Shown one piece after another: positions 1-64,000 of a DNA stretch of 64,000 nt. Both the position numbers and the translations under genes were made by a program. Source of the stretch: Thiomicrorhabdus chilensis DSM 12352 (lineage in GTDB: Bacteria > Pseudomonadota > Gammaproteobacteria > Thiomicrospirales > Thiomicrospiraceae). A model generated the notes under the pieces. It had not been told where the DNA came from and did no database searches. It saw nothing but the letters and a program-made list of their open reading frames with translations. The stretch covers positions 1,703,460 through 1,767,459 of the forward strand of contig NZ_KI519609.1 in NCBI RefSeq assembly GCF_000483485.1, read 5' to 3'. Position 1 is the stretch's first letter; each line of letters opens with the position of its first letter.

Positions 1-290
1 TAAGCCGCTTTAGTTTTTTTACACACCAAACTCCCAGCATAGCTGGAATGAGTCGCTAAAAAAAGTTCCGAATTCTGGGTTTTGGCAAGGTTTTTATCTA
101 TCTTGTAGCCGATTGTTTCCAACGTTGAAACCTTTAGACAATGTGATGCGTAATTAGGAAATGAATCTTAAGATTCTACCTAAATGTATCTAATACGTAA
201 ACGTAAATCCCCTATTAACATCCTGTAAAATCAAGAGCTTCGAATATCTTAAGTGTCCATTAAATAACTTTGGTACGCCGCCATCTCCAT
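1..290. other. No gene recognised at the left edge
   Basis: AT-rich stretch at the window edge with no convincing open frame, tRNA or conserved protein fragment on either strand. It lies downstream of the chemoreceptor gene that ends at 308. A promoter for a gene beyond the left edge could be here, but no clear -35/-10 pair was identified. Confidence 0.5.
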
Positions 291-312
291 AAAAATTTTG
301 AGCTTTCTCAAA
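291..312 (-). terminator. Candidate terminator of the chemoreceptor gene
   Basis: Read on the minus strand, a 6-bp stem (TTTGAG / CTCAAA, loop AAAG) overlaps the stop codon of the chemoreceptor gene and is followed by ATTTTTA. The stem is short and AT-rich, so termination may be only partial. Confidence 0.4.
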
Positions 313-2305
313 GTTTAAGACTGGCCATTACCGCCTGCAGTTCTTTCGCACTGATGGACATAGCGCCACTCAACTGGGCTGACTGATCGGCCAAAGCCGC
401 ATTTTCCTGGGTGAACTGGTCAAGCTGGGACACCGCTTGGTTCACCTGTTCTGTGGCGCTCATTTCCTGATCGGCCGCCGAACTTATCTGCTTAACAATC
501 ACAACCAGACTATCGATATTCTCATTGATTTGCTGCAAGGCACGAGCGGAATCACTGGAAAGGCTCTGTCCATGATCGACCATCGACAGGTTTTGCTCCA
601 CCAGATCCTTGATTTCATTGGATGCCTGCGAAGCACGCAGCGCCAAATTGCGCACTTCTCCGGCCACCACTGCAAATCCGCGACCATGCTCACCTGCTCG
701 CGCCGCTTCCACCGCGGCATTCAGTGCCAATAAATTGGTCTGGAAAGAGATGCCGTCGATCATTTTCACGATATCCGCAATCTTTTGACTGGCCTGATGG
801 ATCTGCCCCATTGATTCCTGAGTCTGGTTGACCACCATGGCCCCCTGCTGTACGTGCTTTCTGACCTCACCGACCAGTTCAGAGGCATTGCCGGATTCTT
901 GGGCGGTATTGCGAATGGTTTGAGTCAGTTCTTCCATGCTGGCGGCCGTCTCTTCCAACGAAGCGGCTTGCTGTTGCGTACGCGCATTGAGGTTTTGATT
1001 GTCTTTTTCCAGAGAGCGGGTGTTTGCCACCACCGTTTCGGCGGTAGCGGCCGTTTGAGCAAGAATGGAATGCAGGTTTTCAATGGCGCTGTTAATGCCT
1101 GACTTCAACCGTTTCAGATTGCCCTGGTAGTCCCCCTCAATCTGTTTACTCAGGTCGCCCTTGGAAAAGTCCAGCATCACGCCATTGATTTCCAGCATCG
1201 CCGATTCCAAGGCCGAAACCGAATCATTCACCGCTTGCTTAAGTCCCTGCAAATCGCCTGGCAAGGGTTTATCGATTCGCTGAGTGAACTCACCGTTCGC
1301 CATAAAAAACATGACACGGGTCACTTCGGCAATGGCACTTTTCAAATTCAGCATCGCCTCCACACTGCTTTGCACCGTCAACCGGTTTCTGGGAAGCAGA
1401 TTTTCCGATAAGGCATTCAAATGACGTGATAGCGAAATATCGATTCCGGCCACTCCCAGCACCTTGCCGTTATCAATGATTGGCATCACCACACTGGTAA
1501 TTAGGAACTCCTCATCCCCCACCGGATACATATAAGGATCCACCACCTGCGGCTGTTTGGTGTGCAACGGCTTTAAATAAAAATCCCCCAATCCCGGCAC
1601 GTCATAATCCACTAAAGGCTCCAAGCCAAGCTGGTTACCGGAACGCCCCCAAAAAGGCATAAATCGCCCGGTTTGGTCATACCAATCAAGGTCACGACAC
1701 TGATCATCCTGGGAATCATAAGCATTGGGTTCCCAGCCACTCCAACAAGCCAAAAAGTTTGGGTGTCCTTCAAGGTGTGCTTTAATCACCCCCAATGCCT
1801 TCTCTCTTGAAGCCCCATTACGTTGCAGCTCTAACAACTCCTGCGCCATGGCCTTAACCGTTTGCTGTGCCAAGGAGATGTCTTCTTGAGCCTTGCCAAG
1901 TGTCAACTGCCCGCCAAAATCGGCATTTTTTATCGATTCAATCACCTCACCCAATACTTCACCCGCTTGCTGATGTTGACTTAAAAAGGCGGTGAGACGC
2001 TCCAAGATTTCATCCGAAAATTTCGACTCCAAAGCTTTAACCGAATTCAGATCCCCACTTTCCACAATAGACATCAACTCATCGAGTGGTTCAGCGGGCT
2101 TCTCGGTTTGCTGCGGCACCGCAGCCGAAGTAACTTGAGCCGTTAAGCGTTTATACAACAGGCCTGCTGAAATCAATCCGCCAAACACCATAAATGGCAA
2201 GGCTAGCCACTTGGCATGCGGCCATTCCAAAGGCTCCATAATCGCGATAAACAGTCCACCCAACGCCAAATTCAACAGAATAATCAGTGACCAAGTCAAC
2301 GGCAT
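308..2305 (-). CDS. Methyl-accepting chemotaxis protein with Cache sensor
   Basis: A 665-aa chemoreceptor. Two membrane segments lie close together at the N-terminus (about residues 5-22 and 33-50). A Cache-type ligand domain follows at about 150-295, recognised by [30 protein letters not shown] and LGVAGIDI. Two HAMP-like repeats (about 320-420) lead to the cytoplasmic signalling domain, whose hairpin tip carries [20 protein letters not shown], the CheA/CheW-binding core. The start is supported by AAGGAAG upstream of the ATG. Cache domains normally lie outside the cell between two membrane helices. Here both helices precede it, so the sensor is predicted to be in the cytoplasm. Ligand unknown. 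Confidence 0.95.
2159..2174 (+). repeat. AGGCCTGCT repeat, CTGA variant
   Basis: CAGGCCTGCTGAAATC inside the chemoreceptor gene. It shares the first ten bases of the window-wide CAGGCCTGCTCATTTT word but continues GAAAT. A matching variant lies at 3190-3205 on the other strand. Confidence 0.5.
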
Positions 2306-2499
2306 GTCTTACTTCCTTTAAGTTAATTTATTTTATTAAAAAGAAACAAAGCAAACCATGTTCTTTTCAGGAAAAAATCTTAGAAATTAATTAGATAGTA
2401 CCGTATCGACACAAGAGATTAACGTCGAAAAAGGCGACTGCACCACAATGAAACGAATCGTGTGACTCATCTGGAAAAATGCAGGAACAAACGAATCTT

Positions 2500-2525
2500 A
2501 AAAATGAGCAGGCCTGCTCATTTTT
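2500..2525. terminator. Perfect palindrome of two repeat words, likely terminator
   Basis: Two head-to-head copies of the window-wide word (CAGGCCTGCTCATTTT at 2509-2524 plus and 2501-2516 minus) share the CAGGCCTG core and form a perfect 26-bp palindrome. Each arm is AAAAATGAGCAGG. On the minus strand the TGA stop of the DMT transporter gene lies within the left arm and the right arm ends in TTTTT. The structure therefore looks like an intrinsic terminator built from an inverted repeat pair. Confidence 0.75.
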
Positions 2526-3393
2526 GGGTAATCAAATATCCGCCCAATAAGATTGGTGCCATGCCCAGAAGCTGATAAAGGCTGGGCACATCATTAAGAA
2601 TCCAATAAGACCATCCCATGGTCATCATCGGAGCCAAAGCAAACAGCGCGTTGACCTTGGCGATGGGCAAGAGGTGAATCGCTTCCACCCACAGCATCTT
2701 GGCGACAAAAAACACCAAAAATCCGGTCAATCCCAACCACAGCCACTGCTGCTGAATGGCTTGCCAACTCGGTGTGGCTTCAAATGTCCAAGCCAAAAGG
2801 TAAATGAAAGGCAAGGCAATCACGCTTCTGACCAGAAGAATGGTTTCACTGGAAACCTGAGAACGGGCTCTTTTCTGATAAAGGTTGGCAATCGGAGCGA
2901 TCATCGCCGCCATCAGAACCAGCGCATCGCCCAAATTGAGGTTGAATTCACCGGGAAACAATACCAGCAAAGCTCCCACCGTCATCAACAGCGCACCCAA
3001 TGTATGACGCGCACTGAGCTTCTCTTCATGACGTCGCCCCAAAAACAGATAGGTGAACAGAATTTGCAAAAACAGAATAATCGCCACATTGGTGGCCGAA
3101 GTGTACTGCAAACCCAGAAACGTCAGTCCGAAAAGCGCGGTGATAAAAAAGCTGGTGAGCCCCAAATCCTTGTAAGCCGACGTTTTCAGAATTTCAGCAG
3201 GCCTGTTACGCAGCCACCACCAGCCGCTCAAAAACACCACGGACACCAACAGACTGAAAAAATAAGCGTGCAATCCGCCCAAAGCGGCGACACTGAAAAA
3301 GGCAAAAATCGGAAACCAGGATTCGATGAGCGTAAGAGAAACCGCAAACAGTTCGCCCTTACGGACTTCAGGTGTGTTTAATTTTTCTGGCAT
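2518..3393 (-). CDS. DMT-superfamily (EamA) inner-membrane transporter
   Basis: A 291-aa protein with about ten hydrophobic helices arranged as two EamA repeats, the fold of drug/metabolite transporters such as RhaT and YdcZ relatives. The substrate cannot be read from sequence. Its start overlaps the end of the upstream glycosyltransferase gene by 16 bases and has no strong ribosome site, which suggests translational coupling in a two-gene operon. The stop codon is embedded in the palindromic terminator at 2500-2525. Confidence 0.88.
   Translation of the reverse strand: MPEKLNTPEVRKGELFAVSLTLIESWFPIFAFFSVAALGGLHAYFFSLLVSVVFLSGWWWLRNRPAEILKTSAYKDLGLTSFFITALFGLTFLGLQYTSATNVAIILFLQILFTYLFLGRRHEEKLSARHTLGALLMTVGALLVLFPGEFNLNLGDALVLMAAMIAPIANLYQKRARSQVSSETILLVRSVIALPFIYLLAWTFEATPSWQAIQQQWLWLGLTGFLVFFVAKMLWVEAIHLLPIAKVNALFALAPMMTMGWSYWILNDVPSLYQLLGMAPILLGGYLITQK
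3190..3205 (-). repeat. AGGCCTGCT repeat, CTGA variant, minus strand
   Basis: CAGGCCTGCTGAAATT on the minus strand, inside the DMT transporter gene, where it is read as R-P-A-E-I. It matches 13 of 16 positions of the window-wide word and resembles the copy at 2159-2174. Confidence 0.5.
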
Positions 3394-4535
3394 AAAGAGT
3401 GATAAATCTTTTTGTGAACTTCTATGAACTGATTGAACGAATCCACAATATTATACTGCTCTATATGCTGTCGGCTATTGTTTTTGAAATCTTGTCGGCT
3501 CTGCGGATTCGACAGAACCTGAAACAGCGCCTCAACCCATTCAGAAGGTTTCTCTTCCGGCAGAACCTGACCTGTTTGATTATCCACAATCAAACTTTGC
3601 GGCCCGCCTACATTCGACACCAGACAGCCCAATCCGCTGGCTTGCGCCTCCATGACCACCTGCCCCAAGGTATCGGTGGTGGATGGAAACACAAACAAAT
3701 CGGCCGAAGCGTAAACTTCAGACAATCTTTCGCCTTCCAAGGGCCCAAGAAAATAAGCATGGTAAGGACGGACTTTATCGGCCCATTTTCGGTAACGCCC
3801 CTCTCCGACCATGACTAAATCGGCCTCGATTTCAGGGTGAGATTCGCGGAACGCTTTCCATATCTCAATCAGAAACGGAATGTTTTTCTCGACATTAATG
3901 CGTCCGACATAAAGCACTTTCAAACGCTCTTTTGACAAACCGTATTGTGACCAGGCCTGCTCATTCTTGTGTTTTGGATGAAACTTGCTCAAATCTGTGC
4001 CCGGAAACAGCACGGAAGCGCGTTGGTAATCAATGCCGATATCACTGGCCATGACCTCCAAATAGACCTGAGAGCGTGAAAATACATGCTCAAACGGTCG
4101 ATAAAATCGACGCATCACCCTATCGGTTTCACGCTTGACCCATTGCGAACCGGTCAAATCATGAAGATAGGCCGGAAAGTCGGTGTGGTAAGTGCCCACC
4201 AACGGATAACCCATTTTTTCAGCAATGCGCTTGGCCCGCCAGCCAAACGGCCCTGGCGTGGAGATGTGGACGATGTCAGGTTTAAGTGCATTCAGTATGG
4301 AACGAATCTCTTTGGAACTCGGCCAGACCAGATCCATTTCCTGATAGAACGGCATCGGCATCTTGAATAGGCAAGATAGATTATGCACATAAGCATGCTG
4401 GGGCAATGGTTTGCCGGTGGAGGTAATGATCTGCAAATCAATCTGTTGATGCTGCGCCTGCTCGCCCATGTCCTGAATAAAGCGCGAAACTCCGTTCAAA
4501 TCACCAAGCGTATCCGTAAAAAGACAAATTCTCAT
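3378..4535 (-). CDS. Family 4 glycosyltransferase
   Basis: Retaining GT-B glycosyltransferase of the GT4 type, 385 aa from the chosen start. The N-terminus MRICLFTDTLGDLNGVSRF is the usual opening of this family (glycine-containing nucleotide-sugar side). The C-terminal half has VLYVGRINVEKN, VMVGEG and VFPSTTDTLGQVVMEAQASG, the E-x7-E type donor-binding region. It resembles alpha-mannosyl or alpha-glucosyl transferases acting on lipids, but donor and acceptor are unknown. The frame stays open to 4715, adding 60 residues without recognisable domain, so the ATG at 4535 was preferred. It is the first gene of an operon with the DMT transporter. Confidence 0.88.
   Translation of the reverse strand: MRICLFTDTLGDLNGVSRFIQDMGEQAQHQQIDLQIITSTGKPLPQHAYVHNLSCLFKMPMPFYQEMDLVWPSSKEIRSILNALKPDIVHISTPGPFGWRAKRIAEKMGYPLVGTYHTDFPAYLHDLTGSQWVKRETDRVMRRFYRPFEHVFSRSQVYLEVMASDIGIDYQRASVLFPGTDLSKFHPKHKNEQAWSQYGLSKERLKVLYVGRINVEKNIPFLIEIWKAFRESHPEIEADLVMVGEGRYRKWADKVRPYHAYFLGPLEGERLSEVYASADLFVFPSTTDTLGQVVMEAQASGLGCLVSNVGGPQSLIVDNQTGQVLPEEKPSEWVEALFQVLSNPQSRQDFKNNSRQHIEQYNIVDSFNQFIEVHKKIYHSLCQKN
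3952..3967 (+). repeat. AGGCCTGCTCA repeat copy
   Basis: CAGGCCTGCTCATTCT, 15 of 16 matches to the window-wide word. It lies inside the glycosyltransferase gene on the opposite strand, where it encodes Asn-Glu-Gln-Ala-Trp-Ser. Confidence 0.75.
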
Positions 4536-4778
4536 AACCAAGTCCATAATGGATTGCGAAACCGCTATCTTATACACCGGCTCATCATGCTTGATGACAA
4601 CTGAATGAAGAATAGATGGCCTCTTAATGACAGTTTGGTCGTTTGGTCGTTTATTGAACAAGCCAACGCGCCGCAGTAATGTAGAGCGTTTAAGTAAGGT
4701 TCTTACTGCTCTCAAATAACCATTAATAATTTTTTTTGTAAATAAACATACATTGATGGCAGACTCTCTTTACTTTGC

Positions 4779-4784
4779 TATACT
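4779..4784 (+). promoter_or_regulatory. Possible -10 element of the LOV-GGDEF gene
   Basis: TATACT lies 31 bases before the preferred ATG at 4816. The only -35-like hexamer, TTGATG at 4753-4758, is 20 bases away, longer than usual. It could be a weak or activator-dependent promoter. Confidence 0.3.
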
Positions 4785-4815
4785 GACTTTATACACACTA
4801 TTAACAGGGATAAGC

Positions 4816-6939
4816 ATGGCGCAGTCGATCGGCTCTCTTTTTTCCACCGACACCTTAATTCAAGGCTTGACCAATGCCGGTTATGCCGTGAGCATCGCCG
4901 ATGCCCAGCAGCCTGATCTTCCTCTGATTTTCGTGAATCAAGTTTTCTCAAACCTGACCGGCTATACCCCTGAAGAAGTCATTGGAAAAAACTGCCGATT
5001 CTTACAGGACGAAACCACCAGCCAAACCGCTCTGAAAACCATTCGCGAGGCAATCCAAAGCCATTCCACTTGTCAGGTTCAATTAACCAACACCACCAAA
5101 TCCGGACGTCGTTATCTCAGTCAGCTGACCCTGTTTCCGGTATTTGATGACAACCATAAATTAACCTATTATTTGGGCTTTCAGCGCGACCTTTCGGCAC
5201 AGGACAACCTATCCAGATCATTGGAGACCCTGCATGAAAACCTGCAGGCCATCTTTTCGAGCATGTCCGAAGGCGTGGTCATCCAAAACCACGCTGGCGA
5301 AATTATTGAAGCCAATGCCGCCGCACAAAGTATTCTCGGGCTCGATTTAGAGCAATTAATGGGTAAAACCTCCATCGACCCTTCATGGCGTACCGTTCAT
5401 GAAGACGGTAGCCCTTACCCCGGTGAATTCCACCCTTCAATGCGGGTGCTTAAAACCGGTAAACCGATTTTAAAAGAGATTATGGGGGTCTATAAACCCG
5501 ACGGCTCCATACGCTGGATTCAAATCAATTCACAACCGATTATCCACCACTCAGATTCCGACAATTCCAATGCGGTGGTGACCACCTTTTCCGACATCAC
5601 CCACCTCCGAGAAATTGAATCCTCTTTACGACATGTCAACTTTGAACTGCTGCAAAAAATTGAATCGCTCAATGTTTTGTCCAAAAGCTTTGAACAAGCT
5701 CAGCAAATCGCCAGTCTGGGTCACTGGATTCTGGAATCCGCCAGTAACAGACTGGTCTGGTCAGATGAAGTCTATCGAATATTTGGCGTTGAACCACAAA
5801 GTTTTGAAGCCACTTTTGAAGGCTTCATGAAATATGTCCATCCAGAAGATAGAGACGCGCTGAATCATGAGTACCTCGAATCGATTGAACAAAAACGCAC
5901 CTACAATCTGACCCACCGCATCATACGTGAAGATGGCCGTGTTGGTTTTGTGCAAGAACGCGGGTTCCATGATTTTGATGCAAAGGGTGAGATTGTGCGT
6001 TCGGTCGGCACCGTGACTGACATCACCGAACAACACCGTAAAGATTTTGAAATCGATAACTTCGTTAACCTGGTCAACAATCAGGTCATCATGTCCAGAA
6101 CCGACTTGACCGGCAAGATTATCGAAGTCAGTGATTTCTTCTGCCAGGTATCCGGATACAGTCGGGAAGAACTGATCGGCCAAAACCAGAATATTGTGCG
6201 CCATCCCGACTCACCCAAAAGACTGTTTAAAGAGCTTTGGAACACCATCCAAAGTGGAAAAACCTGGCAAGGTGAAATTAAAAACCTACGCAAGGACGGA
6301 AGTTTTTACTGGGTTGAAAGTCGCGTTTCGCCGGATTATGACCACCTTGGAAACCATACTGGCTACATCTCATTGAGACTTGATATCACCGCGCAAAAGG
6401 CGCTTGAGGAAGTGGCGATTAAGGACGAAATGACCGGCCTATATAACCGACGCCACTATAATCACATGCTGCATAAAGAGATTCAACGAGCTAAACGTCA
6501 GGGCTTATGGCTCTGCTTTATCATGATTGATGCCGACAACTTCAAAAAATACAACGACACCTACGGCCACCAAGCCGGTGACGAGGTTCTAAAACAAATT
6601 GCCCACACCATGCAACGCACCTTCAAGCGAGCTGGTGATTTGTCTTTTAGGTTGGGCGGGGAAGAATTTGCCGTTTTGTTTGAAGTGGAACATAAAGAAG
6701 ACGGGCTGAACATGTCTGAAAAGATTCGCCAAGCCATGTTTGACCTGAACATTGAACATTCAGGCAACTTACCTTGGCTGCGCGTTACCCTGTCAATTGG
6801 GGCGTTACTGATGAATCCAAAACAAACCTACGTGGAAGAAGAGATCTACAAGTATGCGGATGAGGCGCTTTACAAAGCCAAAGCCAATGGTCGCAATCGG
6901 GTCGAACTGGTGAACGAGCACGATGTGGAGCTGTTTTAG
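4816..6939 (+). CDS. LOV-PAS-PAS-PAS-GGDEF diguanylate cyclase
   Basis: A predicted soluble 707-aa c-di-GMP synthase. Residues about 20-125 form a LOV photosensor domain: the flavin-adduct motif NCRFLQ with Cys60, preceded by the typical LTGYTPEEVIGK, followed by QLTNTTKSG and ending in LGFQRD. The second flavin-contact Asn of plant LOV domains is Ser here. Three further PAS domains follow, the last carrying NIVRHPDSP as in Aer-type PAS. The GGDEF domain has an intact active site (GGEEF, 614-618) and an inhibitory I-site RxxD (RAGD, 605-608). The ATG at 4816 has CAGGGA before it; an upstream in-frame TTG at 4753 is less likely. It probably makes c-di-GMP in response to blue light, flavin redox state, or both. 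Confidence 0.93.
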   Translation: MAQSIGSLFSTDTLIQGLTNAGYAVSIADAQQPDLPLIFVNQVFSNLTGYTPEEVIGKNCRFLQDETTSQTALKTIREAIQSHSTCQVQLTNTTKSGRRYLSQLTLFPVFDDNHKLTYYLGFQRDLSAQDNLSRSLETLHENLQAIFSSMSEGVVIQNHAGEIIEANAAAQSILGLDLEQLMGKTSIDPSWRTVHEDGSPYPGEFHPSMRVLKTGKPILKEIMGVYKPDGSIRWIQINSQPIIHHSDSDNSNAVVTTFSDITHLREIESSLRHVNFELLQKIESLNVLSKSFEQAQQIASLGHWILESASNRLVWSDEVYRIFGVEPQSFEATFEGFMKYVHPEDRDALNHEYLESIEQKRTYNLTHRIIREDGRVGFVQERGFHDFDAKGEIVRSVGTVTDITEQHRKDFEIDNFVNLVNNQVIMSRTDLTGKIIEVSDFFCQVSGYSREELIGQNQNIVRHPDSPKRLFKELWNTIQSGKTWQGEIKNLRKDGSFYWVESRVSPDYDHLGNHTGYISLRLDITAQKALEEVAIKDEMTGLYNRRHYNHMLHKEIQRAKRQGLWLCFIMIDADNFKKYNDTYGHQAGDEVLKQIAHTMQRTFKRAGDLSFRLGGEEFAVLFEVEHKEDGLNMSEKIRQAMFDLNIEHSGNLPWLRVTLSIGALLMNPKQTYVEEEIYKYADEALYKAKANGRNRVELVNEHDVELF

Positions 6940-6986
6940 AACAGCCTCACCTCAAACATCCATCGCTAAAACCTTGCTTCAAAAAA

Positions 6987-7829
6987 TCATTGGCTTTTCG
7001 CCATGAACAGGGCGCTTTCCAAACTTTTGCATACCGACATAAATCCGGATTTATGACAAAAGACCGCATCGGTCAATCCCGAAACGGCATTGAGATCTTC
7101 GCCGTTCAAGCCACGAAATCTCTGCGGAAGATGGTTTTGAGCACCATTACAAAACACCCCATAGCCTTCCGAGCCTTTAGGATAAACCACACGGGTGATT
7201 TCAGGGTGCGAACGAATGAAGTCTTTAAAAGGCAGGTTTTCTGCCAACACCAACACGCCCTCATCCACATTCTTGGCGCACTCCTCAAGCTGCACCACCA
7301 CTTCAGCCTCTTTAATGGCTGTCTTGATGAAGTTGTTCAAAATACCGCTGGTGAATTCGATCGCTTGATTAAAGGCCGCTTGTTGCTGCTCCACGTCATC
7401 GGTTGACGACGCGTTCATCATGCCAATCAACATCGACACCGATGGCCTGGGATCTTCCGAGTAGACCCCGTTATCCACCGCATCGATATCCTTGATGATT
7501 TTCTGATCCACCCAATTCAAAGCAAACTGACGTTCATAGTCCCCTTCAAGCCCTTTGGCCGCCAGAACCTCAATGCCGTAATGCTCCCACACCAAACCTG
7601 CGGTGGCATAAGGTGTGCCATCGCTACGTTCACGGGTAAAGCTATTCTGATGATGGTCAAAGCGCAAACTCTGTGGATCATACTCACCGCCCACATCCAG
7701 AACAATTTCGGCCTGCTCGATTACCTGCTGATCTCTGGAACGGACAACTTCCTTCTCTCCAAGCATCAAAATCATCGCAATGGCAAAAACTTCATCGGCG
7801 TGAAAACGACCTGAGTGGGTGACTATCAT
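6987..7829 (-). CDS. MYG1-family (UPF0160) metal-dependent hydrolase
   Basis: A 280-aa protein of the MYG1/UPF0160 family, related to DHH phosphoesterases. Metal-binding motifs are visible: HSGRFHADEVFAI near the N-terminus, VLDVGGEYD and FDHHQNSF. The eukaryotic MYG1 protein is a 3'-5' RNA exonuclease; the role in bacteria is unsettled. An AAGGAAA ribosome site precedes the ATG. It stands alone, convergent with the GGDEF gene, only 47 bases away with no clear terminator between. Confidence 0.9.
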   Translation of the reverse strand: MIVTHSGRFHADEVFAIAMILMLGEKEVVRSRDQQVIEQAEIVLDVGGEYDPQSLRFDHHQNSFTRERSDGTPYATAGLVWEHYGIEVLAAKGLEGDYERQFALNWVDQKIIKDIDAVDNGVYSEDPRPSVSMLIGMMNASSTDDVEQQQAAFNQAIEFTSGILNNFIKTAIKEAEVVVQLEECAKNVDEGVLVLAENLPFKDFIRSHPEITRVVYPKGSEGYGVFCNGAQNHLPQRFRGLNGEDLNAVSGLTDAVFCHKSGFMSVCKSLESALFMAKSQ

Positions 7830-7998
7830 TCAATTTCCTTAATTTAAAACTTTATAACATTCAAGTTGAGGAGGATATGTTAGTGCATTTTGTCTATGAA
7901 TTGAGACGAATGACTAAAAAATAGAAATCTTGAAAATTGGGCAAAAAACGTTACTGAACCAAAGACCTTATCGTTACCAAGCCACAAATCTCGTGTGT

Positions 7999-8262
7999 TT
8001 ATGACTCTTTTTCAGATTTAACATCTGACCATAAGTTGAAAAAATAAAATACCAAACCAACAGCCAACACCCACCAACCGGTTGAAACCAATGTATTTGA
8101 AAAATTTACAGCCATTTCTTTTTCAACAAAGTCATCAGCCCAATAGGGTGAATAGGCCATTACAATACCGATTAAGATCAATATGCGTGCTATACGCTTT
8201 CTTATCACTGGATTAATTTGCATCATAGATTCAATTAAACGTTTCCCTAAATGATCACTCAC
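7999..8262 (-). CDS. Small two-helix membrane protein, unknown function
   Basis: An 87-aa protein with two hydrophobic stretches (ILILIGIVMAYSPYW and WWVLAVGLVFYFF) joined by a short loop and ending in a charged tail. The start is a GTG: on the minus strand it is preceded by GAGGTGAAATGA at good spacing, whereas the nearby ATG is out of frame and stops after three codons. No family recognised. Confidence 0.6.
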   Translation of the reverse strand: MSDHLGKRLIESMMQINPVIRKRIARILILIGIVMAYSPYWADDFVEKEMAVNFSNTLVSTGWWVLAVGLVFYFFNLWSDVKSEKES

Positions 8263-8386
8263 TCATTTCACCTCATACAAATTCTTCTTTAATGAAAAAG
8301 TATAAAAGACATTGACTCAATTGGTTGTTTTATTGCAAGTTATTAATGCCCTGTTTTTTCATACTGAATTTTTGACAGTAAATTTG

Positions 8387-8440
8387 GACAATAAAAAAGC
8401 CAGGCTTCAAAACACTGTAAGTGTATGAAATACCTGGCTT
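8387..8440 (-). terminator. Terminator of the initiator tRNA gene
   Basis: On the minus strand, AAAGCCAGG and CCTGGCTTT form a 9-bp stem around a smaller inner hairpin (ACACT / AGTGT), followed by TTTT. It lies just downstream of the tRNA-fMet gene. Confidence 0.8.
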
Positions 8441-8447
8441 TCGAATG

Positions 8448-8524
<77 letters not shown>

Positions 8525-8564
8525 ACAATTTTTAAACCGTAACGTTTCCGTTTCGATGGGGCGT

Positions 8565-8592
8565 ATTATAGGGGGTTACAGGAATATTACAA
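8565..8592 (-). promoter_or_regulatory. Promoter of the tRNA-fMet gene
   Basis: On the minus strand, TTGTAA (8587-8592) and a perfect TATAAT (8565-8570) are 16 bases apart. The segment after the -10 is GC-rich (ACGCCCC), as in stringently controlled tRNA and rRNA promoters. A GGGGGTT / AACCCCC inverted repeat (8571-8577 with 8591-8597) overlaps the spacer and -35. Confidence 0.75.
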
Positions 8593-8622
8593 CCCCCTTT
8601 TATAAATAAGTTTAAACAACCA

Positions 8623-8943
8623 TTAATTTTTTTTGGTTTGTAAAAACTTTTTGAGGTTGTAACGGTATATAAAGCCGGGGAAAGCGAAGATTACGAACAT
8701 AAAGAAGGTAATCGCATAAAACTCCCAGTCTTGCTCTTGTACATGCCCCATGCTCTTCTGTTCTAGCAGATAAGCGAGTATGCCGGTTAGGATGAAGTAC
8801 AGTAGCCATTCAAGCAGATTGATCACAAAGGACTTATTAGGCACTTTGATGAACATAAACAATCGATTGGATAAAACCCAAGGAATATTGGCTAAGATGA
8901 TAGCGGTTATTAACAATAACCATACGGATTGGTCTAAGGTCAT
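8623..8943 (-). CDS. DUF2818 membrane protein next to the nuo operon
   Basis: A 106-aa protein with three to four hydrophobic helices that matches my recollection of DUF2818 (N-terminal ILANIPWVLSNRLF, C-terminal FPGFIYRYNL). Members of this family commonly follow nuoN in beta- and some gammaproteobacteria, so a link to Complex I is plausible but unproven. Here a strong terminator separates it from nuoN, so it is either read through or has its own promoter. Confidence 0.8.
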   Translation of the reverse strand: MTLDQSVWLLLITAIILANIPWVLSNRLFMFIKVPNKSFVINLLEWLLYFILTGILAYLLEQKSMGHVQEQDWEFYAITFFMFVIFAFPGFIYRYNLKKFLQTKKN

Positions 8944-8962
8944 AAATTATTCTCTTATTGAC

Positions 8963-8988
8963 AAAAAAAGCCCGCTTAACGGGCTTTT
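8963..8988 (-). terminator. Terminator after nuoN
   Basis: Minus-strand stem AAAAGCCCG / CGGGCTTTT with loop TTAAG, followed by further T residues. It marks the end of the nuo operon and could also work on the plus strand. Confidence 0.88.
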
Positions 8989-9007
8989 ATAATATTCCTG
9001 GTGAAGC

Positions 9008-10453
9008 CTATTGCATACCGATGCTTTGGTAACACAGCTCAATCAAGGATGAAGGCATTAGCCCTAACACTAATAAAGCAATTGAAACAAAACTTACTGC
9101 CCAATTCAACTGAGAACTAATAGGGTTAAGTGGAGATTCATCATTCGGTTTATCAAAGTAAATGGCTTTCAATACACGCAAGTAATAGAAGGCACTGATT
9201 ACCGCAGTAATGACCGCAATCACGGCAATCCAGGTAAATCCGGCCTTGACAACCTCTTCAATGACCAGAATCTTGGCGAAGAACCCGATGAACGGAGGAA
9301 TACCCGCCATTGAGAACATGATAATCAACATCATCAGAGCCAACCATGGATTACGCGCATTCAGCCCTTTGAAATCGGCGATTTTATCGAACTCATGCCC
9401 GGTTCTGGACAGTGCAATAATCATCCCAAACCCGGCAACCCCCGTCAGTGCATAAACAATGACATAGAACATCGCACTGGCGTATCCGTCCGGGTTAGCG
9501 GCCAAAATACCTAAGAGTAGGAAACCGACATGCCCGATACCAGAATAAGCCAGCATGCGCTTGAGGTTTTCTTGCACGATGGCAACAATCGCCCCAACAA
9601 TCATCGACAGAATAGACATAATGATGATCAATGTTTGCCAGTCGGCAACCAAGCCTGGCATACCTTCTACCAGAAGACGGTATAGGATCGCAAATGCGGC
9701 GATCTTAGGAGCCGTACCCAAATATAAGGTCACAGCAGTCGGTGCACCGTGGTAGACATCAGGAGCCCACATATGGAAAGGCACTGCACCAAGTTTAAAG
9801 GCCAGACCGATAACCACAAACACTACACCAAAAGAAAGCACGACTGCATCGGCTTTACCGCTTTCTATAATCTGCGCCACTTCTGGAAGCGTAATCGAAC
9901 CGGTGGCACCGTATAGCATTGAGAAACCATACAACAACATACCCGTGGCCAAAGCACCCAACACGAAGTACTTCATACTGGATTCAACCGCATCGGATGA
10001 GTCACGACGTAAGGCGATCATGGCATACATGGCCAAAGACATAATTTCCAGCCCTAGATATAGGGTAATGAAATTATGCGCCGAAACCATGACAAACATC
10101 CCCAAGACCCCAAACAAACCGAGGACGAAGTATTCTCCGCTGTAGAATTTATGCTGTAGCAGGTATTCTTTTGAAAACAGGAAAATACCCAGTGAAACTA
10201 AGATGATAAACAACTTGAGGATATCGGCGAAACTATCACGCACAAAGCTGCCATCAAAGGTGATGACTTGAGTGGTAGCAAAGCTTGTCATAATGAAATA
10301 AGCCGCAACAATCAAAGCAATTTGTGTCGCGTAGTAAGTCGCAAACTGATAACGCTTAGACCAGAAGGTATCCGCGACCAAAATGAACGACGCCATTGCC
10401 AATAGAACCATTTCTGGGATGGCGGGTGCAAAAGCAGGTATTACAAAATTCAT
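9008..10453 (-). CDS. nuoN: NADH-quinone oxidoreductase subunit N
   Basis: A 481-aa membrane-arm subunit of Complex I, homologous to Mrp antiporters, with about 14 helices. The proton-channel lysine/glutamate helices are visible in regions such as FVVIGLAFKLGAVPFHMWAPDVY and MLAYSGIGHVG, both typical of NuoN. AGGTGA lies ahead of the ATG. It is the last gene of the nuo operon, 23 bases after nuoM. Confidence 0.98.
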   Translation of the reverse strand: MNFVIPAFAPAIPEMVLLAMASFILVADTFWSKRYQFATYYATQIALIVAAYFIMTSFATTQVITFDGSFVRDSFADILKLFIILVSLGIFLFSKEYLLQHKFYSGEYFVLGLFGVLGMFVMVSAHNFITLYLGLEIMSLAMYAMIALRRDSSDAVESSMKYFVLGALATGMLLYGFSMLYGATGSITLPEVAQIIESGKADAVVLSFGVVFVVIGLAFKLGAVPFHMWAPDVYHGAPTAVTLYLGTAPKIAAFAILYRLLVEGMPGLVADWQTLIIIMSILSMIVGAIVAIVQENLKRMLAYSGIGHVGFLLLGILAANPDGYASAMFYVIVYALTGVAGFGMIIALSRTGHEFDKIADFKGLNARNPWLALMMLIIMFSMAGIPPFIGFFAKILVIEEVVKAGFTWIAVIAVITAVISAFYYLRVLKAIYFDKPNDESPLNPISSQLNWAVSFVSIALLVLGLMPSSLIELCYQSIGMQ

Positions 10454-10476
10454 ACTGTTAATTCACCTATATCCAA

Positions 10477-11991
10477 TTAAAGTTTTGAAGTTGTTGCTTG
10501 AACAAGCAAGTTTTCCACAGAAGTGTGCATCACTTCCATCAGTGGACCTGGATAAACCCCAAGAACAACAACTGCAACGGCCAAGGTTGCCATAATGGCA
10601 AACTCGCGCTTGTTAAGATCCGTTAGATTTTCTACGTTTTCATTGGTAATCGGACCAAAGAACACACGCTTAACCATCCATAAGGTATAAGCCGCACCAA
10701 TTATGAGGGTCAGAGCGGCAATCGTACCAAACCATAAATTGGCTTTGAAGGCGCTCAAGATAACCATGAATTCACCTACGAACCCTGAGGTACCCGGAAG
10801 ACCGACATTCGCCATGGAAAACAATACGGCAAACATGACAAACCAAGGCATTTTGTTGACCACACCACTGTAGGCGGAAATTTCACGGGTATGCATGCGA
10901 TCATAAAGCACACCGATGGCCAGGAACATGGCTCCAGAAATGAACCCGTGAGAGATCATTTGCACCATCGCACCTTCCATACCTAACTGAGCACCTTGCA
11001 GTGAACCGGTATTTTGGACGATGTCGTACAAGACAAACATACCTAAAGTCACAAAGCCCATATGTGAAATGGAGGAGTAAGCCACCAGTTTTTTCATATC
11101 ACTTTGCACCAGAGCGACAATCCCGATATAGACAATCGCAATCAGTGACAGACCAATGACCAACCAATCCAATGCCATGGACGCATCCGGCGTGATTGGC
11201 AAACTGAAACGCACAAAACCATAGCCCCCCATCTTAAGCATGATGGCGGCTAGCACGACAGAACCTGCCGTAGGCGCTTCAACGTGAGCATCCGGCAACC
11301 AGGTATGTACCGGGAACATTGGAATCTTGACAGCAAAGGCGATCAGGAAGGCCAGGAAAATCAAAGTTTGAGCCGTCATTCCCAACTGCATGGTGTGCAT
11401 ATCCAGAATTGAGAAACTGCCTGACAGATAGAACATGTACAGGAAGCTGACCAGCATGAAGACCGAACCAAAGAAAGTATAAAGGAAGAACTTCAAGGTC
11501 GCATAAACTCGACGTGGACCACCCCATTTACCGATGACGATAAACATTGGGATCAACAAGGCTTCCCAGAATACATAAAACAGAATCGAATCCAATGCAA
11601 CGAAAACACCGGTCATCAAACCGCCCATGATCAGGAAAGCCCCCATATACTGCTCGACTCGATCCTTAATCACATCCCAAGCGGAAGCAATCACTAACAC
11701 TTGGGTAAAGGTGGTCAAGAGTACAAGAGGCATGGAAAGACCATCAACACCCAGATGATAATAGATATTGAAAGCTGGGATCCATTCAACCTTTTCTACA
11801 AACTGCATAGAAGCCGTGGTCGTGTCAAAACCGGCCCACAACGGCAAAGACAAAATAAAGGTTGCCATAGCCGTTGCTAAAGACAGCCATTTAGCAGCAG
11901 CATCGTTGTTACGGCCCGCAAAAAGAACTAACAAGCCACCGATAATCGGCAGCCAAATTAGAGTACTTAATATAGGATAGCTTGATAACAT
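10477..11991 (-). CDS. nuoM: NADH-quinone oxidoreductase subunit M
   Basis: A 504-aa antiporter-like proton-pumping subunit. Family motifs: FWEALLIPMFIVIGKWGG, AVKIPMFPVHTWLPDAHVEAPT with the conserved channel Lys, and KKLVAYSSISHMG. Normal length. AAGGGA precedes the ATG. It sits between nuoL and nuoN as in most proteobacteria. Confidence 0.98.
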   Translation of the reverse strand: MLSSYPILSTLIWLPIIGGLLVLFAGRNNDAAAKWLSLATAMATFILSLPLWAGFDTTTASMQFVEKVEWIPAFNIYYHLGVDGLSMPLVLLTTFTQVLVIASAWDVIKDRVEQYMGAFLIMGGLMTGVFVALDSILFYVFWEALLIPMFIVIGKWGGPRRVYATLKFFLYTFFGSVFMLVSFLYMFYLSGSFSILDMHTMQLGMTAQTLIFLAFLIAFAVKIPMFPVHTWLPDAHVEAPTAGSVVLAAIMLKMGGYGFVRFSLPITPDASMALDWLVIGLSLIAIVYIGIVALVQSDMKKLVAYSSISHMGFVTLGMFVLYDIVQNTGSLQGAQLGMEGAMVQMISHGFISGAMFLAIGVLYDRMHTREISAYSGVVNKMPWFVMFAVLFSMANVGLPGTSGFVGEFMVILSAFKANLWFGTIAALTLIIGAAYTLWMVKRVFFGPITNENVENLTDLNKREFAIMATLAVAVVVLGVYPGPLMEVMHTSVENLLVQATTSKL

Positions 11992-12025
11992 GTAGTCTAT
12001 TCCCTTCTCTTCTTATTCTTCTAAA

Positions 12026-13999
12026 TTACCAAAGTACCCAAACCAGCATCGCTAGCAGGCCAAAAATCATTACAAACGCATAGTGATACAAGTACCCCGT
12101 TTGCGTTTCACGCAGGCTGGTTGCCGAATGCAAAATGGTTTTGCAGGTGTTCATAACCATGCCGGTATCAATCAGCTTGTTATCGACAGACTTGCTGAAG
12201 AACTGACCTAACTTGCGAGTACCGTCAACGAATACAATTTCATTTAAGCGATCGAAACCATAAGCGTTATCCAACACATAGAAACCGCGAGGGCAAAGTG
12301 CCTTGAGTTTTCCAGGGATATTAGGCTGCTTGATGTACATAAACCAAGCAAGCAGAACACCCGACAAGGCAAGGATAACCGGCAAGGTCACAAACGAATG
12401 CAGAATCATATCCAGCACACCGTTATAGTAATTATTGTAAACCGCCAGCATGGTATCGTTCTGGGCCGAGATAAATACAGAGCTACCGAAGTAGGTACCG
12501 TCCAGCATGGATTCGATCATCGGCAGACCCATCAACACGGCTGGGATTGACAACAAAATCAAGGGAAGCGTCACCACCCAAGGCGACTCTTTCATCTCAT
12601 GCGTGCGGACATATTCACTCTCTTCTCCATGGAAGACCAAGAAGAACATACGGAAGCTGTAGAAAGCGGTAACAAACACACCCGCCATCAGAAGCACATA
12701 GGCAAAGGTCGCACCATAACGCTCACTTTCGTTTAGAGAAAGCAGGATACTGTCTTTGGAGAAGAATCCTGAGAATCCTGGGAAACCAATCAAGGCAAGT
12801 GATCCGACCAACATGGCCACATAGGTAATCGGCATGTACTTCTTAAGCCCACCCATATCACGGATGTCTTGTTTGTGATGCATGGCGATAATGACTGAAC
12901 CTGCCGCCAAGAACAACAAGGCTTTGAAAAAAGCGTGCGTCAATACGTGGAACATACCGGCAGCATAGGCTGATGCCCCCAAAGCAGCCGTCATGTAACC
13001 CAATTGGGAAAGCGTGGAATAGGCTACCACTCGTTTAATATCGTTTTGGATCAAGCCCAACAGCCCCATCATGAAGGCGGTCAAAGCCCCGACAATCAAG
13101 ACAAAGCTTAATGCCGCTTCAGACAACTCGAACGCAGGAGATAGACGCGCCACCATAAAGATACCCGCTGTAACCATGGTAGCCGCGTGAATCAAAGCGG
13201 AAATCGGAGTTGGACCTTCCATGGATTCCGGTAACCAAACATGCAATGGCATCTGTGCCGATTTACCCATAGCCCCGATAAACAACAAGATCAGCATCAA
13301 GGTGATCATTGACCATTCCACACCCGGAATGATTTCAATCATCACATCACGTTGAGTGGTTAACTGTGCAAAAAACTCTTTGTAATCCATAGTATTGAAA
13401 TAAACGAATACCATGGCGATACCGAGGATAAAACCGAAATCACCAACACGGTTAACCAAGAAGGCTTTCAAGTTAGCCTGAATTGCCGATTCACGTTTCA
13501 TATAGAAACCGATCAACAGGTACGAGACCAGACCCACTGCTTCCCAACCGAAGAAAAGCTGCAGGAAGTTGTTGGCCATAACCAGTGACAACATAGAAAA
13601 AGTGAATAACGAAATATAGCTGAAGAATCGCTGATAGTAAGGATTATGGTGGTCGTAATCTTCATCGTGATCCATATAGCCAATGGTATAGATATGCACC
13701 ATCAACGAAACAAAGGTTACCACCAACATCATCGTTGCAGACAGTTCATCGATCATAAAGCCGATTTCAAAACGAATGCCGTCACTCACCATCCAAGTAT
13801 ACAAACTGGCGTTATACGCTTCGTGCCCGTTCAATACGAACAAGCTAAATACATAGGCTGACAGGACAGTTGAAATGGCTACGCCGATAATGGTTACAGT
13901 ATGCGCACCTTTGCGCCCTACTTGTCGCCCGAATAAACCAGCAATCATTGAGCCCAAAAGAGGCGACAATAAAATTACGGTAAGAATAAAGTGTAACAT
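12026..13999 (-). CDS. nuoL: NADH-quinone oxidoreductase subunit L
   Basis: The distal proton pump of Complex I, 657 aa. It shows FFGWEAVGLVSYLLIGFY, the channel region SAQMPLHVWLPESMEGPTP, KRVVAYSTLSQLGYM and a long hydrophilic C-terminal portion that includes the lateral-helix region. Two TTG codons lie directly upstream in frame, but the ATG at 13999 has AAGGGG before it and gives the usual N-terminus. Confidence 0.98.
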   Translation of the reverse strand: MLHFILTVILLSPLLGSMIAGLFGRQVGRKGAHTVTIIGVAISTVLSAYVFSLFVLNGHEAYNASLYTWMVSDGIRFEIGFMIDELSATMMLVVTFVSLMVHIYTIGYMDHDEDYDHHNPYYQRFFSYISLFTFSMLSLVMANNFLQLFFGWEAVGLVSYLLIGFYMKRESAIQANLKAFLVNRVGDFGFILGIAMVFVYFNTMDYKEFFAQLTTQRDVMIEIIPGVEWSMITLMLILLFIGAMGKSAQMPLHVWLPESMEGPTPISALIHAATMVTAGIFMVARLSPAFELSEAALSFVLIVGALTAFMMGLLGLIQNDIKRVVAYSTLSQLGYMTAALGASAYAAGMFHVLTHAFFKALLFLAAGSVIIAMHHKQDIRDMGGLKKYMPITYVAMLVGSLALIGFPGFSGFFSKDSILLSLNESERYGATFAYVLLMAGVFVTAFYSFRMFFLVFHGEESEYVRTHEMKESPWVVTLPLILLSIPAVLMGLPMIESMLDGTYFGSSVFISAQNDTMLAVYNNYYNGVLDMILHSFVTLPVILALSGVLLAWFMYIKQPNIPGKLKALCPRGFYVLDNAYGFDRLNEIVFVDGTRKLGQFFSKSVDNKLIDTGMVMNTCKTILHSATSLRETQTGYLYHYAFVMIFGLLAMLVWVLW

Positions 14000-14005
14000 C
14001 AACAA

Positions 14006-14311
14006 CTACCCCTTAAGTGATCCAAGATCATCGACATTGATGCTCTTACGGTTACGGAACACAAGTACAATAATGGCCAAACCTATGGCTGCTTCAGCGG
14101 CGGCCACCGTTAAAATAAAGAAAACGAAAATCTGTCCGGTCACATCGTTTAAATAATGTGAAAAGGCAACCAGATTCGTGTTGACCGCTAAAAGTAGTAA
14201 TTCAATCGACATCAATAAGACAATGATATTTTTCCGGTTGAGGAAAATACCCGCCATACTGATCGTAAACAGAACAGCACCAAAAATAAGATAATCCGAT
14301 AAAGCAATCAC
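14006..14311 (-). CDS. nuoK: NADH-quinone oxidoreductase subunit K
   Basis: A 101-aa, three-helix membrane subunit (MrpC-like). The conserved glutamates lie in [19 protein letters not shown] and [11 protein letters not shown]. Its ATG overlaps the nuoJ stop (ATGA), indicating translational coupling. Confidence 0.98.
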
Positions 14312-14949
14312 TTGCTGTCCTCCTCGTTAACCGGCAGCGATTTCTCGACCACCGAATCCATTTTCACCATTCTCAAACGATCCGCAGCTTGGGTCTTCAC
14401 CTGCTTATCAATATTCTGATAGAGCACTTCTTTCGGTGCACGTCGGCGCAAAGTCAATGCAATGGCTGCCACGATTCCCACTAAAAGCAGTACCGCAGCT
14501 AAAACAAAGGCATAGGCATGAGTGGTGTAGAGAGGAACACCGATAGACTTGGTGTTGCTATAGTCGGCATCATGCACCACTGGCGCTCCAGTAACTTCTA
14601 ACCCGAAATGGTCCGGTCCAAGCACCATGTACATCATGCCAAACGTGGCGGCGGCTGCAATCGCTCCCAAAGGCAGATAACGTGTAAAGCCCTCTTTAAG
14701 CTGAGCCAGGTTGATATCCAGCATCATGACCACAAACAGGAACAACACCATGACGGCTCCCACATATACCAATATGAGCACCAGTCCTAAAAATTCAGCT
14801 TGGGCAATGATCCAAATCGCTGCGGTCGTAATAAAGGTTAAAACCAACCACAAAGCCGCCTTAACCGGGTTTTTTACTGTAATCACCATCAAACCAGAGA
14901 CGACGGCCATTGCAGCAAGTAGATAAAAAATAAATTGCTCGAATGTCAT
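14308..14949 (-). CDS. nuoJ: NADH-quinone oxidoreductase subunit J
   Basis: A 213-aa five-helix membrane subunit. Contains [24 protein letters not shown], the helix with the pi-bulge at the quinone/E-channel junction. It ends in a charged tail of about 40 residues, somewhat long for the family. Overlaps nuoK by four bases. Confidence 0.97.
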
Positions 14950-14965
14950 GTTGAAATCTCTTTAA

Positions 14966-15457
14966 TTAACGATATTTAGCATCTGCGGCGCGGTCTGCAG
15001 CAATTTGCTCTTCATGTTTATCCCCAAAAGCCAATAATTTGTCTTTGGTCATAATATGAGGGCCACGCTCATGGAATTCATATTCAAATACTCGGGTTTC
15101 AACAATCGCATCAACCGGACAGGCCTCTTCACAAAAACCACAGTAGATGCACTTGAACATATCAATGTCATACTGCGTGGTTCTTCTCGAGCCATCATCA
15201 CGTTCTTCAGATTCGATGGTAATCGCATTAGCCGGACAAACCGCTTCACACAACTTACAAGCGATGCAACGCTCTTCTCCATTCTCATAACGACGTAAGG
15301 CGTGATGCCCCCTGAAACGAGGTGATAATGGTGTTTTTTCCTCTGGATAACGAACGGTGATCTTCTTTTTAAAAAGGTACTTACCGGTTAATGCAAGCCC
15401 CTTAAAGAGTTCGAGTAAACCAAAGGTCTTAACTTGATGTTTAATAAATTTAACCAT
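14966..15457 (-). CDS. nuoI: NADH-quinone oxidoreductase subunit I
   Basis: A 163-aa peripheral-arm ferredoxin carrying clusters N6a and N6b. Two complete four-cysteine motifs are present: [16 protein letters not shown] and [16 protein letters not shown]. It passes electrons from NuoG toward NuoB near the membrane. Sixteen bases precede nuoJ. Confidence 0.98.
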
Positions 15458-15469
15458 GTCTACCTCTAA

Positions 15470-16531
15470 TTAATTAAACCAAGGACCAAATTGGAAATAT
15501 TGCATGGCACCCACAACAAATACCCAAACAATGGTCACAGGAATTAACACTTTCCAACCTAAACGCATCAGCTGGTCATAACGGTATCTTGGGAAAGTCG
15601 CACGAAGCCAAAGGAATACAAACAGTAAGAAACTGACTTTAAATGCCAACCAGCCAAATGCTGGCACCCATGCAAATAGAGTTTCCAAAACTGGCACGCC
15701 TTCAAATGGCGATAACCAGCCACCCAAGAACATGATAGCCGTCATGAAAGAGATCAAAATCATCATCGCGTACTCGGCCAGCATAAAGACACCAAACGTC
15801 ATACCAGAGTACTCAACATGGAAACCAGCGACGATTTCAGCTTCACCCTCAATGATATCGAACGGGGTTCGGTTGGTTTCGGCCAAACCGGAAAGCAAGT
15901 AGACCACAAACATGGGCAATAACGGCAACAAATACCAGTTAAGAATGCCACCTTGCTGACCTTCAACAATTTCCTGCAGGTTCATACTACCGGCAATCAT
16001 CAAGACCGTCACCAAAGCGAATCCCATGGCGATCTCATAAGAAATCTTTTGGGCGGAGCCACGCAAGGCTCCTAAAAACGCATACTTGGAGTTAGAAGCC
16101 CAACCGGCAATGATGGTTCCGTACACCAAAATCGAAGATACGGCCAAGACATACAAAATACCGGCGTTGATATCCGACACCACCACTTCCGGTGAAAATG
16201 GAATCACGGCCCAGACAGCAACCGCAGGAGCAATGGCCAGTACCGGCGCAATGATGAATAAGAACTTATTGGACTGCTGAGGGAAAATAACCTCTTTGGT
16301 CATCAACTTCAAAGCATCGGCAATCGGCTGCAACCAACCACCCGGCCCTACTCGGTTTGGTCCCATTCGAACCTGCATATAACCGATCACTTTACGTTCA
16401 GCATAGGTCAACCAGGCAACAGTCAGCATAATAGGCAATATCACCATAACCGCCTGAATGACTAAAGTAATGACTATTGCCAGCCAATCATATAAAAAGC
16501 TAGATAAAAAGGCTTGGATCGCATCAAACAT
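15470..16531 (-). CDS. nuoH: NADH-quinone oxidoreductase subunit H
   Basis: A 353-aa membrane subunit that lines the quinone chamber. Family signatures: [20 protein letters not shown], the acidic loop [20 protein letters not shown] and [13 protein letters not shown]. Normal length; it lies between nuoG and nuoI. Confidence 0.98.
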
Positions 16532-16536
16532 CTAAA

Positions 16537-18648
16537 TTATCCTCTTAATGTCAGCTGAGCGTTGGCATCTGGGGTAGCCTGTAGAGACGGAGAACGTCTG
16601 ACTATTCCATCAATCGCATAAGGTGAAATCATGTGATAAGACTCATCGGCATTATCAAGTTCGACTTGCACGGCGTTAAAGTCGATTTGAGGCTGATCAT
16701 TATCCAACACCTCTGCTAGAACCTCATTGGAGTGAGTCTGTTCGAATCCTTGTAAATCGAACAGATTTCCAAGCACACGCAACACCTTCCATCCGGCTTT
16801 AGCCTCACCCTTAGGTTCAACCGCCATCTTAAAAGATTGCTTGAGCCCATTGGCATTCACATAAGTTCCAGCTGTTTCTGCAAAACTAGCAATCGGGAGC
16901 AAGACATCGGCATACTCACGTTGACTTGCACTATCGAAAAGCGCAAAGTTGACCACAAAGTCGGCTTGTTTCATAGCATTCAGTGCGGCCTGTGATTCAA
17001 CGCAATCAAATTCAGGTTCAATGCCATAATTGATGAAAACGGAGAGTTTGTCATTCAACATTTGTGACACGTTTTTACCTTTTTGAGGCAAACAATTCAC
17101 CACATGAGCACCTAAATCATTGGCGGCCATAGGTAGGATATTCAAAGTAGCACCGGTTTCTTGGGCGATGACCGAAGCGATTTTTTGCAATCTGGCAAAA
17201 CTCGCGTGGCTTTGGGCAATTTGTCCGAGCATAATTTCAGCTTTATCTGCCGCTTTCAAAGATTGTACGATTTGACGGTGTACATCACTGACTTCGATAT
17301 CGTCTAACCAGGCCTGCTCATTTTCACTGGTAATTTCAACCGCCGCTTTTGCAACCGCCGCCAGCTGTGAAACCAGGTTGTCTTGATCGGCAATGATCTC
17401 ATTAGCCAACTTATAGTTGAAATCAAACGACATCGGGTTAACAACATGAACCTGAGCGTTATCTAATGCTGCTTTACGGATACGGTGGTTCAAAATGGGT
17501 AATTCTTTGCGTAGATAAGAGCCAATCAATAAAACTGAATCGGATTTTTCGATGGCGTCAATTGAAGTTTGCAGGCTCGGAGTTTGATACCCGTTTACAT
17601 CCATCGAAAAATCGGTTTGACGAAGTCGATGATCGATATTTTCAACACCCAAACCACGCGCGAGTTTTTGCAACAGATGTAACTCTTCCAACGTAGCGCT
17701 CGGTGAAGCCAGAACGCCCACTTTTTCGGAATTAGTGAGCTTGGCTTTAAGGCCATCCACAACGAATTGCAATGCAGTTTCCCAGTCAACCGTGATCCAG
17801 TGTCCATTCTGCTTGATTTGCGGGGCAGTCAAACGCTCCGAAGAGTTAATGCCTTCGTAGGCAAAACGATCACGATCGGACAGCCATACTTCGTTGATTG
17901 ATTCATTTTCTCGAGGAACAACTCGTTTTACTTCATCGTCCTTAGAATGAACGATAATATTGGAACCCATGCTGTCGTGTGGGGCGATGCCATTATGAGA
18001 CTTCAATTCCCAGGCACGCGCGGAATAGCGGAAAGGTTTTGATGTCAAAGCACCCACCGGGCACAAATCGATCATGTTCCCTGACATTTCGGAGGTGATG
18101 GATTTTTCAATATAGGTACCGATCTCCATCCACTCACTGCGACCGGTCGCGCCCAACTCCATCATTCCGGCCACTTCTTGGCCAAAACGCACACAACGTG
18201 TACAGTGGATGCAGCGTGTCATATCCGTTTGGATCAAGGAGCCGGCATCACGATCGCCGACGATGCGTTTGGCTTCTGTGTATCGCGATACGTCGTCACC
18301 ATAATCCATGGCCACGTCTTGCAATTCACACTCACCACCTTGGTCACAAATTGGGCAGTCCAACGGGTGGTTGATCAGCAAGAACTCCATCACCGACTTT
18401 TGCGCTGCAATGGCTTTAGCTGATTTAGTATGGACTTTCATGCCATCGGTAACTGGGGTGGCACAAGCAGGCAGTGGTTTCCACGCACCTTCCACTTCAA
18501 CCAAACACATACGGCAGTTGGCAGCAATTGAAAGCTTCTTGTGGTAACAAAAACGGGGAATTGAAATCTGCGCTTCATCAGCGACATCTATCAACATGTC
18601 CCCCTCACGCGCTTCGACAATTTGTCCGTTAATTTCTACTTTTACCAT
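16537..18648 (-). CDS. nuoG: NADH-quinone oxidoreductase subunit G
   Basis: A 703-aa iron-sulfur subunit of the NADH arm. The N-terminal [2Fe-2S] site uses Cys34, Cys45, Cys48 and Cys62. It is followed by HPLDCPICDQGGEC (cluster N5, His ligand) and CIHCTRCVRFGQEV with a later CPVGAL. The rest is a molybdopterin-oxidoreductase-like domain without a cofactor role. A copy of the window-wide repeat word encodes ENEQAW near residue 445. Confidence 0.98.
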   Translation of the reverse strand: MVKVEINGQIVEAREGDMLIDVADEAQISIPRFCYHKKLSIAANCRMCLVEVEGAWKPLPACATPVTDGMKVHTKSAKAIAAQKSVMEFLLINHPLDCPICDQGGECELQDVAMDYGDDVSRYTEAKRIVGDRDAGSLIQTDMTRCIHCTRCVRFGQEVAGMMELGATGRSEWMEIGTYIEKSITSEMSGNMIDLCPVGALTSKPFRYSARAWELKSHNGIAPHDSMGSNIIVHSKDDEVKRVVPRENESINEVWLSDRDRFAYEGINSSERLTAPQIKQNGHWITVDWETALQFVVDGLKAKLTNSEKVGVLASPSATLEELHLLQKLARGLGVENIDHRLRQTDFSMDVNGYQTPSLQTSIDAIEKSDSVLLIGSYLRKELPILNHRIRKAALDNAQVHVVNPMSFDFNYKLANEIIADQDNLVSQLAAVAKAAVEITSENEQAWLDDIEVSDVHRQIVQSLKAADKAEIMLGQIAQSHASFARLQKIASVIAQETGATLNILPMAANDLGAHVVNCLPQKGKNVSQMLNDKLSVFINYGIEPEFDCVESQAALNAMKQADFVVNFALFDSASQREYADVLLPIASFAETAGTYVNANGLKQSFKMAVEPKGEAKAGWKVLRVLGNLFDLQGFEQTHSNEVLAEVLDNDQPQIDFNAVQVELDNADESYHMISPYAIDGIVRRSPSLQATPDANAQLTLRG
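17309..17324 (+). repeat. Exact AGGCCTGCTCATTTT repeat copy
   Basis: CAGGCCTGCTCATTTT, an exact 16/16 copy of the window-wide word. It lies within nuoG on the opposite strand, where it encodes Asn-Glu-Gln-Ala-Trp. Confidence 0.8.
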
Positions 18649-18704
18649 AATTCTTTAACCTAATTAAACTTAGCTGAGATCTATAGATTCTCTAAGAGAT
18701 TCGA

Positions 18705-19985
18705 TTATTGACGGTCGTAAATGCTGCAACCGTGCTCAATGTAATGTCTGAATTCATGTTCATAATGCTCAAGAGCACTGGTCATCGCGATAGTAGCGGC
18801 ATCCCCAAGACCACAGATAACATTCCCCATGATCTTGCCAGACACATTTTTCAAGCTTTCAATATCTTCTGGACGGCCCTTGCCTTCACGAATACGTTTG
18901 ACAACTCGGTACAGCCAGCCTGTTCCTTCACGACAAGGAGTGCACTGACCGCAAGATTCATCCCAGTAGAAATGGCTCAGGTTTTCAATCACCTTAACGA
19001 TATCGGTTTGATCATCCATAATGATGACCGAGCCTGCCCCAAGAAAAGAACCCGCCTTAGCAATGGAATCGTAATCCATATTCATCGCCATGGCTTTTTC
19101 AGCCGGCAAGATAGCCGTAGATGCACCACCAGGGATCACGCACTTCAATTCACGACCTTTCCAGATACCGCCTGCGGCATCCAAAAGGTCTTTAAACGGC
19201 GTCCCCATGCGAACCTCAAAGTTGCCAGGTTTTTCAACATGGCCAGAAACGGCATAACACTTTGTTCCGCCGGCATTTTCAACACCCAAGTCGGCAAACC
19301 ATTTACCGCCTTTAGCCAAAATCATAGGAATGGAAGCCAGGGTTTCCGTGTTGTTGATGGTAGTGGGCTTACCATAAAGACCGTAACTGGCAGGAAACGG
19401 CGGCTTGAAACGTGGCTGACCTTTTTTACCTTCAATCGACTCGACTAAAGCGGTTTCTTCACCACAAATATAAGCCCCTGCACCTAAATGCGTATATAAA
19501 TCAAAGTCAAAGCCAGATCCTAGAATGTTCTTTCCTAACAGGCCTGCTTCACGTGCTTGATTGATGGCGTTGTCAAAACGCTTGTATGGTTCCCAGAACT
19601 CACCGCGAATGTAGTTGTACCCTGCGGTTGCACCAATCACGTAACCGGCGATCATCATACCCTCAACCAACTGATGCGGGTTATAGCGCATGATATCGCG
19701 ATCTTTAAAGGTACCGGGTTCGCCTTCATCAGAATTACAGAGTATGTACTTATCGCCTGGAGCCAAACGATTCATAAAACTCCACTTAAGACCAGTCGGG
19801 AATCCGGCACCACCACGGCCACGGATACCTGACGTTTTCACTTCTTCGATGATCTCTTGCGGGTCCAGTTCTCCGGCAAGGACTTTTTTCCAAATTTCAT
19901 AACCACCGTTGGCCATGTAGACATCAATGTCCCATGAACGGTCCAAGTGGTTTAAACGGTAACAGCATTCATTTTGCGGCATCAT
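18705..19985 (-). CDS. nuoF: NADH-quinone oxidoreductase subunit F
   Basis: A 426-aa NADH-binding flavoprotein. Visible motifs: [14 protein letters not shown] for [22 protein letters not shown] for NADH and FMN, and [13 protein letters not shown] plus a distant Cys ([10 protein letters not shown]) for cluster N3. It forms the NADH dehydrogenase module with NuoE and NuoG. It starts five bases after nuoE ends. Confidence 0.98.
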
Positions 19986-19990
19986 AACGT

Positions 19991-20491
19991 TTACTCCAAC
20001 TCAGTAATCAGTTTATCTAGATATTCTTCAGTCAGGTTTTCGTGGTAATCCTTACCTAACTGCATCATTGGAGCTCCGCCACACGCGCCCAAACACTCGA
20101 CTTTCTTGATGGAGAATTTACCATCCGGCGTGACTTCACCTACTTTGACGCCCAAGCGCTTTTCAAGATAGGCGATGATGTCGTCCTTACCGCGTAACAT
20201 GCAAGAGATGCTGTTACAAACACAGAACTTAAACTCGCCGACAGGCTGATGTTCATAGTTACCGTAAAAGGTCGCCACTTCATAAACCGCAATCGGAGGC
20301 ATTTCAAGATAATCTGCTATCTCGTCCATCAACTCCGTTGTCAAGTAACCGCCACTGACTTCCTGCACAATGCGTAAAGCCGGCATAACGGCAGACTGTC
20401 TTTGATCGGCAGGATAATTGGAAATCCAACGGTCAATACGAGACTTAACGTCTCCAGTGATTATTTTGGTGTTTTTAGCGGTTGAACTCAT
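19991..20491 (-). CDS. nuoE: NADH-quinone oxidoreductase subunit E
   Basis: A 166-aa thioredoxin-fold [2Fe-2S] subunit (cluster N1a). Ligands are the second Cys of the FCVCNSISC segment, the Cys four residues on, and the two in [10 protein letters not shown]. It begins with an ATGA overlap on the nuoD stop. Confidence 0.98.
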
Positions 20492-21741
20492 CGGTCAACT
20501 TCTCCAAATACAATATCTTGCGTTCCAATTATGGAAACAACATCGGCGATCATATGCCCTTTTGTCATCTCCTCTAACGACGCTAAATGCGCAAATCCTG
20601 GTGCTCTGACTTTCATGCGGTAGGGTTTGTTCGCACCATCAGATACCATATAAATGCCAAATTCACCTTTTGGGTGTTCAACGGCAGAGTAAGCTTCATT
20701 CGTAGGAATCGTGTAACCCTCAGTAAACAGCTTGAAGTGATGAATCAACGCTTCCATGTTGGACTTTGCATCTTCACGTGATGGCGGTGTCACCTTATGG
20801 TCATCCGCAATCACCGGCCCCGGGTTTTCCTTAAGCCACTTGACACACTGCTTAATAATTTTGTTGGACTCGCGCATCTCTGCGACACGTACCAGATAGC
20901 GGTCATAAGTATCCCCAGTTGAACCAACCGGAATATCGAAATCCAGTTTGTCATACACTTCATAAGGTTGCTTTTTACGCAAATCCCACTCGATGCCGGA
21001 ACCGCGCAACATCGGCCCAGTAAAGCCAAGCTGCAAGGCTCTTTCAGGAGAGACAATACCGATATCAACGGTACGCTGCTTCCAGATTCGGTTGTCTGTC
21101 AACAGGGTCTCATATTCATCGACATAACCTGGAAAACGCTCAGTGAAGGCTTCAATGAAATCCAACAAAGAACCTTCACGGGTCTCATTCAACTTGTCTA
21201 GTTTCTTACCTGAGTGCCACTTTGATTCTGAGTACTTAGCCATGGTTTCCGGCAAATCACGGTAAACCCCACCTGGACGGTAATAAGTGGCGTGCATACG
21301 TGCGCCGGATACGGCTTCATAACAATCCATTAAATCTTCACGTTCACGGAATGCATACAAAAAGACTGTCATAGCACCAATATCGAGCGCGTGAGCACCT
21401 AGCCACATCAAGTGGTTCAGAATTCGCGTGATTTCGTCAAACATCACACGAATATACTGGGCACGTTCAGGCACTTCTAGATCCAACATTTTTTCGATCG
21501 CCATGACATAAGCGTGCTCGTTGGCCATCATGGAGACGTAATCCAAGCGATCCATATAACCAATAGACTGGTTGTAGGGCTTGAATTCAGCCAATTTTTC
21601 AGTACCGCGATGCAATAACCCTATGTGCGGATCGGCACGGACAATCGTTTCACCGTCCAGTTCCAGCACCAGACGAAGTACACCATGTGCGGAAGGATGC
21701 TGAGGTCCAAAGTTAAGCGTATAGTTACGAATTTCAGGCAT
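20488..21741 (-). CDS. nuoD: NADH-quinone oxidoreductase subunit D
   Basis: A 417-aa quinone-site subunit related to the large subunit of NiFe hydrogenases. It opens with the family signature [19 protein letters not shown] and contains LLHRGTEKL. NuoC and NuoD are separate here, unlike the fused NuoCD of E. coli. It follows nuoC by 14 bases. Confidence 0.98.
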
Positions 21742-21755
21742 AATAATTCTCCTAC

Positions 21756-22427
21756 TTAAACCTTGGGGGAAGCATCTTCACGGATCACGCGAGGAACATT
21801 CACACGGTTCTCGATTGATACAGGTTCATAGACAACACGACCTTTTTCAGCGTCATAACGCATTTCAACATGGCCGGTCAGCGGAAAATCTTTTCTTAAA
21901 GGATGACCAACGAAACCGTAATCGGTCAAAATTCTGCGTAAGTCCGGATGGTTGTTAAACAAAATCCCAAATAGGTCAAAAGCTTCACGCTCAAACCAGT
22001 TGGCACAACTCCAGATTTGAATCACGGAATCTACCGTTGGAAGTTGTGTTGATTCGGGAAAAACCTTAACGCGTAGTCTTATATTGTTCTGAATGGAAAG
22101 CAAGTGATAGACAACAGCAAAACGACGTTCTTGATTTTTTGCTTCCTCATCCTCTTCAACGGCAAAATCAAAAACTCCTCGACTGAAACCAGTATTGGCG
22201 GCTTTCATGGTTTCCCAGTTTGCCTGCCCAAAATCCAGGTAGTCGATACCACACAGGTCAATCAACTGTTCAAATCCAAGATCATCTCTGAGCATGGTGA
22301 AGGCGTCGATTGCATCATCCGGTTTGAGTTCGATAGTCAGTTCATCCAAAGCAATGTTGGAGCTGACAACCCGACCACCTAAGACATCGTTAATTTTGTT
22401 TTGTAAATCTAATACAGACTGTTTCAT
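21756..22427 (-). CDS. nuoC: NADH-quinone oxidoreductase subunit C
   Basis: A 223-aa peripheral-arm subunit (30-kDa family). The signature [24 protein letters not shown] is present in parts, followed by [17 protein letters not shown]. It docks NuoD and NuoB to the rest of the arm. Confidence 0.97.
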
Positions 22428-22446
22428 AACTTACTTCTTATCGTGA

Positions 22447-22923
22447 TTAACGTGCAATCGTATTGGTACGTTTGATTTTATTCTGAAGCTGGATAATACC
22501 GTACAGCAAAGCTTCTGCAGTCGGGGGACAACCTGGAACATAAACATCCACGGGAACGATGCGATCACACCCTCTGACAACGGAATAAGAATAATGGTAG
22601 TAGCCGCCGCCGTTAGCGCAGGAACCCATGGAGATAACCCAACGAGGCTCTGCCATCTGGTCATAGACTTTACGCAATGCCGGAGCCATTTTATTGACTA
22701 AGGTGCCTGCAACGATCATCACATCGGATTGACGCGGACTCGGTCTGAAAATAATCCCAAAGCGATCCAAGTCATAACGTGACGCACCGGCGTGCATCAT
22801 TTCAACAGCACAACAAGCCAAACCGAAAGTCATAGGCCATAATGAACCGGTACGCGCCCAGTTAATTAATTTATCCGCGGAAGTGGTGACCACCCCTTCT
22901 TTCAAAACGCCTTCTATTCCCAT
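22447..22923 (-). CDS. nuoB: NADH-quinone oxidoreductase subunit B
   Basis: A 158-aa subunit holding cluster N2, the last iron-sulfur centre before quinone. Ligands are the paired cysteines in [19 protein letters not shown] and VPGCPPTAE. The frame is open to 22944, but the ATG at 22923 gives the usual N-terminus MGIEGVL and overlaps the nuoA end by ten bases. Confidence 0.97.
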
Positions 22924-23270
22924 TCTAATGCACCTTTTTTCCACTCATAGATAAACCCAACCACAAGCAGTGACAGGAAAACACCCATAGCAAGCAAACC
23001 AAACGTTCCTACCTCATCAAGCACGACAGCCCAAGGAAACAGGAATGCGATTTCCAGATCGAAAATAATGAAAAGAATAGCTACCAGATAGAAGCGCACG
23101 TCGAACTTCATACGCGCATCTTCAAAGGCTTCAAAACCACACTCGTAAGGAGAGTTTTTTTCTGAATCTGGTTTTTGGGGACCCAACAAGTACCCGACCA
23201 AAATAGGACCGACTCCGAAGAGCACTCCCAGTATTACAAAGACCAGGACAGGAAGATAACTTTCTAGCAT
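22914..23270 (-). CDS. nuoA: NADH-quinone oxidoreductase subunit A
   Basis: A 118-aa, three-helix membrane subunit. Contains the conserved loop [10 protein letters not shown] with its Cys, and FLFPWAVV. The ATG at 23270 has AGAGG upstream. An in-frame TTG at 23315 would place the start inside the terminator hairpin and is rejected. First gene of the nuo operon. Confidence 0.97.
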
Positions 23271-23300
23271 TGGTTCTAAACCTCTTCTAGCGTTTTTAAT

Positions 23301-23327
23301 AAAAGGCCTTTGCAACCCTGCAAAGGC
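23301..23327 (-). terminator. Hairpin between tRNA-Leu and nuoA
   Basis: Minus-strand 9-bp stem GCCTTTGCA / TGCAAAGGC, loop GGGT, followed by CTTTTATT. It would end the secG-tRNA-Leu transcript. Because it lies only about 30 bases ahead of nuoA, it could instead act as a partial terminator that reduces read-through into nuo. Confidence 0.75.
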
Positions 23328-23335
23328 TTGTTAAA

Positions 23336-23420
23336 TGGTGCCGATGGCCGGACTCGAACCGGCACAGCTTGCGCTACCACCCCCTCAAGATGGCGTGTCT
23401 ACCAATTTCACCACATCGGC
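23336..23420 (-). tRNA. tRNA-Leu (anticodon GAG)
   Basis: An 85-nt cloverleaf with a long variable arm and encoded CCA. The anticodon stem is CCATC / GGTGG around the loop TTGAGGG, giving anticodon GAG. The T arm reads GCCGGTTCGAGTCCGGC. It begins ten bases after secG stops, the same neighbour order as in many gammaproteobacteria. Confidence 0.97.
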
Positions 23421-23430
23421 TTTGTTTGTT

Positions 23431-23754
23431 TTAATTTGGAACAACCGGTGCATCTGTAGCAGGCTGTTCTTCAGCCGCTTTTTCTACCTGTTGTTTGGCC
23501 ACACTTTGATATCCCTTAGCCTGCTGACTGCCGATATAGGCTAGCGTCAAACTGGTCACAAAGAACAAGGTGGCGACAATCGCCGTCAATCTTGACAAAA
23601 AGGTTGCAGAACCACCACTGCCAAATACGGACTGGGACGAACTCCCTCCCCCGAAATTAGCACCGGCATCTGCACCCTTTCCTTGCTGCAAAAGCACCAA
23701 GACGATCAAGATGACTGCGATGAGAATATGAATACCTAAAATAATTTGAAACAT
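23431..23754 (-). CDS. secG: Protein translocase subunit SecG
   Basis: A 107-aa inner-membrane accessory of the SecYEG channel. Two helices ([21 protein letters not shown] and a second near residues 53-72) flank the Gly/Ser-rich loop [13 protein letters not shown]. The C-terminus is Glu/Ala/Pro-rich. It follows tpiA directly. Confidence 0.96.
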
Positions 23755-23756
23755 AA

Positions 23757-24512
23757 TTAGCCTGCTGCTTTACAAATAGCAATAAAATCATTCGCATTCA
23801 GTGAGGCACCGCCAATTAGTCCGCCGTCGATATCAGGCTGACCAAACAGTTCAACTGCATTATCTGGCTTAACGCTCCCACCATACTGAATAACAACCTT
23901 TGACGCCACATCCGCATTCAAACCTGACAGCTTGCCGCGAATAAAAGCGTGTACTTCTTGTGCTTGTTGTGGAGAGGCCGTCTTACCGGTGCCAATGGCC
24001 CATACCGGCTCATATGCAATCACGACCTTGTCAAACGATTCAATCCCAACAACATCAAGCACCGCATCCAACTGAGTTGCAATGACAGATTCCATCACAC
24101 CCGATTCACGCTCTTCCAGAGTCTCACCCACACATAGAATTGGAGTCACACCTGCTTTTAAGGCCACATCCACTTTTGTGGCAATTTGCGAATCGGTTTC
24201 ACCATAAAGTGCGCGTCTCTCGGAATGACCTAAAATCACATAATTACAATCCATGTCTTTTAACATGGCTACAGACTGCTCACCGGTAAAAGCCCCTTGA
24301 TTAGCTTCTTCGGCCATATTTTGAGCGCCTACGGCAATCCGGTTTCCAGCTAAAACACGATTGACATAATCGATGTAAATAGCAGGCGGACAGATAGCAA
24401 CATCAACGTCTCCAATCTCTGCTATCTTTGAATTCAAATCCGACACCAATGTCAGAATGGATGCCTTAGATCCGTGCATTTTCCAGTTACCTGCAACAAA
24501 CGGCTTTCTCAT
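23757..24512 (-). CDS. tpiA: Triose-phosphate isomerase
   Basis: A 251-aa TIM-barrel enzyme interconverting dihydroxyacetone phosphate and glyceraldehyde 3-phosphate. Active-site elements: N-terminal GNWKMHGS (Lys), electrophile His in LGHSERR, catalytic Glu in [11 protein letters not shown], and the phosphate loop YGGSVKPDN. It is two bases upstream of secG. Confidence 0.98.
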
Positions 24513-24580
24513 CTGCTATTCTCCAACACAAAATTTCAACAATATTAGCGTTTTCTTTTGGGAATTACAATATTGCAATT

Positions 24581-25912
24581 TCATGAAAATTCTGATTCAA
24601 CGGCCTCTGCAAGCTGATTAGCGCACGCTTCCACCAAGCTCAAATCTTTACCTTCCACCATCACCCGAATCAAAGGCTCAGTCCCCGACGGGCGAATCAG
24701 AACTCGTCCATCTTCGCCCAGCTTTGCCTCTACTTTTTCAATTTCGGCTTGAATGGTTAAATTGGCCTGCAGGTCTTTTACCTGATTTTCAATTTTGATA
24801 TTTTTAAGCACGTTTGGAAACTTAGTCATTCCGCGCTTCATTTCGTGGAGGTTGCGCCCAGAATCAACCAAAACTCTCATCACCTGTAATGCGGCTACAA
24901 TACCATCACCCGTTGTAGTCTTATCCAGGCACAATACATGCCCAGACGCCTCGGCTCCCAAACTCCAGCCAGCTTTAGTGAGCTTTTCCATTACATAACG
25001 ATCACCAACGGCTGCCCGCTGCAACTGGATTCCCTGATTTTTCAAAGCCAACTCCAACCCCAAGTTGGACATAACCGTTCCAACCACTCCCGCTACGGGA
25101 GTTTTTGAACCCACCGCAAGGATATAGAGAATTTCATCACCGTCAACCACCTCTCCTTTGTGGTCAACCATCATGACGCGGTCACCATCACCATCAAAGG
25201 CAATACCCAGATCAGCGCCCAACTCTAAAACCTTAAGCTGCAGCGCTTTGAGAGAAGTCGCACCACACGCCTGATTGATATTAATACCGTCCGGCTTGTC
25301 ACCTATGGTTGAAACATTCGCTCCCAATTCCTCAAACACACTGGGAGCAATATGATAGGTCGCGCCATTTGCGCAATCCAACACAATATTAAGCCCATCC
25401 AGTTTTTGTTTTGCATCATAGGTACTTTTACAAAACTCAATATAACGACCCGCCGCATCCTCAATTCGTTTCGCTTTGCCCAATAATTCAGAAGGCGCTA
25501 CCTCGAGATCACCTTCGAATAGCGCCTCTATTTCAAGCTCCACCTCATCGGAAATTTTCCTTCCCTTGGAAGAAAAAAACTTAATCCCATTATCATGATG
25601 TGGGTTATGTGAGGCACTGATCACAATCCCGGCATCCGCATGAAATGTCTGAGTCAGATAAGCAATGGCGGGGGTCGGCATCGGACCCAGCAGCATCACA
25701 TCCACTCCCGCTGAAATAAATCCAGCCTCAAGAGCGGATTCAAACATATAGCCGGAAATGCGGGTATCCTTGCCAATCATGACTTTGGACTCACCGCGCG
25801 CCTTCAAAACTTTTCCAGTCGCCCAGCCAAGCTTTAAAATTTGATCCGGACGAATCATGCCACTTCCAACACGATTACGAATCCCGTCGGTACCGAAATA
25901 TTTTTTTTGCAT
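24581..25912 (-). CDS. glmM: Phosphoglucosamine mutase
   Basis: A 443-aa enzyme converting glucosamine 6-phosphate to glucosamine 1-phosphate for UDP-GlcNAc and cell-wall synthesis. Motifs: N-terminal [12 protein letters not shown], phosphoserine loop [16 protein letters not shown], metal loop DGDGDR and the phosphate-binding [12 protein letters not shown]. It follows folP, as in E. coli. Confidence 0.98.
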
Positions 25913-25935
25913 TCTATTTTAACGCCTTTAACACA

Positions 25936-26787
25936 CTAGCTATCCTTACCCCAAAGGTTTTGAGCCACCAACAAAGCCTGTTTTGTTTCGAGAACATCAT
26001 GAACACGCAATATCGATGCGCCCTTTTTGGCCGCAACAATCGCGGCGGCCACACTGCCCACCATGCGCTGCTCAACCGCTACATCGCCAGCCAAACTGCC
26101 AATCATTCCTTTTCGAGAAACTCCGACAAGCAGTGGGTAAGACAGAGCAACAATCTGCTCCAATTGATGAAACAGGCCAACATTATCCTTTAAACTCTTA
26201 CCAAAGCCAAACCCTGGATCCAGGATAATTCTATCTTCGGTCATCCCGACAGCTTTACAGGCGGCCACTCTGCGCTGCAAAAATGTCAAAACAGAAGGCA
26301 CAACCCCCTCTTCATAAACAGGATTCTCCTGCATGGTCCGAGGCTCGCCTTGTTTATGCATTAAACAGACACTGACGTCTGAATTCGCGACCACTTCCAG
26401 CGCACCCGGGCATTGTAACGCATTAACGTCATTGATTAGGTCGACATTTTTTGCGATTGCCGCGGACATGACCTCCGGCTTATAGGTATCAACCGAAATG
26501 GCAACATCGGATTCCGACCTTACCCAGTCAATAGCCGGCAGAACCCGGCTTAATTCCTCATCAAGTGAGACCGGCAAGGCTCCAGGCCTAGTCGATTCAC
26601 CTCCGATATCAATAATATCGACTCCAGCCTTAACCATTTCTCTGACCTGATTCCTAACCGCTTCATCGGTTTGCAAACGCCCCCCGTCAGAGAATGAATC
26701 CGGCGTCACATTAAGAATCCCCATCACCAATGGAACAGGAATTTGCTGACCTGCCTGAGCCAGCATTAAAGCCCGCAACTTATTCAT
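25936..26787 (-). CDS. folP: Dihydropteroate synthase
   Basis: A 283-aa TIM-barrel enzyme joining p-aminobenzoate to the pterin pyrophosphate in folate synthesis, and the sulfonamide target. Motifs: MGILNVTPDSFSDGG, DIGGESTRPGA, LDPGFGFGKS and GVSRKGMIG. It lies between the terminator after ftsH and glmM. Confidence 0.98.
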   Translation of the reverse strand: MNKLRALMLAQAGQQIPVPLVMGILNVTPDSFSDGGRLQTDEAVRNQVREMVKAGVDIIDIGGESTRPGALPVSLDEELSRVLPAIDWVRSESDVAISVDTYKPEVMSAAIAKNVDLINDVNALQCPGALEVVANSDVSVCLMHKQGEPRTMQENPVYEEGVVPSVLTFLQRRVAACKAVGMTEDRIILDPGFGFGKSLKDNVGLFHQLEQIVALSYPLLVGVSRKGMIGSLAGDVAVEQRMVGSVAAAIVAAKKGASILRVHDVLETKQALLVAQNLWGKDS

Positions 26788-26804
26788 TATTTACCTCATT
26801 GCAT

Positions 26805-26830
26805 AAAAAAACCCCATTAAAGGGGCTTTA
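26805..26830 (-). terminator. Terminator between ftsH and folP
   Basis: Minus-strand stem CCCC / GGGG, extended by flanking A-T pairs, with loop TTTAAT and a run of seven T residues. It should uncouple part of folP-glmM expression from ftsH. Confidence 0.78.
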
Positions 26831-26847
26831 AAGGGTGATTAAGAAAC

Positions 26848-28812
26848 TTAATGCAACTTAGGCTCACCATCATCCGGCGCGGCAACTTCGCCGCTCAGAT
26901 CATCTGAAACCTCATCGGTTTTGTCACCAGATTGGCTTTGAGCGGAAACATCGCCAGAAGAACTGTCGGCTCCATCATCACTCGAAGTCCAACCCTTCGG
27001 TTCGCCCGGTGGCAAACCTTCCATGATGTTTTTGATTTGATCGGAATCGATGGTCTCATACTGCATCAATGCCTCAGTCATCACTTCAAGCTTATCGGCA
27101 TTATCTTTCAATATCTGCTCAGCACGCTGATAGTTTCGGTCAATGATGGCACGAATCTCCATATCAATCTCTTTCGATATCTCACCTGACACATTGGCGT
27201 TTCGAGACGTACCCATAAAACTGCCATTATCGTCCTCTTCATACATAAGAGGCCCCAGCTTGTCGGACAAGCCCCACTTGGTGACCATATTACGAGCCAA
27301 CATAGTCGCTCTTTCAATATCGTTACTCGCCCCTGTCGTTACAGAGTCAGGACCATATATCTGCTCTTCGGCGATACGCCCACCGTATAAACTGGACAGC
27401 TGGCTTTCTAATTTACGCTTGCTGTAGCTGTAACTGTCCTCTTCTGGCAGATACATAGTCACACCCAATGCACGTCCGCGCGGCATAATGCTGACCTTAT
27501 AAACAGGGTCGTGCTCAGGTACCAAATAGCCGACAATGGCATGTCCAGCTTCATGGTAGGCCGTCATTCTGCGCTCTTTTTCGCTCATGACCATGCTTTT
27601 ACGCTCAACACCCATAATGATTTTGTCTTTGGCTTTCTCGAAATCCGCCTGGGTAACCAGCTTCTCGTTATTACGAGCCGCAAACAATGCTGCTTCGTTT
27701 ACCAGATTGGCCAAGTCGGCACCTGAAAAACCAGGCGTACCGCGGGCAATCACAGCAGGATTGACATCATCCGCAACGGGCACTTTACGGATATGCACCT
27801 TTAAAATCTGCTCGCGGCCACGAATATCAGGCAAACCAACCGTCACCTGACGGTCAAATCGACCCGGACGCAACAACGCAGGGTCCAAGACATCCGCACG
27901 GTTTGTCGCGGCAATGACAATCACCCCTTCATTGCCCTCAAAGCCGTCCATCTCGACCAACATCTGGTTAAGTGTCTGTTCACGCTCGTCGTTTCCGCCA
28001 CCCATACCAGCACCACGACTGCGACCGACCGCATCAATCTCATCGATAAAGATAATGCAGGGTGCATGCGCTTTAGCTTGCTCGAACATATCTCGTACTC
28101 GGGAAGCCCCGACCCCGACAAACATCTCTACAAAGTCTGAACCGGAAATAGTGAAGAACGGAACTTGAGCTTCACCGGCAATCGCCTTCGCCAAGAGGGT
28201 TTTACCCGTACCCGGAGGACCGACCATCAACACACCGCGCGGAATATTTCCTCCCAGGTTTTGATATTTTGTCGGATCTTTCAGGAAATCGACAATCTCA
28301 CCCACTTCTTGCTTGGCTTCATCAGCACCAGCGACATCATCCAAAGTCACTTTAACTTGGTCACTGGTGAGCATTCGGGCCTTGCTTTTACCGAATGACA
28401 TAGGGCCACCTTTGCCGCCCATGCCACCGCCGACAGAGCGCATAAAGAAAATCCACACCGCGATCAACAACAACATCGGGAACCAGGAGATGAAAATTTG
28501 CATCAATACACTTTGCTCTTCCGGCGGTTGAGCGGTGATTTTAACCTGGTTATCCAACAGGTCTCCCATCAAACCTGGGTCGCCCGGATTATAGGTGGTA
28601 AAGCTGTCACCGCTGACGTAGACACCACGAATCGTAGAGCCTTCGATAGAAACCTTACTGATCTGTCCTTGGTGTACCTGATTAATGAAATCCGAATAAT
28701 CCAAACGCGTTGCACTGGATTGTGACTTACCACCAAAGTGATTAAATACGGACATCATGATCATGGCCACAACCGTCCATATCAATACATTTTTTAACAT
28801 ATCATTCTTCAT
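26848..28812 (-). CDS. ftsH: ATP-dependent zinc metalloprotease FtsH
   Basis: A 654-aa membrane-anchored AAA+ protease. Helices lie near residues 8-24 and 104-124, with a periplasmic domain between. Walker A is GPPGTGKT (198-205), Walker B FIDEID (255-260), and the zinc site HEAGH (420-424). The C-terminus is a long Asp/Ser-rich tail. It degrades LpxC, sigma-32 and unassembled membrane proteins in E. coli. It is downstream of rlmE, the conserved pairing. Confidence 0.98.
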
Positions 28813-28911
28813 GGGTTACCCTTGGTACTCATAAAATTTACAGTTTTGTTACTTTAACACAAATCTTCATAAACCATATTTATGAATGATTGATTTAATT
28901 AATCAAGATGA

Positions 28912-29529
28912 TTACTTTTTCCCTCTGGCAAGCAGATAAATTTCCTTGCTTCTGGGTCTGGATGCCTTGGGTTTTCGGGTGATCACTTTCTGGTACTTTT
29001 GTCGCAGCGTTTGCAATAACTGATCATAACCTTCACCCTGGAAAACCTTCATCAACAAATCCCCTCCGGGCTTTAAAACCTGATCGGCCAGCTCCACACT
29101 TAGCTCTACCAAGTACATGGATCGCGGGATGTCCATCGCCTTGTTGCCACTCATATTCGGAGCCATGTCGGACATCACCACATCCACTTCACGTCCACCT
29201 AAGGCATTCAACAATGCCTCATAAACGGCCTCTTCCTGAAAATCACCCTGTATAAAGGTGACGCCGGCAAAAGGTTCGACAGGAAGAATATCAAGCGCAA
29301 ACACTTCTCCTGTTGCCCCGACCTTATGGGTAGTCCATTGCGACCAACCACCCGGAGCGGCCCCCAAATCGACCACACACATACCCGGCTTGAAAAGCTG
29401 ATCTTTATCATCAATTTCTTGCAGCTTATAAACTGCACGGGAACGCCAGCCTTCCTGCTTCGCTTTGAGCACATAATGGTCATCAAAATGTTCTTTTAAC
29501 CAGCCGGAACTCGATTTACTTCTCGCCAT
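28912..29529 (-). CDS. rlmE: 23S rRNA (U2552-2'-O)-methyltransferase
   Basis: A 205-aa SAM-dependent Rossmann methyltransferase (FtsJ/RrmJ). The SAM motif VVDLGAAPGGWSQW and catalytic residues of the K-D-K-E tetrad (Lys in SRAVYKL, Asp in MSDMAPNMSGN, Lys in LLMKVFQGEG, Glu in SKEIYLL) are present. It modifies the A-loop late in 50S assembly. Confidence 0.97.
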   Translation of the reverse strand: MARSKSSSGWLKEHFDDHYVLKAKQEGWRSRAVYKLQEIDDKDQLFKPGMCVVDLGAAPGGWSQWTTHKVGATGEVFALDILPVEPFAGVTFIQGDFQEEAVYEALLNALGGREVDVVMSDMAPNMSGNKAMDIPRSMYLVELSVELADQVLKPGGDLLMKVFQGEGYDQLLQTLRQKYQKVITRKPKASRPRSKEIYLLARGKK

Positions 29530-29589
29530 CTATTAATTTCTACTACAATACGTGAATAATTTAAATAATAACAAATCTTGGAACTTTCA

Positions 29590-29898
29590 ATGAGCCAACC
29601 AGAAAAACTATCCGTCAACCAAAAAAAATACCTGCGCGGAATCGCCCACGGATTAAACCCGATGATCATTATCGGTGCCAATGGGGTGACCGAAAGCCTT
29701 ATGGCTGAACTGGACAGCACCTTAAGTCACCATGAGATCCTGAAAATCAAAATCGCCAGTGCCGAAAGAGAAGATCGAAAAACCATTATCGACCATGTGA
29801 TTCAAGAGACAGGAGCCTTACTGGTTCAAAGTATCGGTAAAATATTTGTCATTTACCGACAAAATGAAGAAACCCAACTGCCTTTACCTAAAAAGTAA
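29590..29898 (+). CDS. yhbY: CRS1/YhbY-domain RNA-binding protein
   Basis: A 102-aa single-domain RNA-binding protein linked to 50S ribosome assembly in E. coli. The GxxG loop motif is in IIIGANGVTESL, after LRGIAHGLNPM. It is divergent from rlmE, the usual arrangement. The ATG at 29590 gives the family N-terminus; an in-frame TTG lies four codons upstream. Confidence 0.95.
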   Translation: MSQPEKLSVNQKKYLRGIAHGLNPMIIIGANGVTESLMAELDSTLSHHEILKIKIASAEREDRKTIIDHVIQETGALLVQSIGKIFVIYRQNEETQLPLPKK

Positions 29899-29900
29899 AA

Positions 29901-29968
29901 ATCAGACCAGGTCACTCCCTAACAGGCCTGCTGATTTTGCCCGTTCGACTCTTTAGCGAACGGGCAAA
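29901..29968. terminator. Double hairpin between convergent yhbY and metZ
   Basis: Two hairpins. The first pairs AAATCAG...CAGG with CCTG-CTGATTT, its right arm being a copy of the repeat word. The second is a 12-bp stem TTTGCCCGTTCG / CGAACGGGCAAA with a 9-base loop. Neither is followed by a long T run, but their position between convergent genes suggests a two-way terminator. Confidence 0.6.
29923..29938 (+). repeat. AGGCCTGCT repeat copy, one mismatch
   Basis: CAGGCCTGCTGATTTT, 15 of 16 matches (C to G at position 11), in the yhbY-metZ intergenic space, where it forms one arm of a hairpin. Confidence 0.7.
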
Positions 29969-29970
29969 CG

Positions 29971-31149
29971 TCAAATCAACCTATCCAAGCCTCTTGCCAA
30001 GTCTTTTTTAATATCTTCAATCGATTCCAATCCAACCGAAATGCGAATCAGATTATCGGTAATGCCGGCTTGCAATCGTTCCTGAGGGTCGACACGACTA
30101 TGGGTTGTGGTGGCCGGATGGGTGATACTGGTTTTCACATCCCCCAAGTTAGCGGTAATGGAAAGCATTTTCGTACTGTCGATCACACTCCATGCCTGAT
30201 CTTGAAAGCCTTTAACCCGGAAACTCACCAGACCTCCTCCCGCACTTTGCTGCTTGGCAGCGAGTTCATACTGAGGATGACTCTCCAACCCGGGATAAAA
30301 CACCTGCTCAACGGCGGGATGATCAGTCAGCCAGCTAGCCAACTCAAACGCTCTTTGGCAATGCGCTTCCATCCTTACGGACAAGGTTTCCAATCCCTTT
30401 AAAAATATCCACGCATTGAAAGGACTCATCGTCGGGCCGGCAGTGCGCATGAAACCGCGTACCGGCTCCTCTATCAATTCGCTTGAACCGATTACCGCCC
30501 CGCCTATGGCGCGCCCCTGCCCGTCCAAAAACTTGGTGGCGGAATGAATGACAATGTCAGCCCCTTGTTCCAGCGGTCTTTGTAAAATCGGAGTGCAAAA
30601 ACAGTTATCCACAATTAATACACAGTCGTTGTCTTTGGCAATTTTTGAAATCGCTTCCAAGTCAGCCACCTCGGTCAAAGGATTTGACGGAGTTTCCAAA
30701 AACAACGCTTTGGTATTCGGCTGAATGGCCTCGGCCCATTCAGAAGATTGGGTTTGCGAAACAAAGGTCACTTCAACGCCAAATTTGGATAGGTACTTGT
30801 TGAAAAGGACTTTGGTAGTGCCAAAAATACTCTGCGATGAAACGACATGATCACCGGACTGCAACAGCCCCATAAAGGTGGACAGAATAGCCGACATGCC
30901 GGAAGCGGTGGCGACACAAGCTTCTCCACCTTCCATCAGCGCCAAGCGATTTTCGAAAGCGCGCACGGTTGGATTAGTGAAGCGAGAATAGACATTACCT
31001 TTCTCTTCTCCACTGAATCGTGCCGCAGCTTGTGCAGCAGAGTGATAACGGAAACTGGAAGTAGGGAAAATCGCCTCGCTGTTCTCCTGCTCACCGGTCT
31101 GATCGTAGCCGGCTCTTACTGCCAGGGTTTCAATGTCAAATTCTTGCAT
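29971..31149 (-). CDS. metZ: O-succinylhomoserine sulfhydrylase
   Basis: A 392-aa PLP enzyme of the Cys/Met metabolism family. The PLP lysine is in HSATKFLDGQGR; the N-terminus has GYDQTGEQENSEAIFPTSSF. Resemblance to MetZ, and its position directly after purF, favour direct sulfhydrylation of O-succinylhomoserine to homocysteine over MetB. Thirty bases follow purF. Confidence 0.92.
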   Translation of the reverse strand: MQEFDIETLAVRAGYDQTGEQENSEAIFPTSSFRYHSAAQAAARFSGEEKGNVYSRFTNPTVRAFENRLALMEGGEACVATASGMSAILSTFMGLLQSGDHVVSSQSIFGTTKVLFNKYLSKFGVEVTFVSQTQSSEWAEAIQPNTKALFLETPSNPLTEVADLEAISKIAKDNDCVLIVDNCFCTPILQRPLEQGADIVIHSATKFLDGQGRAIGGAVIGSSELIEEPVRGFMRTAGPTMSPFNAWIFLKGLETLSVRMEAHCQRAFELASWLTDHPAVEQVFYPGLESHPQYELAAKQQSAGGGLVSFRVKGFQDQAWSVIDSTKMLSITANLGDVKTSITHPATTTHSRVDPQERLQAGITDNLIRISVGLESIEDIKKDLARGLDRLI

Positions 31150-31179
31150 GTAAATTCTCTAATTCAATAATAAACCGGT

Positions 31180-32697
31180 TTAACTTCCGTTGTAGATTCC
31201 AACCGGTTCTTGCCCCGTCGCTTGTTTGGCTGACTGGGCGGAGTCATTGCGGGCACTATCAATCGAGGCCAAATATTCAGGTGTGATGTCCCCGGTGACG
31301 TACTCGCCACTGAAACAGGAAGTATCAAACAACTTGATCTGTTCATTCCCGGCACCCACCGCTTCAATCAAGTCTTCCAGGTCTTGATAAATCAATCTGT
31401 CCGCGCCGATAAATTCGCAAATCTCTTCTGTGGTACGGTTATTGGCCACCAATTCAGAAGCGGATGGCATGTCGATCCCGTAAACATACGGAAAACGCAC
31501 TGCGGGAGCGGCGGAGGCAAAATAGACTTTTTTGGCTCCCGCTTCACGCGCCATTTCAACAATCTGTCCGGAGGTGGTGCCTCGAACAATGGAGTCATCC
31601 ACCAACAACACATTCTTGCCTTCAAACTCCAGGTCAATCGGGTTCAATTTCTGACGAACCGATTTCTTACGTTTCTGTTGTCCCGGCATAATAAAGGTGC
31701 GACCAATATAACGGTTTTTAATAAAGCCTTCGCGATAGGGTTTACCCAATTTAGCTGCCAACTCTATAGCGGAAGTACGGCTGGTGTCCGGAATCGGCAT
31801 AACCACATCGATGTCATGATCCGTCCACTCTCTTAAAATTTTATCCGCCAACTTCTCACCCATGCGCAAACGCGACTTATAAACCGAGACATCATCGATC
31901 ATGGAATCCGGACGGGCAAAATACACAAACTCGAAAATACAGGGAGAATACTGTGGATTTTCAGCACATTGCTCGTAAAAAATCTGACCATCTTCCGTGA
32001 TGACCACGGCTTCCCCAGGTGCCAAATCTTTTTCCAAGGTAAAGCCAGAACCGTCTAGCGCAACCGATTCCGAAGCGATCATGTAATCTGTACCAAATTC
32101 CGTTACGCGCTTACCGACGACCACCGGACGCAATGCAAACGGATCCCTGAAAGCGAACACACCAATTGTCGAAATCATACCTACCGCAGCATAGCCTCCG
32201 CGTGCACGTTTATGGACGTTGCGAATCGCATTGAAGATATCGTTCTGGTCGATGAAGAGTTTCTTCTGCTGCATCAATTCGTGAGCAAATACATTCAGCA
32301 GCACTTCGGAGTCGGAATTGGTATTCAAATGACGCAGGTCTTGACGGTAAATTTCCTGACCCAGCTGTTCGGCATTGGTCAGATTGCCGTTGTGGCCCAT
32401 TGCAATACCATAAGGAGAGTTTACATAAAAAGGCTGGGCTTCAGCACTTGAAGAAGACCCCGCGGTTGGATAACGTACGTGCCCGATTCCCATTTTTCCA
32501 TGCAGGTCGCGCATGTGTCGAGTGCGGAACACATCCTTAACCATTCCGTTGTCTTTTCGCTGGTAAAAACGCCCGTTTTCACAGGTCACAATACCGGCGG
32601 CATCCTGTCCACGATGCTGCAAAATGGTTAAGGCGTCATATATCTCTTGGCAAACGGCGCTGTCACCAACAGAAACTATCCCAACAATACCACACAT
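31180..32697 (-). CDS. purF: Amidophosphoribosyltransferase
   Basis: A 505-aa enzyme of the first purine step, PRPP to phosphoribosylamine. The mature glutaminase nucleophile is Cys2 (MCGIVGIV). The PRPP loop is [18 protein letters not shown]. It lies upstream of metZ, but the cvpA gene that usually precedes it is absent. Confidence 0.98.
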
Positions 32698-32759
32698 AGG
32701 GTCACTCTCTTTATAATCAATTAAACGTTCAAAACTTAAATAATCGCGGTTTGAGACGA

Positions 32760-33317
32760 CTATTTTACCTGTACTATTTGCGATTGGGTATGCAAAGCCC
32801 GATCTATTTTCTGTTTATCTCTTAATGCGGCCTCTCTGGAGTCATAGGGCCCGGTTCGAACCGAAAAGGTTTTGCTCACCGGAAATTCCTTTATCCAAAC
32901 CTCATAGTCGCGATCCAGCATCCCCAGTACCTTATTGGCGTTGCTGAGTTTTTTATAAGCCGCCACCTTAAGCAGCCATTGCGATTTTGGCTCGGATTCA
33001 CCGGATTGAACCGCAGCGGCCTGCTGACCCTTCTCAATCGTGGCCATTCCCTCTGCCTGCTCCGATTCCGTCTTCACAGCCGGGGCAACAGCCGAGGCTT
33101 GTGGCGACTGGATTGGCTCGGCTGCTTTTTCTTCCCGGCCCTTGCCTGGAAGCACATACGCCTGCTGCACAAGCGGCACCGACTGTTCTACCGTATCTGA
33201 GCGAGCCCCTTCCGGCTGAAAATTGACCGGATTGCTGTACCACCCGGGCACAATTAAAATCAATAAAGACAACCAGATCGCCGCACCAATTAATCGAAAC
33301 TTGCTTACTTCGTCCAT
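32760..33317 (-). CDS. dedD: SPOR-domain protein (DedD-like)
   Basis: A 185-aa protein with an N-terminal membrane helix (about 7-27), a Gln/Glu/Ala-rich linker and a C-terminal SPOR domain (about 110-185: [20 protein letters not shown] through [15 protein letters not shown]). SPOR domains bind denuded septal peptidoglycan. The gene sits between folC and purF, the dedD locus of gammaproteobacteria. Confidence 0.88.
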
Positions 33318-33324
33318 AGTCTCT

Positions 33325-34626
33325 CTAACAATCTAAGTCCTGTTGAACCTTAAGTGCCTCCATGGCTTGGGACACCGTGAAAAACGACCCCCAAACCAGA
33401 GCAGGCATAGAATCCATTCCGCTCGCTTCAGAAACCGCCTCCGCAATGGATGACATTTTTTTGATGTGCGACTCTGCAACCCCACATTCCATCAGCAACG
33501 CGTGTAAATCCGACAGCGAGCTCGATCTGGGAATATTCAGGTCGGCAATCAACCACGTCTCAATCCAGGGGGCCATCAACTGTATCATCGGCTTGCTGTC
33601 TTTATCATTCAATACCGAAAACACCGCGCAAAATTTTGATCTGTCGGGAGAAGAGGCCAAATAGTCGGCCAAAGCCTTAGCCGACTGAGGATTGTGCGCC
33701 ACATCCACCAGCCAGGACTGCGCTCCACAAAAGAACGCCTGCAAACGTCCGGGATTAGACACTTGGGTCAAACCCTGCTCGACCGAACTTCGGCTGACGG
33801 GTAAACGATCATACACCTCAGACAATAAGGCGAGCACCCCAGAGGCGTTCTGCAACTGGAAGCCGCCTTTTAAAGCCGGTAAAGGCCATGTAGCGGATAG
33901 AACATCATTGCCTGCAAACGAAAATGACCAGGCCTGCTCATTTTGGGAAAAGACAAAATCGACTCCCAAACACTTCAAAGGCACTTGATGTTTTTTGGCG
34001 TAATCGAACAAACTGGCAGGCGCTAGCGGGTCAGAACACACCGCCGGGCAATTCGGCCGAGTGATTCCGGCTTTCTCGATGGCGATTTGCTCGCGATCAT
34101 CGCCTAGCCACTCTATATGATCCACGTCAATCGCCGTAATCAGCGCGGCATCGGCATCCACCAGATTGACCGCATCCAAACGCCCGCCCAAGCCCACTTC
34201 AAGCACCGCCACGCCAACATCAGCCTGTTTGAAAATCAACAGCGCGGCCAGTGTGGAAAACTCAAAATAGGTCAATTTGGTCTGACCACGAGCCGCTTCT
34301 ATTTCAACAAAGGCATCCACAATCTGCTGATCCGACACCATTTCGCCATTCACTTGAATACGCTCATTAAAACGTAAAATATGAGGCGAAGTGTAGGTGC
34401 CGACCCGATACCCCTGTTGCTTGAGTATGGCTGACAACATGGCCACACTTGAACCCTTGCCATTGGTACCGGCCACACTGATAACAAAAGGGGCAGGCCT
34501 GTCCACTTTGAGCTGGCGTGCGACCTGTGAAACACGTTCAAGCCCGAGATCGATCTCCTGAGCATGCAAAGCCAACAGCCAGTCGATCCAAGTCTGCAAA
34601 GTGTCCTGTCGGGACGGGGTTTTCAT
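33325..34626 (-). CDS. folC: Folylpolyglutamate / dihydrofolate synthase
   Basis: A 433-aa Mur-ligase-fold enzyme. The ATP loop is VAGTNGKGSSVAML, followed by SPHILRFNERIQVNG and DVAHNPQSAKAL. It makes dihydrofolate and adds glutamates to folates. A nearly palindromic repeat copy (33921-33944) encodes NEQAWSF near residue 230. Located 28 bases after accD. Confidence 0.97.
   Translation of the reverse strand: MKTPSRQDTLQTWIDWLLALHAQEIDLGLERVSQVARQLKVDRPAPFVISVAGTNGKGSSVAMLSAILKQQGYRVGTYTSPHILRFNERIQVNGEMVSDQQIVDAFVEIEAARGQTKLTYFEFSTLAALLIFKQADVGVAVLEVGLGGRLDAVNLVDADAALITAIDVDHIEWLGDDREQIAIEKAGITRPNCPAVCSDPLAPASLFDYAKKHQVPLKCLGVDFVFSQNEQAWSFSFAGNDVLSATWPLPALKGGFQLQNASGVLALLSEVYDRLPVSRSSVEQGLTQVSNPGRLQAFFCGAQSWLVDVAHNPQSAKALADYLASSPDRSKFCAVFSVLNDKDSKPMIQLMAPWIETWLIADLNIPRSSSLSDLHALLMECGVAESHIKKMSSIAEAVSEASGMDSMPALVWGSFFTVSQAMEALKVQQDLDC
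33921..33944. repeat. Near-palindromic pair of repeat words inside folC
   Basis: An exact CAGGCCTGCTCATTTT copy on the plus strand (33929-33944) overlaps a one-mismatch copy on the minus strand (33921-33936). The result resembles the 2500-2525 palindrome with one mismatched pair, but lies inside a coding sequence. Confidence 0.8.
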
Positions 34627-34654
34627 ACGAAAAATTTTCCGGTAGACAACAACA

Positions 34655-35509
34655 TCAAGCGGATTTATTCATCAGCATCTTACAGATGCTCGACAACTCG
34701 TCTCTTAAGTCATGTCGGTGGATGATTCGATCGATGGCACCATGTTCCAATAAGAATTCACTGCGCTGGAAGCCTTCCGGCAATTTTTCACCTACCGTCT
34801 GTGCAATGACGCGCGGGCCGGCGAAACCGATCAAAGCCTTGGGTTCAGCCACATTGAGGTCACCCAGCATGGCAAAACTCGCCGAAACGCCCCCCATAGT
34901 CGGATCGGTCAGCACCGAAATATAAGGCAGACCTTTGGCACGCAACCGACCCAAAGCGGCACTGGTTTTTGCCATCTGCATTAAAGAAAACAAGGCTTCC
35001 TGCATGCGTGCGCCGCCACTGGCGGAGAAACAGATAAACGGACATTCACGCTCAATCGCCTCATTGACGGCACGTACAAACTTCTCACCCACAACCGAGC
35101 CCATAGAGCCCCCCATGAATTTAAATTCAAACGCCGCTGTCACCACTTCCAAACCATTGATGGTACCGACTTCGGTAATCAGGGCATCCTTTTCACCCGT
35201 GGCTTTCTGGGCCTGAGAAATTCGATCCTTATATTTCTTGATATCGCGGAACTTGAGCGCATCCACCGGTGAAATAGAGGCCGAAATCTCTTGATTTGAA
35301 CCTTCGTCCAAAAAAACGTGCAGGCGGTCACGGCCACCCAGTCTCATGTGATGGTTGCACTTTGGACAAACCTCTTGATTACGTTTCACTTCAGAACGAT
35401 ACAAGGTGCTTTCACACTTGGGACATTTGGTCCAAAGCCCTTCTGGAACTGAACTCTTACGTTCGGTAACCTGCTTAATACTCGGTAGGATTTTTTCAAA
35501 CCAGTTCAT
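34655..35509 (-). CDS. accD: Acetyl-CoA carboxylase carboxyltransferase, beta subunit
   Basis: A 284-aa subunit with an N-terminal zinc ribbon ([10 protein letters not shown] ... CPKCNHHM) and a crotonase-like transferase domain ([39 protein letters not shown]). It works with AccA to make malonyl-CoA. Located 15 bases after trpA. Confidence 0.98.
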
Positions 35510-35524
35510 GCTTCACTCCTGAAC

Positions 35525-36343
35525 TTATTGTGCATCTGCGCGATCGATCGCGGCACGGAATTCTGTCATTTTCTTGCCTAAAGCAAGTTCAACTTCATAT
35601 AAATCTTCATGGGCGTTCGCTTCAATCAAACTCACCAGAGCAGAGCCGACAATGACGGCATCGCCCAACTGCGCCATTTCAAAGGCCGCTTCACCATTAC
35701 GAATACCAAAACCGATGCCGATTGGAAGAGACAAACGCCCTCTCAAACGGTTCACTTGCTCGGCCACATCACCCGCATTCAGTTCACTTGATCCGGTCAC
35801 GCCTTTTAGCGAAACGTAATAAACGAAACCGCTGCCTTTTTCATTCACCGCCGCCAAGCGGGATTCCGGCGTGGTTGGCGAAACCAGATACACGCGATCC
35901 AAACCTGCCCCTTGCAAGGCTTCCAGATAGCCCATGCTCTCCTCGGGCGGCATGTCCACGGTCAAGACCGCATCTACACCAACCGATTGAGCCGCCGCGG
36001 AAAACGCCTCATAACCTTCCGCTTCAATCGGATTGAGATAACCCATTAATATCACCGGGGTGTGCTCATCCTGCTCGCGAAACACACGCACATACTCCAA
36101 CACGTCATCCAAACTCACATTGTGTTTCAGAGCTCGTTCAACCGCCTTTTGAATGACCGGACCATCCGCCATCGGATCGGAAAACGGCACACCCAACTCG
36201 ATCATGTCTGCGCCTTTTGACACCAACAGATGCATCAACGAAACTGTCGCATTCGGATTAGGATCACCCGCAGTAATATAAGGGATTAAAGCGGTTTTAC
36301 CTTGGGCTTTCAAAGCCTCAAACTTTTTTTGAATTCTACTCAT
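35525..36343 (-). CDS. trpA: Tryptophan synthase alpha chain
   Basis: A 272-aa TIM barrel that cleaves indole-3-glycerol phosphate. Catalytic Glu in ADMIELGVPFSDPMADGP and Asp in DAVLTVDMPPEE are present. It follows trpB by nine bases. Confidence 0.98.
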   Translation of the reverse strand: MSRIQKKFEALKAQGKTALIPYITAGDPNPNATVSLMHLLVSKGADMIELGVPFSDPMADGPVIQKAVERALKHNVSLDDVLEYVRVFREQDEHTPVILMGYLNPIEAEGYEAFSAAAQSVGVDAVLTVDMPPEESMGYLEALQGAGLDRVYLVSPTTPESRLAAVNEKGSGFVYYVSLKGVTGSSELNAGDVAEQVNRLRGRLSLPIGIGFGIRNGEAAFEMAQLGDAVIVGSALVSLIEANAHEDLYEVELALGKKMTEFRAAIDRADAQ

Positions 36344-36352
36344 TATTGCATC

Positions 36353-37558
36353 CTAAAACTCGAAACCTTCAATCTGCGCGATGGTGTTCATATCTTTATC
36401 GCCGCGCCCTGAAAGGTTCACGATAATCACTTGATCCTTGTCCATGGTCGGTGCCAACTTGGTCGCGTAAGCGATCGCATGACTGGTCTCCAGGGCGGGG
36501 ATAATGCCTTCATACTTGGTCAAATCTCTGAATCCCTGCAAGGCTTCTTCGTCATCGATCGCCACATAATTGGCTCGTCCAATGTCTTTCAACCAAGCGT
36601 GCTCCGGCCCTACTCCGGGATAATCCAGGCCTGCCGAAATGGAATGGGTTCCAATAATCTGACCGTTTTTATCCTGCATCAGATAGGTACGGTTACCATG
36701 TAAAACCCCTGGAGTTCCTGCGCACAATGGTGCCGCATGCTGCCCAGTCTCAAGACCGTGTCCGGCCGCTTCGACACCGTAAATGGCCACGCCTTCATCC
36801 GGCAAAAACTCATGGAACAGTCCAATAGCGTTCGAGCCACCGCCGACACAGGCAATCAAGGCATCCGGCAGTTTACCTTCCTTTTCTAGCACTTGCTGTC
36901 GCGCTTCGCGGCCGATTACGGCTTGAAAGTCACGTACCATTGCCGGATAAGGGTGTGGCCCGGCAACCGTGCCAATAATGTAAAAAGTATCGTCCACGTT
37001 CGTCACCCAGTCACGCATGGCTTCATTCAACGCGTCCTTGAGTGTACGGGTGCCGGACTCTACCGCCACGACTTTGGCTCCCAGCATCTTCATACGAGCC
37101 ACATTCGGAGCCTGTCGAACCACGTCATCCGCACCCATATAAACCACACATTCCAACCCCAAGCGAGCGGCCACCGTCGCACTGGCTACGCCATGTTGAC
37201 CGGCACCGGTTTCGGCAATGATGCGGGTTTTACCCAAACGTTTGGCAAGCAAAGCCTGACCAATGGTGTTATTGACCTTATGGGCACCGGTATGGTTCAA
37301 ATCTTCACGTTTCAGGTAGATTTTTGCTCCGCCCAAACTTTCCGACCATCGCTGAGCATAATAAAGGGGGGTAGGACGTCCGACGTAATCACGCAAGTCG
37401 TCACTTAATTCGCTCAAAAAGGCTGAATCATTTTTAAGGCTTTGATATTCCTGATTCAGTTGCTCCAAGGCAGCCATCAGAGTTTCAGGAGCGAAAATCC
37501 CCCCATAAGGCCCAAAATGACCGTGTTCGTTAGGAAACTTTGAAAAATCTACTGTCAT
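36353..37558 (-). CDS. trpB: Tryptophan synthase beta chain
   Basis: A 401-aa PLP enzyme condensing indole with serine. The PLP lysine is in [10 protein letters not shown]; the phosphate loop is [10 protein letters not shown]. Its ATG overlaps the trpF stop by four bases. Confidence 0.98.
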
Positions 37559-38202
37559 TCAACTGTACTCATCACTTGTTGCATAAATAATTTCACCGTG
37601 TCGGGAGCTTTCACTCCCTTAGTCGCTTCCACACCTCCGGAAACATCCACGGCCCAAGGTCCAACTTTACGAATCGCCTGTGCGACATTTTCCGCTGTCA
37701 ATCCACCCGCCAAGATAATCGGCAAAGCGCAGTCAGACGGCACCCAGCCCCAATTAAACTGTTCTCCTGTCCCCCCCGGAACACCCGGTTTATAGGCATC
37801 CAACAACAATCCAGCGGCAGAAGCATAACATTTGCTCAGCTCTTCCAGATCGGTCTCTTCGCGCATGCGTACCGCTTTCATGTAAGCCACACCAAACTGC
37901 TCGCAAAACTCAGGGGACTCTTCACCATGAAACTGCAGAAGATCAATCTGGACGTTTTCCAAAACCGAACGCACATACTGCTCGCCCGGGTTCACAAACA
38001 GGGCGGTCTTGCTGACAAACGCCGGCATGGCTTTAGCAATAAGACAGGCCTGCTCAATTTCCACATGACGCGGACTGGGGTCATAAAACACCAAACCGAT
38101 GGCATCGACTCCGGCTTTTGACACCATTAAGCCATCCTCCACCGAGGTGATGCCACAGATCTTGACTCGTGTTCTCATTGCTGAACTCATTGCTGAACTC
38201 AT
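37555..38202 (-). CDS. trpF: Phosphoribosylanthranilate isomerase
   Basis: About 215 aa, TIM barrel of tryptophan synthesis. It has [30 protein letters not shown]-type loop ([14 protein letters not shown]) and VDVSGGVE. The start is ambiguous: three ATGs (38202, 38190, 38178) fall in a 12-base tandem repeat that overlaps the truA stop. The last would give the common N-terminus MRTRVKICG. The first has GGATGAGG upstream and was used here. Confidence 0.93.
38045..38060 (+). repeat. AGGCCTGCTCA repeat copy in trpF
   Basis: CAGGCCTGCTCAATTT, 15 of 16 matches, inside trpF on the opposite strand, where it is read as Ile-Glu-Gln-Ala-Cys. Confidence 0.7.
38176..38202 (-). repeat. 12-base tandem repeat at the trpF start
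   Basis: ATGAGTTCAGCA occurs twice in tandem and is followed by another ATGAG. Each unit supplies an in-frame ATG for trpF and a CAATGA overlapping the truA stop context. Confidence 0.85.
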
Positions 38203-38987
38203 TGCCACAGTACCTCATCCACCTTTACTAGCGGAATGTCATACTCATCCGGGTAGAGCGCATTCACAAAATACAAACCTGAAGCCGGCGCAGTGGCCGC
38301 CGCCTGGGTTCGGTCCTCAAGCTGTAAAAGTTCGTCCACCCATTCAATCGGCTTTTCGCCCCGACCAATTTTCATCAAGGTGCCGCTGATATTGCGGACC
38401 ATGTGATGTAAAAAAGCATTGGCCTGAATATCTATAAAAACGAAATCGCCTCGGCGACTGACCTCCACGGACTGAACATTACGCCTGGCATGGGATGCTT
38501 GACAGGCCGCGGCTCGAAAAGAAGAGAAATCCTGTTCACCAATCAGTGCCTGAGCGGCTAAATGCATATTTCGTTCATCCAAGGGACGCTCTTCCCACGT
38601 GACTCTGTCCGCCAATACCGCAGAATGCACCTTACGATTGAAAATCACATAACGATACTGGCGGGCAACCGCTGAAAACCGAGCATGAAAGTCATGCGCA
38701 ACCACTTTAGACCAGGCCACCCGAATATTTCCAGGCAAGTTAGTATTCACTCCCTGTACCCAGGCTTTAAGCGGCCGTTGAACGCTGGTTTCAAAGTGCA
38801 CCACCTGACCGACTGCATGAACCCCAGTATCGGTTCGACCGGCACAGTGCACATCCACGGGCTCGGCAGCAATTCGAGCCAAGGCCTGCTCTACCAGACC
38901 TTGAACCGACTCACAATGCGACTGTCGCTGCCAGCCACAATAATGTGTTCCCTGGTATTCAACACCCAAAGCAATTCGATTATGCAA
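38199..38987 (-). CDS. truA: tRNA pseudouridine(38-40) synthase
   Basis: A 262-aa pseudouridine synthase acting on the tRNA anticodon arm. The catalytic Asp is in AGRTDTGVHAVGQVVHF; FLHHMVRNISGTLMKIG is the other family signature. It sits between asd and trpF as in Pseudomonas. Confidence 0.97.
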   Translation of the reverse strand: MHNRIALGVEYQGTHYCGWQRQSHCESVQGLVEQALARIAAEPVDVHCAGRTDTGVHAVGQVVHFETSVQRPLKAWVQGVNTNLPGNIRVAWSKVVAHDFHARFSAVARQYRYVIFNRKVHSAVLADRVTWEERPLDERNMHLAAQALIGEQDFSSFRAAACQASHARRNVQSVEVSRRGDFVFIDIQANAFLHHMVRNISGTLMKIGRGEKPIEWVDELLQLEDRTQAAATAPASGLYFVNALYPDEYDIPLVKVDEVLWQ

Positions 38988-39033
38988 TTGTCATCGCCTA
39001 AAAATCATCAACCTCGCCAAAGCGCCAACTGGC

Positions 39034-40056
39034 TTACAGATACTTTTCAATCAGCAACTCGGCAATCTGTACTGTATTGGTGGCAGCGCCTTTACGGACA
39101 TTGTCCGCGACCACCCACAAGTTCAGTCCATTTTCGACAGTGATGTCTTCACGAATACGTCCGATATAAACCGGATTGGTATCGGCCGCATCAGTTACTG
39201 CGGTTGGATAGCCCCCGTCAACATGTTCATCGATCAGCACCACGCCTTCCATTTCTGAATAAAGCGTCTTGGCCTGTTCAGCAGTAATTTTTTTGTCGGT
39301 TTCAATATGCACCGCTTCACTGTGGCCGTAAAAAACCGGAACTCGAACAGCGGTTGGATTCACTAAGATGCTCTCATCCTGCATGATTTTTTTGGTCTCC
39401 CAGACCATTTTCATCTCTTCTTTGGTGTATCCGTTTTCCATGAATACATCAATTTGCGGAATGCAGTTAAAGGCAATCTGCTTAGGATAGACTTTCGCCT
39501 GAACCGGCTTCATGTTCAACAAATCTGCTGTCTGCTGTGCCAACTCTTCAATGGCGTCCTTTCCAGTTCCGGAAACCGCTTGATAGGTGGCCACGTTGAT
39601 GCGTTTGATGCCGACCGTATCGTAAATCGGCTTCAAGGCGACCAGCATTTGGATGGTTGAGCAGTTAGGATTCGCAATGATTCCGCGAGTCTTATAATCG
39701 GCGACCGCTTCCGGGTTAACTTCAGGCACAACCAGTGGAATGTCATCGTCGTAACGGAATTGTGAGGTGTTATCAACCACCACACAACCGGCTTCCGCAG
39801 CTTTTGGCGCATAGACGGCCGACACGCTCGCACCCGGAGAAAACAGGCCAATCTGTACTTGAGAGAAATCAAATGTTTCCAGATCCTGTACTTCGACCCA
39901 ACCCCCGTTGAATTGCAGTTTTTTTCCGGCTGAGCGACTGCTCGCCAAAGGATACAATTTACCTACCGGAAAGTTGCGTTCCTCCAATACCTTTAAAATG
40001 GTTTCGCCCACTGCTCCAGTGGCACCTACGACTGCAATATCGTACAACTTAGTCAT
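39034..40056 (-). CDS. asd: Aspartate-semialdehyde dehydrogenase
   Basis: A 340-aa NADPH enzyme making aspartate semialdehyde for Lys, Met, Thr and diaminopimelate. It has VVGATGAVGE, the catalytic Cys in NPNCSTIQM and a His in the EAVHIET region. The frame is open 12 codons further, but the ATG at 40056 has AAGGAAGAGAAGG upstream. Confidence 0.97.
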   Translation of the reverse strand: MTKLYDIAVVGATGAVGETILKVLEERNFPVGKLYPLASSRSAGKKLQFNGGWVEVQDLETFDFSQVQIGLFSPGASVSAVYAPKAAEAGCVVVDNTSQFRYDDDIPLVVPEVNPEAVADYKTRGIIANPNCSTIQMLVALKPIYDTVGIKRINVATYQAVSGTGKDAIEELAQQTADLLNMKPVQAKVYPKQIAFNCIPQIDVFMENGYTKEEMKMVWETKKIMQDESILVNPTAVRVPVFYGHSEAVHIETDKKITAEQAKTLYSEMEGVVLIDEHVDGGYPTAVTDAADTNPVYIGRIREDITVENGLNLWVVADNVRKGAATNTVQIAELLIEKYL

Positions 40057-40155
40057 GACCTTCTCTTCCTTATTGCTGGACGATTTACTCACAATCGCCT
40101 CAATACTAAAATTATCTCACTGCCCGTCTTAGCGGACAGCGCTCAGCTTGACACC

Positions 40156-40611
40156 TTATTCGTTTTCACTGTTCTCTTTTTCAGAGAAATCATTCAGTGT
40201 GGCTTTTGAATTAACGTGCTTGCGCTCTTCAGGCAAACTGACTATCAGCCCCCCTTCCGTTAACTCGCGACTTTCACCAATAAACTTGCCGCCGGCTTCA
40301 ATGGTAACCTCACCACAAATCAATTCACCGATCAGTTTCCCAGAGGCCAAAATATCAATGCGTTCGCAGGCTACCTTGCCTTCCAGAACGCCACTCAACA
40401 CGATGGAGCGTGCTTTGACGAAGCCGGTGACTTCACCCTGTTTACCGATGGATACGTCATAGTCACTGTCAATAATGCCATCCAAACGTCCATCCACATG
40501 CAAGGCTCCGCCTAATTCGCTGAATTCGCCGCTAAAGACACACCCCGGCGCAATAATTGTTTTTCCACTCTCTTCACGCGCTCGTTGACGGCTTGACTTA
40601 AAGATCCCCAT
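40156..40611 (-). CDS. Bactofilin family polymer-forming protein
   Basis: A 151-aa bactofilin: a central right-handed beta-helix (about residues 18-120; GGALHVDGRLDGIIDSDYDV and EGKVACERIDILASGKLIG repeats) with short disordered ends. Bactofilins self-assemble and scaffold cell-wall enzymes that set cell curvature. The ATG has AAGGGG upstream. Its first 100 bases overlap the end of the M23 peptidase gene in another frame. A bactofilin beside an M23 peptidase recalls ccmA-csd1 of Helicobacter. Confidence 0.9.
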   Translation of the reverse strand: MGIFKSSRQRAREESGKTIIAPGCVFSGEFSELGGALHVDGRLDGIIDSDYDVSIGKQGEVTGFVKARSIVLSGVLEGKVACERIDILASGKLIGELICGEVTIEAGGKFIGESRELTEGGLIVSLPEERKHVNSKATLNDFSEKENSENE

Positions 40612-41492
40612 GGTACCCCTTCCACCTCTTGGAAAATGCTGTCGTAATTCTGCAAACTCCACTCGACAAATGGAGCCGGGTTAAGTTTACGTTGCACAAA
40701 TGACACCTCGTAATGCAAATGGTTACCGGATGAAAGGCCGGTTGAACCGATCCCACCAATCACATCCCCTTGGCTTACAAGCTGTCCGGTCTTAACATCC
40801 AAACGGCTCAAATGGCCGTAATGGGTTTTAAACCCATTGGAATGGGAAAGAATGATCAGATTGCCAAAACCACTGTTCTTGTGATAACCGGCATATTCAA
40901 CCACGCCATCTGCTGTGGCAATCACGGAGGCACCTTTCTCCCCCCGATAATCAATACCTCGATGAAACTGTTTGCTTCCACGAACCGGATGCGTTCGCCA
41001 ACCATATGAGCTGCTGACCCCCACAAAATTGGCGACAGGACGCCCATTTGGGGTCATTTCCATCATCAGGCTCTTACCCAAGGTGTTTAGCTGAACCAGC
41101 TTCACCCGTTCTTCAACGGGTCTTTCCGGTTCTTCTGCACTGGTGCTGGTACCAATCAACTCTTCCAGCCCCTGAAGCGTCTGATCGAGCAACTCGGCTT
41201 GTCGAGTCTTTTCCGCTAACTCATCTTCAAGCAATCGTTTTTCGGAAGCTACATGAATAAAGTCATTCTTTTTTTCGTTTAACACCTGCTCGTAGCTTTT
41301 GACCGCTTGCAAATGCTGACTCTCTATCTGACTGGCCTGATGGCTGAGCCACCAAATCGTTAGAGCGCCTCCTCCCCAAATAAGAAGAAAACCAAACAAC
41401 AAAATCCACGCAAATCGTTTAAACACCTGTTTAAACGAATAATCCCGTGCACCATGCACATCGCTAATGGTGATAGTGAAATGATTTCTCAT
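40512..41492 (-). CDS. M23 (LytM) peptidase, membrane-anchored
   Basis: A 326-aa protein with a cytoplasmic start, one membrane helix (about 28-49), a coiled coil (about 55-110) and a periplasmic M23 domain. The zinc ligands are visible in FHRGIDYRG, at a following His in the THYGH region and in NHLHYEV. It probably cuts peptidoglycan cross-bridges under the control of the adjacent bactofilin. The last ~30 residues are encoded in the 100-base overlap with the bactofilin gene. It lies 24 bases after leuB. Confidence 0.92.
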   Translation of the reverse strand: MRNHFTITISDVHGARDYSFKQVFKRFAWILLFGFLLIWGGGALTIWWLSHQASQIESQHLQAVKSYEQVLNEKKNDFIHVASEKRLLEDELAEKTRQAELLDQTLQGLEELIGTSTSAEEPERPVEERVKLVQLNTLGKSLMMEMTPNGRPVANFVGVSSSYGWRTHPVRGSKQFHRGIDYRGEKGASVIATADGVVEYAGYHKNSGFGNLIILSHSNGFKTHYGHLSRLDVKTGQLVSQGDVIGGIGSTGLSSGNHLHYEVSFVQRKLNPAPFVEWSLQNYDSIFQEVEGVPWGSLSQAVNERVKRVEKQLLRRGVSLAANSAN

Positions 41493-41516
41493 TCAAACGG
41501 CTCAGTCGTATACAGC

Positions 41517-42590
41517 TTAAAGCGCTGCAACCACCGCATCCCCCATTTCACTGCAGGTGACTAACTGGCTGCCATCAGAATGAATATCGCCGGTACGCAA
41601 ACCTTGATCCAATACTTTCCCAACTGCAGTTTCAATCTTCTCGGCAAGATCTTCGCGCCCCAAAGAGTAACGCAACATCATCGCGGCCGACAAGATTGTC
41701 GCCAATGGGTTGGCTTTGTTTTGACCAGCGATATCCGGTGCGGAACCGTGACTCGGTTCATACATACCTTTATTATTGGCATCCAGTGATGCCGAAGCCA
41801 GCATGCCGATAGACCCCGTCAACATAGAGGCCTCATCGGATAAAATATCACCAAACATATTACCCGTGACCATAACGTCAAACTGCTTTGGATTCAACAC
41901 CAACTGCATGGCTGCATTATCGACATACATGTGCTTCACTTCCACTTCCGGGTATTCTTTGGCGACATCATCCACGATTTCACGCCACAACTCAGTCACT
42001 TCCAAAACATTGGCTTTGTCGACCGAAGTCAGTTTCTTATTGCGTTTCATCGCCGCCTGAAAAGCCACATGCGCGATGCGCTTGATTTCAGACTCGGAGT
42101 AGACATAAGTATTAAACCCTTGGCGCTCACCATTATCCAAGGTACGAATGCCGCGAGGCTGGCCAAAATAGATGCCGCCGGTCAACTCACGCACAATCAG
42201 AATATCCAACCCAGCAACCACTTCCGGCTTAAGCGTGGAGGCCGAAGCCAATTGAGGATAAAGGAAAGCCGGGCGCAGATTGGCGAACAACTCCATCTCG
42301 GAACGCAAGCGCAACAAACCCTTCTCGGGTCGCACCGAAATATCAAGCGACTCCCATTTATAGCCCCCTACAGCCCCTAAAAGAACCGCATCAGACGCCT
42401 TGGCCGCCGCCATGGTTTCATCCGCAAGAGGCACGCCGTGAACGTCATAAGCGGCACCGCCCACCAAATCTTCAGTCATATTAATATCCAGACCATCGGA
42501 AACCTTTAAAGCCTCCAATACCTTAATCGCTTCGGCCGTAATTTCAGGACCAATTCCATCACCTGGTAATACCAATACTTCTTGTGTCAT
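41517..42590 (-). CDS. leuB: 3-isopropylmalate dehydrogenase
   Basis: A 357-aa NAD-dependent decarboxylating dehydrogenase of leucine synthesis. Motifs: [10 protein letters not shown], the substrate arginines in the [15 protein letters not shown] region, and [12 protein letters not shown] plus [13 protein letters not shown]. It follows leuD. Confidence 0.98.
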
Positions 42591-42653
42591 CTCACTCTCT
42601 CAACTGTTAATCTGCAAAAATTTTAAATTCGGTTTTCTGCCTAGGGCACAACG

Positions 42654-43295
42654 CTAAGCGTTAAACATCCAAGGTGAAGTCTGTCTGCGTTTTTCTTCAT
42701 AACTGCGAATCTCGTCCGCATGCTGCAACGTCAGACCAATATCATCCAGCCCGTTCAACAAACAATGGCGGCGGAAGCTGTCAACTTCAAATTCTATGGC
42801 TTCGCCATTCGGCTTGACAAGCTTCTGGGCTTCCAAGTCGACGGTCAATTCATACCCCTCTTGAGCAAAAACCTCTTCAAACAGCTTGTCGACAACCTGT
42901 TCATCCAGCACAATCGGTAAGATTCCGTTTTTGAATGAGTTATTGAAGAAAATATCCGCAAAACTAGGCGCGATCACCACATCAAAACCATAGTCTTTCA
43001 ATGCCCATGGCGCGTGTTCGCGACTTGAACCACAACCGAAGTTTTCACGCGCCAATAAAATTTTGGCACCCTGATAACGCGGCTGATTCAAAACAAAGTC
43101 TTTTCTCAACGGACGGTTACTGCAATCCTGGCCAGGTTCACCGACATCTTCATAACGCCACTCATCAAATAGGTTAGGGCCAAAACCACTGCGTTTAATT
43201 GACTTCAAAAACTGCTTCGGAATGATTGCATCCGTGTCCACATTAGCGCGATCCATCGGCGCAACGATTGCGCTAAACTTGATAAACTTATCCAT
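42654..43295 (-). CDS. leuD: 3-isopropylmalate dehydratase small subunit
   Basis: A 213-aa aconitase swivel domain. Signatures: [14 protein letters not shown] and [20 protein letters not shown]. It pairs with LeuC to isomerise isopropylmalate; 21 bases after leuC. Confidence 0.98.
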
Positions 43296-43316
43296 CTTTA
43301 TTCTCCACTCCCACGC

Positions 43317-44732
43317 TTACAAATAATCACGCACATCGACAAAATGACCCGCCACTGCCGCCGCCGCGGCCATTTGAGGACTTACCAGGTGAGTTCGACC
43401 ACCCGCACCCTGGCGTCCTTCGAAATTGCGATTTGAAGTGGAGGCACAATGTTTACCGGTCGGAAGCTTATCGGCATTCATCGCCAAGCACATTGAACAT
43501 CCCGGGTTGCGCCATTCAAAACCAGCCTCAATAAAAATTTTATCCAGCCCCTCTTTCTCAGCCTGCAACTTAACCAGTCCAGAACCCGGAACGGCTAACG
43601 CCTGCTCAACCGTCGCAGCGACTTTTTTACCTTTCAACACTTCGGCGGCGGCTCGAAAGTCCTCGATACGCGAATTGGTACAAGAACCGATAAACACATA
43701 ATCCACCGGAATTTCAGATATCGCCATATCGGCCTGTAAGCCCATATAATCCAAAGCGCGCTGAATGCCTCCGGCCTTCACCGAATCCGCTTCTTTCGCC
43801 GGATCCGGAATTCTGCCATTTACATCCAACACCATCTCCGGGGACGTGCCCCAAGAAACCTGCGGCTGAATTTTAGAACCGTCGATTTCAACGACTTTGT
43901 CGAACACGGCATCGTCGTCAGACTTCAAGTCCTGCCAAGCCTCTACCGCTGCATCCCATTGCTCTGCGGTAGGCGCAAAAGGACGACCTTTCACGTATTC
44001 AATCGTCTTCTCATCCACTGCCACTAGGCCGACACGTGCGCCGGCTTCGATGGCCATGTTGCAAACCGTCATACGGCCTTCAACCGACATGTCACGGAAC
44101 ACCTGCCCGCCAAACTCGATTGCGCAACCGTTGCCGCCCGCCGTGCCGATGGCTCCGATGATCGCCAAAACGACATCCTTAGGGCCAACCCCAGCCTGCA
44201 ATTCACCGTCCACTTTGACCAGCATGTTTTTCATTTTTTTCTGAATCAGGCATTGGGTAGCCATAACGTGCTCGACTTCAGAGGTACCGATACCGTGCGC
44301 CAAAGCCCCCAAAGCCCCATGAGTCGCGGTATGGGAATCGCCACACACCACAGTCATACCCGGCAAAGTCGCCCCTTCTTCCGGACCGACAACGTGAACA
44401 ATGCCTTGACGCGGATCACCCATGCCAAATTCGGTGATTCCAAACTCTTTGGTATTCATACCCAAGGTTTGTACCTGAATGCGTGAAACAGGATCCACAA
44501 TCGAATCCACGCCGCCACTCAAATCGGTGGTTGGCACATTATGATCCGGTGTCGCCAGGTTCGCGTCCACTCTCCAGGGTTTGCGACTGGCCAAACGCAG
44601 CCCTTCAAACGCCTGAGGAGAAGTCACTTCATGCAACAATTGACGATCAATATAAATCAACGCGGTGCCGTCTTCTTCCTGACGCACCACATGAGCATCC
44701 CACAACTTGTCATATAAAGTCTTTCCTGGCAT
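43317..44732 (-). CDS. leuC: 3-isopropylmalate dehydratase large subunit
   Basis: A 471-aa [4Fe-4S] aconitase-family subunit. Cluster cysteines are in [12 protein letters not shown] and [25 protein letters not shown] is the active-site loop. The ATG at 44732 gives the normal N-terminus [14 protein letters not shown]. First gene of the long leuC-to-metZ run. Confidence 0.98.
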
Positions 44733-44775
44733 CGCTTTCAACCTAACTCACGTAAAATTTAAAAAATAGTCATGA

Positions 44776-44803
44776 ATTATATCATTTCATCCAGCCGACT
44801 AAA
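44776..44803 (-). promoter_or_regulatory. Likely promoter of the leuC operon
   Basis: On the minus strand a perfect TATAAT (44776-44781) lies 16 bases from TTTAGT (44798-44803), a partial -35. It is about 45 bases before the leuC ATG. No Leu-codon-rich leader peptide was seen. Confidence 0.55.
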
Positions 44804-44845
44804 GAGTAAAATACACCCAAGATTCATCAATCAAGCTAGAGTTTT

Positions 44846-45490
44846 ATGAGCTATTCAGTCAAAGAGGTTTTTTATTCCCTGCAAGGTGAAGGGTTTCACA
44901 GCGGACGTCCCGCCATATTCTGCAGAATGAGCAAATGCAATCTCTGGAGCGGGCGCGAAGCCGATCGTTCGGAGGCGGTTTGCCAATTCTGCGACACCGA
45001 TTTCATCGGCACCGACGGACAAAATGGCGGACGCTTTGCAGACGCCGAAGCCCTGAGTCAGCACCTATTGCAATTTTGGCCCCAAGAGACCCAAACCACA
45101 CCCTTTGTCGTACTGACCGGCGGTGAACCGCTGCTGCAAGTTGACCAAGCCTTGATAGACAAGCTTCATCAGCACGGTTTTGAAGTTGCCGTGGAAACCA
45201 ACGGTACCAAATTAGCGCCCGACGGCATCGATTGGATCTGCGTCAGCCCCAAAGCCAACGCTCCTTTGCTTCTTGACCATGGCAAGGAACTCAAACTGGT
45301 TTACCCTCAAACCGACCTGCCGCCTGAAAAAGTCGCGCACCTGGCGTTCGATTTTTTCTTTTTGCAACCTATGGACGACGCCGACCCGACTGTCAGCGCA
45401 AACAATATTAAAATGGCGGTTCAATACTGCCTATTGCATCCACAATGGAAACTCAGCCTGCAAACCCATAAACTGCTTGGAATAGATTGA
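44846..45490 (+). CDS. queE: 7-carboxy-7-deazaguanine synthase
   Basis: A 214-aa radical SAM enzyme of the queuosine pathway. The cluster cysteines follow the expanded QueE spacing (FCRMSKCNLW, then CQFCDTDF after a 14-residue insert). FVVLTGGEPLLQ and VAVETNGT complete the fold. It converts 6-carboxytetrahydropterin to CDG. It is divergent from leuC; other que genes are not in the window. Confidence 0.95.
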   Translation: MSYSVKEVFYSLQGEGFHSGRPAIFCRMSKCNLWSGREADRSEAVCQFCDTDFIGTDGQNGGRFADAEALSQHLLQFWPQETQTTPFVVLTGGEPLLQVDQALIDKLHQHGFEVAVETNGTKLAPDGIDWICVSPKANAPLLLDHGKELKLVYPQTDLPPEKVAHLAFDFFFLQPMDDADPTVSANNIKMAVQYCLLHPQWKLSLQTHKLLGID

Positions 45491-45512
45491 TTGCACATTC
45501 ATAACAAACTAC

Positions 45513-45528
45513 CAGGCCTGCTCAAATT
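45513..45528 (+). repeat. AGGCCTGCTCA repeat copy between queE and rlmD
   Basis: CAGGCCTGCTCAAATT, 14 of 16 matches with the first 12 exact, in the 50-base queE-rlmD gap. Confidence 0.7.
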
Positions 45529-45540
45529 CAAACGAGACCT

Positions 45541-46779
45541 ATGAAAAACCCATCTACCCATTCATCCACGTCCTTAACCGTTGAAGGCTTAACTCATGAC
45601 GGCCGCGGGGTGGCCAAAATCGACGGTAAAGCCGTGTTTGTCGATCAAGCCATCCCCGGCGACCGAATTGAGGCCAGAATCACACGCCAGCACAGCAAAT
45701 ACGATGAGGCAACTCTACTGGAAATCACCACTCCGTCAAAAGATCGGGTCGAGCCCTTTTGCCCTCATTACCAAACCTGCGGCGGTTGCCAACTGCAACA
45801 CATGTCGGTAGCCGCCCAGCAATTCTGGAAAACCGAAAACTTCTTAACACGACTGACCCAGTCTGTGAACTCTGAAAACTGCACAATCTGCGAGCCCATT
45901 AGCGCGTCCGACCGAGGCTATCGTCGGCGGGCACGTCTTGGCCTGGCCATTGGTAAAAAGGATAAGGTCGCCAAACTCGGATTTCGCCAAAAGGAATCCA
46001 ACGAGCTGGTGGATATCGAATCCTGCCCCATACTGAGCGCCCCACTCAACCAAGCCATCCAAAAGCATCGCCCAATTTTATTGGAACAAGCCAGCCGCAA
46101 CTACAAAGAACTCACACTTGTGGAAGCCGACAATGGCGTATTTGGGCTTAACGAGCCAAGCGGTAGCCAACCTTTTTATAAGCTCAATGGACTCAAACTC
46201 AACTTCCCTCAAGACGGCTTCATTCAGGTCAACCGTCAAGTCAATGTGCAAATGGTCGAACAAGCTCTGGAGTGGCTTGAATTGCAACCCGAACACCGGG
46301 TATTGGATCTCTTCTGCGGGGTCGGCAACTTCACCTTGCCGATCGCCCAGCACGTCCACCAAGTCACCGGCATTGAAGGCGTTGCCGAGCTGGTTGAGTA
46401 CGCCAGCGACAATGCTGACCAAAATGGCTTAGAGAACGCCAACTTCCACAAAGCCGATCTGTTTGACGACTTCCGTTCAAAGCCTTGGTTCAAAAAACAG
46501 AGTTACCAACGCATCCTGCTTGATCCAGGCCGACAAGGCGCTTTTGAAATTTGCAAACAATTGTCACACCTCAAAGCCGAGATCATTGTGTACGTTTCCT
46601 GCAATGCTGCGACCTTGATCCGTGACATCAAGGAGCTGGAAGCCTACGGCTATCAACTCAGCCAAGCCTGCATGATCGACATGTTCCCGCATACCACCCA
46701 CACCGAAGTCATGGTGCAGCTCAGAAAAACCAAAAAAGCCAAAATCCGCAAACCCAAACGCGACATCTTCAAGTTTTAA
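45541..46779 (+). CDS. rlmD: 23S rRNA (U1939-C5)-methyltransferase
   Basis: A 412-aa RumA-type enzyme. N-terminal TRAM domain (LTVEGLTHDGRGVAKIDGKAVFV, split here as LTHDGRGVAKIDG), a [4Fe-4S] site (CPHYQTCGGCQLQHM with a fourth Cys near ENCTICEP), SAM-binding VLDLFCGVGNFTLP and the catalytic Cys in VYVSCNAATL. A basic tail (KKAKIRKPKRD) ends the protein. Confidence 0.96.
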   Translation: MKNPSTHSSTSLTVEGLTHDGRGVAKIDGKAVFVDQAIPGDRIEARITRQHSKYDEATLLEITTPSKDRVEPFCPHYQTCGGCQLQHMSVAAQQFWKTENFLTRLTQSVNSENCTICEPISASDRGYRRRARLGLAIGKKDKVAKLGFRQKESNELVDIESCPILSAPLNQAIQKHRPILLEQASRNYKELTLVEADNGVFGLNEPSGSQPFYKLNGLKLNFPQDGFIQVNRQVNVQMVEQALEWLELQPEHRVLDLFCGVGNFTLPIAQHVHQVTGIEGVAELVEYASDNADQNGLENANFHKADLFDDFRSKPWFKKQSYQRILLDPGRQGAFEICKQLSHLKAEIIVYVSCNAATLIRDIKELEAYGYQLSQACMIDMFPHTTHTEVMVQLRKTKKAKIRKPKRDIFKF

Positions 46780-46810
46780 ACTTTCAAACACCTCTATTGA
46801 ATTCAAAGTG

Positions 46811-46840
46811 AGAGGCGGTCAATTTTGAGCCTCTTTTTTT
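46811..46840 (+). terminator. Terminator after rlmD
   Basis: Plus-strand stem AGAGGC / GCCTCT with an inner TCAA / TTGA pairing, followed by seven T residues. A strong intrinsic terminator. Confidence 0.9.
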
Positions 46841-46915
46841 GCAAACTCACCCCCCCACTATTTCAAAACAACTTAATCAGTGATATAGTTTTATCTAAAA
46901 TATTAATTAGCTTAA

Positions 46916-46933
46916 ACTAACTTTTTAGTTAGT
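46916..46933. promoter_or_regulatory. Candidate metal-regulator operator (18-bp inverted repeat)
   Basis: ACTAACT-TTTT-AGTTAGT, perfect 7-bp arms, 69 bases before the metal-ABC operon start. It lies in the only regulatory gap of the operon. Because the third gene carries an MntR/DtxR-like domain, this is a plausible self-regulatory site. The match is to the general shape of DtxR-family boxes, not to a defined consensus. Confidence 0.5.
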
Positions 46934-47002
46934 CGCGACTTTTAAAAAGATAAGCTTTCGCTTTTTTGCCGTTAGCCAATCAATAAAGAACTGAACACCA
47001 AT

Positions 47003-47932
47003 ATGTTAAAAACAACACTGAATAAACAAATCACCCTTATTTCACTTTGCCTTGCCATGCTGTTTGCAAGCATCAACGCCCAAGCGAAACTCAATATCGT
47101 GACCACCACAGGCATGATTGCAGACCTGACCCAGAACATCGGCGGAGATGAAGTGGAGGTGACCGCCTTAATGAACACCGGAGTCGACCCCCACCTTTAC
47201 AAAGCCACACAAGGGGATCTGCGCAAACTGATGAAAGCCGATATCATTTTCTATAACGGCTTGCATCTGGAAGGCAAGATGCAGGATATTTTTGAAAAAA
47301 TGGCACGTAAAAAACCAGTTTATGCCATATCCGAGAAGTTGCCGAAAAACCGCATTCTGCATCACGGCCAATATCCCGACCCGCACATCTGGTTTGACGT
47401 ATTACTATGGAAACAAGCGGGAGAACGTGTTCTGGAGTTGCTTAACAAACATGAACCGGACAAAAGTGTGCTTTTCACGGCGAATGCCAATCTCTATTTT
47501 GACAAACTGGAAGCCTTGAACTTATGGGCGGCCCAGCAAGTTGCGAGCATTCCCGAAGCACAACGCATTCTGATTACCGCCCATGACGCGTTCGGCTATT
47601 TTGGGCAGGCCTATCAAATCAAGGTCATGGGCTTGCAAGGAATCAGCACCGCTTCGGAATTTGGTTTGCAGGACATCAAACAACTTAAAGAGGTGATTGT
47701 TGCCAATCAGGTGAAGGCGGTATTTGTTGAATCCTCCGTCTCGCCGCGTTTCATCAACTCTTTGGTTGAAGGAGTCGAAGCTGAAGGGCATCAGCTCAAA
47801 ATCGGAGGAGAACTGTTTTCTGACGCCATGGGCCTTCCCGACACCGAGGAAGGTACCTATTTAGGCATGGTAAAACACAACGTCAACACCATCGTCAGTG
47901 CCTTGAAAGGCCAATCAAAACCAACCCCTTAG
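47003..47932 (+). CDS. Mn/Fe-type ABC transporter solute-binding protein
   Basis: A 309-aa cluster A-I metal-binding protein with a Sec signal peptide (cleavage likely after INAQA). Metal ligands follow the Mn/Fe pattern: His in DPHLY, His in PDPHIWFD, Glu in FVESSVS and Asp in LFSDAMG. The His-rich loop of zinc-specific ZnuA is missing. It delivers metal to the permeases encoded downstream. The order binding protein, ATPase, fused permease, permease matches chlamydial ytgABCD and bacterial mnt/sit operons. Confidence 0.9.
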   Translation: MLKTTLNKQITLISLCLAMLFASINAQAKLNIVTTTGMIADLTQNIGGDEVEVTALMNTGVDPHLYKATQGDLRKLMKADIIFYNGLHLEGKMQDIFEKMARKKPVYAISEKLPKNRILHHGQYPDPHIWFDVLLWKQAGERVLELLNKHEPDKSVLFTANANLYFDKLEALNLWAAQQVASIPEAQRILITAHDAFGYFGQAYQIKVMGLQGISTASEFGLQDIKQLKEVIVANQVKAVFVESSVSPRFINSLVEGVEAEGHQLKIGGELFSDAMGLPDTEEGTYLGMVKHNVNTIVSALKGQSKPTP

Positions 47933-47945
47933 GAGCCTGACCTGA

Positions 47946-48740
47946 ATGACGCAAACCACTCGACCCTCCCCGATTTCAGTCAACAACCTCAATATGCGGT
48001 ACCAATACAAGCCGGTATTGACGGATGTGAGTTTTGAGATTCCCGAAGGCAAAACCATCGCCATCGTTGGCCCTAACGGTGCGGGCAAATCTACCCTGCT
48101 CAAAGGCATCATGGGACTGGAACCGCTAATGGAAGGCGAAGTCAAATTCTTTGGCGAACCGCTGGCGCAAAAACGCCTGGCCACGGCCTACGTGCCGCAA
48201 CGCGAGGAAATTGACTGGGATTTCCCGATCAAAGTCATGGACGTCGTTCTGATGGGTCGCCACGGTCAGCTCAAACTCTGGCAAAGGCCTTCAAAACTCG
48301 ACCATGAAATTGCCGAACAGGCGCTTAAAGACCTGCAAATGTGGGAGTTTAAAGACCGTCAAATCAGCCAGCTTTCTGGCGGGCAACAACAAAGGGTTTT
48401 CTTGGCGCGCGCTCTGGCGCAACAAGCCAGCCTCTACCTGATGGATGAGCCTTTTGCTGGCGTCGATGTGGCCACGGAAAAAGCCATCATCGAACTGTTC
48501 AAGAACCTAAAAGCGCAAGGAAAAACCATTGTCTGCGTGCACCACGACCTGAACACGGTCGGAGAGTATTTTGACTGGATCATTTTCATCAATGCCCGAC
48601 TGGTGGCCGCCGGCCCGGTGGAGAGTGTCCTTACCAAGGAAAATCTCAACAAAACCTATGGCGGACGTTTATCCCTGCTCAACGACCTCACCGAGCAGAT
48701 GTATCGCACACGCCTCAACCAAGCTCACAAACACGATTAG
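47946..48740 (+). CDS. Metal ABC transporter ATP-binding protein
   Basis: A 264-aa ABC ATPase. Walker A GPNGAGKST, Q-loop in YVPQREEIDWDFP (typical of Mn/Zn importers), signature LSGGQQQRVFLARAL, Walker B LYLMDEPFAGVD and switch His in VCVHHDL. It powers the two permeases encoded downstream. Thirteen bases separate it from the binding-protein gene. Confidence 0.95.
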   Translation: MTQTTRPSPISVNNLNMRYQYKPVLTDVSFEIPEGKTIAIVGPNGAGKSTLLKGIMGLEPLMEGEVKFFGEPLAQKRLATAYVPQREEIDWDFPIKVMDVVLMGRHGQLKLWQRPSKLDHEIAEQALKDLQMWEFKDRQISQLSGGQQQRVFLARALAQQASLYLMDEPFAGVDVATEKAIIELFKNLKAQGKTIVCVHHDLNTVGEYFDWIIFINARLVAAGPVESVLTKENLNKTYGGRLSLLNDLTEQMYRTRLNQAHKHD

Positions 48741-48755
48741 AGGCCGTTATCCGCT

Positions 48756-50105
48756 ATGCAAGAATGGAATCTGATCCAACAACCAGGCACTTGGGAGCTG
48801 CTCATTGAGTTCTGGTCCTTTGAAGACATGAACGCTTTGTGGGTGCTGATGGGCAGTATCCTGCTGGGCATGAGTGCTTCGGTCATCGGCGGCTTTGCCT
48901 TTTTAAGAAAACGCTCATTGATTGGAGATGCCCTGGCTCACGCCGCCCTTCCAGGGGTGATGATGGCCTTTCTGCTGTTTCAAACCCGCGATCCTTTAGT
49001 CATGTTTCTGGGAGCCCTAACCAGCAGTTTCATAGGCTTCTTTCTAATCGACTGGCTGCCCAAAAATACCAAAATCAAACCGGACACCGCACTGGCGATC
49101 ACCCTGTCCTTCTTCTTCGCGTTGGGTCTGATGCTACTCTCCCACATTCAAGGCCTGCAAGTAGAAAACAAAAGCGGGCTGGATAAAATCCTCTTTGGGC
49201 AAGCCGCCGCCATGACCCAGCAAGACATCACCTTACTGGCTTATGTAACGGTGTTTATATTGGTGGCGGTCACGGCCTTTTTCCAGAAGTTCCGATTAAT
49301 TGCTTTCAGTGCCATTTATGCCCGCAGTCTGGGTGTGCCTGTGGCCTTATATGAGCTTTTACTGGCCTTGCTGATTGTCATGTCTGTGGTGGTGGGACTG
49401 CAATTGGTCGGCGTGGTTCTGATGGCGGCCGTCTTGCTCACACCCATAGCGGCCGCGCGTTTCTGGAGTGATCAACTCACGACCATTCTCTTTCTGTCTG
49501 CTTTTTTTGGTGCCTTAAGCGCCTTGATCAGCACGCAAATTTCTTATTTAGCGCCAGCCATGCCAACCGGACCGTGGATGGTTGTCAGCTTGGCCAGTCT
49601 CTTTCTGCTCTCTTTACTGTTTGCGCCAAGTCGAGGCCTGATCAAACGCTATTGGCAACAACGCCAACTGCGTCAAAAAGTCTCCGAGGAAAACGTCTTA
49701 AGAACCCTTTACAAACTCTATGAGCGACGACAGTTTGAGCAAAATGATTTCAATATCGCCGATATACAAGCCTTGCGCAGCATGCCGACCGACATGCTCA
49801 AAGATACTCTAAAGCATTTATGCAAAAAACAGATGATTCGGGAATCCATGCGCGGCTTTTGCCTGAGCAAAGAGGGGTTGGAAATCGCCACTCAGCTCAC
49901 GCGTCGCCACCGCCTGTGGGAAAATTACCTGAATCAATATATGGACTTGCCTGCCGACCAGGTGCATTCTCAGGCGGAACGGATCGAGCACATCCTCACC
50001 CAGGAACAGGAATGGCAACTTGAAGCCGAACTGAAAAACCGGAAATCCGACCCACACGGCAATCCGATACCTGAAAACACGGAGGGCATGAGTCGTGATA
50101 AATGA
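48756..50105 (+). CDS. Metal ABC permease fused to an MntR/DtxR-like domain
   Basis: A 449-aa protein. Residues 1 to about 290 are an ABC-3 permease with about eight helices (SASVIGGFAFLRKRSLIGDALAHA split by the membrane). Residues about 305-440 resemble the MntR/DtxR regulator: a winged-helix segment (ENVLRTLYKLYERRQF ... KHLCKKQMIRES) and the metal-binding dimer region with RRHRLWENYL and AERIEHIL, which keep the His, two Glu and His ligands of B. subtilis MntR. The end has DPHGNPIP, a DtxR-family signature. Chlamydial YtgCR has the same fusion and releases a repressor. Cleavage here is unproven. Confidence 0.9.
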   Translation: MQEWNLIQQPGTWELLIEFWSFEDMNALWVLMGSILLGMSASVIGGFAFLRKRSLIGDALAHAALPGVMMAFLLFQTRDPLVMFLGALTSSFIGFFLIDWLPKNTKIKPDTALAITLSFFFALGLMLLSHIQGLQVENKSGLDKILFGQAAAMTQQDITLLAYVTVFILVAVTAFFQKFRLIAFSAIYARSLGVPVALYELLLALLIVMSVVVGLQLVGVVLMAAVLLTPIAAARFWSDQLTTILFLSAFFGALSALISTQISYLAPAMPTGPWMVVSLASLFLLSLLFAPSRGLIKRYWQQRQLRQKVSEENVLRTLYKLYERRQFEQNDFNIADIQALRSMPTDMLKDTLKHLCKKQMIRESMRGFCLSKEGLEIATQLTRRHRLWENYLNQYMDLPADQVHSQAERIEHILTQEQEWQLEAELKNRKSDPHGNPIPENTEGMSRDK

Positions 50106-50991
50106 TGTGTGGATTTTAGCCACCGCCTCTTTGGTCGCGATCTCCTGCGCCCTAGTCGGGGTATTTTTAATTTTACGTCGTCAGGCACTGATGGGCGACG
50201 CCATCAGCCATTCGGTATTACTGGGCATTGTGCTCGCCTTCCTGATTTCGGAAAGCCGCTCCCTGCCGGTCATGCTCGCCGGCGCAGTGATCATCGGCCT
50301 AATAACGGCCTGGTTGAGCGATACCTTACACAAGGTCGGCAAACTGCAAAGTGACGCCAGTATCGGCATCGTCTTCACTTTGTTTTTTGCCATTGGGGTT
50401 ATTTTGATATCCCTCTATGCTGGCCAAGTGGACTTGGATCAGGAATGCGTGCTCTATGGGGAAATCGCCTTTGTGCCATTTGACACCATCATCTGGGGCT
50501 CGTCCGAACAGGGACTGGATATCGGTCCCAGGGCCTTCTGGATGATCAGCGTGGTTTTTGTGATTGTTCTGGCCAGCATTCTGGTGGCTTTCAACCGCCT
50601 GCAGACCGTCGCCTTTCATCCCAGCTTGGCACTCTCGCTCGGAATCAATGTGGTCTTCTGGCACTATTTCCTGATGACCCTGGTCTCTTTGACAACCGTC
50701 GCCTCTTTTGACGCCGTCGGTGCCATATTGGTGGTCGCGTTATTGGTCATACCGGCAAGCAGTGCCTACTTGCTGGCTTCAACCCTTAAAAACATGCTCT
50801 GGCTCGCCGTGATTTATGCACAATCTGCCGTCTTGATCGGCTATGCACTGGCCTATGCATTGGACAGTGCGATTTCGGCATCGATCGCCGTCACCTCCGG
50901 CGTGTTATTGGGCCTTACCATCCTCGGTTTGCAGGTTCATAAAATACGTCTTCGCAGACAAGGAAAGGCGACGCTATTGGAAAAAGCCTAG
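50095..50991 (+). CDS. Metal ABC transporter permease, second subunit
   Basis: A 298-aa ABC-3 family permease with about eight or nine helices (GVFLILRRQALMGDAISHSVLLG at the N-terminus; VVALLVIPASSAYLLA toward the end). It starts with GTG, has GGAGGG upstream and overlaps the previous gene by 11 bases. It forms the channel with the fused permease. Confidence 0.93.
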   Translation: MINDVWILATASLVAISCALVGVFLILRRQALMGDAISHSVLLGIVLAFLISESRSLPVMLAGAVIIGLITAWLSDTLHKVGKLQSDASIGIVFTLFFAIGVILISLYAGQVDLDQECVLYGEIAFVPFDTIIWGSSEQGLDIGPRAFWMISVVFVIVLASILVAFNRLQTVAFHPSLALSLGINVVFWHYFLMTLVSLTTVASFDAVGAILVVALLVIPASSAYLLASTLKNMLWLAVIYAQSAVLIGYALAYALDSAISASIAVTSGVLLGLTILGLQVHKIRLRRQGKATLLEKA

Positions 50992-51075
50992 GCATTCCAA
51001 TACAAAAGATGTAAACGAGATAAAAGACATCAAAGAAGACATAAGACTAGAAACAAACCTTAAAACGCGATTTTA

Positions 51076-51091
51076 AAAACCAGCAGGCCTG
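51076..51091 (-). repeat. AGGCCTGCT repeat copy, minus strand
   Basis: CAGGCCTGCTGGTTTT on the minus strand, 14 of 16 matches, in the gap between the ABC operon and the HAD phosphatase gene. Confidence 0.55.
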
Positions 51092-51095
51092 GTTA

Positions 51096-51124
51096 AGGAA
51101 GCTCTGATTCAATCAGAGGCTCCT
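51096..51124. terminator. Hairpin between convergent genes
   Basis: A bulged stem centred on CTCTGA-TTCAAT-CAGAG, extended by AGG / CCT. No clear T run follows on either strand, but the position between two convergent genes suggests termination. Confidence 0.45.
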
Positions 51125-51133
51125 AAAAAAGTC

Positions 51134-51988
51134 TCAAGGTTCCAGTTGAGGCAGCAAAACCTGCTCTATATACTGCGCCACCCCTTCTTCGGAGTTGGAT
51201 GGTGCATAATTGGCCTGGTCAAACAGCGCCTTGACCGAATCGGCGGCGTTTTCCATAATCACGCGATGCCCGACCAACTGCAACATCTCCTTGTCATTCA
51301 TGCCATCCCCCAAAGCCACCGTCTCCTCGGGTAGAATGCCGTTTTGCGTCAACAGCATCTGCAACGCCCGGCCTTTAGAGACCCCAAGGTTCATGATTTC
51401 CAAATACTCGGGCGAAGTGAAAGTGATGCTCAATTGCCCATGAAAGGCCTCTTTGAGGGCTTTTTCAAGCGGCAACAGCACCTCATGATCCGCTGTAAAA
51501 TAAATCTTGTCGATATGCTTGAGCTCCAAATCCGCAAAGTCGGTCATCTCATACTCAAAGCCAGATTGGTCATGAATCGCCAGCAAAGCTTCATGGGGCT
51601 CCTCCACCAGCCATAAATCCTGCTGATAGAGATTGCGATGAATCTCAAAACCCTCTGACAACGCCAGGACCTGCGCCACCAATTCATCAGGAATATGATT
51701 TTCGTAAAGGATTTGCCCATGTGCATCATGCACTCTGGCTCCGTTTGAGGTAATCAGGCTCATCTCGACCCCAAGTTTCTGGGCAATCAAATACACATCC
51801 TGATAATGCCGCCCGGTCGCAAACATAAATTGCACTCCCCGTTCAACCAGCTTGTTGACGGCGGAAATGGTTCTGGCGGTCAGTTTATGATCCTGATTCA
51901 ACAAGGTACCGTCCAAATCCGAGACCACCAACTTGATGGGATGGGTTTTATCAAAGGTGGAATTTTGCTGATTAGAGAGTTGACTCAT
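51134..51988 (-). CDS. Cof-type HAD phosphatase
   Basis: A 284-aa HAD-superfamily IIB hydrolase. Motif I is VVSDLDGTLLN, motif II lies near MFATGRHY, motif III Lys is in GVSKGRAL and motif IV is ALGDGMNDKEML. Such enzymes dephosphorylate sugar phosphates, FMN or other small phosphates; the substrate is unknown. Confidence 0.92.
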   Translation of the reverse strand: MSQLSNQQNSTFDKTHPIKLVVSDLDGTLLNQDHKLTARTISAVNKLVERGVQFMFATGRHYQDVYLIAQKLGVEMSLITSNGARVHDAHGQILYENHIPDELVAQVLALSEGFEIHRNLYQQDLWLVEEPHEALLAIHDQSGFEYEMTDFADLELKHIDKIYFTADHEVLLPLEKALKEAFHGQLSITFTSPEYLEIMNLGVSKGRALQMLLTQNGILPEETVALGDGMNDKEMLQLVGHRVIMENAADSVKALFDQANYAPSNSEEGVAQYIEQVLLPQLEP

Positions 51989-52030
51989 AGATTCAATCGG
52001 TTAGCGCTTATGCCGTTAAAGGAAAATCAA

Positions 52031-52046
52031 CAGGCCTGTCCAAATT
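52031..52046 (+). repeat. Weak AGGCCTG repeat copy
   Basis: CAGGCCTGTCCAAATT, 12 of 16 matches, intergenic. A similar CAGGCCTGTCCAC occurs at 34494 in folC. It may be a degraded copy of the window-wide word. Confidence 0.35.
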
Positions 52047-52060
52047 AAACAAAGGTCCTA

Positions 52061-52291
52061 TCATGGTTTTTGAATTCTAACGGTTTCGGCCTGGGCTATC
52101 AAACCTTCTATCAAAGGACGGCAGCCGCCGCAGCCTTGGCATGCATAGGTCAAATCGCTGACCTGTTCGACGCTCTTTACCCCTTCTTGAATCGCTGTAA
52201 GGACTTCGGCACGAGACACATCGTAACAGCTGCATACCTGCACTAGAGTTTGATCCAGAGACTTGGAATTTGAGGCATTTTGAGTCATCAT
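52061..52291 (-). CDS. Bfd-like [2Fe-2S] protein
   Basis: A 76-aa BFD-like ferredoxin. The four cysteines are in VCSCYDVSRAEV (C-x-C) and ACQGCGGC (C-x2-C). Bacterioferritin-associated ferredoxin reduces ferritin iron for release; related domains occur in NirB and others. AAGGTGA precedes the ATG at 52291. It follows the PilZ gene by 13 bases. No bacterioferritin gene is nearby. Confidence 0.85.
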   Translation of the reverse strand: MMTQNASNSKSLDQTLVQVCSCYDVSRAEVLTAIQEGVKSVEQVSDLTYACQGCGGCRPLIEGLIAQAETVRIQKP

Positions 52292-52304
52292 TAATTTTTC
52301 ACCT

Positions 52305-53243
52305 TCACTTTTGATGCGGATGCGCCAAAGCCAATTCCTGAGCCGTGACAAAACGGGTAATGGAAGCCGCATCCTCTTCACTCAAACCTTCAAACTGGAA
52401 CGCAACCCGCTGATTTTCATCTTGAACTGAAAGGCTCTGGAGCGGCTCGGAAGTTGGGGAATTGACATAGACGACCTGGGCATACACCAGCAATACACGC
52501 CCCTCAATCTCCATCAAAATGCACACCTTCTGATGCAATTTGAAATGACTTGATGAATCAAAAGCCATGCCGCCCCGACTCAAATCCACCGATTGCACCG
52601 GCCAGTTTTGTGGCATCGGAATGATTGGACTGACTTTTTTGAGATTATGATAAGCAACTTCATAGACATTGAGCTTGCTGATCAGGTGTGTCAACACCTG
52701 CGACAACCAGTTTCCCTGACTCGCCAATACCGACAGATTATGCAAATAATCCTCTCCGGAAAAAAGCGGAAAATCCGATTCGGCATAAAACACCGTTTCG
52801 CCCTCCAGATTCCGATCAATCAGACTTAACAAGCTTTCAACCAACTGGTCGATGCGTTGGTGCAGAGCTTCAATCAGTGGAAAAACCTTAGAAGCTCGTC
52901 CGCTTTGTGGTGCGACAATCTCACGGTCTTGATGCAAACGGGTTAAAAATTCAGGGTGTGCTTTGGGGGATTTCTTTTCAATCAGCTGGGTCAAGAGCCA
53001 GGCCATAAAGTCGATTCGCTGATTGAACTCATCAAACAGTGCAACCGCACCATTGGCGATGTGACGTTCATCGGTGAACAACACTCTAAGCGCCGCAGCC
53101 GCTTGCTCAAACTGTTGCATGTGCTGTTCAGGCAGAATCGACTGTTTGAAATTCTCTGAACCGACTCCCGACTGCGGCAATGAAAGCACATACAAGGGCA
53201 AAGAGACATCCACTCGAAAGAACCGACGTTTTTCCTGCTTCAA
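52305..53243 (-). CDS. PilZ-domain protein with long helical insert
   Basis: A 312-aa protein with both c-di-GMP-binding motifs of PilZ, but far apart: RRFFR (residues 6-10, RxxxR) at the N-terminus and DLSRGG (D/N-x-S-x-x-G) near residue 220. The rest of the beta-barrel lies between about 215 and 300. The ~200 residues in between look alpha-helical and match nothing I recognise. It probably reads c-di-GMP made by cyclases such as the LOV-GGDEF protein. Confidence 0.8.
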   Translation of the reverse strand: MKQEKRRFFRVDVSLPLYVLSLPQSGVGSENFKQSILPEQHMQQFEQAAAALRVLFTDERHIANGAVALFDEFNQRIDFMAWLLTQLIEKKSPKAHPEFLTRLHQDREIVAPQSGRASKVFPLIEALHQRIDQLVESLLSLIDRNLEGETVFYAESDFPLFSGEDYLHNLSVLASQGNWLSQVLTHLISKLNVYEVAYHNLKKVSPIIPMPQNWPVQSVDLSRGGMAFDSSSHFKLHQKVCILMEIEGRVLLVYAQVVYVNSPTSEPLQSLSVQDENQRVAFQFEGLSEEDAASITRFVTAQELALAHPHQK

Positions 53244-53391
53244 CCTTCATTCCCCGTTTTCAATAAACTGGCTCTACTATACGAAAAACTCGGAATCTTA
53301 GCAAAACATAATCGGCCTGACGCCAATCACAATGGGCACACATCCGTCAATCAAGATGCAAATGAACAGTGAAGGCTGTCAAAGCCAGGGA

Positions 53392-53754
53392 TTAATCCTC
53401 GTTAAAGAATAAGAAGTTGCTCTGTTCACGCTCGCCTAGCAGACTCACCAGAATGTGGTGTTGCTGGCAATATCGCGCCACTGCACGGTTAATGCTCGCA
53501 TTCTCGGCCACACTGACCACAAAACAAGGCCTTGGAACATGCGACATCGCCTCGGCGGAAAACTGCTCGATATCCCAAACAATATGTCCCGCAGAAAGGT
53601 GCTTGCGCATGGCTTCACTCATGTGCGGCGCAATCACGGTCAAAATCGCCCCCGCCCGGATGAGCAAATCCGCTTTATTTGCGGCCTCCTCTCCACCGCC
53701 TACGACCAAACAGTGTTTTCCTTTGAGGTTAACAAGAATGGGTAAATGCTCCAT
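53392..53754 (-). CDS. Short CysG/SirC-like precorrin-2 dehydrogenase domain
   Basis: A 120-aa protein equal to the Rossmann half of siroheme synthase. It starts MEHLPILVNLKGKHCLVVGGGEEAANKA (shown in the usual CysG layout) and ends just after SNFLFFNED, where full enzymes continue CSFIFPAIVDR. The dimerisation and ferrochelatase parts are absent, and the ~150 bases downstream show no remnant in any frame I could read. GGGAGAG precedes the ATG. It may be a truncated gene, or a stand-alone NAD-binding protein. Confidence 0.7.
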   Translation of the reverse strand: MEHLPILVNLKGKHCLVVGGGEEAANKADLLIRAGAILTVIAPHMSEAMRKHLSAGHIVWDIEQFSAEAMSHVPRPCFVVSVAENASINRAVARYCQQHHILVSLLGEREQSNFLFFNED

Positions 53755-53780
53755 AACAACTCTCCCGAAGCGAGGTGCTT

Positions 53781-55556
53781 CTAATCGGTATAAGGTGCCC
53801 ACAAAGCCGACACATCGTCCACGGTTTCCGGCATCAACCAAACCGACTGATAAGGCTGGAGCACATAATTGGTCTCCGATGAGGCCACCCCACTGTTATC
53901 CAGCAGGTTGGTCCAGTAGGAGAAACGTTCCATACCTTCAATACCAGTCAAGTCCAGCATTTTGATTTCACTGGTCAAATTATGTACCGCCAGCAACGGG
54001 AACCTCAAACCCTCACCGTCACGCCACAAAGCAAAAAACCCCCCACCCAAATCAAGCACGGTCTGCGGCGTATCCGGGTGGAAAGCTTTGTGTTTTTTGC
54101 GGCGTTGCAGAATATTGGTGAGGCGTTTGATGACCTCGGCGTTAGAAGTTCGTCCACTTTCAATTAAAGCCTTCAGGTACTCGAAATCCCAGCTTTTGCG
54201 GTTAATTGAACGGGTTCTTCCGGTTTTCTCCACCCCATCACGGTCACTTGGTGTGGCCACCAGACTGTGGATGTAAAAAGCAGGAATGCCCTGCAAAGTC
54301 ATCATGATGTTCTGAGAACAGATAAAACGCTCCACCTGCCATTGATCAGGACCGTTGGAGTGGTAGGTTTCACGGAAAGCGCTGAACAGCGCGATGTTAA
54401 TTTCATAAGGGCTTTCCGTTCCATCCGGGTTGGACTTCATGGTCACAAAGCCACCCAAACGATGCATGCTGGTAATCAGATCCTCAACTTCACGTTCCGG
54501 CAAAATGCCTTCCACTGGGCGCACACCGATACCATCATGGGAGGCGGTGAAGTTCAAGAAGGTACACCCCTCAGGAGGCGCTTCCAACTCCTGCGCCCAC
54601 TGCGTCAAATAAGACCCGTCTCCACGATGGAGGGCGTGAAGCACTAGTGGTGCCAGCGAAAACTGATAGACCATGTGCGCTTCATCCTGTTCGCCGAAAT
54701 AGGAAAGGTTCTCTTGATGGGGAACATTCGTTTCAGTGAGCAGAATGGTTTCAGGCTTGACACAAGTCATCACATCACGCAGCAATTTCACCACTTCATG
54801 GGTCTGGGGCAAATGTATGCAGTTGCTCCCCAACTGCTTCCAAAGATAGGCAATGGCATCCAGACGGATAATACGTGCGCCCTTTTGCAAGTACATCAAT
54901 AACACCTCAACCATTTTCAACAACACTTCTGGGTTTTGAAAGTTAAGGTCGATCTGATCGGCACTGAACGTGGCCCATACCATCTTGCGCCCCCGGTGCG
55001 TATAAGCGGGAACCAGCAATGGCGTATTGCGCGGCCGGGTGACTTGAGACACATCCTCATGCCCTTCCATCTCCACAAAGAACTGGTTATAGGGAGGGAT
55101 ATTGGCCTTATAGTCGGTAAACCATAGACTTTCACGTGAAATGTGATTGATGACCAGATCAAACATCAAATCATACTCTTTTTCCAGAGCTTCGATATGA
55201 TGCCAGTCACCCAAGTCCGGGTTGACCATGGTGTAATCGATTACCGAAAACCCATCATCCGAACTGTATGGAAAGAAAGGTAAAATATGTACGTTATTGA
55301 TTGCCTTTTTGATGTAAGTCTTGAGAAACAACTGCAACGTTTCCAGAGGCTCAACCCCCTCCTGAACGATCGAATCTCCATAGGTAATCAACACCACATC
55401 TTCTTGAGTCCAGCGAGAGGCTTTTTCCCCACTTTCTGAAGAATCCTGGTAAGACTCAATCAGAGTTTTCATTCGCTCAAAATGCGCTTGCGCTTGATCA
55501 TCACCATAAATTTTAGTCATTCTGGTTTTAATACGATTCAATATCGAATCCGACAT
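53781..55556 (-). CDS. GH13_18 phosphorylase, likely glucosylglycerate phosphorylase
   Basis: A 591-aa glycoside hydrolase family 13 enzyme of the sucrose-phosphorylase type. Catalytic residues are Asp233 (IIRLDAIAYLWK), Glu275 (LLTETNVPH) and Asp341 (TASHDGIGVRP). General automatic calls would say sucrose phosphorylase. The two upstream genes encode glucosylglycerate synthesis enzymes, and this subfamily includes glucosylglycerate phosphorylases, so reversible phosphorolysis of glucosylglycerate to glucose 1-phosphate and glycerate is more likely. Specificity is inferred from context, not from diagnostic residues. Confidence 0.85.
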   Translation of the reverse strand: MSDSILNRIKTRMTKIYGDDQAQAHFERMKTLIESYQDSSESGEKASRWTQEDVVLITYGDSIVQEGVEPLETLQLFLKTYIKKAINNVHILPFFPYSSDDGFSVIDYTMVNPDLGDWHHIEALEKEYDLMFDLVINHISRESLWFTDYKANIPPYNQFFVEMEGHEDVSQVTRPRNTPLLVPAYTHRGRKMVWATFSADQIDLNFQNPEVLLKMVEVLLMYLQKGARIIRLDAIAYLWKQLGSNCIHLPQTHEVVKLLRDVMTCVKPETILLTETNVPHQENLSYFGEQDEAHMVYQFSLAPLVLHALHRGDGSYLTQWAQELEAPPEGCTFLNFTASHDGIGVRPVEGILPEREVEDLITSMHRLGGFVTMKSNPDGTESPYEINIALFSAFRETYHSNGPDQWQVERFICSQNIMMTLQGIPAFYIHSLVATPSDRDGVEKTGRTRSINRKSWDFEYLKALIESGRTSNAEVIKRLTNILQRRKKHKAFHPDTPQTVLDLGGGFFALWRDGEGLRFPLLAVHNLTSEIKMLDLTGIEGMERFSYWTNLLDNSGVASSETNYVLQPYQSVWLMPETVDDVSALWAPYTD

Positions 55557-55640
55557 ACTTTCCTCCTAAGGCGAATCACCCTAAAAAACGCGCCTTACCC
55601 ACAAAAATTCATTCATAGTTAACAATGGCATAAAAACTGG

Positions 55641-56852
55641 TTATTGGTTATCCAACTCTACCGCCTGTTTAATCTCATCCAAAATATCCGGACAGGCGCT
55701 GACCACACGATTCCAGTTGGGCATAAACGGAACCTCTCCCGGTGTTTTAATGAAATCCGCCCCGGCATTCATGATGTTGTCCGCAAACAGTTCGATCACC
55801 TGTTCTTCAGAGTGCAGATCTAGACGCAAGCCGTTCATTTCGGCATCAAATGCGTAAGATTCGAGCTGATCCAGTGCGGTTCGGTAATAAATGGCGCGAA
55901 TGGTACGTAAAGTGCTGTGGGAGAAAGTATGGCCTCTCACCGCGAGCTTGCGAAAAAGCGATTTGGCGATGTCCTGACTCATGCGTGACAGACCGGCCTG
56001 CTTGTTTTCAAACGAAACATCCTGGTGCTTATGGTCATAGACATCGGCAATATCCACCTGACAGACACGGCGGTTTGAATAGTTCTTCAGTACCTCGGAC
56101 ATGACCCCGATTTCCAAGCCCCAGTCCGACGGAATACGAATCTCCTTGAGGCAATGTACATCCATGGCAAACTCTCCCGCCAACGGATAACGGAAACTGT
56201 CAAGATAGGTTAAAAGATCATCATGACCCAACACCCCTTTCAAGGCTCTCAACAAAGGTGTAACCAAAAGACGAGAGGCACGACCGTTGAGTTTTCCGTC
56301 CGCATAACGCGGATAATAGCCTTTGGAAAACACGAAATTGAACGTGGGATGCGCGACCGGATAAATCAAACGTGCGAGCAAACTTCGGTCATACGTCAAG
56401 ACATCGCAGTCATGCAGCGCCACCACTTCAGTTTTATTGGATGCCAAAATATAACCATAACAGTTCCAGACATTGCTCCCCTTACCGCGCTCTTTCGGTG
56501 CGAGATCTTTTTCGCGGAGTTTTTCGGTAATGGCCTGCATTCTCGGCCCGTCATTCCAAATGATTTTATAATCCTGTGGAAGGCCTGAAAAATACTCTTT
56601 CGCGAATTCAAACTGTTTCTCATCGGCTCGGTCCAAACCAATGACAATCTGGTTCAAGTAAGGAACCTGTTTCAGCTCTTCGACAATATTCGCCAGTGCC
56701 GGACCTTCAAGTTCACTGAAAAGGGAAGGTAAAATCAATCCCAAAGGCTTTTGCTGACTGAATTTGCACAACTCTTTTTCTAAATCCTCTACCGGACGAT
56801 CGGTAATATTATGAAATGTGGTCACTGTTCCATTTTGAAAAAAATCACTCAT
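55641..56852 (-). CDS. gpgS: Glucosyl-3-phosphoglycerate synthase
   Basis: A 403-aa GT-A glycosyltransferase (GT81-like). The metal/nucleotide motif DCD is at 148-150 (VVALHDCDVLTYD), with GKGSNVWN ahead of it and AGEFAMDVHCL in the acceptor region. It should transfer glucose from an NDP-glucose to 3-phosphoglycerate. The product is dephosphorylated by the phosphatase gene just upstream. Confidence 0.88.
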   Translation of the reverse strand: MSDFFQNGTVTTFHNITDRPVEDLEKELCKFSQQKPLGLILPSLFSELEGPALANIVEELKQVPYLNQIVIGLDRADEKQFEFAKEYFSGLPQDYKIIWNDGPRMQAITEKLREKDLAPKERGKGSNVWNCYGYILASNKTEVVALHDCDVLTYDRSLLARLIYPVAHPTFNFVFSKGYYPRYADGKLNGRASRLLVTPLLRALKGVLGHDDLLTYLDSFRYPLAGEFAMDVHCLKEIRIPSDWGLEIGVMSEVLKNYSNRRVCQVDIADVYDHKHQDVSFENKQAGLSRMSQDIAKSLFRKLAVRGHTFSHSTLRTIRAIYYRTALDQLESYAFDAEMNGLRLDLHSEEQVIELFADNIMNAGADFIKTPGEVPFMPNWNRVVSACPDILDEIKQAVELDNQ

Positions 56853-56903
56853 ACAACACGCTCCTTCTCGACACCTTTGTCTCGATTATATAAAACTCAC
56901 TCT

Positions 56904-57680
56904 CTAAACTGACTCACTTAACAGCCTCTCTACCGACTCTATCCAGCCAACCGGAGCTTCAGACTGCGCATAATAAGCGCCTTCAACTTTCAAGGCTTCA
57001 CCCGAAGCCGGCGGCATGACCACCGCCTTATCCGCGGCCAACAACATGCTTAAATCGTTTTCTCCATCACCCAATGCCAGACTCTTGACTCCCTCTTGTT
57101 CAGCGTCATAATAATGCTCAAGCAAGTATTTCATGGCATCTGCCTTATCATGCTGAGCCATCACATGGTAGAAACGCCCGCCTTTTTTCAAGACCAAGCC
57201 TTGCTCCGCCAAACACTGCTCAAATCTTGCCAGGTTTTCAGGGGTGTCGAGCCAAAGAATCGGTTCACTCACTTCGCGATCTTTGGCTTTGACCGCATCG
57301 GAAGACTTTAAACTGGTGCGATTCATCACCTCCGCAACCGTCCAGTCGCCAAACCCTTCAAAAGACCAGTCATACCGCTTGCGTAAATGTTTGATATAAG
57401 AACGAATTTCATCGTAGGCTTTACCAATTCTCTGCTTTTGGCCTTTTAAACGGCCTTCTGAAAACAAAATGACACCACCGTTTTCGGCCACCAGCGGCGC
57501 GTTTAAATGCAGTCGATGCTGCCAGATTTCCAATTCAGACAGTGTCTTGCTGGAATTCAACACCGCGGGTATGCCACTTTCTTCCAGCCGCTTCAATAGA
57601 GGAAGTACGGCCTTATAGGCATAATCATGATGGTTTAGTAAAGTCCCATCTAAGTCCGTGAAAATAATGTATTTACTCAT
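56904..57680 (-). CDS. Glucosyl-3-phosphoglycerate phosphatase, HAD (MpgP) type
   Basis: A 258-aa HAD-IIB phosphatase of the mannosyl-3-phosphoglycerate phosphatase family. Motif I is FTDLDGTLLN (Asp9, Asp11), motif II NSSKT, and motif IV LGDGENDLSML; PLVAENGGVI is also typical. Beside gpgS it most likely releases glucosylglycerate, a compatible solute of salt stress and nitrogen limitation. First gene of the cluster. Confidence 0.87.
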   Translation of the reverse strand: MSKYIIFTDLDGTLLNHHDYAYKAVLPLLKRLEESGIPAVLNSSKTLSELEIWQHRLHLNAPLVAENGGVILFSEGRLKGQKQRIGKAYDEIRSYIKHLRKRYDWSFEGFGDWTVAEVMNRTSLKSSDAVKAKDREVSEPILWLDTPENLARFEQCLAEQGLVLKKGGRFYHVMAQHDKADAMKYLLEHYYDAEQEGVKSLALGDGENDLSMLLAADKAVVMPPASGEALKVEGAYYAQSEAPVGWIESVERLLSESV

Positions 57681-57713
57681 GAAAAAGCTCCCATAAAATT
57701 TGCTTTCTCAAGT

Positions 57714-58583
57714 CTAACTTTTGACTTCACTGCCCTTAATGACAAGTTTGTGATAAACCGCAAGGGACAGAATAATCAAAGCCACGCCTATGATCAGATA
57801 CAGTGCAAACAACATCTGAGACGGATCATTCAGAGCCGTCTTAAAGACCACCATCAGCGCCTCAATCGACAAGGCAATGATAATGGCAGTTAAAAACTTG
57901 GAAAGCAGGCGTGACTCGTCCTTTTTATCGGAATACGCCTTAAAAAACACCTCTCTTTCCAGCAAAGTCTTGGCCAAATCAAAAATGGCCAAACCCATGG
58001 TCAAAGCCACAATCGGCTTAAAAACACTTTCCAAACTGTAATTTTCAGGGTGAATCAATTGTAGAAAATAATCATAAAAAGCGTAGCCGATCGACATCAC
58101 CGAAAAGAACACCAGAGAGATTCCCATCCCCAAGTAAAACCCTTTGGAAACCCCATTAAATAGTGGGTGTCGTTCAACCAGACCAAAATGACTCAAAAGC
58201 GATGTCAGGTTGAAATCAAAAAAGTAATAATGATTTTCTCCGCCCAACACCATCGCCGTCACACAAGCCTCACCCGTTGCCGAACTGACATAAGGTTTAC
58301 TGATGGAAACGTTATCTTCACGTGGTTCGACCTTTGAAACCAAATACTCTCTATTCCTACCCAGAACCTGATCATTAACCTGGTTTTTATATATATTGGG
58401 ACTGATCTGCGTGAAACTTCCATCGGTAATGTAAACCAGCTCCAAACTCGAAAGCAGTTTGAAAAATCGTTGCATATCCTCGATATTAACATGCATCAAT
58501 TGACCGTTATTCCGAATGGTTTCAATTAAAAACTTCTCAATATCACTGCGATGCTGATTATATAAACGTATGAACTCTTGCAT
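57714..58583 (-). CDS. Membrane protein with N-terminal PDC/Cache-like domain
   Basis: A 289-aa protein. No membrane helix precedes the first domain, which resembles a PDC/Cache sensor (FTQISPNIYKNQ, VSISKPYVSSATGEACVTAMVL, FFDFNL). Four hydrophobic helices follow (about 150-172, 185-206, 230-250 and 258-280). The sensor would therefore be in the cytoplasm. Function unknown. The position beside an EAL protein with a similar domain suggests a shared signal. Confidence 0.7.
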   Translation of the reverse strand: MQEFIRLYNQHRSDIEKFLIETIRNNGQLMHVNIEDMQRFFKLLSSLELVYITDGSFTQISPNIYKNQVNDQVLGRNREYLVSKVEPREDNVSISKPYVSSATGEACVTAMVLGGENHYYFFDFNLTSLLSHFGLVERHPLFNGVSKGFYLGMGISLVFFSVMSIGYAFYDYFLQLIHPENYSLESVFKPIVALTMGLAIFDLAKTLLEREVFFKAYSDKKDESRLLSKFLTAIIIALSIEALMVVFKTALNDPSQMLFALYLIIGVALIILSLAVYHKLVIKGSEVKS

Positions 58584-58614
58584 ACCATCCTTCCAATTTT
58601 ATTCTCAAAATAGA

Positions 58615-58630
58615 CATGCCTGCTCATTTT
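58615..58630 (+). repeat. AGGCCTGCTCATTTT-like repeat copy
   Basis: CATGCCTGCTCATTTT, 15 of 16 matches (G to T at position 3), intergenic, upstream of the PDC membrane-protein gene. Confidence 0.65.
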
Positions 58631-58717
58631 GAACTGCTTTTTTCAAACTTTGTTCAAACACAATCCAGAGTCCAATGCCTGTTTAAACACAACATTGGCC
58701 GACCGATTCAAACCCTT

Positions 58718-59944
58718 CTAGGCCTGCCTGTCATGGTAGAAAAGATCAAAGCAGGCGACATAAACCTGGCCACTGTCGAGTAAAATGCTTCTCGAAACGG
58801 TTAAACAAAGTTGCATATCAATCAAAGACCTGTAAGGCTGTGAGACATAAACACTGCTCTGGTTGCGCAAGGCCTTGAGGAAGTATCTACGATTTTTCCA
58901 GCACAACCCTTTGCCTTTTTTGAGGATATCCAATGCCGTTTTATTGGCTTCTTCACACTCCTCACTGACCTGATAACCAAACTCATCTAAAATGAAAAAA
59001 CGTTTTACAAACGACAACTGCGTCACCTTTTTCATTTCATTTTCCAACGCATTGAAATCAGGCTTGCCGAATAAACTCTCAAACAAAGCCTCATAACTCT
59101 TTTTCTGAACCTGAAGGAGCGTGTGTTTTTCTTTTATGAACGCTGGATAACGCTCCGTGATTTTTTGAACTTGCTGTTGGCCACTTTGAATGGCGCTTAA
59201 GTTTTTTGCCGGTGTCGCGAAATAAAACCCTTGGACTAAATCCACCCCGACATCCATTGCCAGTAACGCCTGCTCCTGAGTCTCAATGCCTTCCAGCAAT
59301 GAAATACTGCCGGCTTCTTTAATCAAACGCGTCAGGTTCTTTAAAATGCTCTGCCCGCGAGCGCCCTTGGAAGCCTCTAACAAAACCTGCCTGTCGAGCT
59401 TGACTATGTCTGGCTGGGCTTTCCAAATGCGATCGATATTGGAATGCCCGGCGCCAAAATCATCTAACGCAATCAAACATCCCAAATCCCTAAGTATTGA
59501 AATCAATTGTTCGAATAGCTTTTCATCTTTAATTTCACTTTCTACGATTTCAATGACAACCTCATGCCCCTTGAGGTTGAGTTCTTCAAACAAATCACCC
59601 AAACAAAATTCGCTCAAACTTTTGACTTCATGGATATCCAGATTCAAAAACAACCAACTGTCAGGCGGTTTATGGCCAAGCCAACTCTTCAGATGCATCT
59701 GATTCATCATGCGAACATAGTCTGACTTTTTAACATCTTCAGGCTCTTTAAGACACTCTTTGGCACCTAAGGGCACACCATCTGCGAGACGATTACCTCT
59801 TAGCAGAACCTCCGCCCCAACACAGGCCTGATTGGAAAAGCTGTAAATCGGCTGAAAAACCGAATAAAGCTGTTTATCGGCAATCGTTTCCGGCAATTTA
59901 ACCGATGGCTTTTCCTTAATAATTTGCAAAATCTGAGCGCTCAT
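58718..59944 (-). CDS. EAL phosphodiesterase with C-terminal PDC-like domain
   Basis: A 408-aa c-di-GMP phosphodiesterase. The EAL active-site set is complete: AEVLLRG (EVL variant), FLNLDI, EIVES, ALDDFGAGHSN, VKLDR, LEGIET and QGFYF. It should be catalytically active. The C-terminal ~130 residues look like a PDC/Cache domain (FFILDEFGYQVS, VYVSQPYRSLIDMQLCLTVSR). No membrane helix is present. An in-frame GTG at 59974 is an alternative start. An 11-codon leader frame runs just upstream (59941-59976). Confidence 0.92.
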   Translation of the reverse strand: MSAQILQIIKEKPSVKLPETIADKQLYSVFQPIYSFSNQACVGAEVLLRGNRLADGVPLGAKECLKEPEDVKKSDYVRMMNQMHLKSWLGHKPPDSWLFLNLDIHEVKSLSEFCLGDLFEELNLKGHEVVIEIVESEIKDEKLFEQLISILRDLGCLIALDDFGAGHSNIDRIWKAQPDIVKLDRQVLLEASKGARGQSILKNLTRLIKEAGSISLLEGIETQEQALLAMDVGVDLVQGFYFATPAKNLSAIQSGQQQVQKITERYPAFIKEKHTLLQVQKKSYEALFESLFGKPDFNALENEMKKVTQLSFVKRFFILDEFGYQVSEECEEANKTALDILKKGKGLCWKNRRYFLKALRNQSSVYVSQPYRSLIDMQLCLTVSRSILLDSGQVYVACFDLFYHDRQA

Positions 59945-59976
59945 GCAAACTGCATAGCCCCGGTTGAAATCCACAT
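59941..59976 (-). CDS. Possible 11-residue leader peptide before the EAL gene
   Basis: ATG at 59976, ten bases after GGGAGG, encodes MWISTGAMQFA and stops in a TGA that overlaps the EAL ATG (ATGA). It may couple translation to the EAL gene. The GTG at 59974 offers a competing explanation for the good ribosome site. Confidence 0.3.
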   Translation of the reverse strand: MWISTGAMQFA

Positions 59977-60063
59977 TTTTTTTAAACCTCCCTATTGATT
60001 AACATTAAAAAAATCTCGCGTGTCCAAAAGCAAGTTAGGCTGCAAAAACCTTTAACACCGGTT

Positions 60064-60663
60064 TTATGCTAGGTTCTGCCTGGATAAACCTGAAATCACG
60101 TCGCATACCTCATGCGCGATGACCGATATTTTCTTGCCTTGATCCATCGCCATTTTTCGCATGGTTTTATAAGCCTGATCTTCTGACATGTTTTTATATT
60201 CAATCAGTAATCCTTTGGCTTTCTCGATCACCGCCCGTTCAGAAAGCTTATCCTTAACCTGTGCCAACTCTTTTTTAACGGCCTGGCATTCATTGAATCG
60301 AGCCATCGCCACTTCCAGAATAGGTTGGAGTCGCGACGGACTTTTGCCATCGACAATGTAAGCGGTCACCCCGGCTTTAACCGATTGGGCAATCACCTCA
60401 CTGTCCCGCTCGGCACTGAAACACACCACCGGCTTGGGGCAATAGGCCTGCATCACCGCAAACTGCTCAAACAAACCTGCAGTGGGCGATTTGACATCCA
60501 GCACCACCAGATCCACTGCAGTTTGCGTTAAAAACTTCAATACATTCTCATCGGTTGTCGCCTTGTAGGCATGAGCGATGCCAGAACGTTTGAGTTCTTG
60601 CTCAAGCGCATCTGCACTCTCATTTTCATCACACACTAACAACACATTCAAACCGGACAACAT
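60064..60663 (-). CDS. ANTAR-domain response regulator
   Basis: A 199-aa NasT/AmiR-type antitermination regulator. The receiver domain (1-120) has the phospho-acceptor Asp56 (LVVLDVKSP), and an Asp near LLVCDEN. The C-terminal ANTAR domain (about 137-195) contains AVIEKAKGLLIEYKNMSEDQ, within the usual three-helix layout. ANTAR proteins bind paired hairpins in mRNA leaders to prevent termination. GGGAGAAA precedes the ATG. The target is not evident; no nitrate or nitrite genes lie nearby. Confidence 0.92.
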   Translation of the reverse strand: MLSGLNVLLVCDENESADALEQELKRSGIAHAYKATTDENVLKFLTQTAVDLVVLDVKSPTAGLFEQFAVMQAYCPKPVVCFSAERDSEVIAQSVKAGVTAYIVDGKSPSRLQPILEVAMARFNECQAVKKELAQVKDKLSERAVIEKAKGLLIEYKNMSEDQAYKTMRKMAMDQGKKISVIAHEVCDVISGLSRQNLA

Positions 60664-60750
60664 GTGATTTCTCCCATAAAAAACCATTTCAATAAAAACT
60701 AAAACAAAATACAAGCCTATTTTTATATTTATATAAAAAACAATTAATTA

Positions 60751-60779
60751 CATATATTTAAAAATAGAAAAATTGACAA
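60751..60779 (-). promoter_or_regulatory. Candidate promoter of the ANTAR gene
   Basis: On the minus strand TTGTCA (60774-60779) and TATATG (60751-60756) are 17 bases apart in a strongly AT-rich stretch. It would leave a leader of about 80 bases. Many chance -10 elements occur in this AT-rich DNA, so confidence is low. Confidence 0.35.
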
Positions 60780-60912
60780 TAAGCTCAATAAGGCACCACA
60801 TAAATCAATATTGCACCAATATTAACAGTTATTACCTAGCATTCACTTAAAGCCTACCTAACAGAAAATACACACGAAGCCAATTCGCGAACAGAGCAAC
60901 AATCAAAGGCAT

Positions 60913-60947
60913 AAAAAAACCCCCTCAGAATACTCCAAGGGGGTTTT
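60913..60947. terminator. Terminator after the polyferredoxin gene
   Basis: Stem CCCCCT / AGGGGG with flanking A and T runs on both sides, so it can work in both directions. On the minus strand seven T residues follow the stem. Confidence 0.88.
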
Positions 60948-60980
60948 AATATTGAAATGAGTCTTGACGATAAAGGCCGA

Positions 60981-62363
60981 TTAATGACCGTGCGGGATGG
61001 TGGCTCGAAACACCACAAGGAAAAGATAGAACCAGATAATCGCCCCACTCAGCAACCATATCAAACTGCGCTGAACACCGCTGACCTTCATCAACCCAAG
61101 CCGTTTATACAGCACAACAGAAGCCCAGATAACCGCCACATAGCTGAACAAGCCAAACAGGTGCACCCAGCCGTCTCTAAATGTGGCCAATGGCTTGGCG
61201 GTCGCCATAGACCCAACCAGCCAGTACCAGGCATTCATTAAATCGGAGGCGTAATGCAGGAAAAAGAAACTACCGATATGACTCAAAGCCCCAATCAACA
61301 TCAAAGGAGCCATAAATTGACCAACCGACTGGAAGTAGTCTTTAAACGGCATATTGAGCAGCTTGGCGCTGATCGCAAAGCTTGCCCAGACAATCGCAAA
61401 GGTCGAGATCACCGCCATCGACAGAGCCATCACACCGACCCAGTCAAGCATGGGTATCGGCAAGACACTCTCCATCCACCTTCCCGCCCGCACCCAGGGC
61501 AAACTCTCTTTGATTGAAGAGTGTCCCAAAGAGTGGTGAAAACGCATGGTAATGGAAATCACAGCCAACAACCAGACATAAACCCAAACGTTCATAGGCT
61601 CCTTGGCACTGCTCGGTTTCCATAACTGCACCGAAGGTTTAGTGACTTTCAATTCAACAGCGTTGCAGGCCTGAGAACAATCCATGCACAAGGTGCAATC
61701 CCCCATGGAATTCTTCTTCTCAAAGAAATACGGGCGTAGATTCCACTCACACGCCTTGGTGCAATCGAAACTTCGACAGCTTTGACAGTGATCTTGATCG
61801 GTCTTCAATTGCACGAATCCAACCTTACTGAAAGCACTGGTCACACTACCGATTGGGCAGACCGAACTGCAATAGGCCATATTCCGATAGAGATAAAACA
61901 TCGTCCACGCCACCAAGGTCAACACCAAAAAGAAGAGCGCCGACACCCAAGGGGGTTTCAATACATCCGGGAAGATATATATCGGTACCCAGTAGGCAAG
62001 CAATAATAAAGCAAACCCAATCCAGCGATTTTTCAGCCAAACCGGCAACGGTTTTTTAGGACCGACGCGGTTCAGGTACTTACCCACAAAACTATGCGGA
62101 CAAATCCCACAAAACACGGTTCCCAAGGTCGCCATGGTTAGAATTAAAAAGAAAGGCCAAAACAGCGACCAGAACAGGGCTCCGGTATAGGGATTCACCT
62201 CTTCGGTTGGATACACCAATCCAAAATAGATAGCTGAAACCAACAAACCTAACACAAACAGTCGTAAGGCCATCATCCACTTAGAGTTGGTGAAAAGTAG
62301 GCCGATCAACGGCCAACCCAATATGTCCAACTTACTGCGCGTTTTCTCTAGCATATTCATCAC
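60981..62363 (-). CDS. NapH/NosR-like membrane polyferredoxin
   Basis: A 460-aa protein with about ten helices. Two membrane-edge CxxxCP motifs (FCGICPHSF and CSSVCPIG) and two four-Cys clusters (CQSCRSFDCTKAC and CTLCMDCSQAC) define the NapH/NosR/RdxA class, which passes electrons through the membrane to periplasmic or metal-reducing partners. There is no nap or nos gene in view. It is nine bases downstream of a TonB-dependent receptor, so a reductive metal-uptake role is possible but inferred. Confidence 0.85.
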   Translation of the reverse strand: MMNMLEKTRSKLDILGWPLIGLLFTNSKWMMALRLFVLGLLVSAIYFGLVYPTEEVNPYTGALFWSLFWPFFLILTMATLGTVFCGICPHSFVGKYLNRVGPKKPLPVWLKNRWIGFALLLLAYWVPIYIFPDVLKPPWVSALFFLVLTLVAWTMFYLYRNMAYCSSVCPIGSVTSAFSKVGFVQLKTDQDHCQSCRSFDCTKACEWNLRPYFFEKKNSMGDCTLCMDCSQACNAVELKVTKPSVQLWKPSSAKEPMNVWVYVWLLAVISITMRFHHSLGHSSIKESLPWVRAGRWMESVLPIPMLDWVGVMALSMAVISTFAIVWASFAISAKLLNMPFKDYFQSVGQFMAPLMLIGALSHIGSFFFLHYASDLMNAWYWLVGSMATAKPLATFRDGWVHLFGLFSYVAVIWASVVLYKRLGLMKVSGVQRSLIWLLSGAIIWFYLFLVVFRATIPHGH

Positions 62364-62372
62364 AGGAAACCC

Positions 62373-64000
62373 TTAGTACTTGTATTGATAGCTCAGCATA
62401 ATGTTACGCGGTGCGCTTGGCGTATATTCATAACTGTCTGGATTGCCCCATGCGCCAGCGGTTTTGGAAACCTCTGCCGCGTAACGCGCATCGGCAATAT
62501 TATGCACACTCAACGCAACTTTATGGGCTTTTCGGGCATAACCCATAGTCAGATGAGACACCCCGCTGTAACCACTGTACTTCTCGGTATTGGCGTCATC
62601 CATATAGTATTCGCCGACACCGTTAGTTTCCAGACGGGCGATGTAAGGCCCCCTCTTCCAATCCACAAACACACTGTACTGATACTCCGGCGAGAAACGT
62701 AGCAGATTCCCAGAATAATCGTTACCACTGCTCACATAATCAACATAACGATACTCAGTCTTCGAACCACTGGCTCCCACCGCCCATTGCGAAGTCAACT
62801 GATAGGTCGCTGTCAACTCAACGCCCTTTTTATCGGTCTCCCCGGCATTTTCGTAATAATCAGGAGCAAAACCACCGTCTACCTTAACGATCTCATCATT
62901 GAGCTTATTGAAATACACCGCAAAATCCGCCGACCAGGTCTTACTTCGATGCTTCAATCCGATTTCATAATTGGTTGATGTGGAAGCTTTCAAATCAACA
63001 TTCGGCGCATTGTCACGTGTCGCCTGCATTTCACTTTCAGTCGGAGCCTGATTGGCTGAAGCCACAATGCCATAGATGTTCAACTCATCCGTTAGCGCAT
63101 AGGTCAAACCAATTTTAGGTGAGAACAGGTCATAGGTTTCATCATAAGAATATGCGCCAGACCCAGCGCCATAAGACCCACTGCCCCAGTTATAAGCCAG
63201 TAACTCATTACCGTCGATAGAAAGATTAACCTGATCGTAACGAAGCCCCACATCGACCATCAACTTATCCATTGGAGAGAAGCTGTCCTGGATATAAGCG
63301 CCCAAAATGGTGTTTTGACTGTCCTCAATCTGAGCCAAATCTGCCTTTTCATCGGACAAAATCACTCCCGTACCCGCCTCCACGTCACGATAGGTGTATT
63401 TTTTCCCGTTTTCTCGAATATCCGTGCGAGCTGTCAGCCCAAATAAGAACTCGGCCGAACGTCCAAACAGTTCATGACTTCTATTCCAGGCCAAATCAGT
63501 ACCCAAAACCTTATTGTCCTGTGCATCATTGATCATACCGGTGACAGGGTGATAATGCCCCCACTGAGTAAAATACACCTGAGGTTTAAAGGTATAGGCC
63601 CCCATCGTAGTTTCATAGCGACTGTTGACAAACAACATGGTTGAATAACGCCCGTTCTTTTGCCAAACATCTTTAGTATTAGTGGTTTCCCCCGAATCTT
63701 TATAATCCGAAAACTCTTCGGCACTCAAAGATTGAGGCAACTGCAGATTGGCTTCGGTGTAAGCGACCTCGGTCTCCAACACCGAATCATCTTCAAAGAA
63801 ATGGCCATGTTTGACACTGAACTGAGTCGTATCGAACTGATTCCAGTCGCGCCAGTCATTGTCCGACTGGCGGCGAGAAATATTAAAAGCCATACTGTCA
63901 TTCTCGCCCAACACCAAAGATTTCTTGGCATTAAGGTTGACACTATTGAAAGACCCCACCCCAACTTTCAGGCGATCCTGCTGATCATCGAAAACTGATT
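62373..64000 (-). CDS. TonB-dependent outer-membrane receptor (partial)
   Basis: The C-terminal ~540 residues of a TonB-dependent receptor; the frame stays open to the window edge, so signal peptide, TonB box and plug are missing. Beta-barrel features include alternating aromatic strands, LMVDVGLRYDQVNLS, ELNIYGIVASANQAPTESEM and the terminal strand PRNIMLSYQYKY ending in an aromatic residue. The substrate (iron chelate, copper, cobalamin or other) cannot be read. It shares a transcription unit with the polyferredoxin. Confidence 0.9.
   Translation of the reverse strand, partial: SVFDDQQDRLKVGVGSFNSVNLNAKKSLVLGENDSMAFNISRRQSDNDWRDWNQFDTTQFSVKHGHFFEDDSVLETEVAYTEANLQLPQSLSAEEFSDYKDSGETTNTKDVWQKNGRYSTMLFVNSRYETTMGAYTFKPQVYFTQWGHYHPVTGMINDAQDNKVLGTDLAWNRSHELFGRSAEFLFGLTARTDIRENGKKYTYRDVEAGTGVILSDEKADLAQIEDSQNTILGAYIQDSFSPMDKLMVDVGLRYDQVNLSIDGNELLAYNWGSGSYGAGSGAYSYDETYDLFSPKIGLTYALTDELNIYGIVASANQAPTESEMQATRDNAPNVDLKASTSTNYEIGLKHRSKTWSADFAVYFNKLNDEIVKVDGGFAPDYYENAGETDKKGVELTATYQLTSQWAVGASGSKTEYRYVDYVSSGNDYSGNLLRFSPEYQYSVFVDWKRGPYIARLETNGVGEYYMDDANTEKYSGYSGVSHLTMGYARKAHKVALSVHNIADARYAAEVSKTAGAWGNPDSYEYTPSAPRNIMLSYQYKY

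Follow-up and report, generated by a model that had tools for sequence, protein, structure and literature searches.

Fusions between a metal permease and a DtxR-type domain are a known architecture and not a new one, since permease-DtxR fusions have been listed in 11 phyla (Thompson 2012, as relayed in the accessible part of the review PMC5599777). The same part of that review describes the chlamydial tail as being cleaved (bands of 49 and 28 kDa) and as repressing its own operon with iron. The accessible parts of PMC7755916 and PMC6504234 adopt the same released-repressor model, through which permease-DtxR fusions have so far been read. Fused regulatory domains are also a known means of transporter control, as set out in the available portion of PMC10710835, which describes transinhibition by fused cytosolic domains in MetNI and ModABC; the term "DtxR" was absent from its main text in the form available. 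FeoA-DtxR fusions are already present in databases according to the accessible part of PMC8980893, and the available main text of PMC8749426, which treats the evolution of Feo, does not use the word "repressor". The titles and abstract openings found by searches of an open-licence library contained no proposal of a DtxR tail that acts on a transporter.

We analysed a window of 64,000 nucleotides from Thiomicrorhabdus chilensis, in which one open frame encodes an ABC-3 permease whose C-terminus carries a domain of DtxR type (Table 1). Pfam searches revealed PF00950 (ABC-3) at residues 28-289 (201.1 bits, cut-off 20.1) and PF02742 (Fe_dep_repr_C) at residues 372-440 (79.5 bits, cut-off 27) in the same frame, as the first-pass annotation had proposed in describing a metal permease fused to an MntR/DtxR-like domain. 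The motifs that it had pointed out were all found in the tail, with RRHRL starting at residue 383, AERIEH at 407 and DPHGNPIP at 432. The winged-helix half gave no match to PF01325 (Fe_dep_repress, the DtxR DNA-binding model) even at E <= 1, and the tail gave no Pfam match to a FeoA (SH3-like) domain. The fused gene is the third of an operon of four, after the genes for a ZnuA-type binding protein and an ABC ATPase and before that for a second, tail-less ABC-3 permease; this order is indeed that of ytgABCD. The fusion at 48756-50105 goes well past what chance could produce, and the genus conserves it: a frame of 414-475 aa with a DtxR-type domain was found in 31 of 32 Thiomicrorhabdus genomes, the exception being G015 (82% complete), in which both the fused frame and the permease went undetected.

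Table 1. Positions of the operon features and promoter elements within the window.
Feature	Position	Strand	Basis
-10-like TATAGT, TG before (extended -10)	46884..46889	+	box begins 17 nt after
Putative operator box TTAG-CTTAAA-CTAA	46907..46920		only 8/8 match to TTAG-N6-CTAA in 64 kb window
Inverted repeat ACTAAC-TTTTTA-GTTAGT, overlapping box	46916..46933		sequence
Metal-binding protein, ZnuA family	47003..47932	+	Pfam/NCBIfam
ABC ATPase	47946..48740	+	best NCBIfam model of manganese/iron type, below its cut-off
Fused permease, ABC-3 with DtxR-like tail, 449 aa	48756..50105	+	Pfam, structure prediction
Predicted single helix, residues 295-324, bearing N313	49638..49727	+	AlphaFold2 model
Divergent recognition helix, residues 343-354, MPTDMLKDTLKH	49782..49817	+	alignment of tails
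Metal-binding domain, residues 372-440; H385, E389, H404, E408, E411, H412, DPHGNPIP	49869..50075	+	Pfam, alignment
Second ABC-3 permease, no tail	50095..50991	+	Pfam

The ligands of the binding protein, which we take to be H64, H128, H194 and D274, form a TroA/AztC-type set, so that Mn, Fe and Zn are all still possible. A manganese-type assignment with the Glu of FVESS as third ligand was dropped, as the position that presumably corresponds to the third TroA/ZnuA ligand is H194 (AHDAFGYF). The NCBIfam matches of all four operon proteins fell under the curated cut-offs and their relatives were of Zn, Mn and Fe types, so that the metal of the transporter may be any of the three. A search of 44700-52000 against Rfam gave no riboswitch match at the gathering score. 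On the reverse strand (52061-52381), about 1 kb away from the metal operon, we noted a small Cys-rich frame that reads like a bacterioferritin-associated ferredoxin.

An AlphaFold2 prediction on 44 fused sequences (mean pLDDT 83.9) revealed one continuous helix, residues 295-324, that would link the membrane domain to the first winged-helix helix, the site of N313. In the model, the permease half matched the PsaBC chain 7kyp (TM-score 0.89 by target length), and the tail matched DR2539 (TM-score 0.84 by target length), of which 8pvt was also the best sequence match of the tail among solved structures. The tail modelled alone gave a pLDDT of 86.6, and superposition of this isolated model on DtxR (2qq9) gave a Z-score of 18.8 and an rmsd of 1.7 over 135 aligned residues with 29% identity. 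These predictions indicate that a winged-helix fold is retained in the tail. The accessible part of PMC3327659 describes DR2539 as lacking the Glu11 of MntR and depending on His98; the tail likewise lacks this Glu and keeps His98 as H404.

The window's genome (G000, 2.44 Mb, 99.99% complete) contains two PF02742 matches, namely the fusion and a separate 224-aa protein with DNA-binding, metal and FeoA domains, the gene of which lies outside the window. Across the 32 genus genomes, the fusion was found in 31, a separate DtxR in 30 and both in 29; G001 and G018 had the fusion without the separate protein, and G015 had the reverse. The 29 genomes with both provided matched pairs for comparison, which left out G001, G018 and G015. 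Seven predicted ligand positions were assigned on the assumption that they correspond to M10/D8, H79, E83, H98, C102/E, E105 and H106 of DtxR/MntR, and N313 of the tail is presumably the equivalent of DtxR M10 and MntR D8. In all 29 tails these columns read N, H, E, H, E, E, H. All 29 separate proteins had D at the first position and likewise at that of H98, and the two sets were unlike at several conserved domain-2 positions. Upon extension to 61 distinct tails from the family, from Bacteroidota including Balneolales and from one uncultured bacterium, the predicted ligand positions were kept in all 61. Among 47 distinct separate proteins, the first position was D in 41 and N in 6; N therefore need not abolish binding.

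The recognition helix was nearly or fully invariant in the separate proteins (SQASVSNMLKKL-like) but ranked with the least conserved parts of the tails. In the tails, the mean pairwise identity was 0.416 for the recognition helix versus 0.708 for the metal domain, whereas in the separate proteins of the same 29 genomes it was 0.931 versus 0.855. Expressed as a divergence ratio of recognition helix to metal domain, this gave 2.0 for the tails (95% range 1.82-2.18) and 0.47 for the separate proteins (0.31-0.59), with ranges taken from 300 draws of 15 genomes. At E <= 0.001, PF01325 was matched by none of 44 fused proteins (44 of the 61 distinct) and by all 27 separate proteins searched (27 of the 47 distinct), and PF02742 was matched by 44/44 fused proteins. 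A tree of the DtxR domain parted fused from separate sequences with 100/99 support, although it was built from few columns, its branches are long, its bootstrap had not settled and it lacks an outgroup root. The tryptophan of HRLWE was considered as a mark of the fused tail, being W in 61/61 tails and in 0/47 separate proteins, but it also occurs in several Bacteroidota separate DtxR proteins and is not diagnostic. The winged helix-turn-helix (wHTH) carried a mean net charge of +3.3 in the tails versus +1.1 in the separate proteins, and a basic, folded domain of this kind makes unspecific DNA or lipid binding possible. In four close pairs, dN/dS in the tails was 0.084 for helices 2-3 and 0.054 for the metal domain (separate proteins, 0.036 and 0.032), so that helix 2-3 of the tail is not free to drift.

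To our knowledge, Chlamydia has no separate DtxR regulator. Here, the tail is not the sole DtxR regulator candidate, as G000 has a separate DtxR and the putative operator box upstream of the operon tracks that protein. We scored the box in the 420 nt upstream of the binding-protein domain in 45 family operons. The count covers genomes with a permease match at E <= 1e-45 (14 of 60 drawn had none and were left out, among them G015, which has no permease) and leaves out G016 and G024, whose pieces contain no binding-protein gene, and G019, with only 18 nt upstream. The pattern TTAG-N6-CTAA was settled on once the repeat in the window itself had been seen, and shuffled regions were the sole chance control, giving a chance rate of about 0.012 per region. 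A composite box with fixed inner bases was set aside in favour of this looser pattern, being present in 18/32 genomes and missing from G000. The box was found in 31/31 operons with a tail and a separate DtxR, in 11/11 operons without a tail but with a separate DtxR, and in 0/3 operons with a tail but without a separate DtxR (G001, G018 and G037). The association of box with separate protein gave a Fisher p of 7e-5, which treats related genomes as independent; the three tail-only genomes, however, are spread over separate branches of the permease tree, some basal forks of which are open (that of G001 included), and the tail-less pair G042/G043 is nested among tailed operons (97/94) and keeps the box. 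The nine further tail-less operons belong to lineages branching outside the tailed ones. In 8 of the 11 tail-less operons (L140, L141 and L143-L148), the same 9-11 kb piece also contains the separate DtxR gene, in the opposite orientation.

Two of the tail-only assemblies are nearly or fully complete (G001, 2 contigs, 99%; G037, 1 contig, 100%), and G018, a draft of 130 contigs (93%), might merely miss the separate gene; its TATAGT is kept and its box is gone. All three keep the seven predicted ligand positions. The G001 tail (L112:3999-5348, reverse strand), from a genome with neither box nor separate DtxR, has lost the DPHG..IP end with all seven positions in place. The natural reading of the sequence patterns is that the separate DtxR reads the TTAG-N6-CTAA box and the tail does something else worth keeping. 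The box follows the separate DtxR and not the tail, and the tail is very likely not the reader of this operon's operator. The parallel with YtgCR that had been drawn for this locus is sound for the fusion and the gene order but is not supported for release as a repressor of its own operon, against which stand the unconserved recognition helix, the complete lack of PF01325 matches among the fused proteins and a box that follows the separate DtxR.

In 20 of 26 boxed genus operons, the box is preceded at a distance of 12-17 nt by a hexamer similar to TATAGT, from a list picked by eye; a promoter scan was not above chance (2 found versus 3.8 expected). Two further TTAG-N6-CTAA boxes were seen elsewhere. 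One (L135:2040-2053, G030) lies about 50 nt before a gene for a 207-aa signal-peptide protein, upstream of frames that read like outer-membrane receptors, and possibly belongs to the same metal regulon. The other (L134:2064-2077, G002) lies just past the end of a gene that reads as FadL/OmpP1-like, with an epimerase-like gene about 200 nt further on in the same orientation; given that position, its description as preceding an outer-membrane protein gene was dropped.

Beyond the genus, the tail profile (E <= 1e-18) matched G000 alone among 299 evenly drawn Pseudomonadota genomes. Among 247 Bacteroidota genomes, 20 had frames of 431-516 aa that matched the tail profile at E <= 1e-28, and the permease was present in all 13 of the fusion frames examined. 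In nine of the ten Bacteroidota loci L216-L225, a separate DtxR gene comes first, and behind it lie the genes for binding protein, ATPase, fused permease and second permease, the last of these about 2 kb further on in L223; in L225 the fusion alone is visible. In ten Balneolales loci, the genes for DtxR, binding protein, ATPase and permease follow one another in this order. The second permease could be reached in seven of them, and in L054 the contig ends within the permease, ahead of the tail. The box precedes the DtxR frame in nine of these ten, a count that has no chance control. The divergence ratio of recognition helix to metal domain was again higher in the tails than in the separate proteins, at 1.98 versus 0.78 in nine Bacteroidota loci, 3.40 versus 1.62 in Balneolales (9 pairs) and 4.87 versus 0.00 in the Chryseobacterium type (5 pairs). 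The nine Bacteroidota loci keep the ligand positions except for H in place of N in the L224 fusion; the separate protein of L222 has H in place of the C102-type E. The best match of the L216 fusion to PF01325 had an E-value of 0.038. These comparisons suggest that the tail is probably not an operator reader in the Bacteroidota fusions either. Of 19 fusion genomes outside Thiomicrorhabdus, 15 have a strong separate DtxR and G363 has only weak short matches; none was seen in G365, G366 and G374. Three longer permease fusions (L199:679-2163, L202:1265-2758 and L204:1130-2623; frames of 498-516 aa) have D and not N at the first ligand position, and Pfam recognised an additional FeoA-like stretch at the end of that of L199. 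No binding-protein or ATPase gene was seen within the 3.4-4.5 kb read around them; these D-bearing forms are perhaps closer to the ancestral fusion.

Shorter tail-matching frames of 341-369 aa were found in 11 of the 247 Bacteroidota genomes, and G364 has one of 351 aa. At 12 loci (L152:188-1917, L203:2118-4566, L205:1039-3541 and L206-L214), a DtxR-like protein with a hydrophobic N-terminal helix (12/12) is encoded directly after a canonical DtxR gene; L215, a 312-aa frame that departs from this anchored pattern, was left out of the set. The hydrophobic helix is followed by a linker like the permease end (P..G type, PxxG-type) and then by the DtxR-like part; in L212 and L214 the C-terminal part contains a further hydrophobic window. 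Two FeoA stretches were present in each of the three anchored proteins tested by Pfam. FeoB is encoded next in 11 of the 12 loci, and the twelfth piece ends first. The predicted ligand positions are kept in 12/12, the first being D. In the anchored proteins, identity was 0.293 for the recognition helix and 0.660 for the metal domain; in the canonical DtxR proteins beside them it was 0.551 and 0.648.

Taking these results together, we consider it somewhat better than even that the tail, by descent a DtxR-family domain, now serves as a membrane-tethered metal sensor and acts on the transporter that carries it, an interpretation drawn from sequence comparison and models. Cytosolic Mn or Fe, possibly Zn, would fill the two predicted sites (N313/E408/E411/H412 and H385/E389/H404), upon which the metal domain would clamp onto the exit helix that bears N313 after the last membrane helix. 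The clamped transporter would be held in a non-transporting state and import would be slowed (transinhibition). Transcription would provide the slower control of amount, with the separate canonical DtxR binding at the TTAG-N6-CTAA operator. The invariant ligands, the divergent recognition helix, the tracking of the box, the modelled helix 295-324 and the Feo-linked recurrence are consistent with this sensor. Counting against it are the folded basic wHTH, the purifying selection on helix 2-3, the single tail per permease pair and the H for N in L224, as well as G365, G366 and G374 without a separate DtxR, the weak matches of G363 and the draft state of G018. Since the second permease lacks a tail, a dimeric clamp of the MetNI kind cannot form within a single transporter. 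Of the two roles put forward in the first-pass annotation, a cytoplasmic metal gate, its second option, appears to fit the data best, and gating of transport by the tail is on balance favoured.

Other roles for the tail were weighed against this sensor. The tail may instead pair with the separate DtxR at the membrane and keep it off DNA, coupling transcription to the state of the transporter, for which Mlc and the glucose transporter are a precedent. The metal/dimerisation domain is retained in the tail, tail and separate DtxR occur together in 29/32 genus genomes, and the separate DtxR gene lies downstream of the second permease on the same strand, as one gene run, in G006, G008, G010, G020, G022 and G031 and also in G040, from another genus. 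However, the tail and its ligand positions persist in the three genomes without a separate DtxR, and several conserved domain-2 positions differ between the two proteins; we regard such sequestration as unlikely. It is likewise improbable that the tail is a plain acceptor, a buffer or chaperone that takes the ion leaving the channel and so aids import: the ligand positions (61/61) and the modelled location directly after the last membrane helix would suit this role, but a complete DtxR metal domain with a folded wHTH appears to exceed the needs of a buffer.

A YtgR-like repressor, either cut off or bound to DNA while still anchored in the membrane, with metal as co-repressor, is quite improbable. 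The architecture and ytgABCD gene order, the predicted DtxR fold, the basic wHTH and the 28 kDa product and DNA binding reported for Chlamydia (accessible parts of PMC5599777, PMC6504234 and PMC7755916) speak for it. Against it stand the divergent recognition helix with 0/44 matches to the DNA-binding model, an operator missing in 3/3 tail-only genomes and present in 11/11 tail-less operons, and a predicted linker that forms one helix and no loose loop. A free tail made from an internal start was also dropped: a scan of 31 genus genomes revealed no in-frame internal start near the tail common to the genus, and the most frequent candidate, a start-like codon four codons before the N ligand, occurs in only 13/31 and is missing from the window's gene. 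That the tail is the decaying remnant of an old repressor fusion is hardly credible, for although its recognition helix is divergent and it is gone from the nested pair G042/G043 and from nine operons of outside-branching lineages, the ligand positions are kept in 61/61 tails of two phyla and tail dN/dS is 0.05-0.09 in four close pairs.

A tail that does not read the operator would change the annotation of such fusions. For a free-living sulfur bacterium, this reading also suggests that a repressor-derived domain controls metal ABC import after translation. Sequence comparison further points to a repressor-derived sensor placed on a transporter beside the true repressor and apparently reused at FeoB. 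More tentatively, and somewhat short of even odds, we propose a portable tethered module derived from DtxR that sits on unrelated importers, having lost DNA reading and kept its metal site, and that shuts import directly. Its carriers in this joint proposal would be the ABC permease of Thiomicrorhabdus relatives and Bacteroidota and the anchored, FeoA-bearing partner of FeoB in Bacteroidota. One ancestral sensor would then act twice, as a repressor on DNA and as a brake on the transporter.

Upon comparison with known systems, the T. chilensis operon shares with chlamydial YtgCR the permease-DtxR-type fusion and the ytgABCD order (accessible part of PMC5599777), but differs from YtgCR, which was compared by description, in having a separate DtxR with a presumed operator and an unconserved recognition helix in the tail. 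The predicted fold and the metal ligand positions of the tail are those of the DtxR/MntR regulators DR2539, DtxR, SloR and ScaR; unlike these, the tail is membrane-tethered, has no PF01325 or FeoA match and carries N for M/D at the first ligand. The permease domain is that of PsaBC-type importers (7kyp), whereas the matched chains of those importers have 258-290 aa and no tail, versus 449 aa here. The proposed logic, in which substrate on a fused cytosolic domain halts import, is that of MetNI and ModABC, although in the account available from PMC10710835 their domain is dimeric and placed on the ATPase, while here it is on one permease and derived from a repressor. The Feo-linked anchored DtxR-FeoA protein shares with the fusion a membrane anchor, a PxxG-type linker, intact predicted ligands, a divergent recognition helix and an adjoining canonical DtxR, but it has a single N-terminal anchor helix and FeoA domains, and its importer is FeoB.
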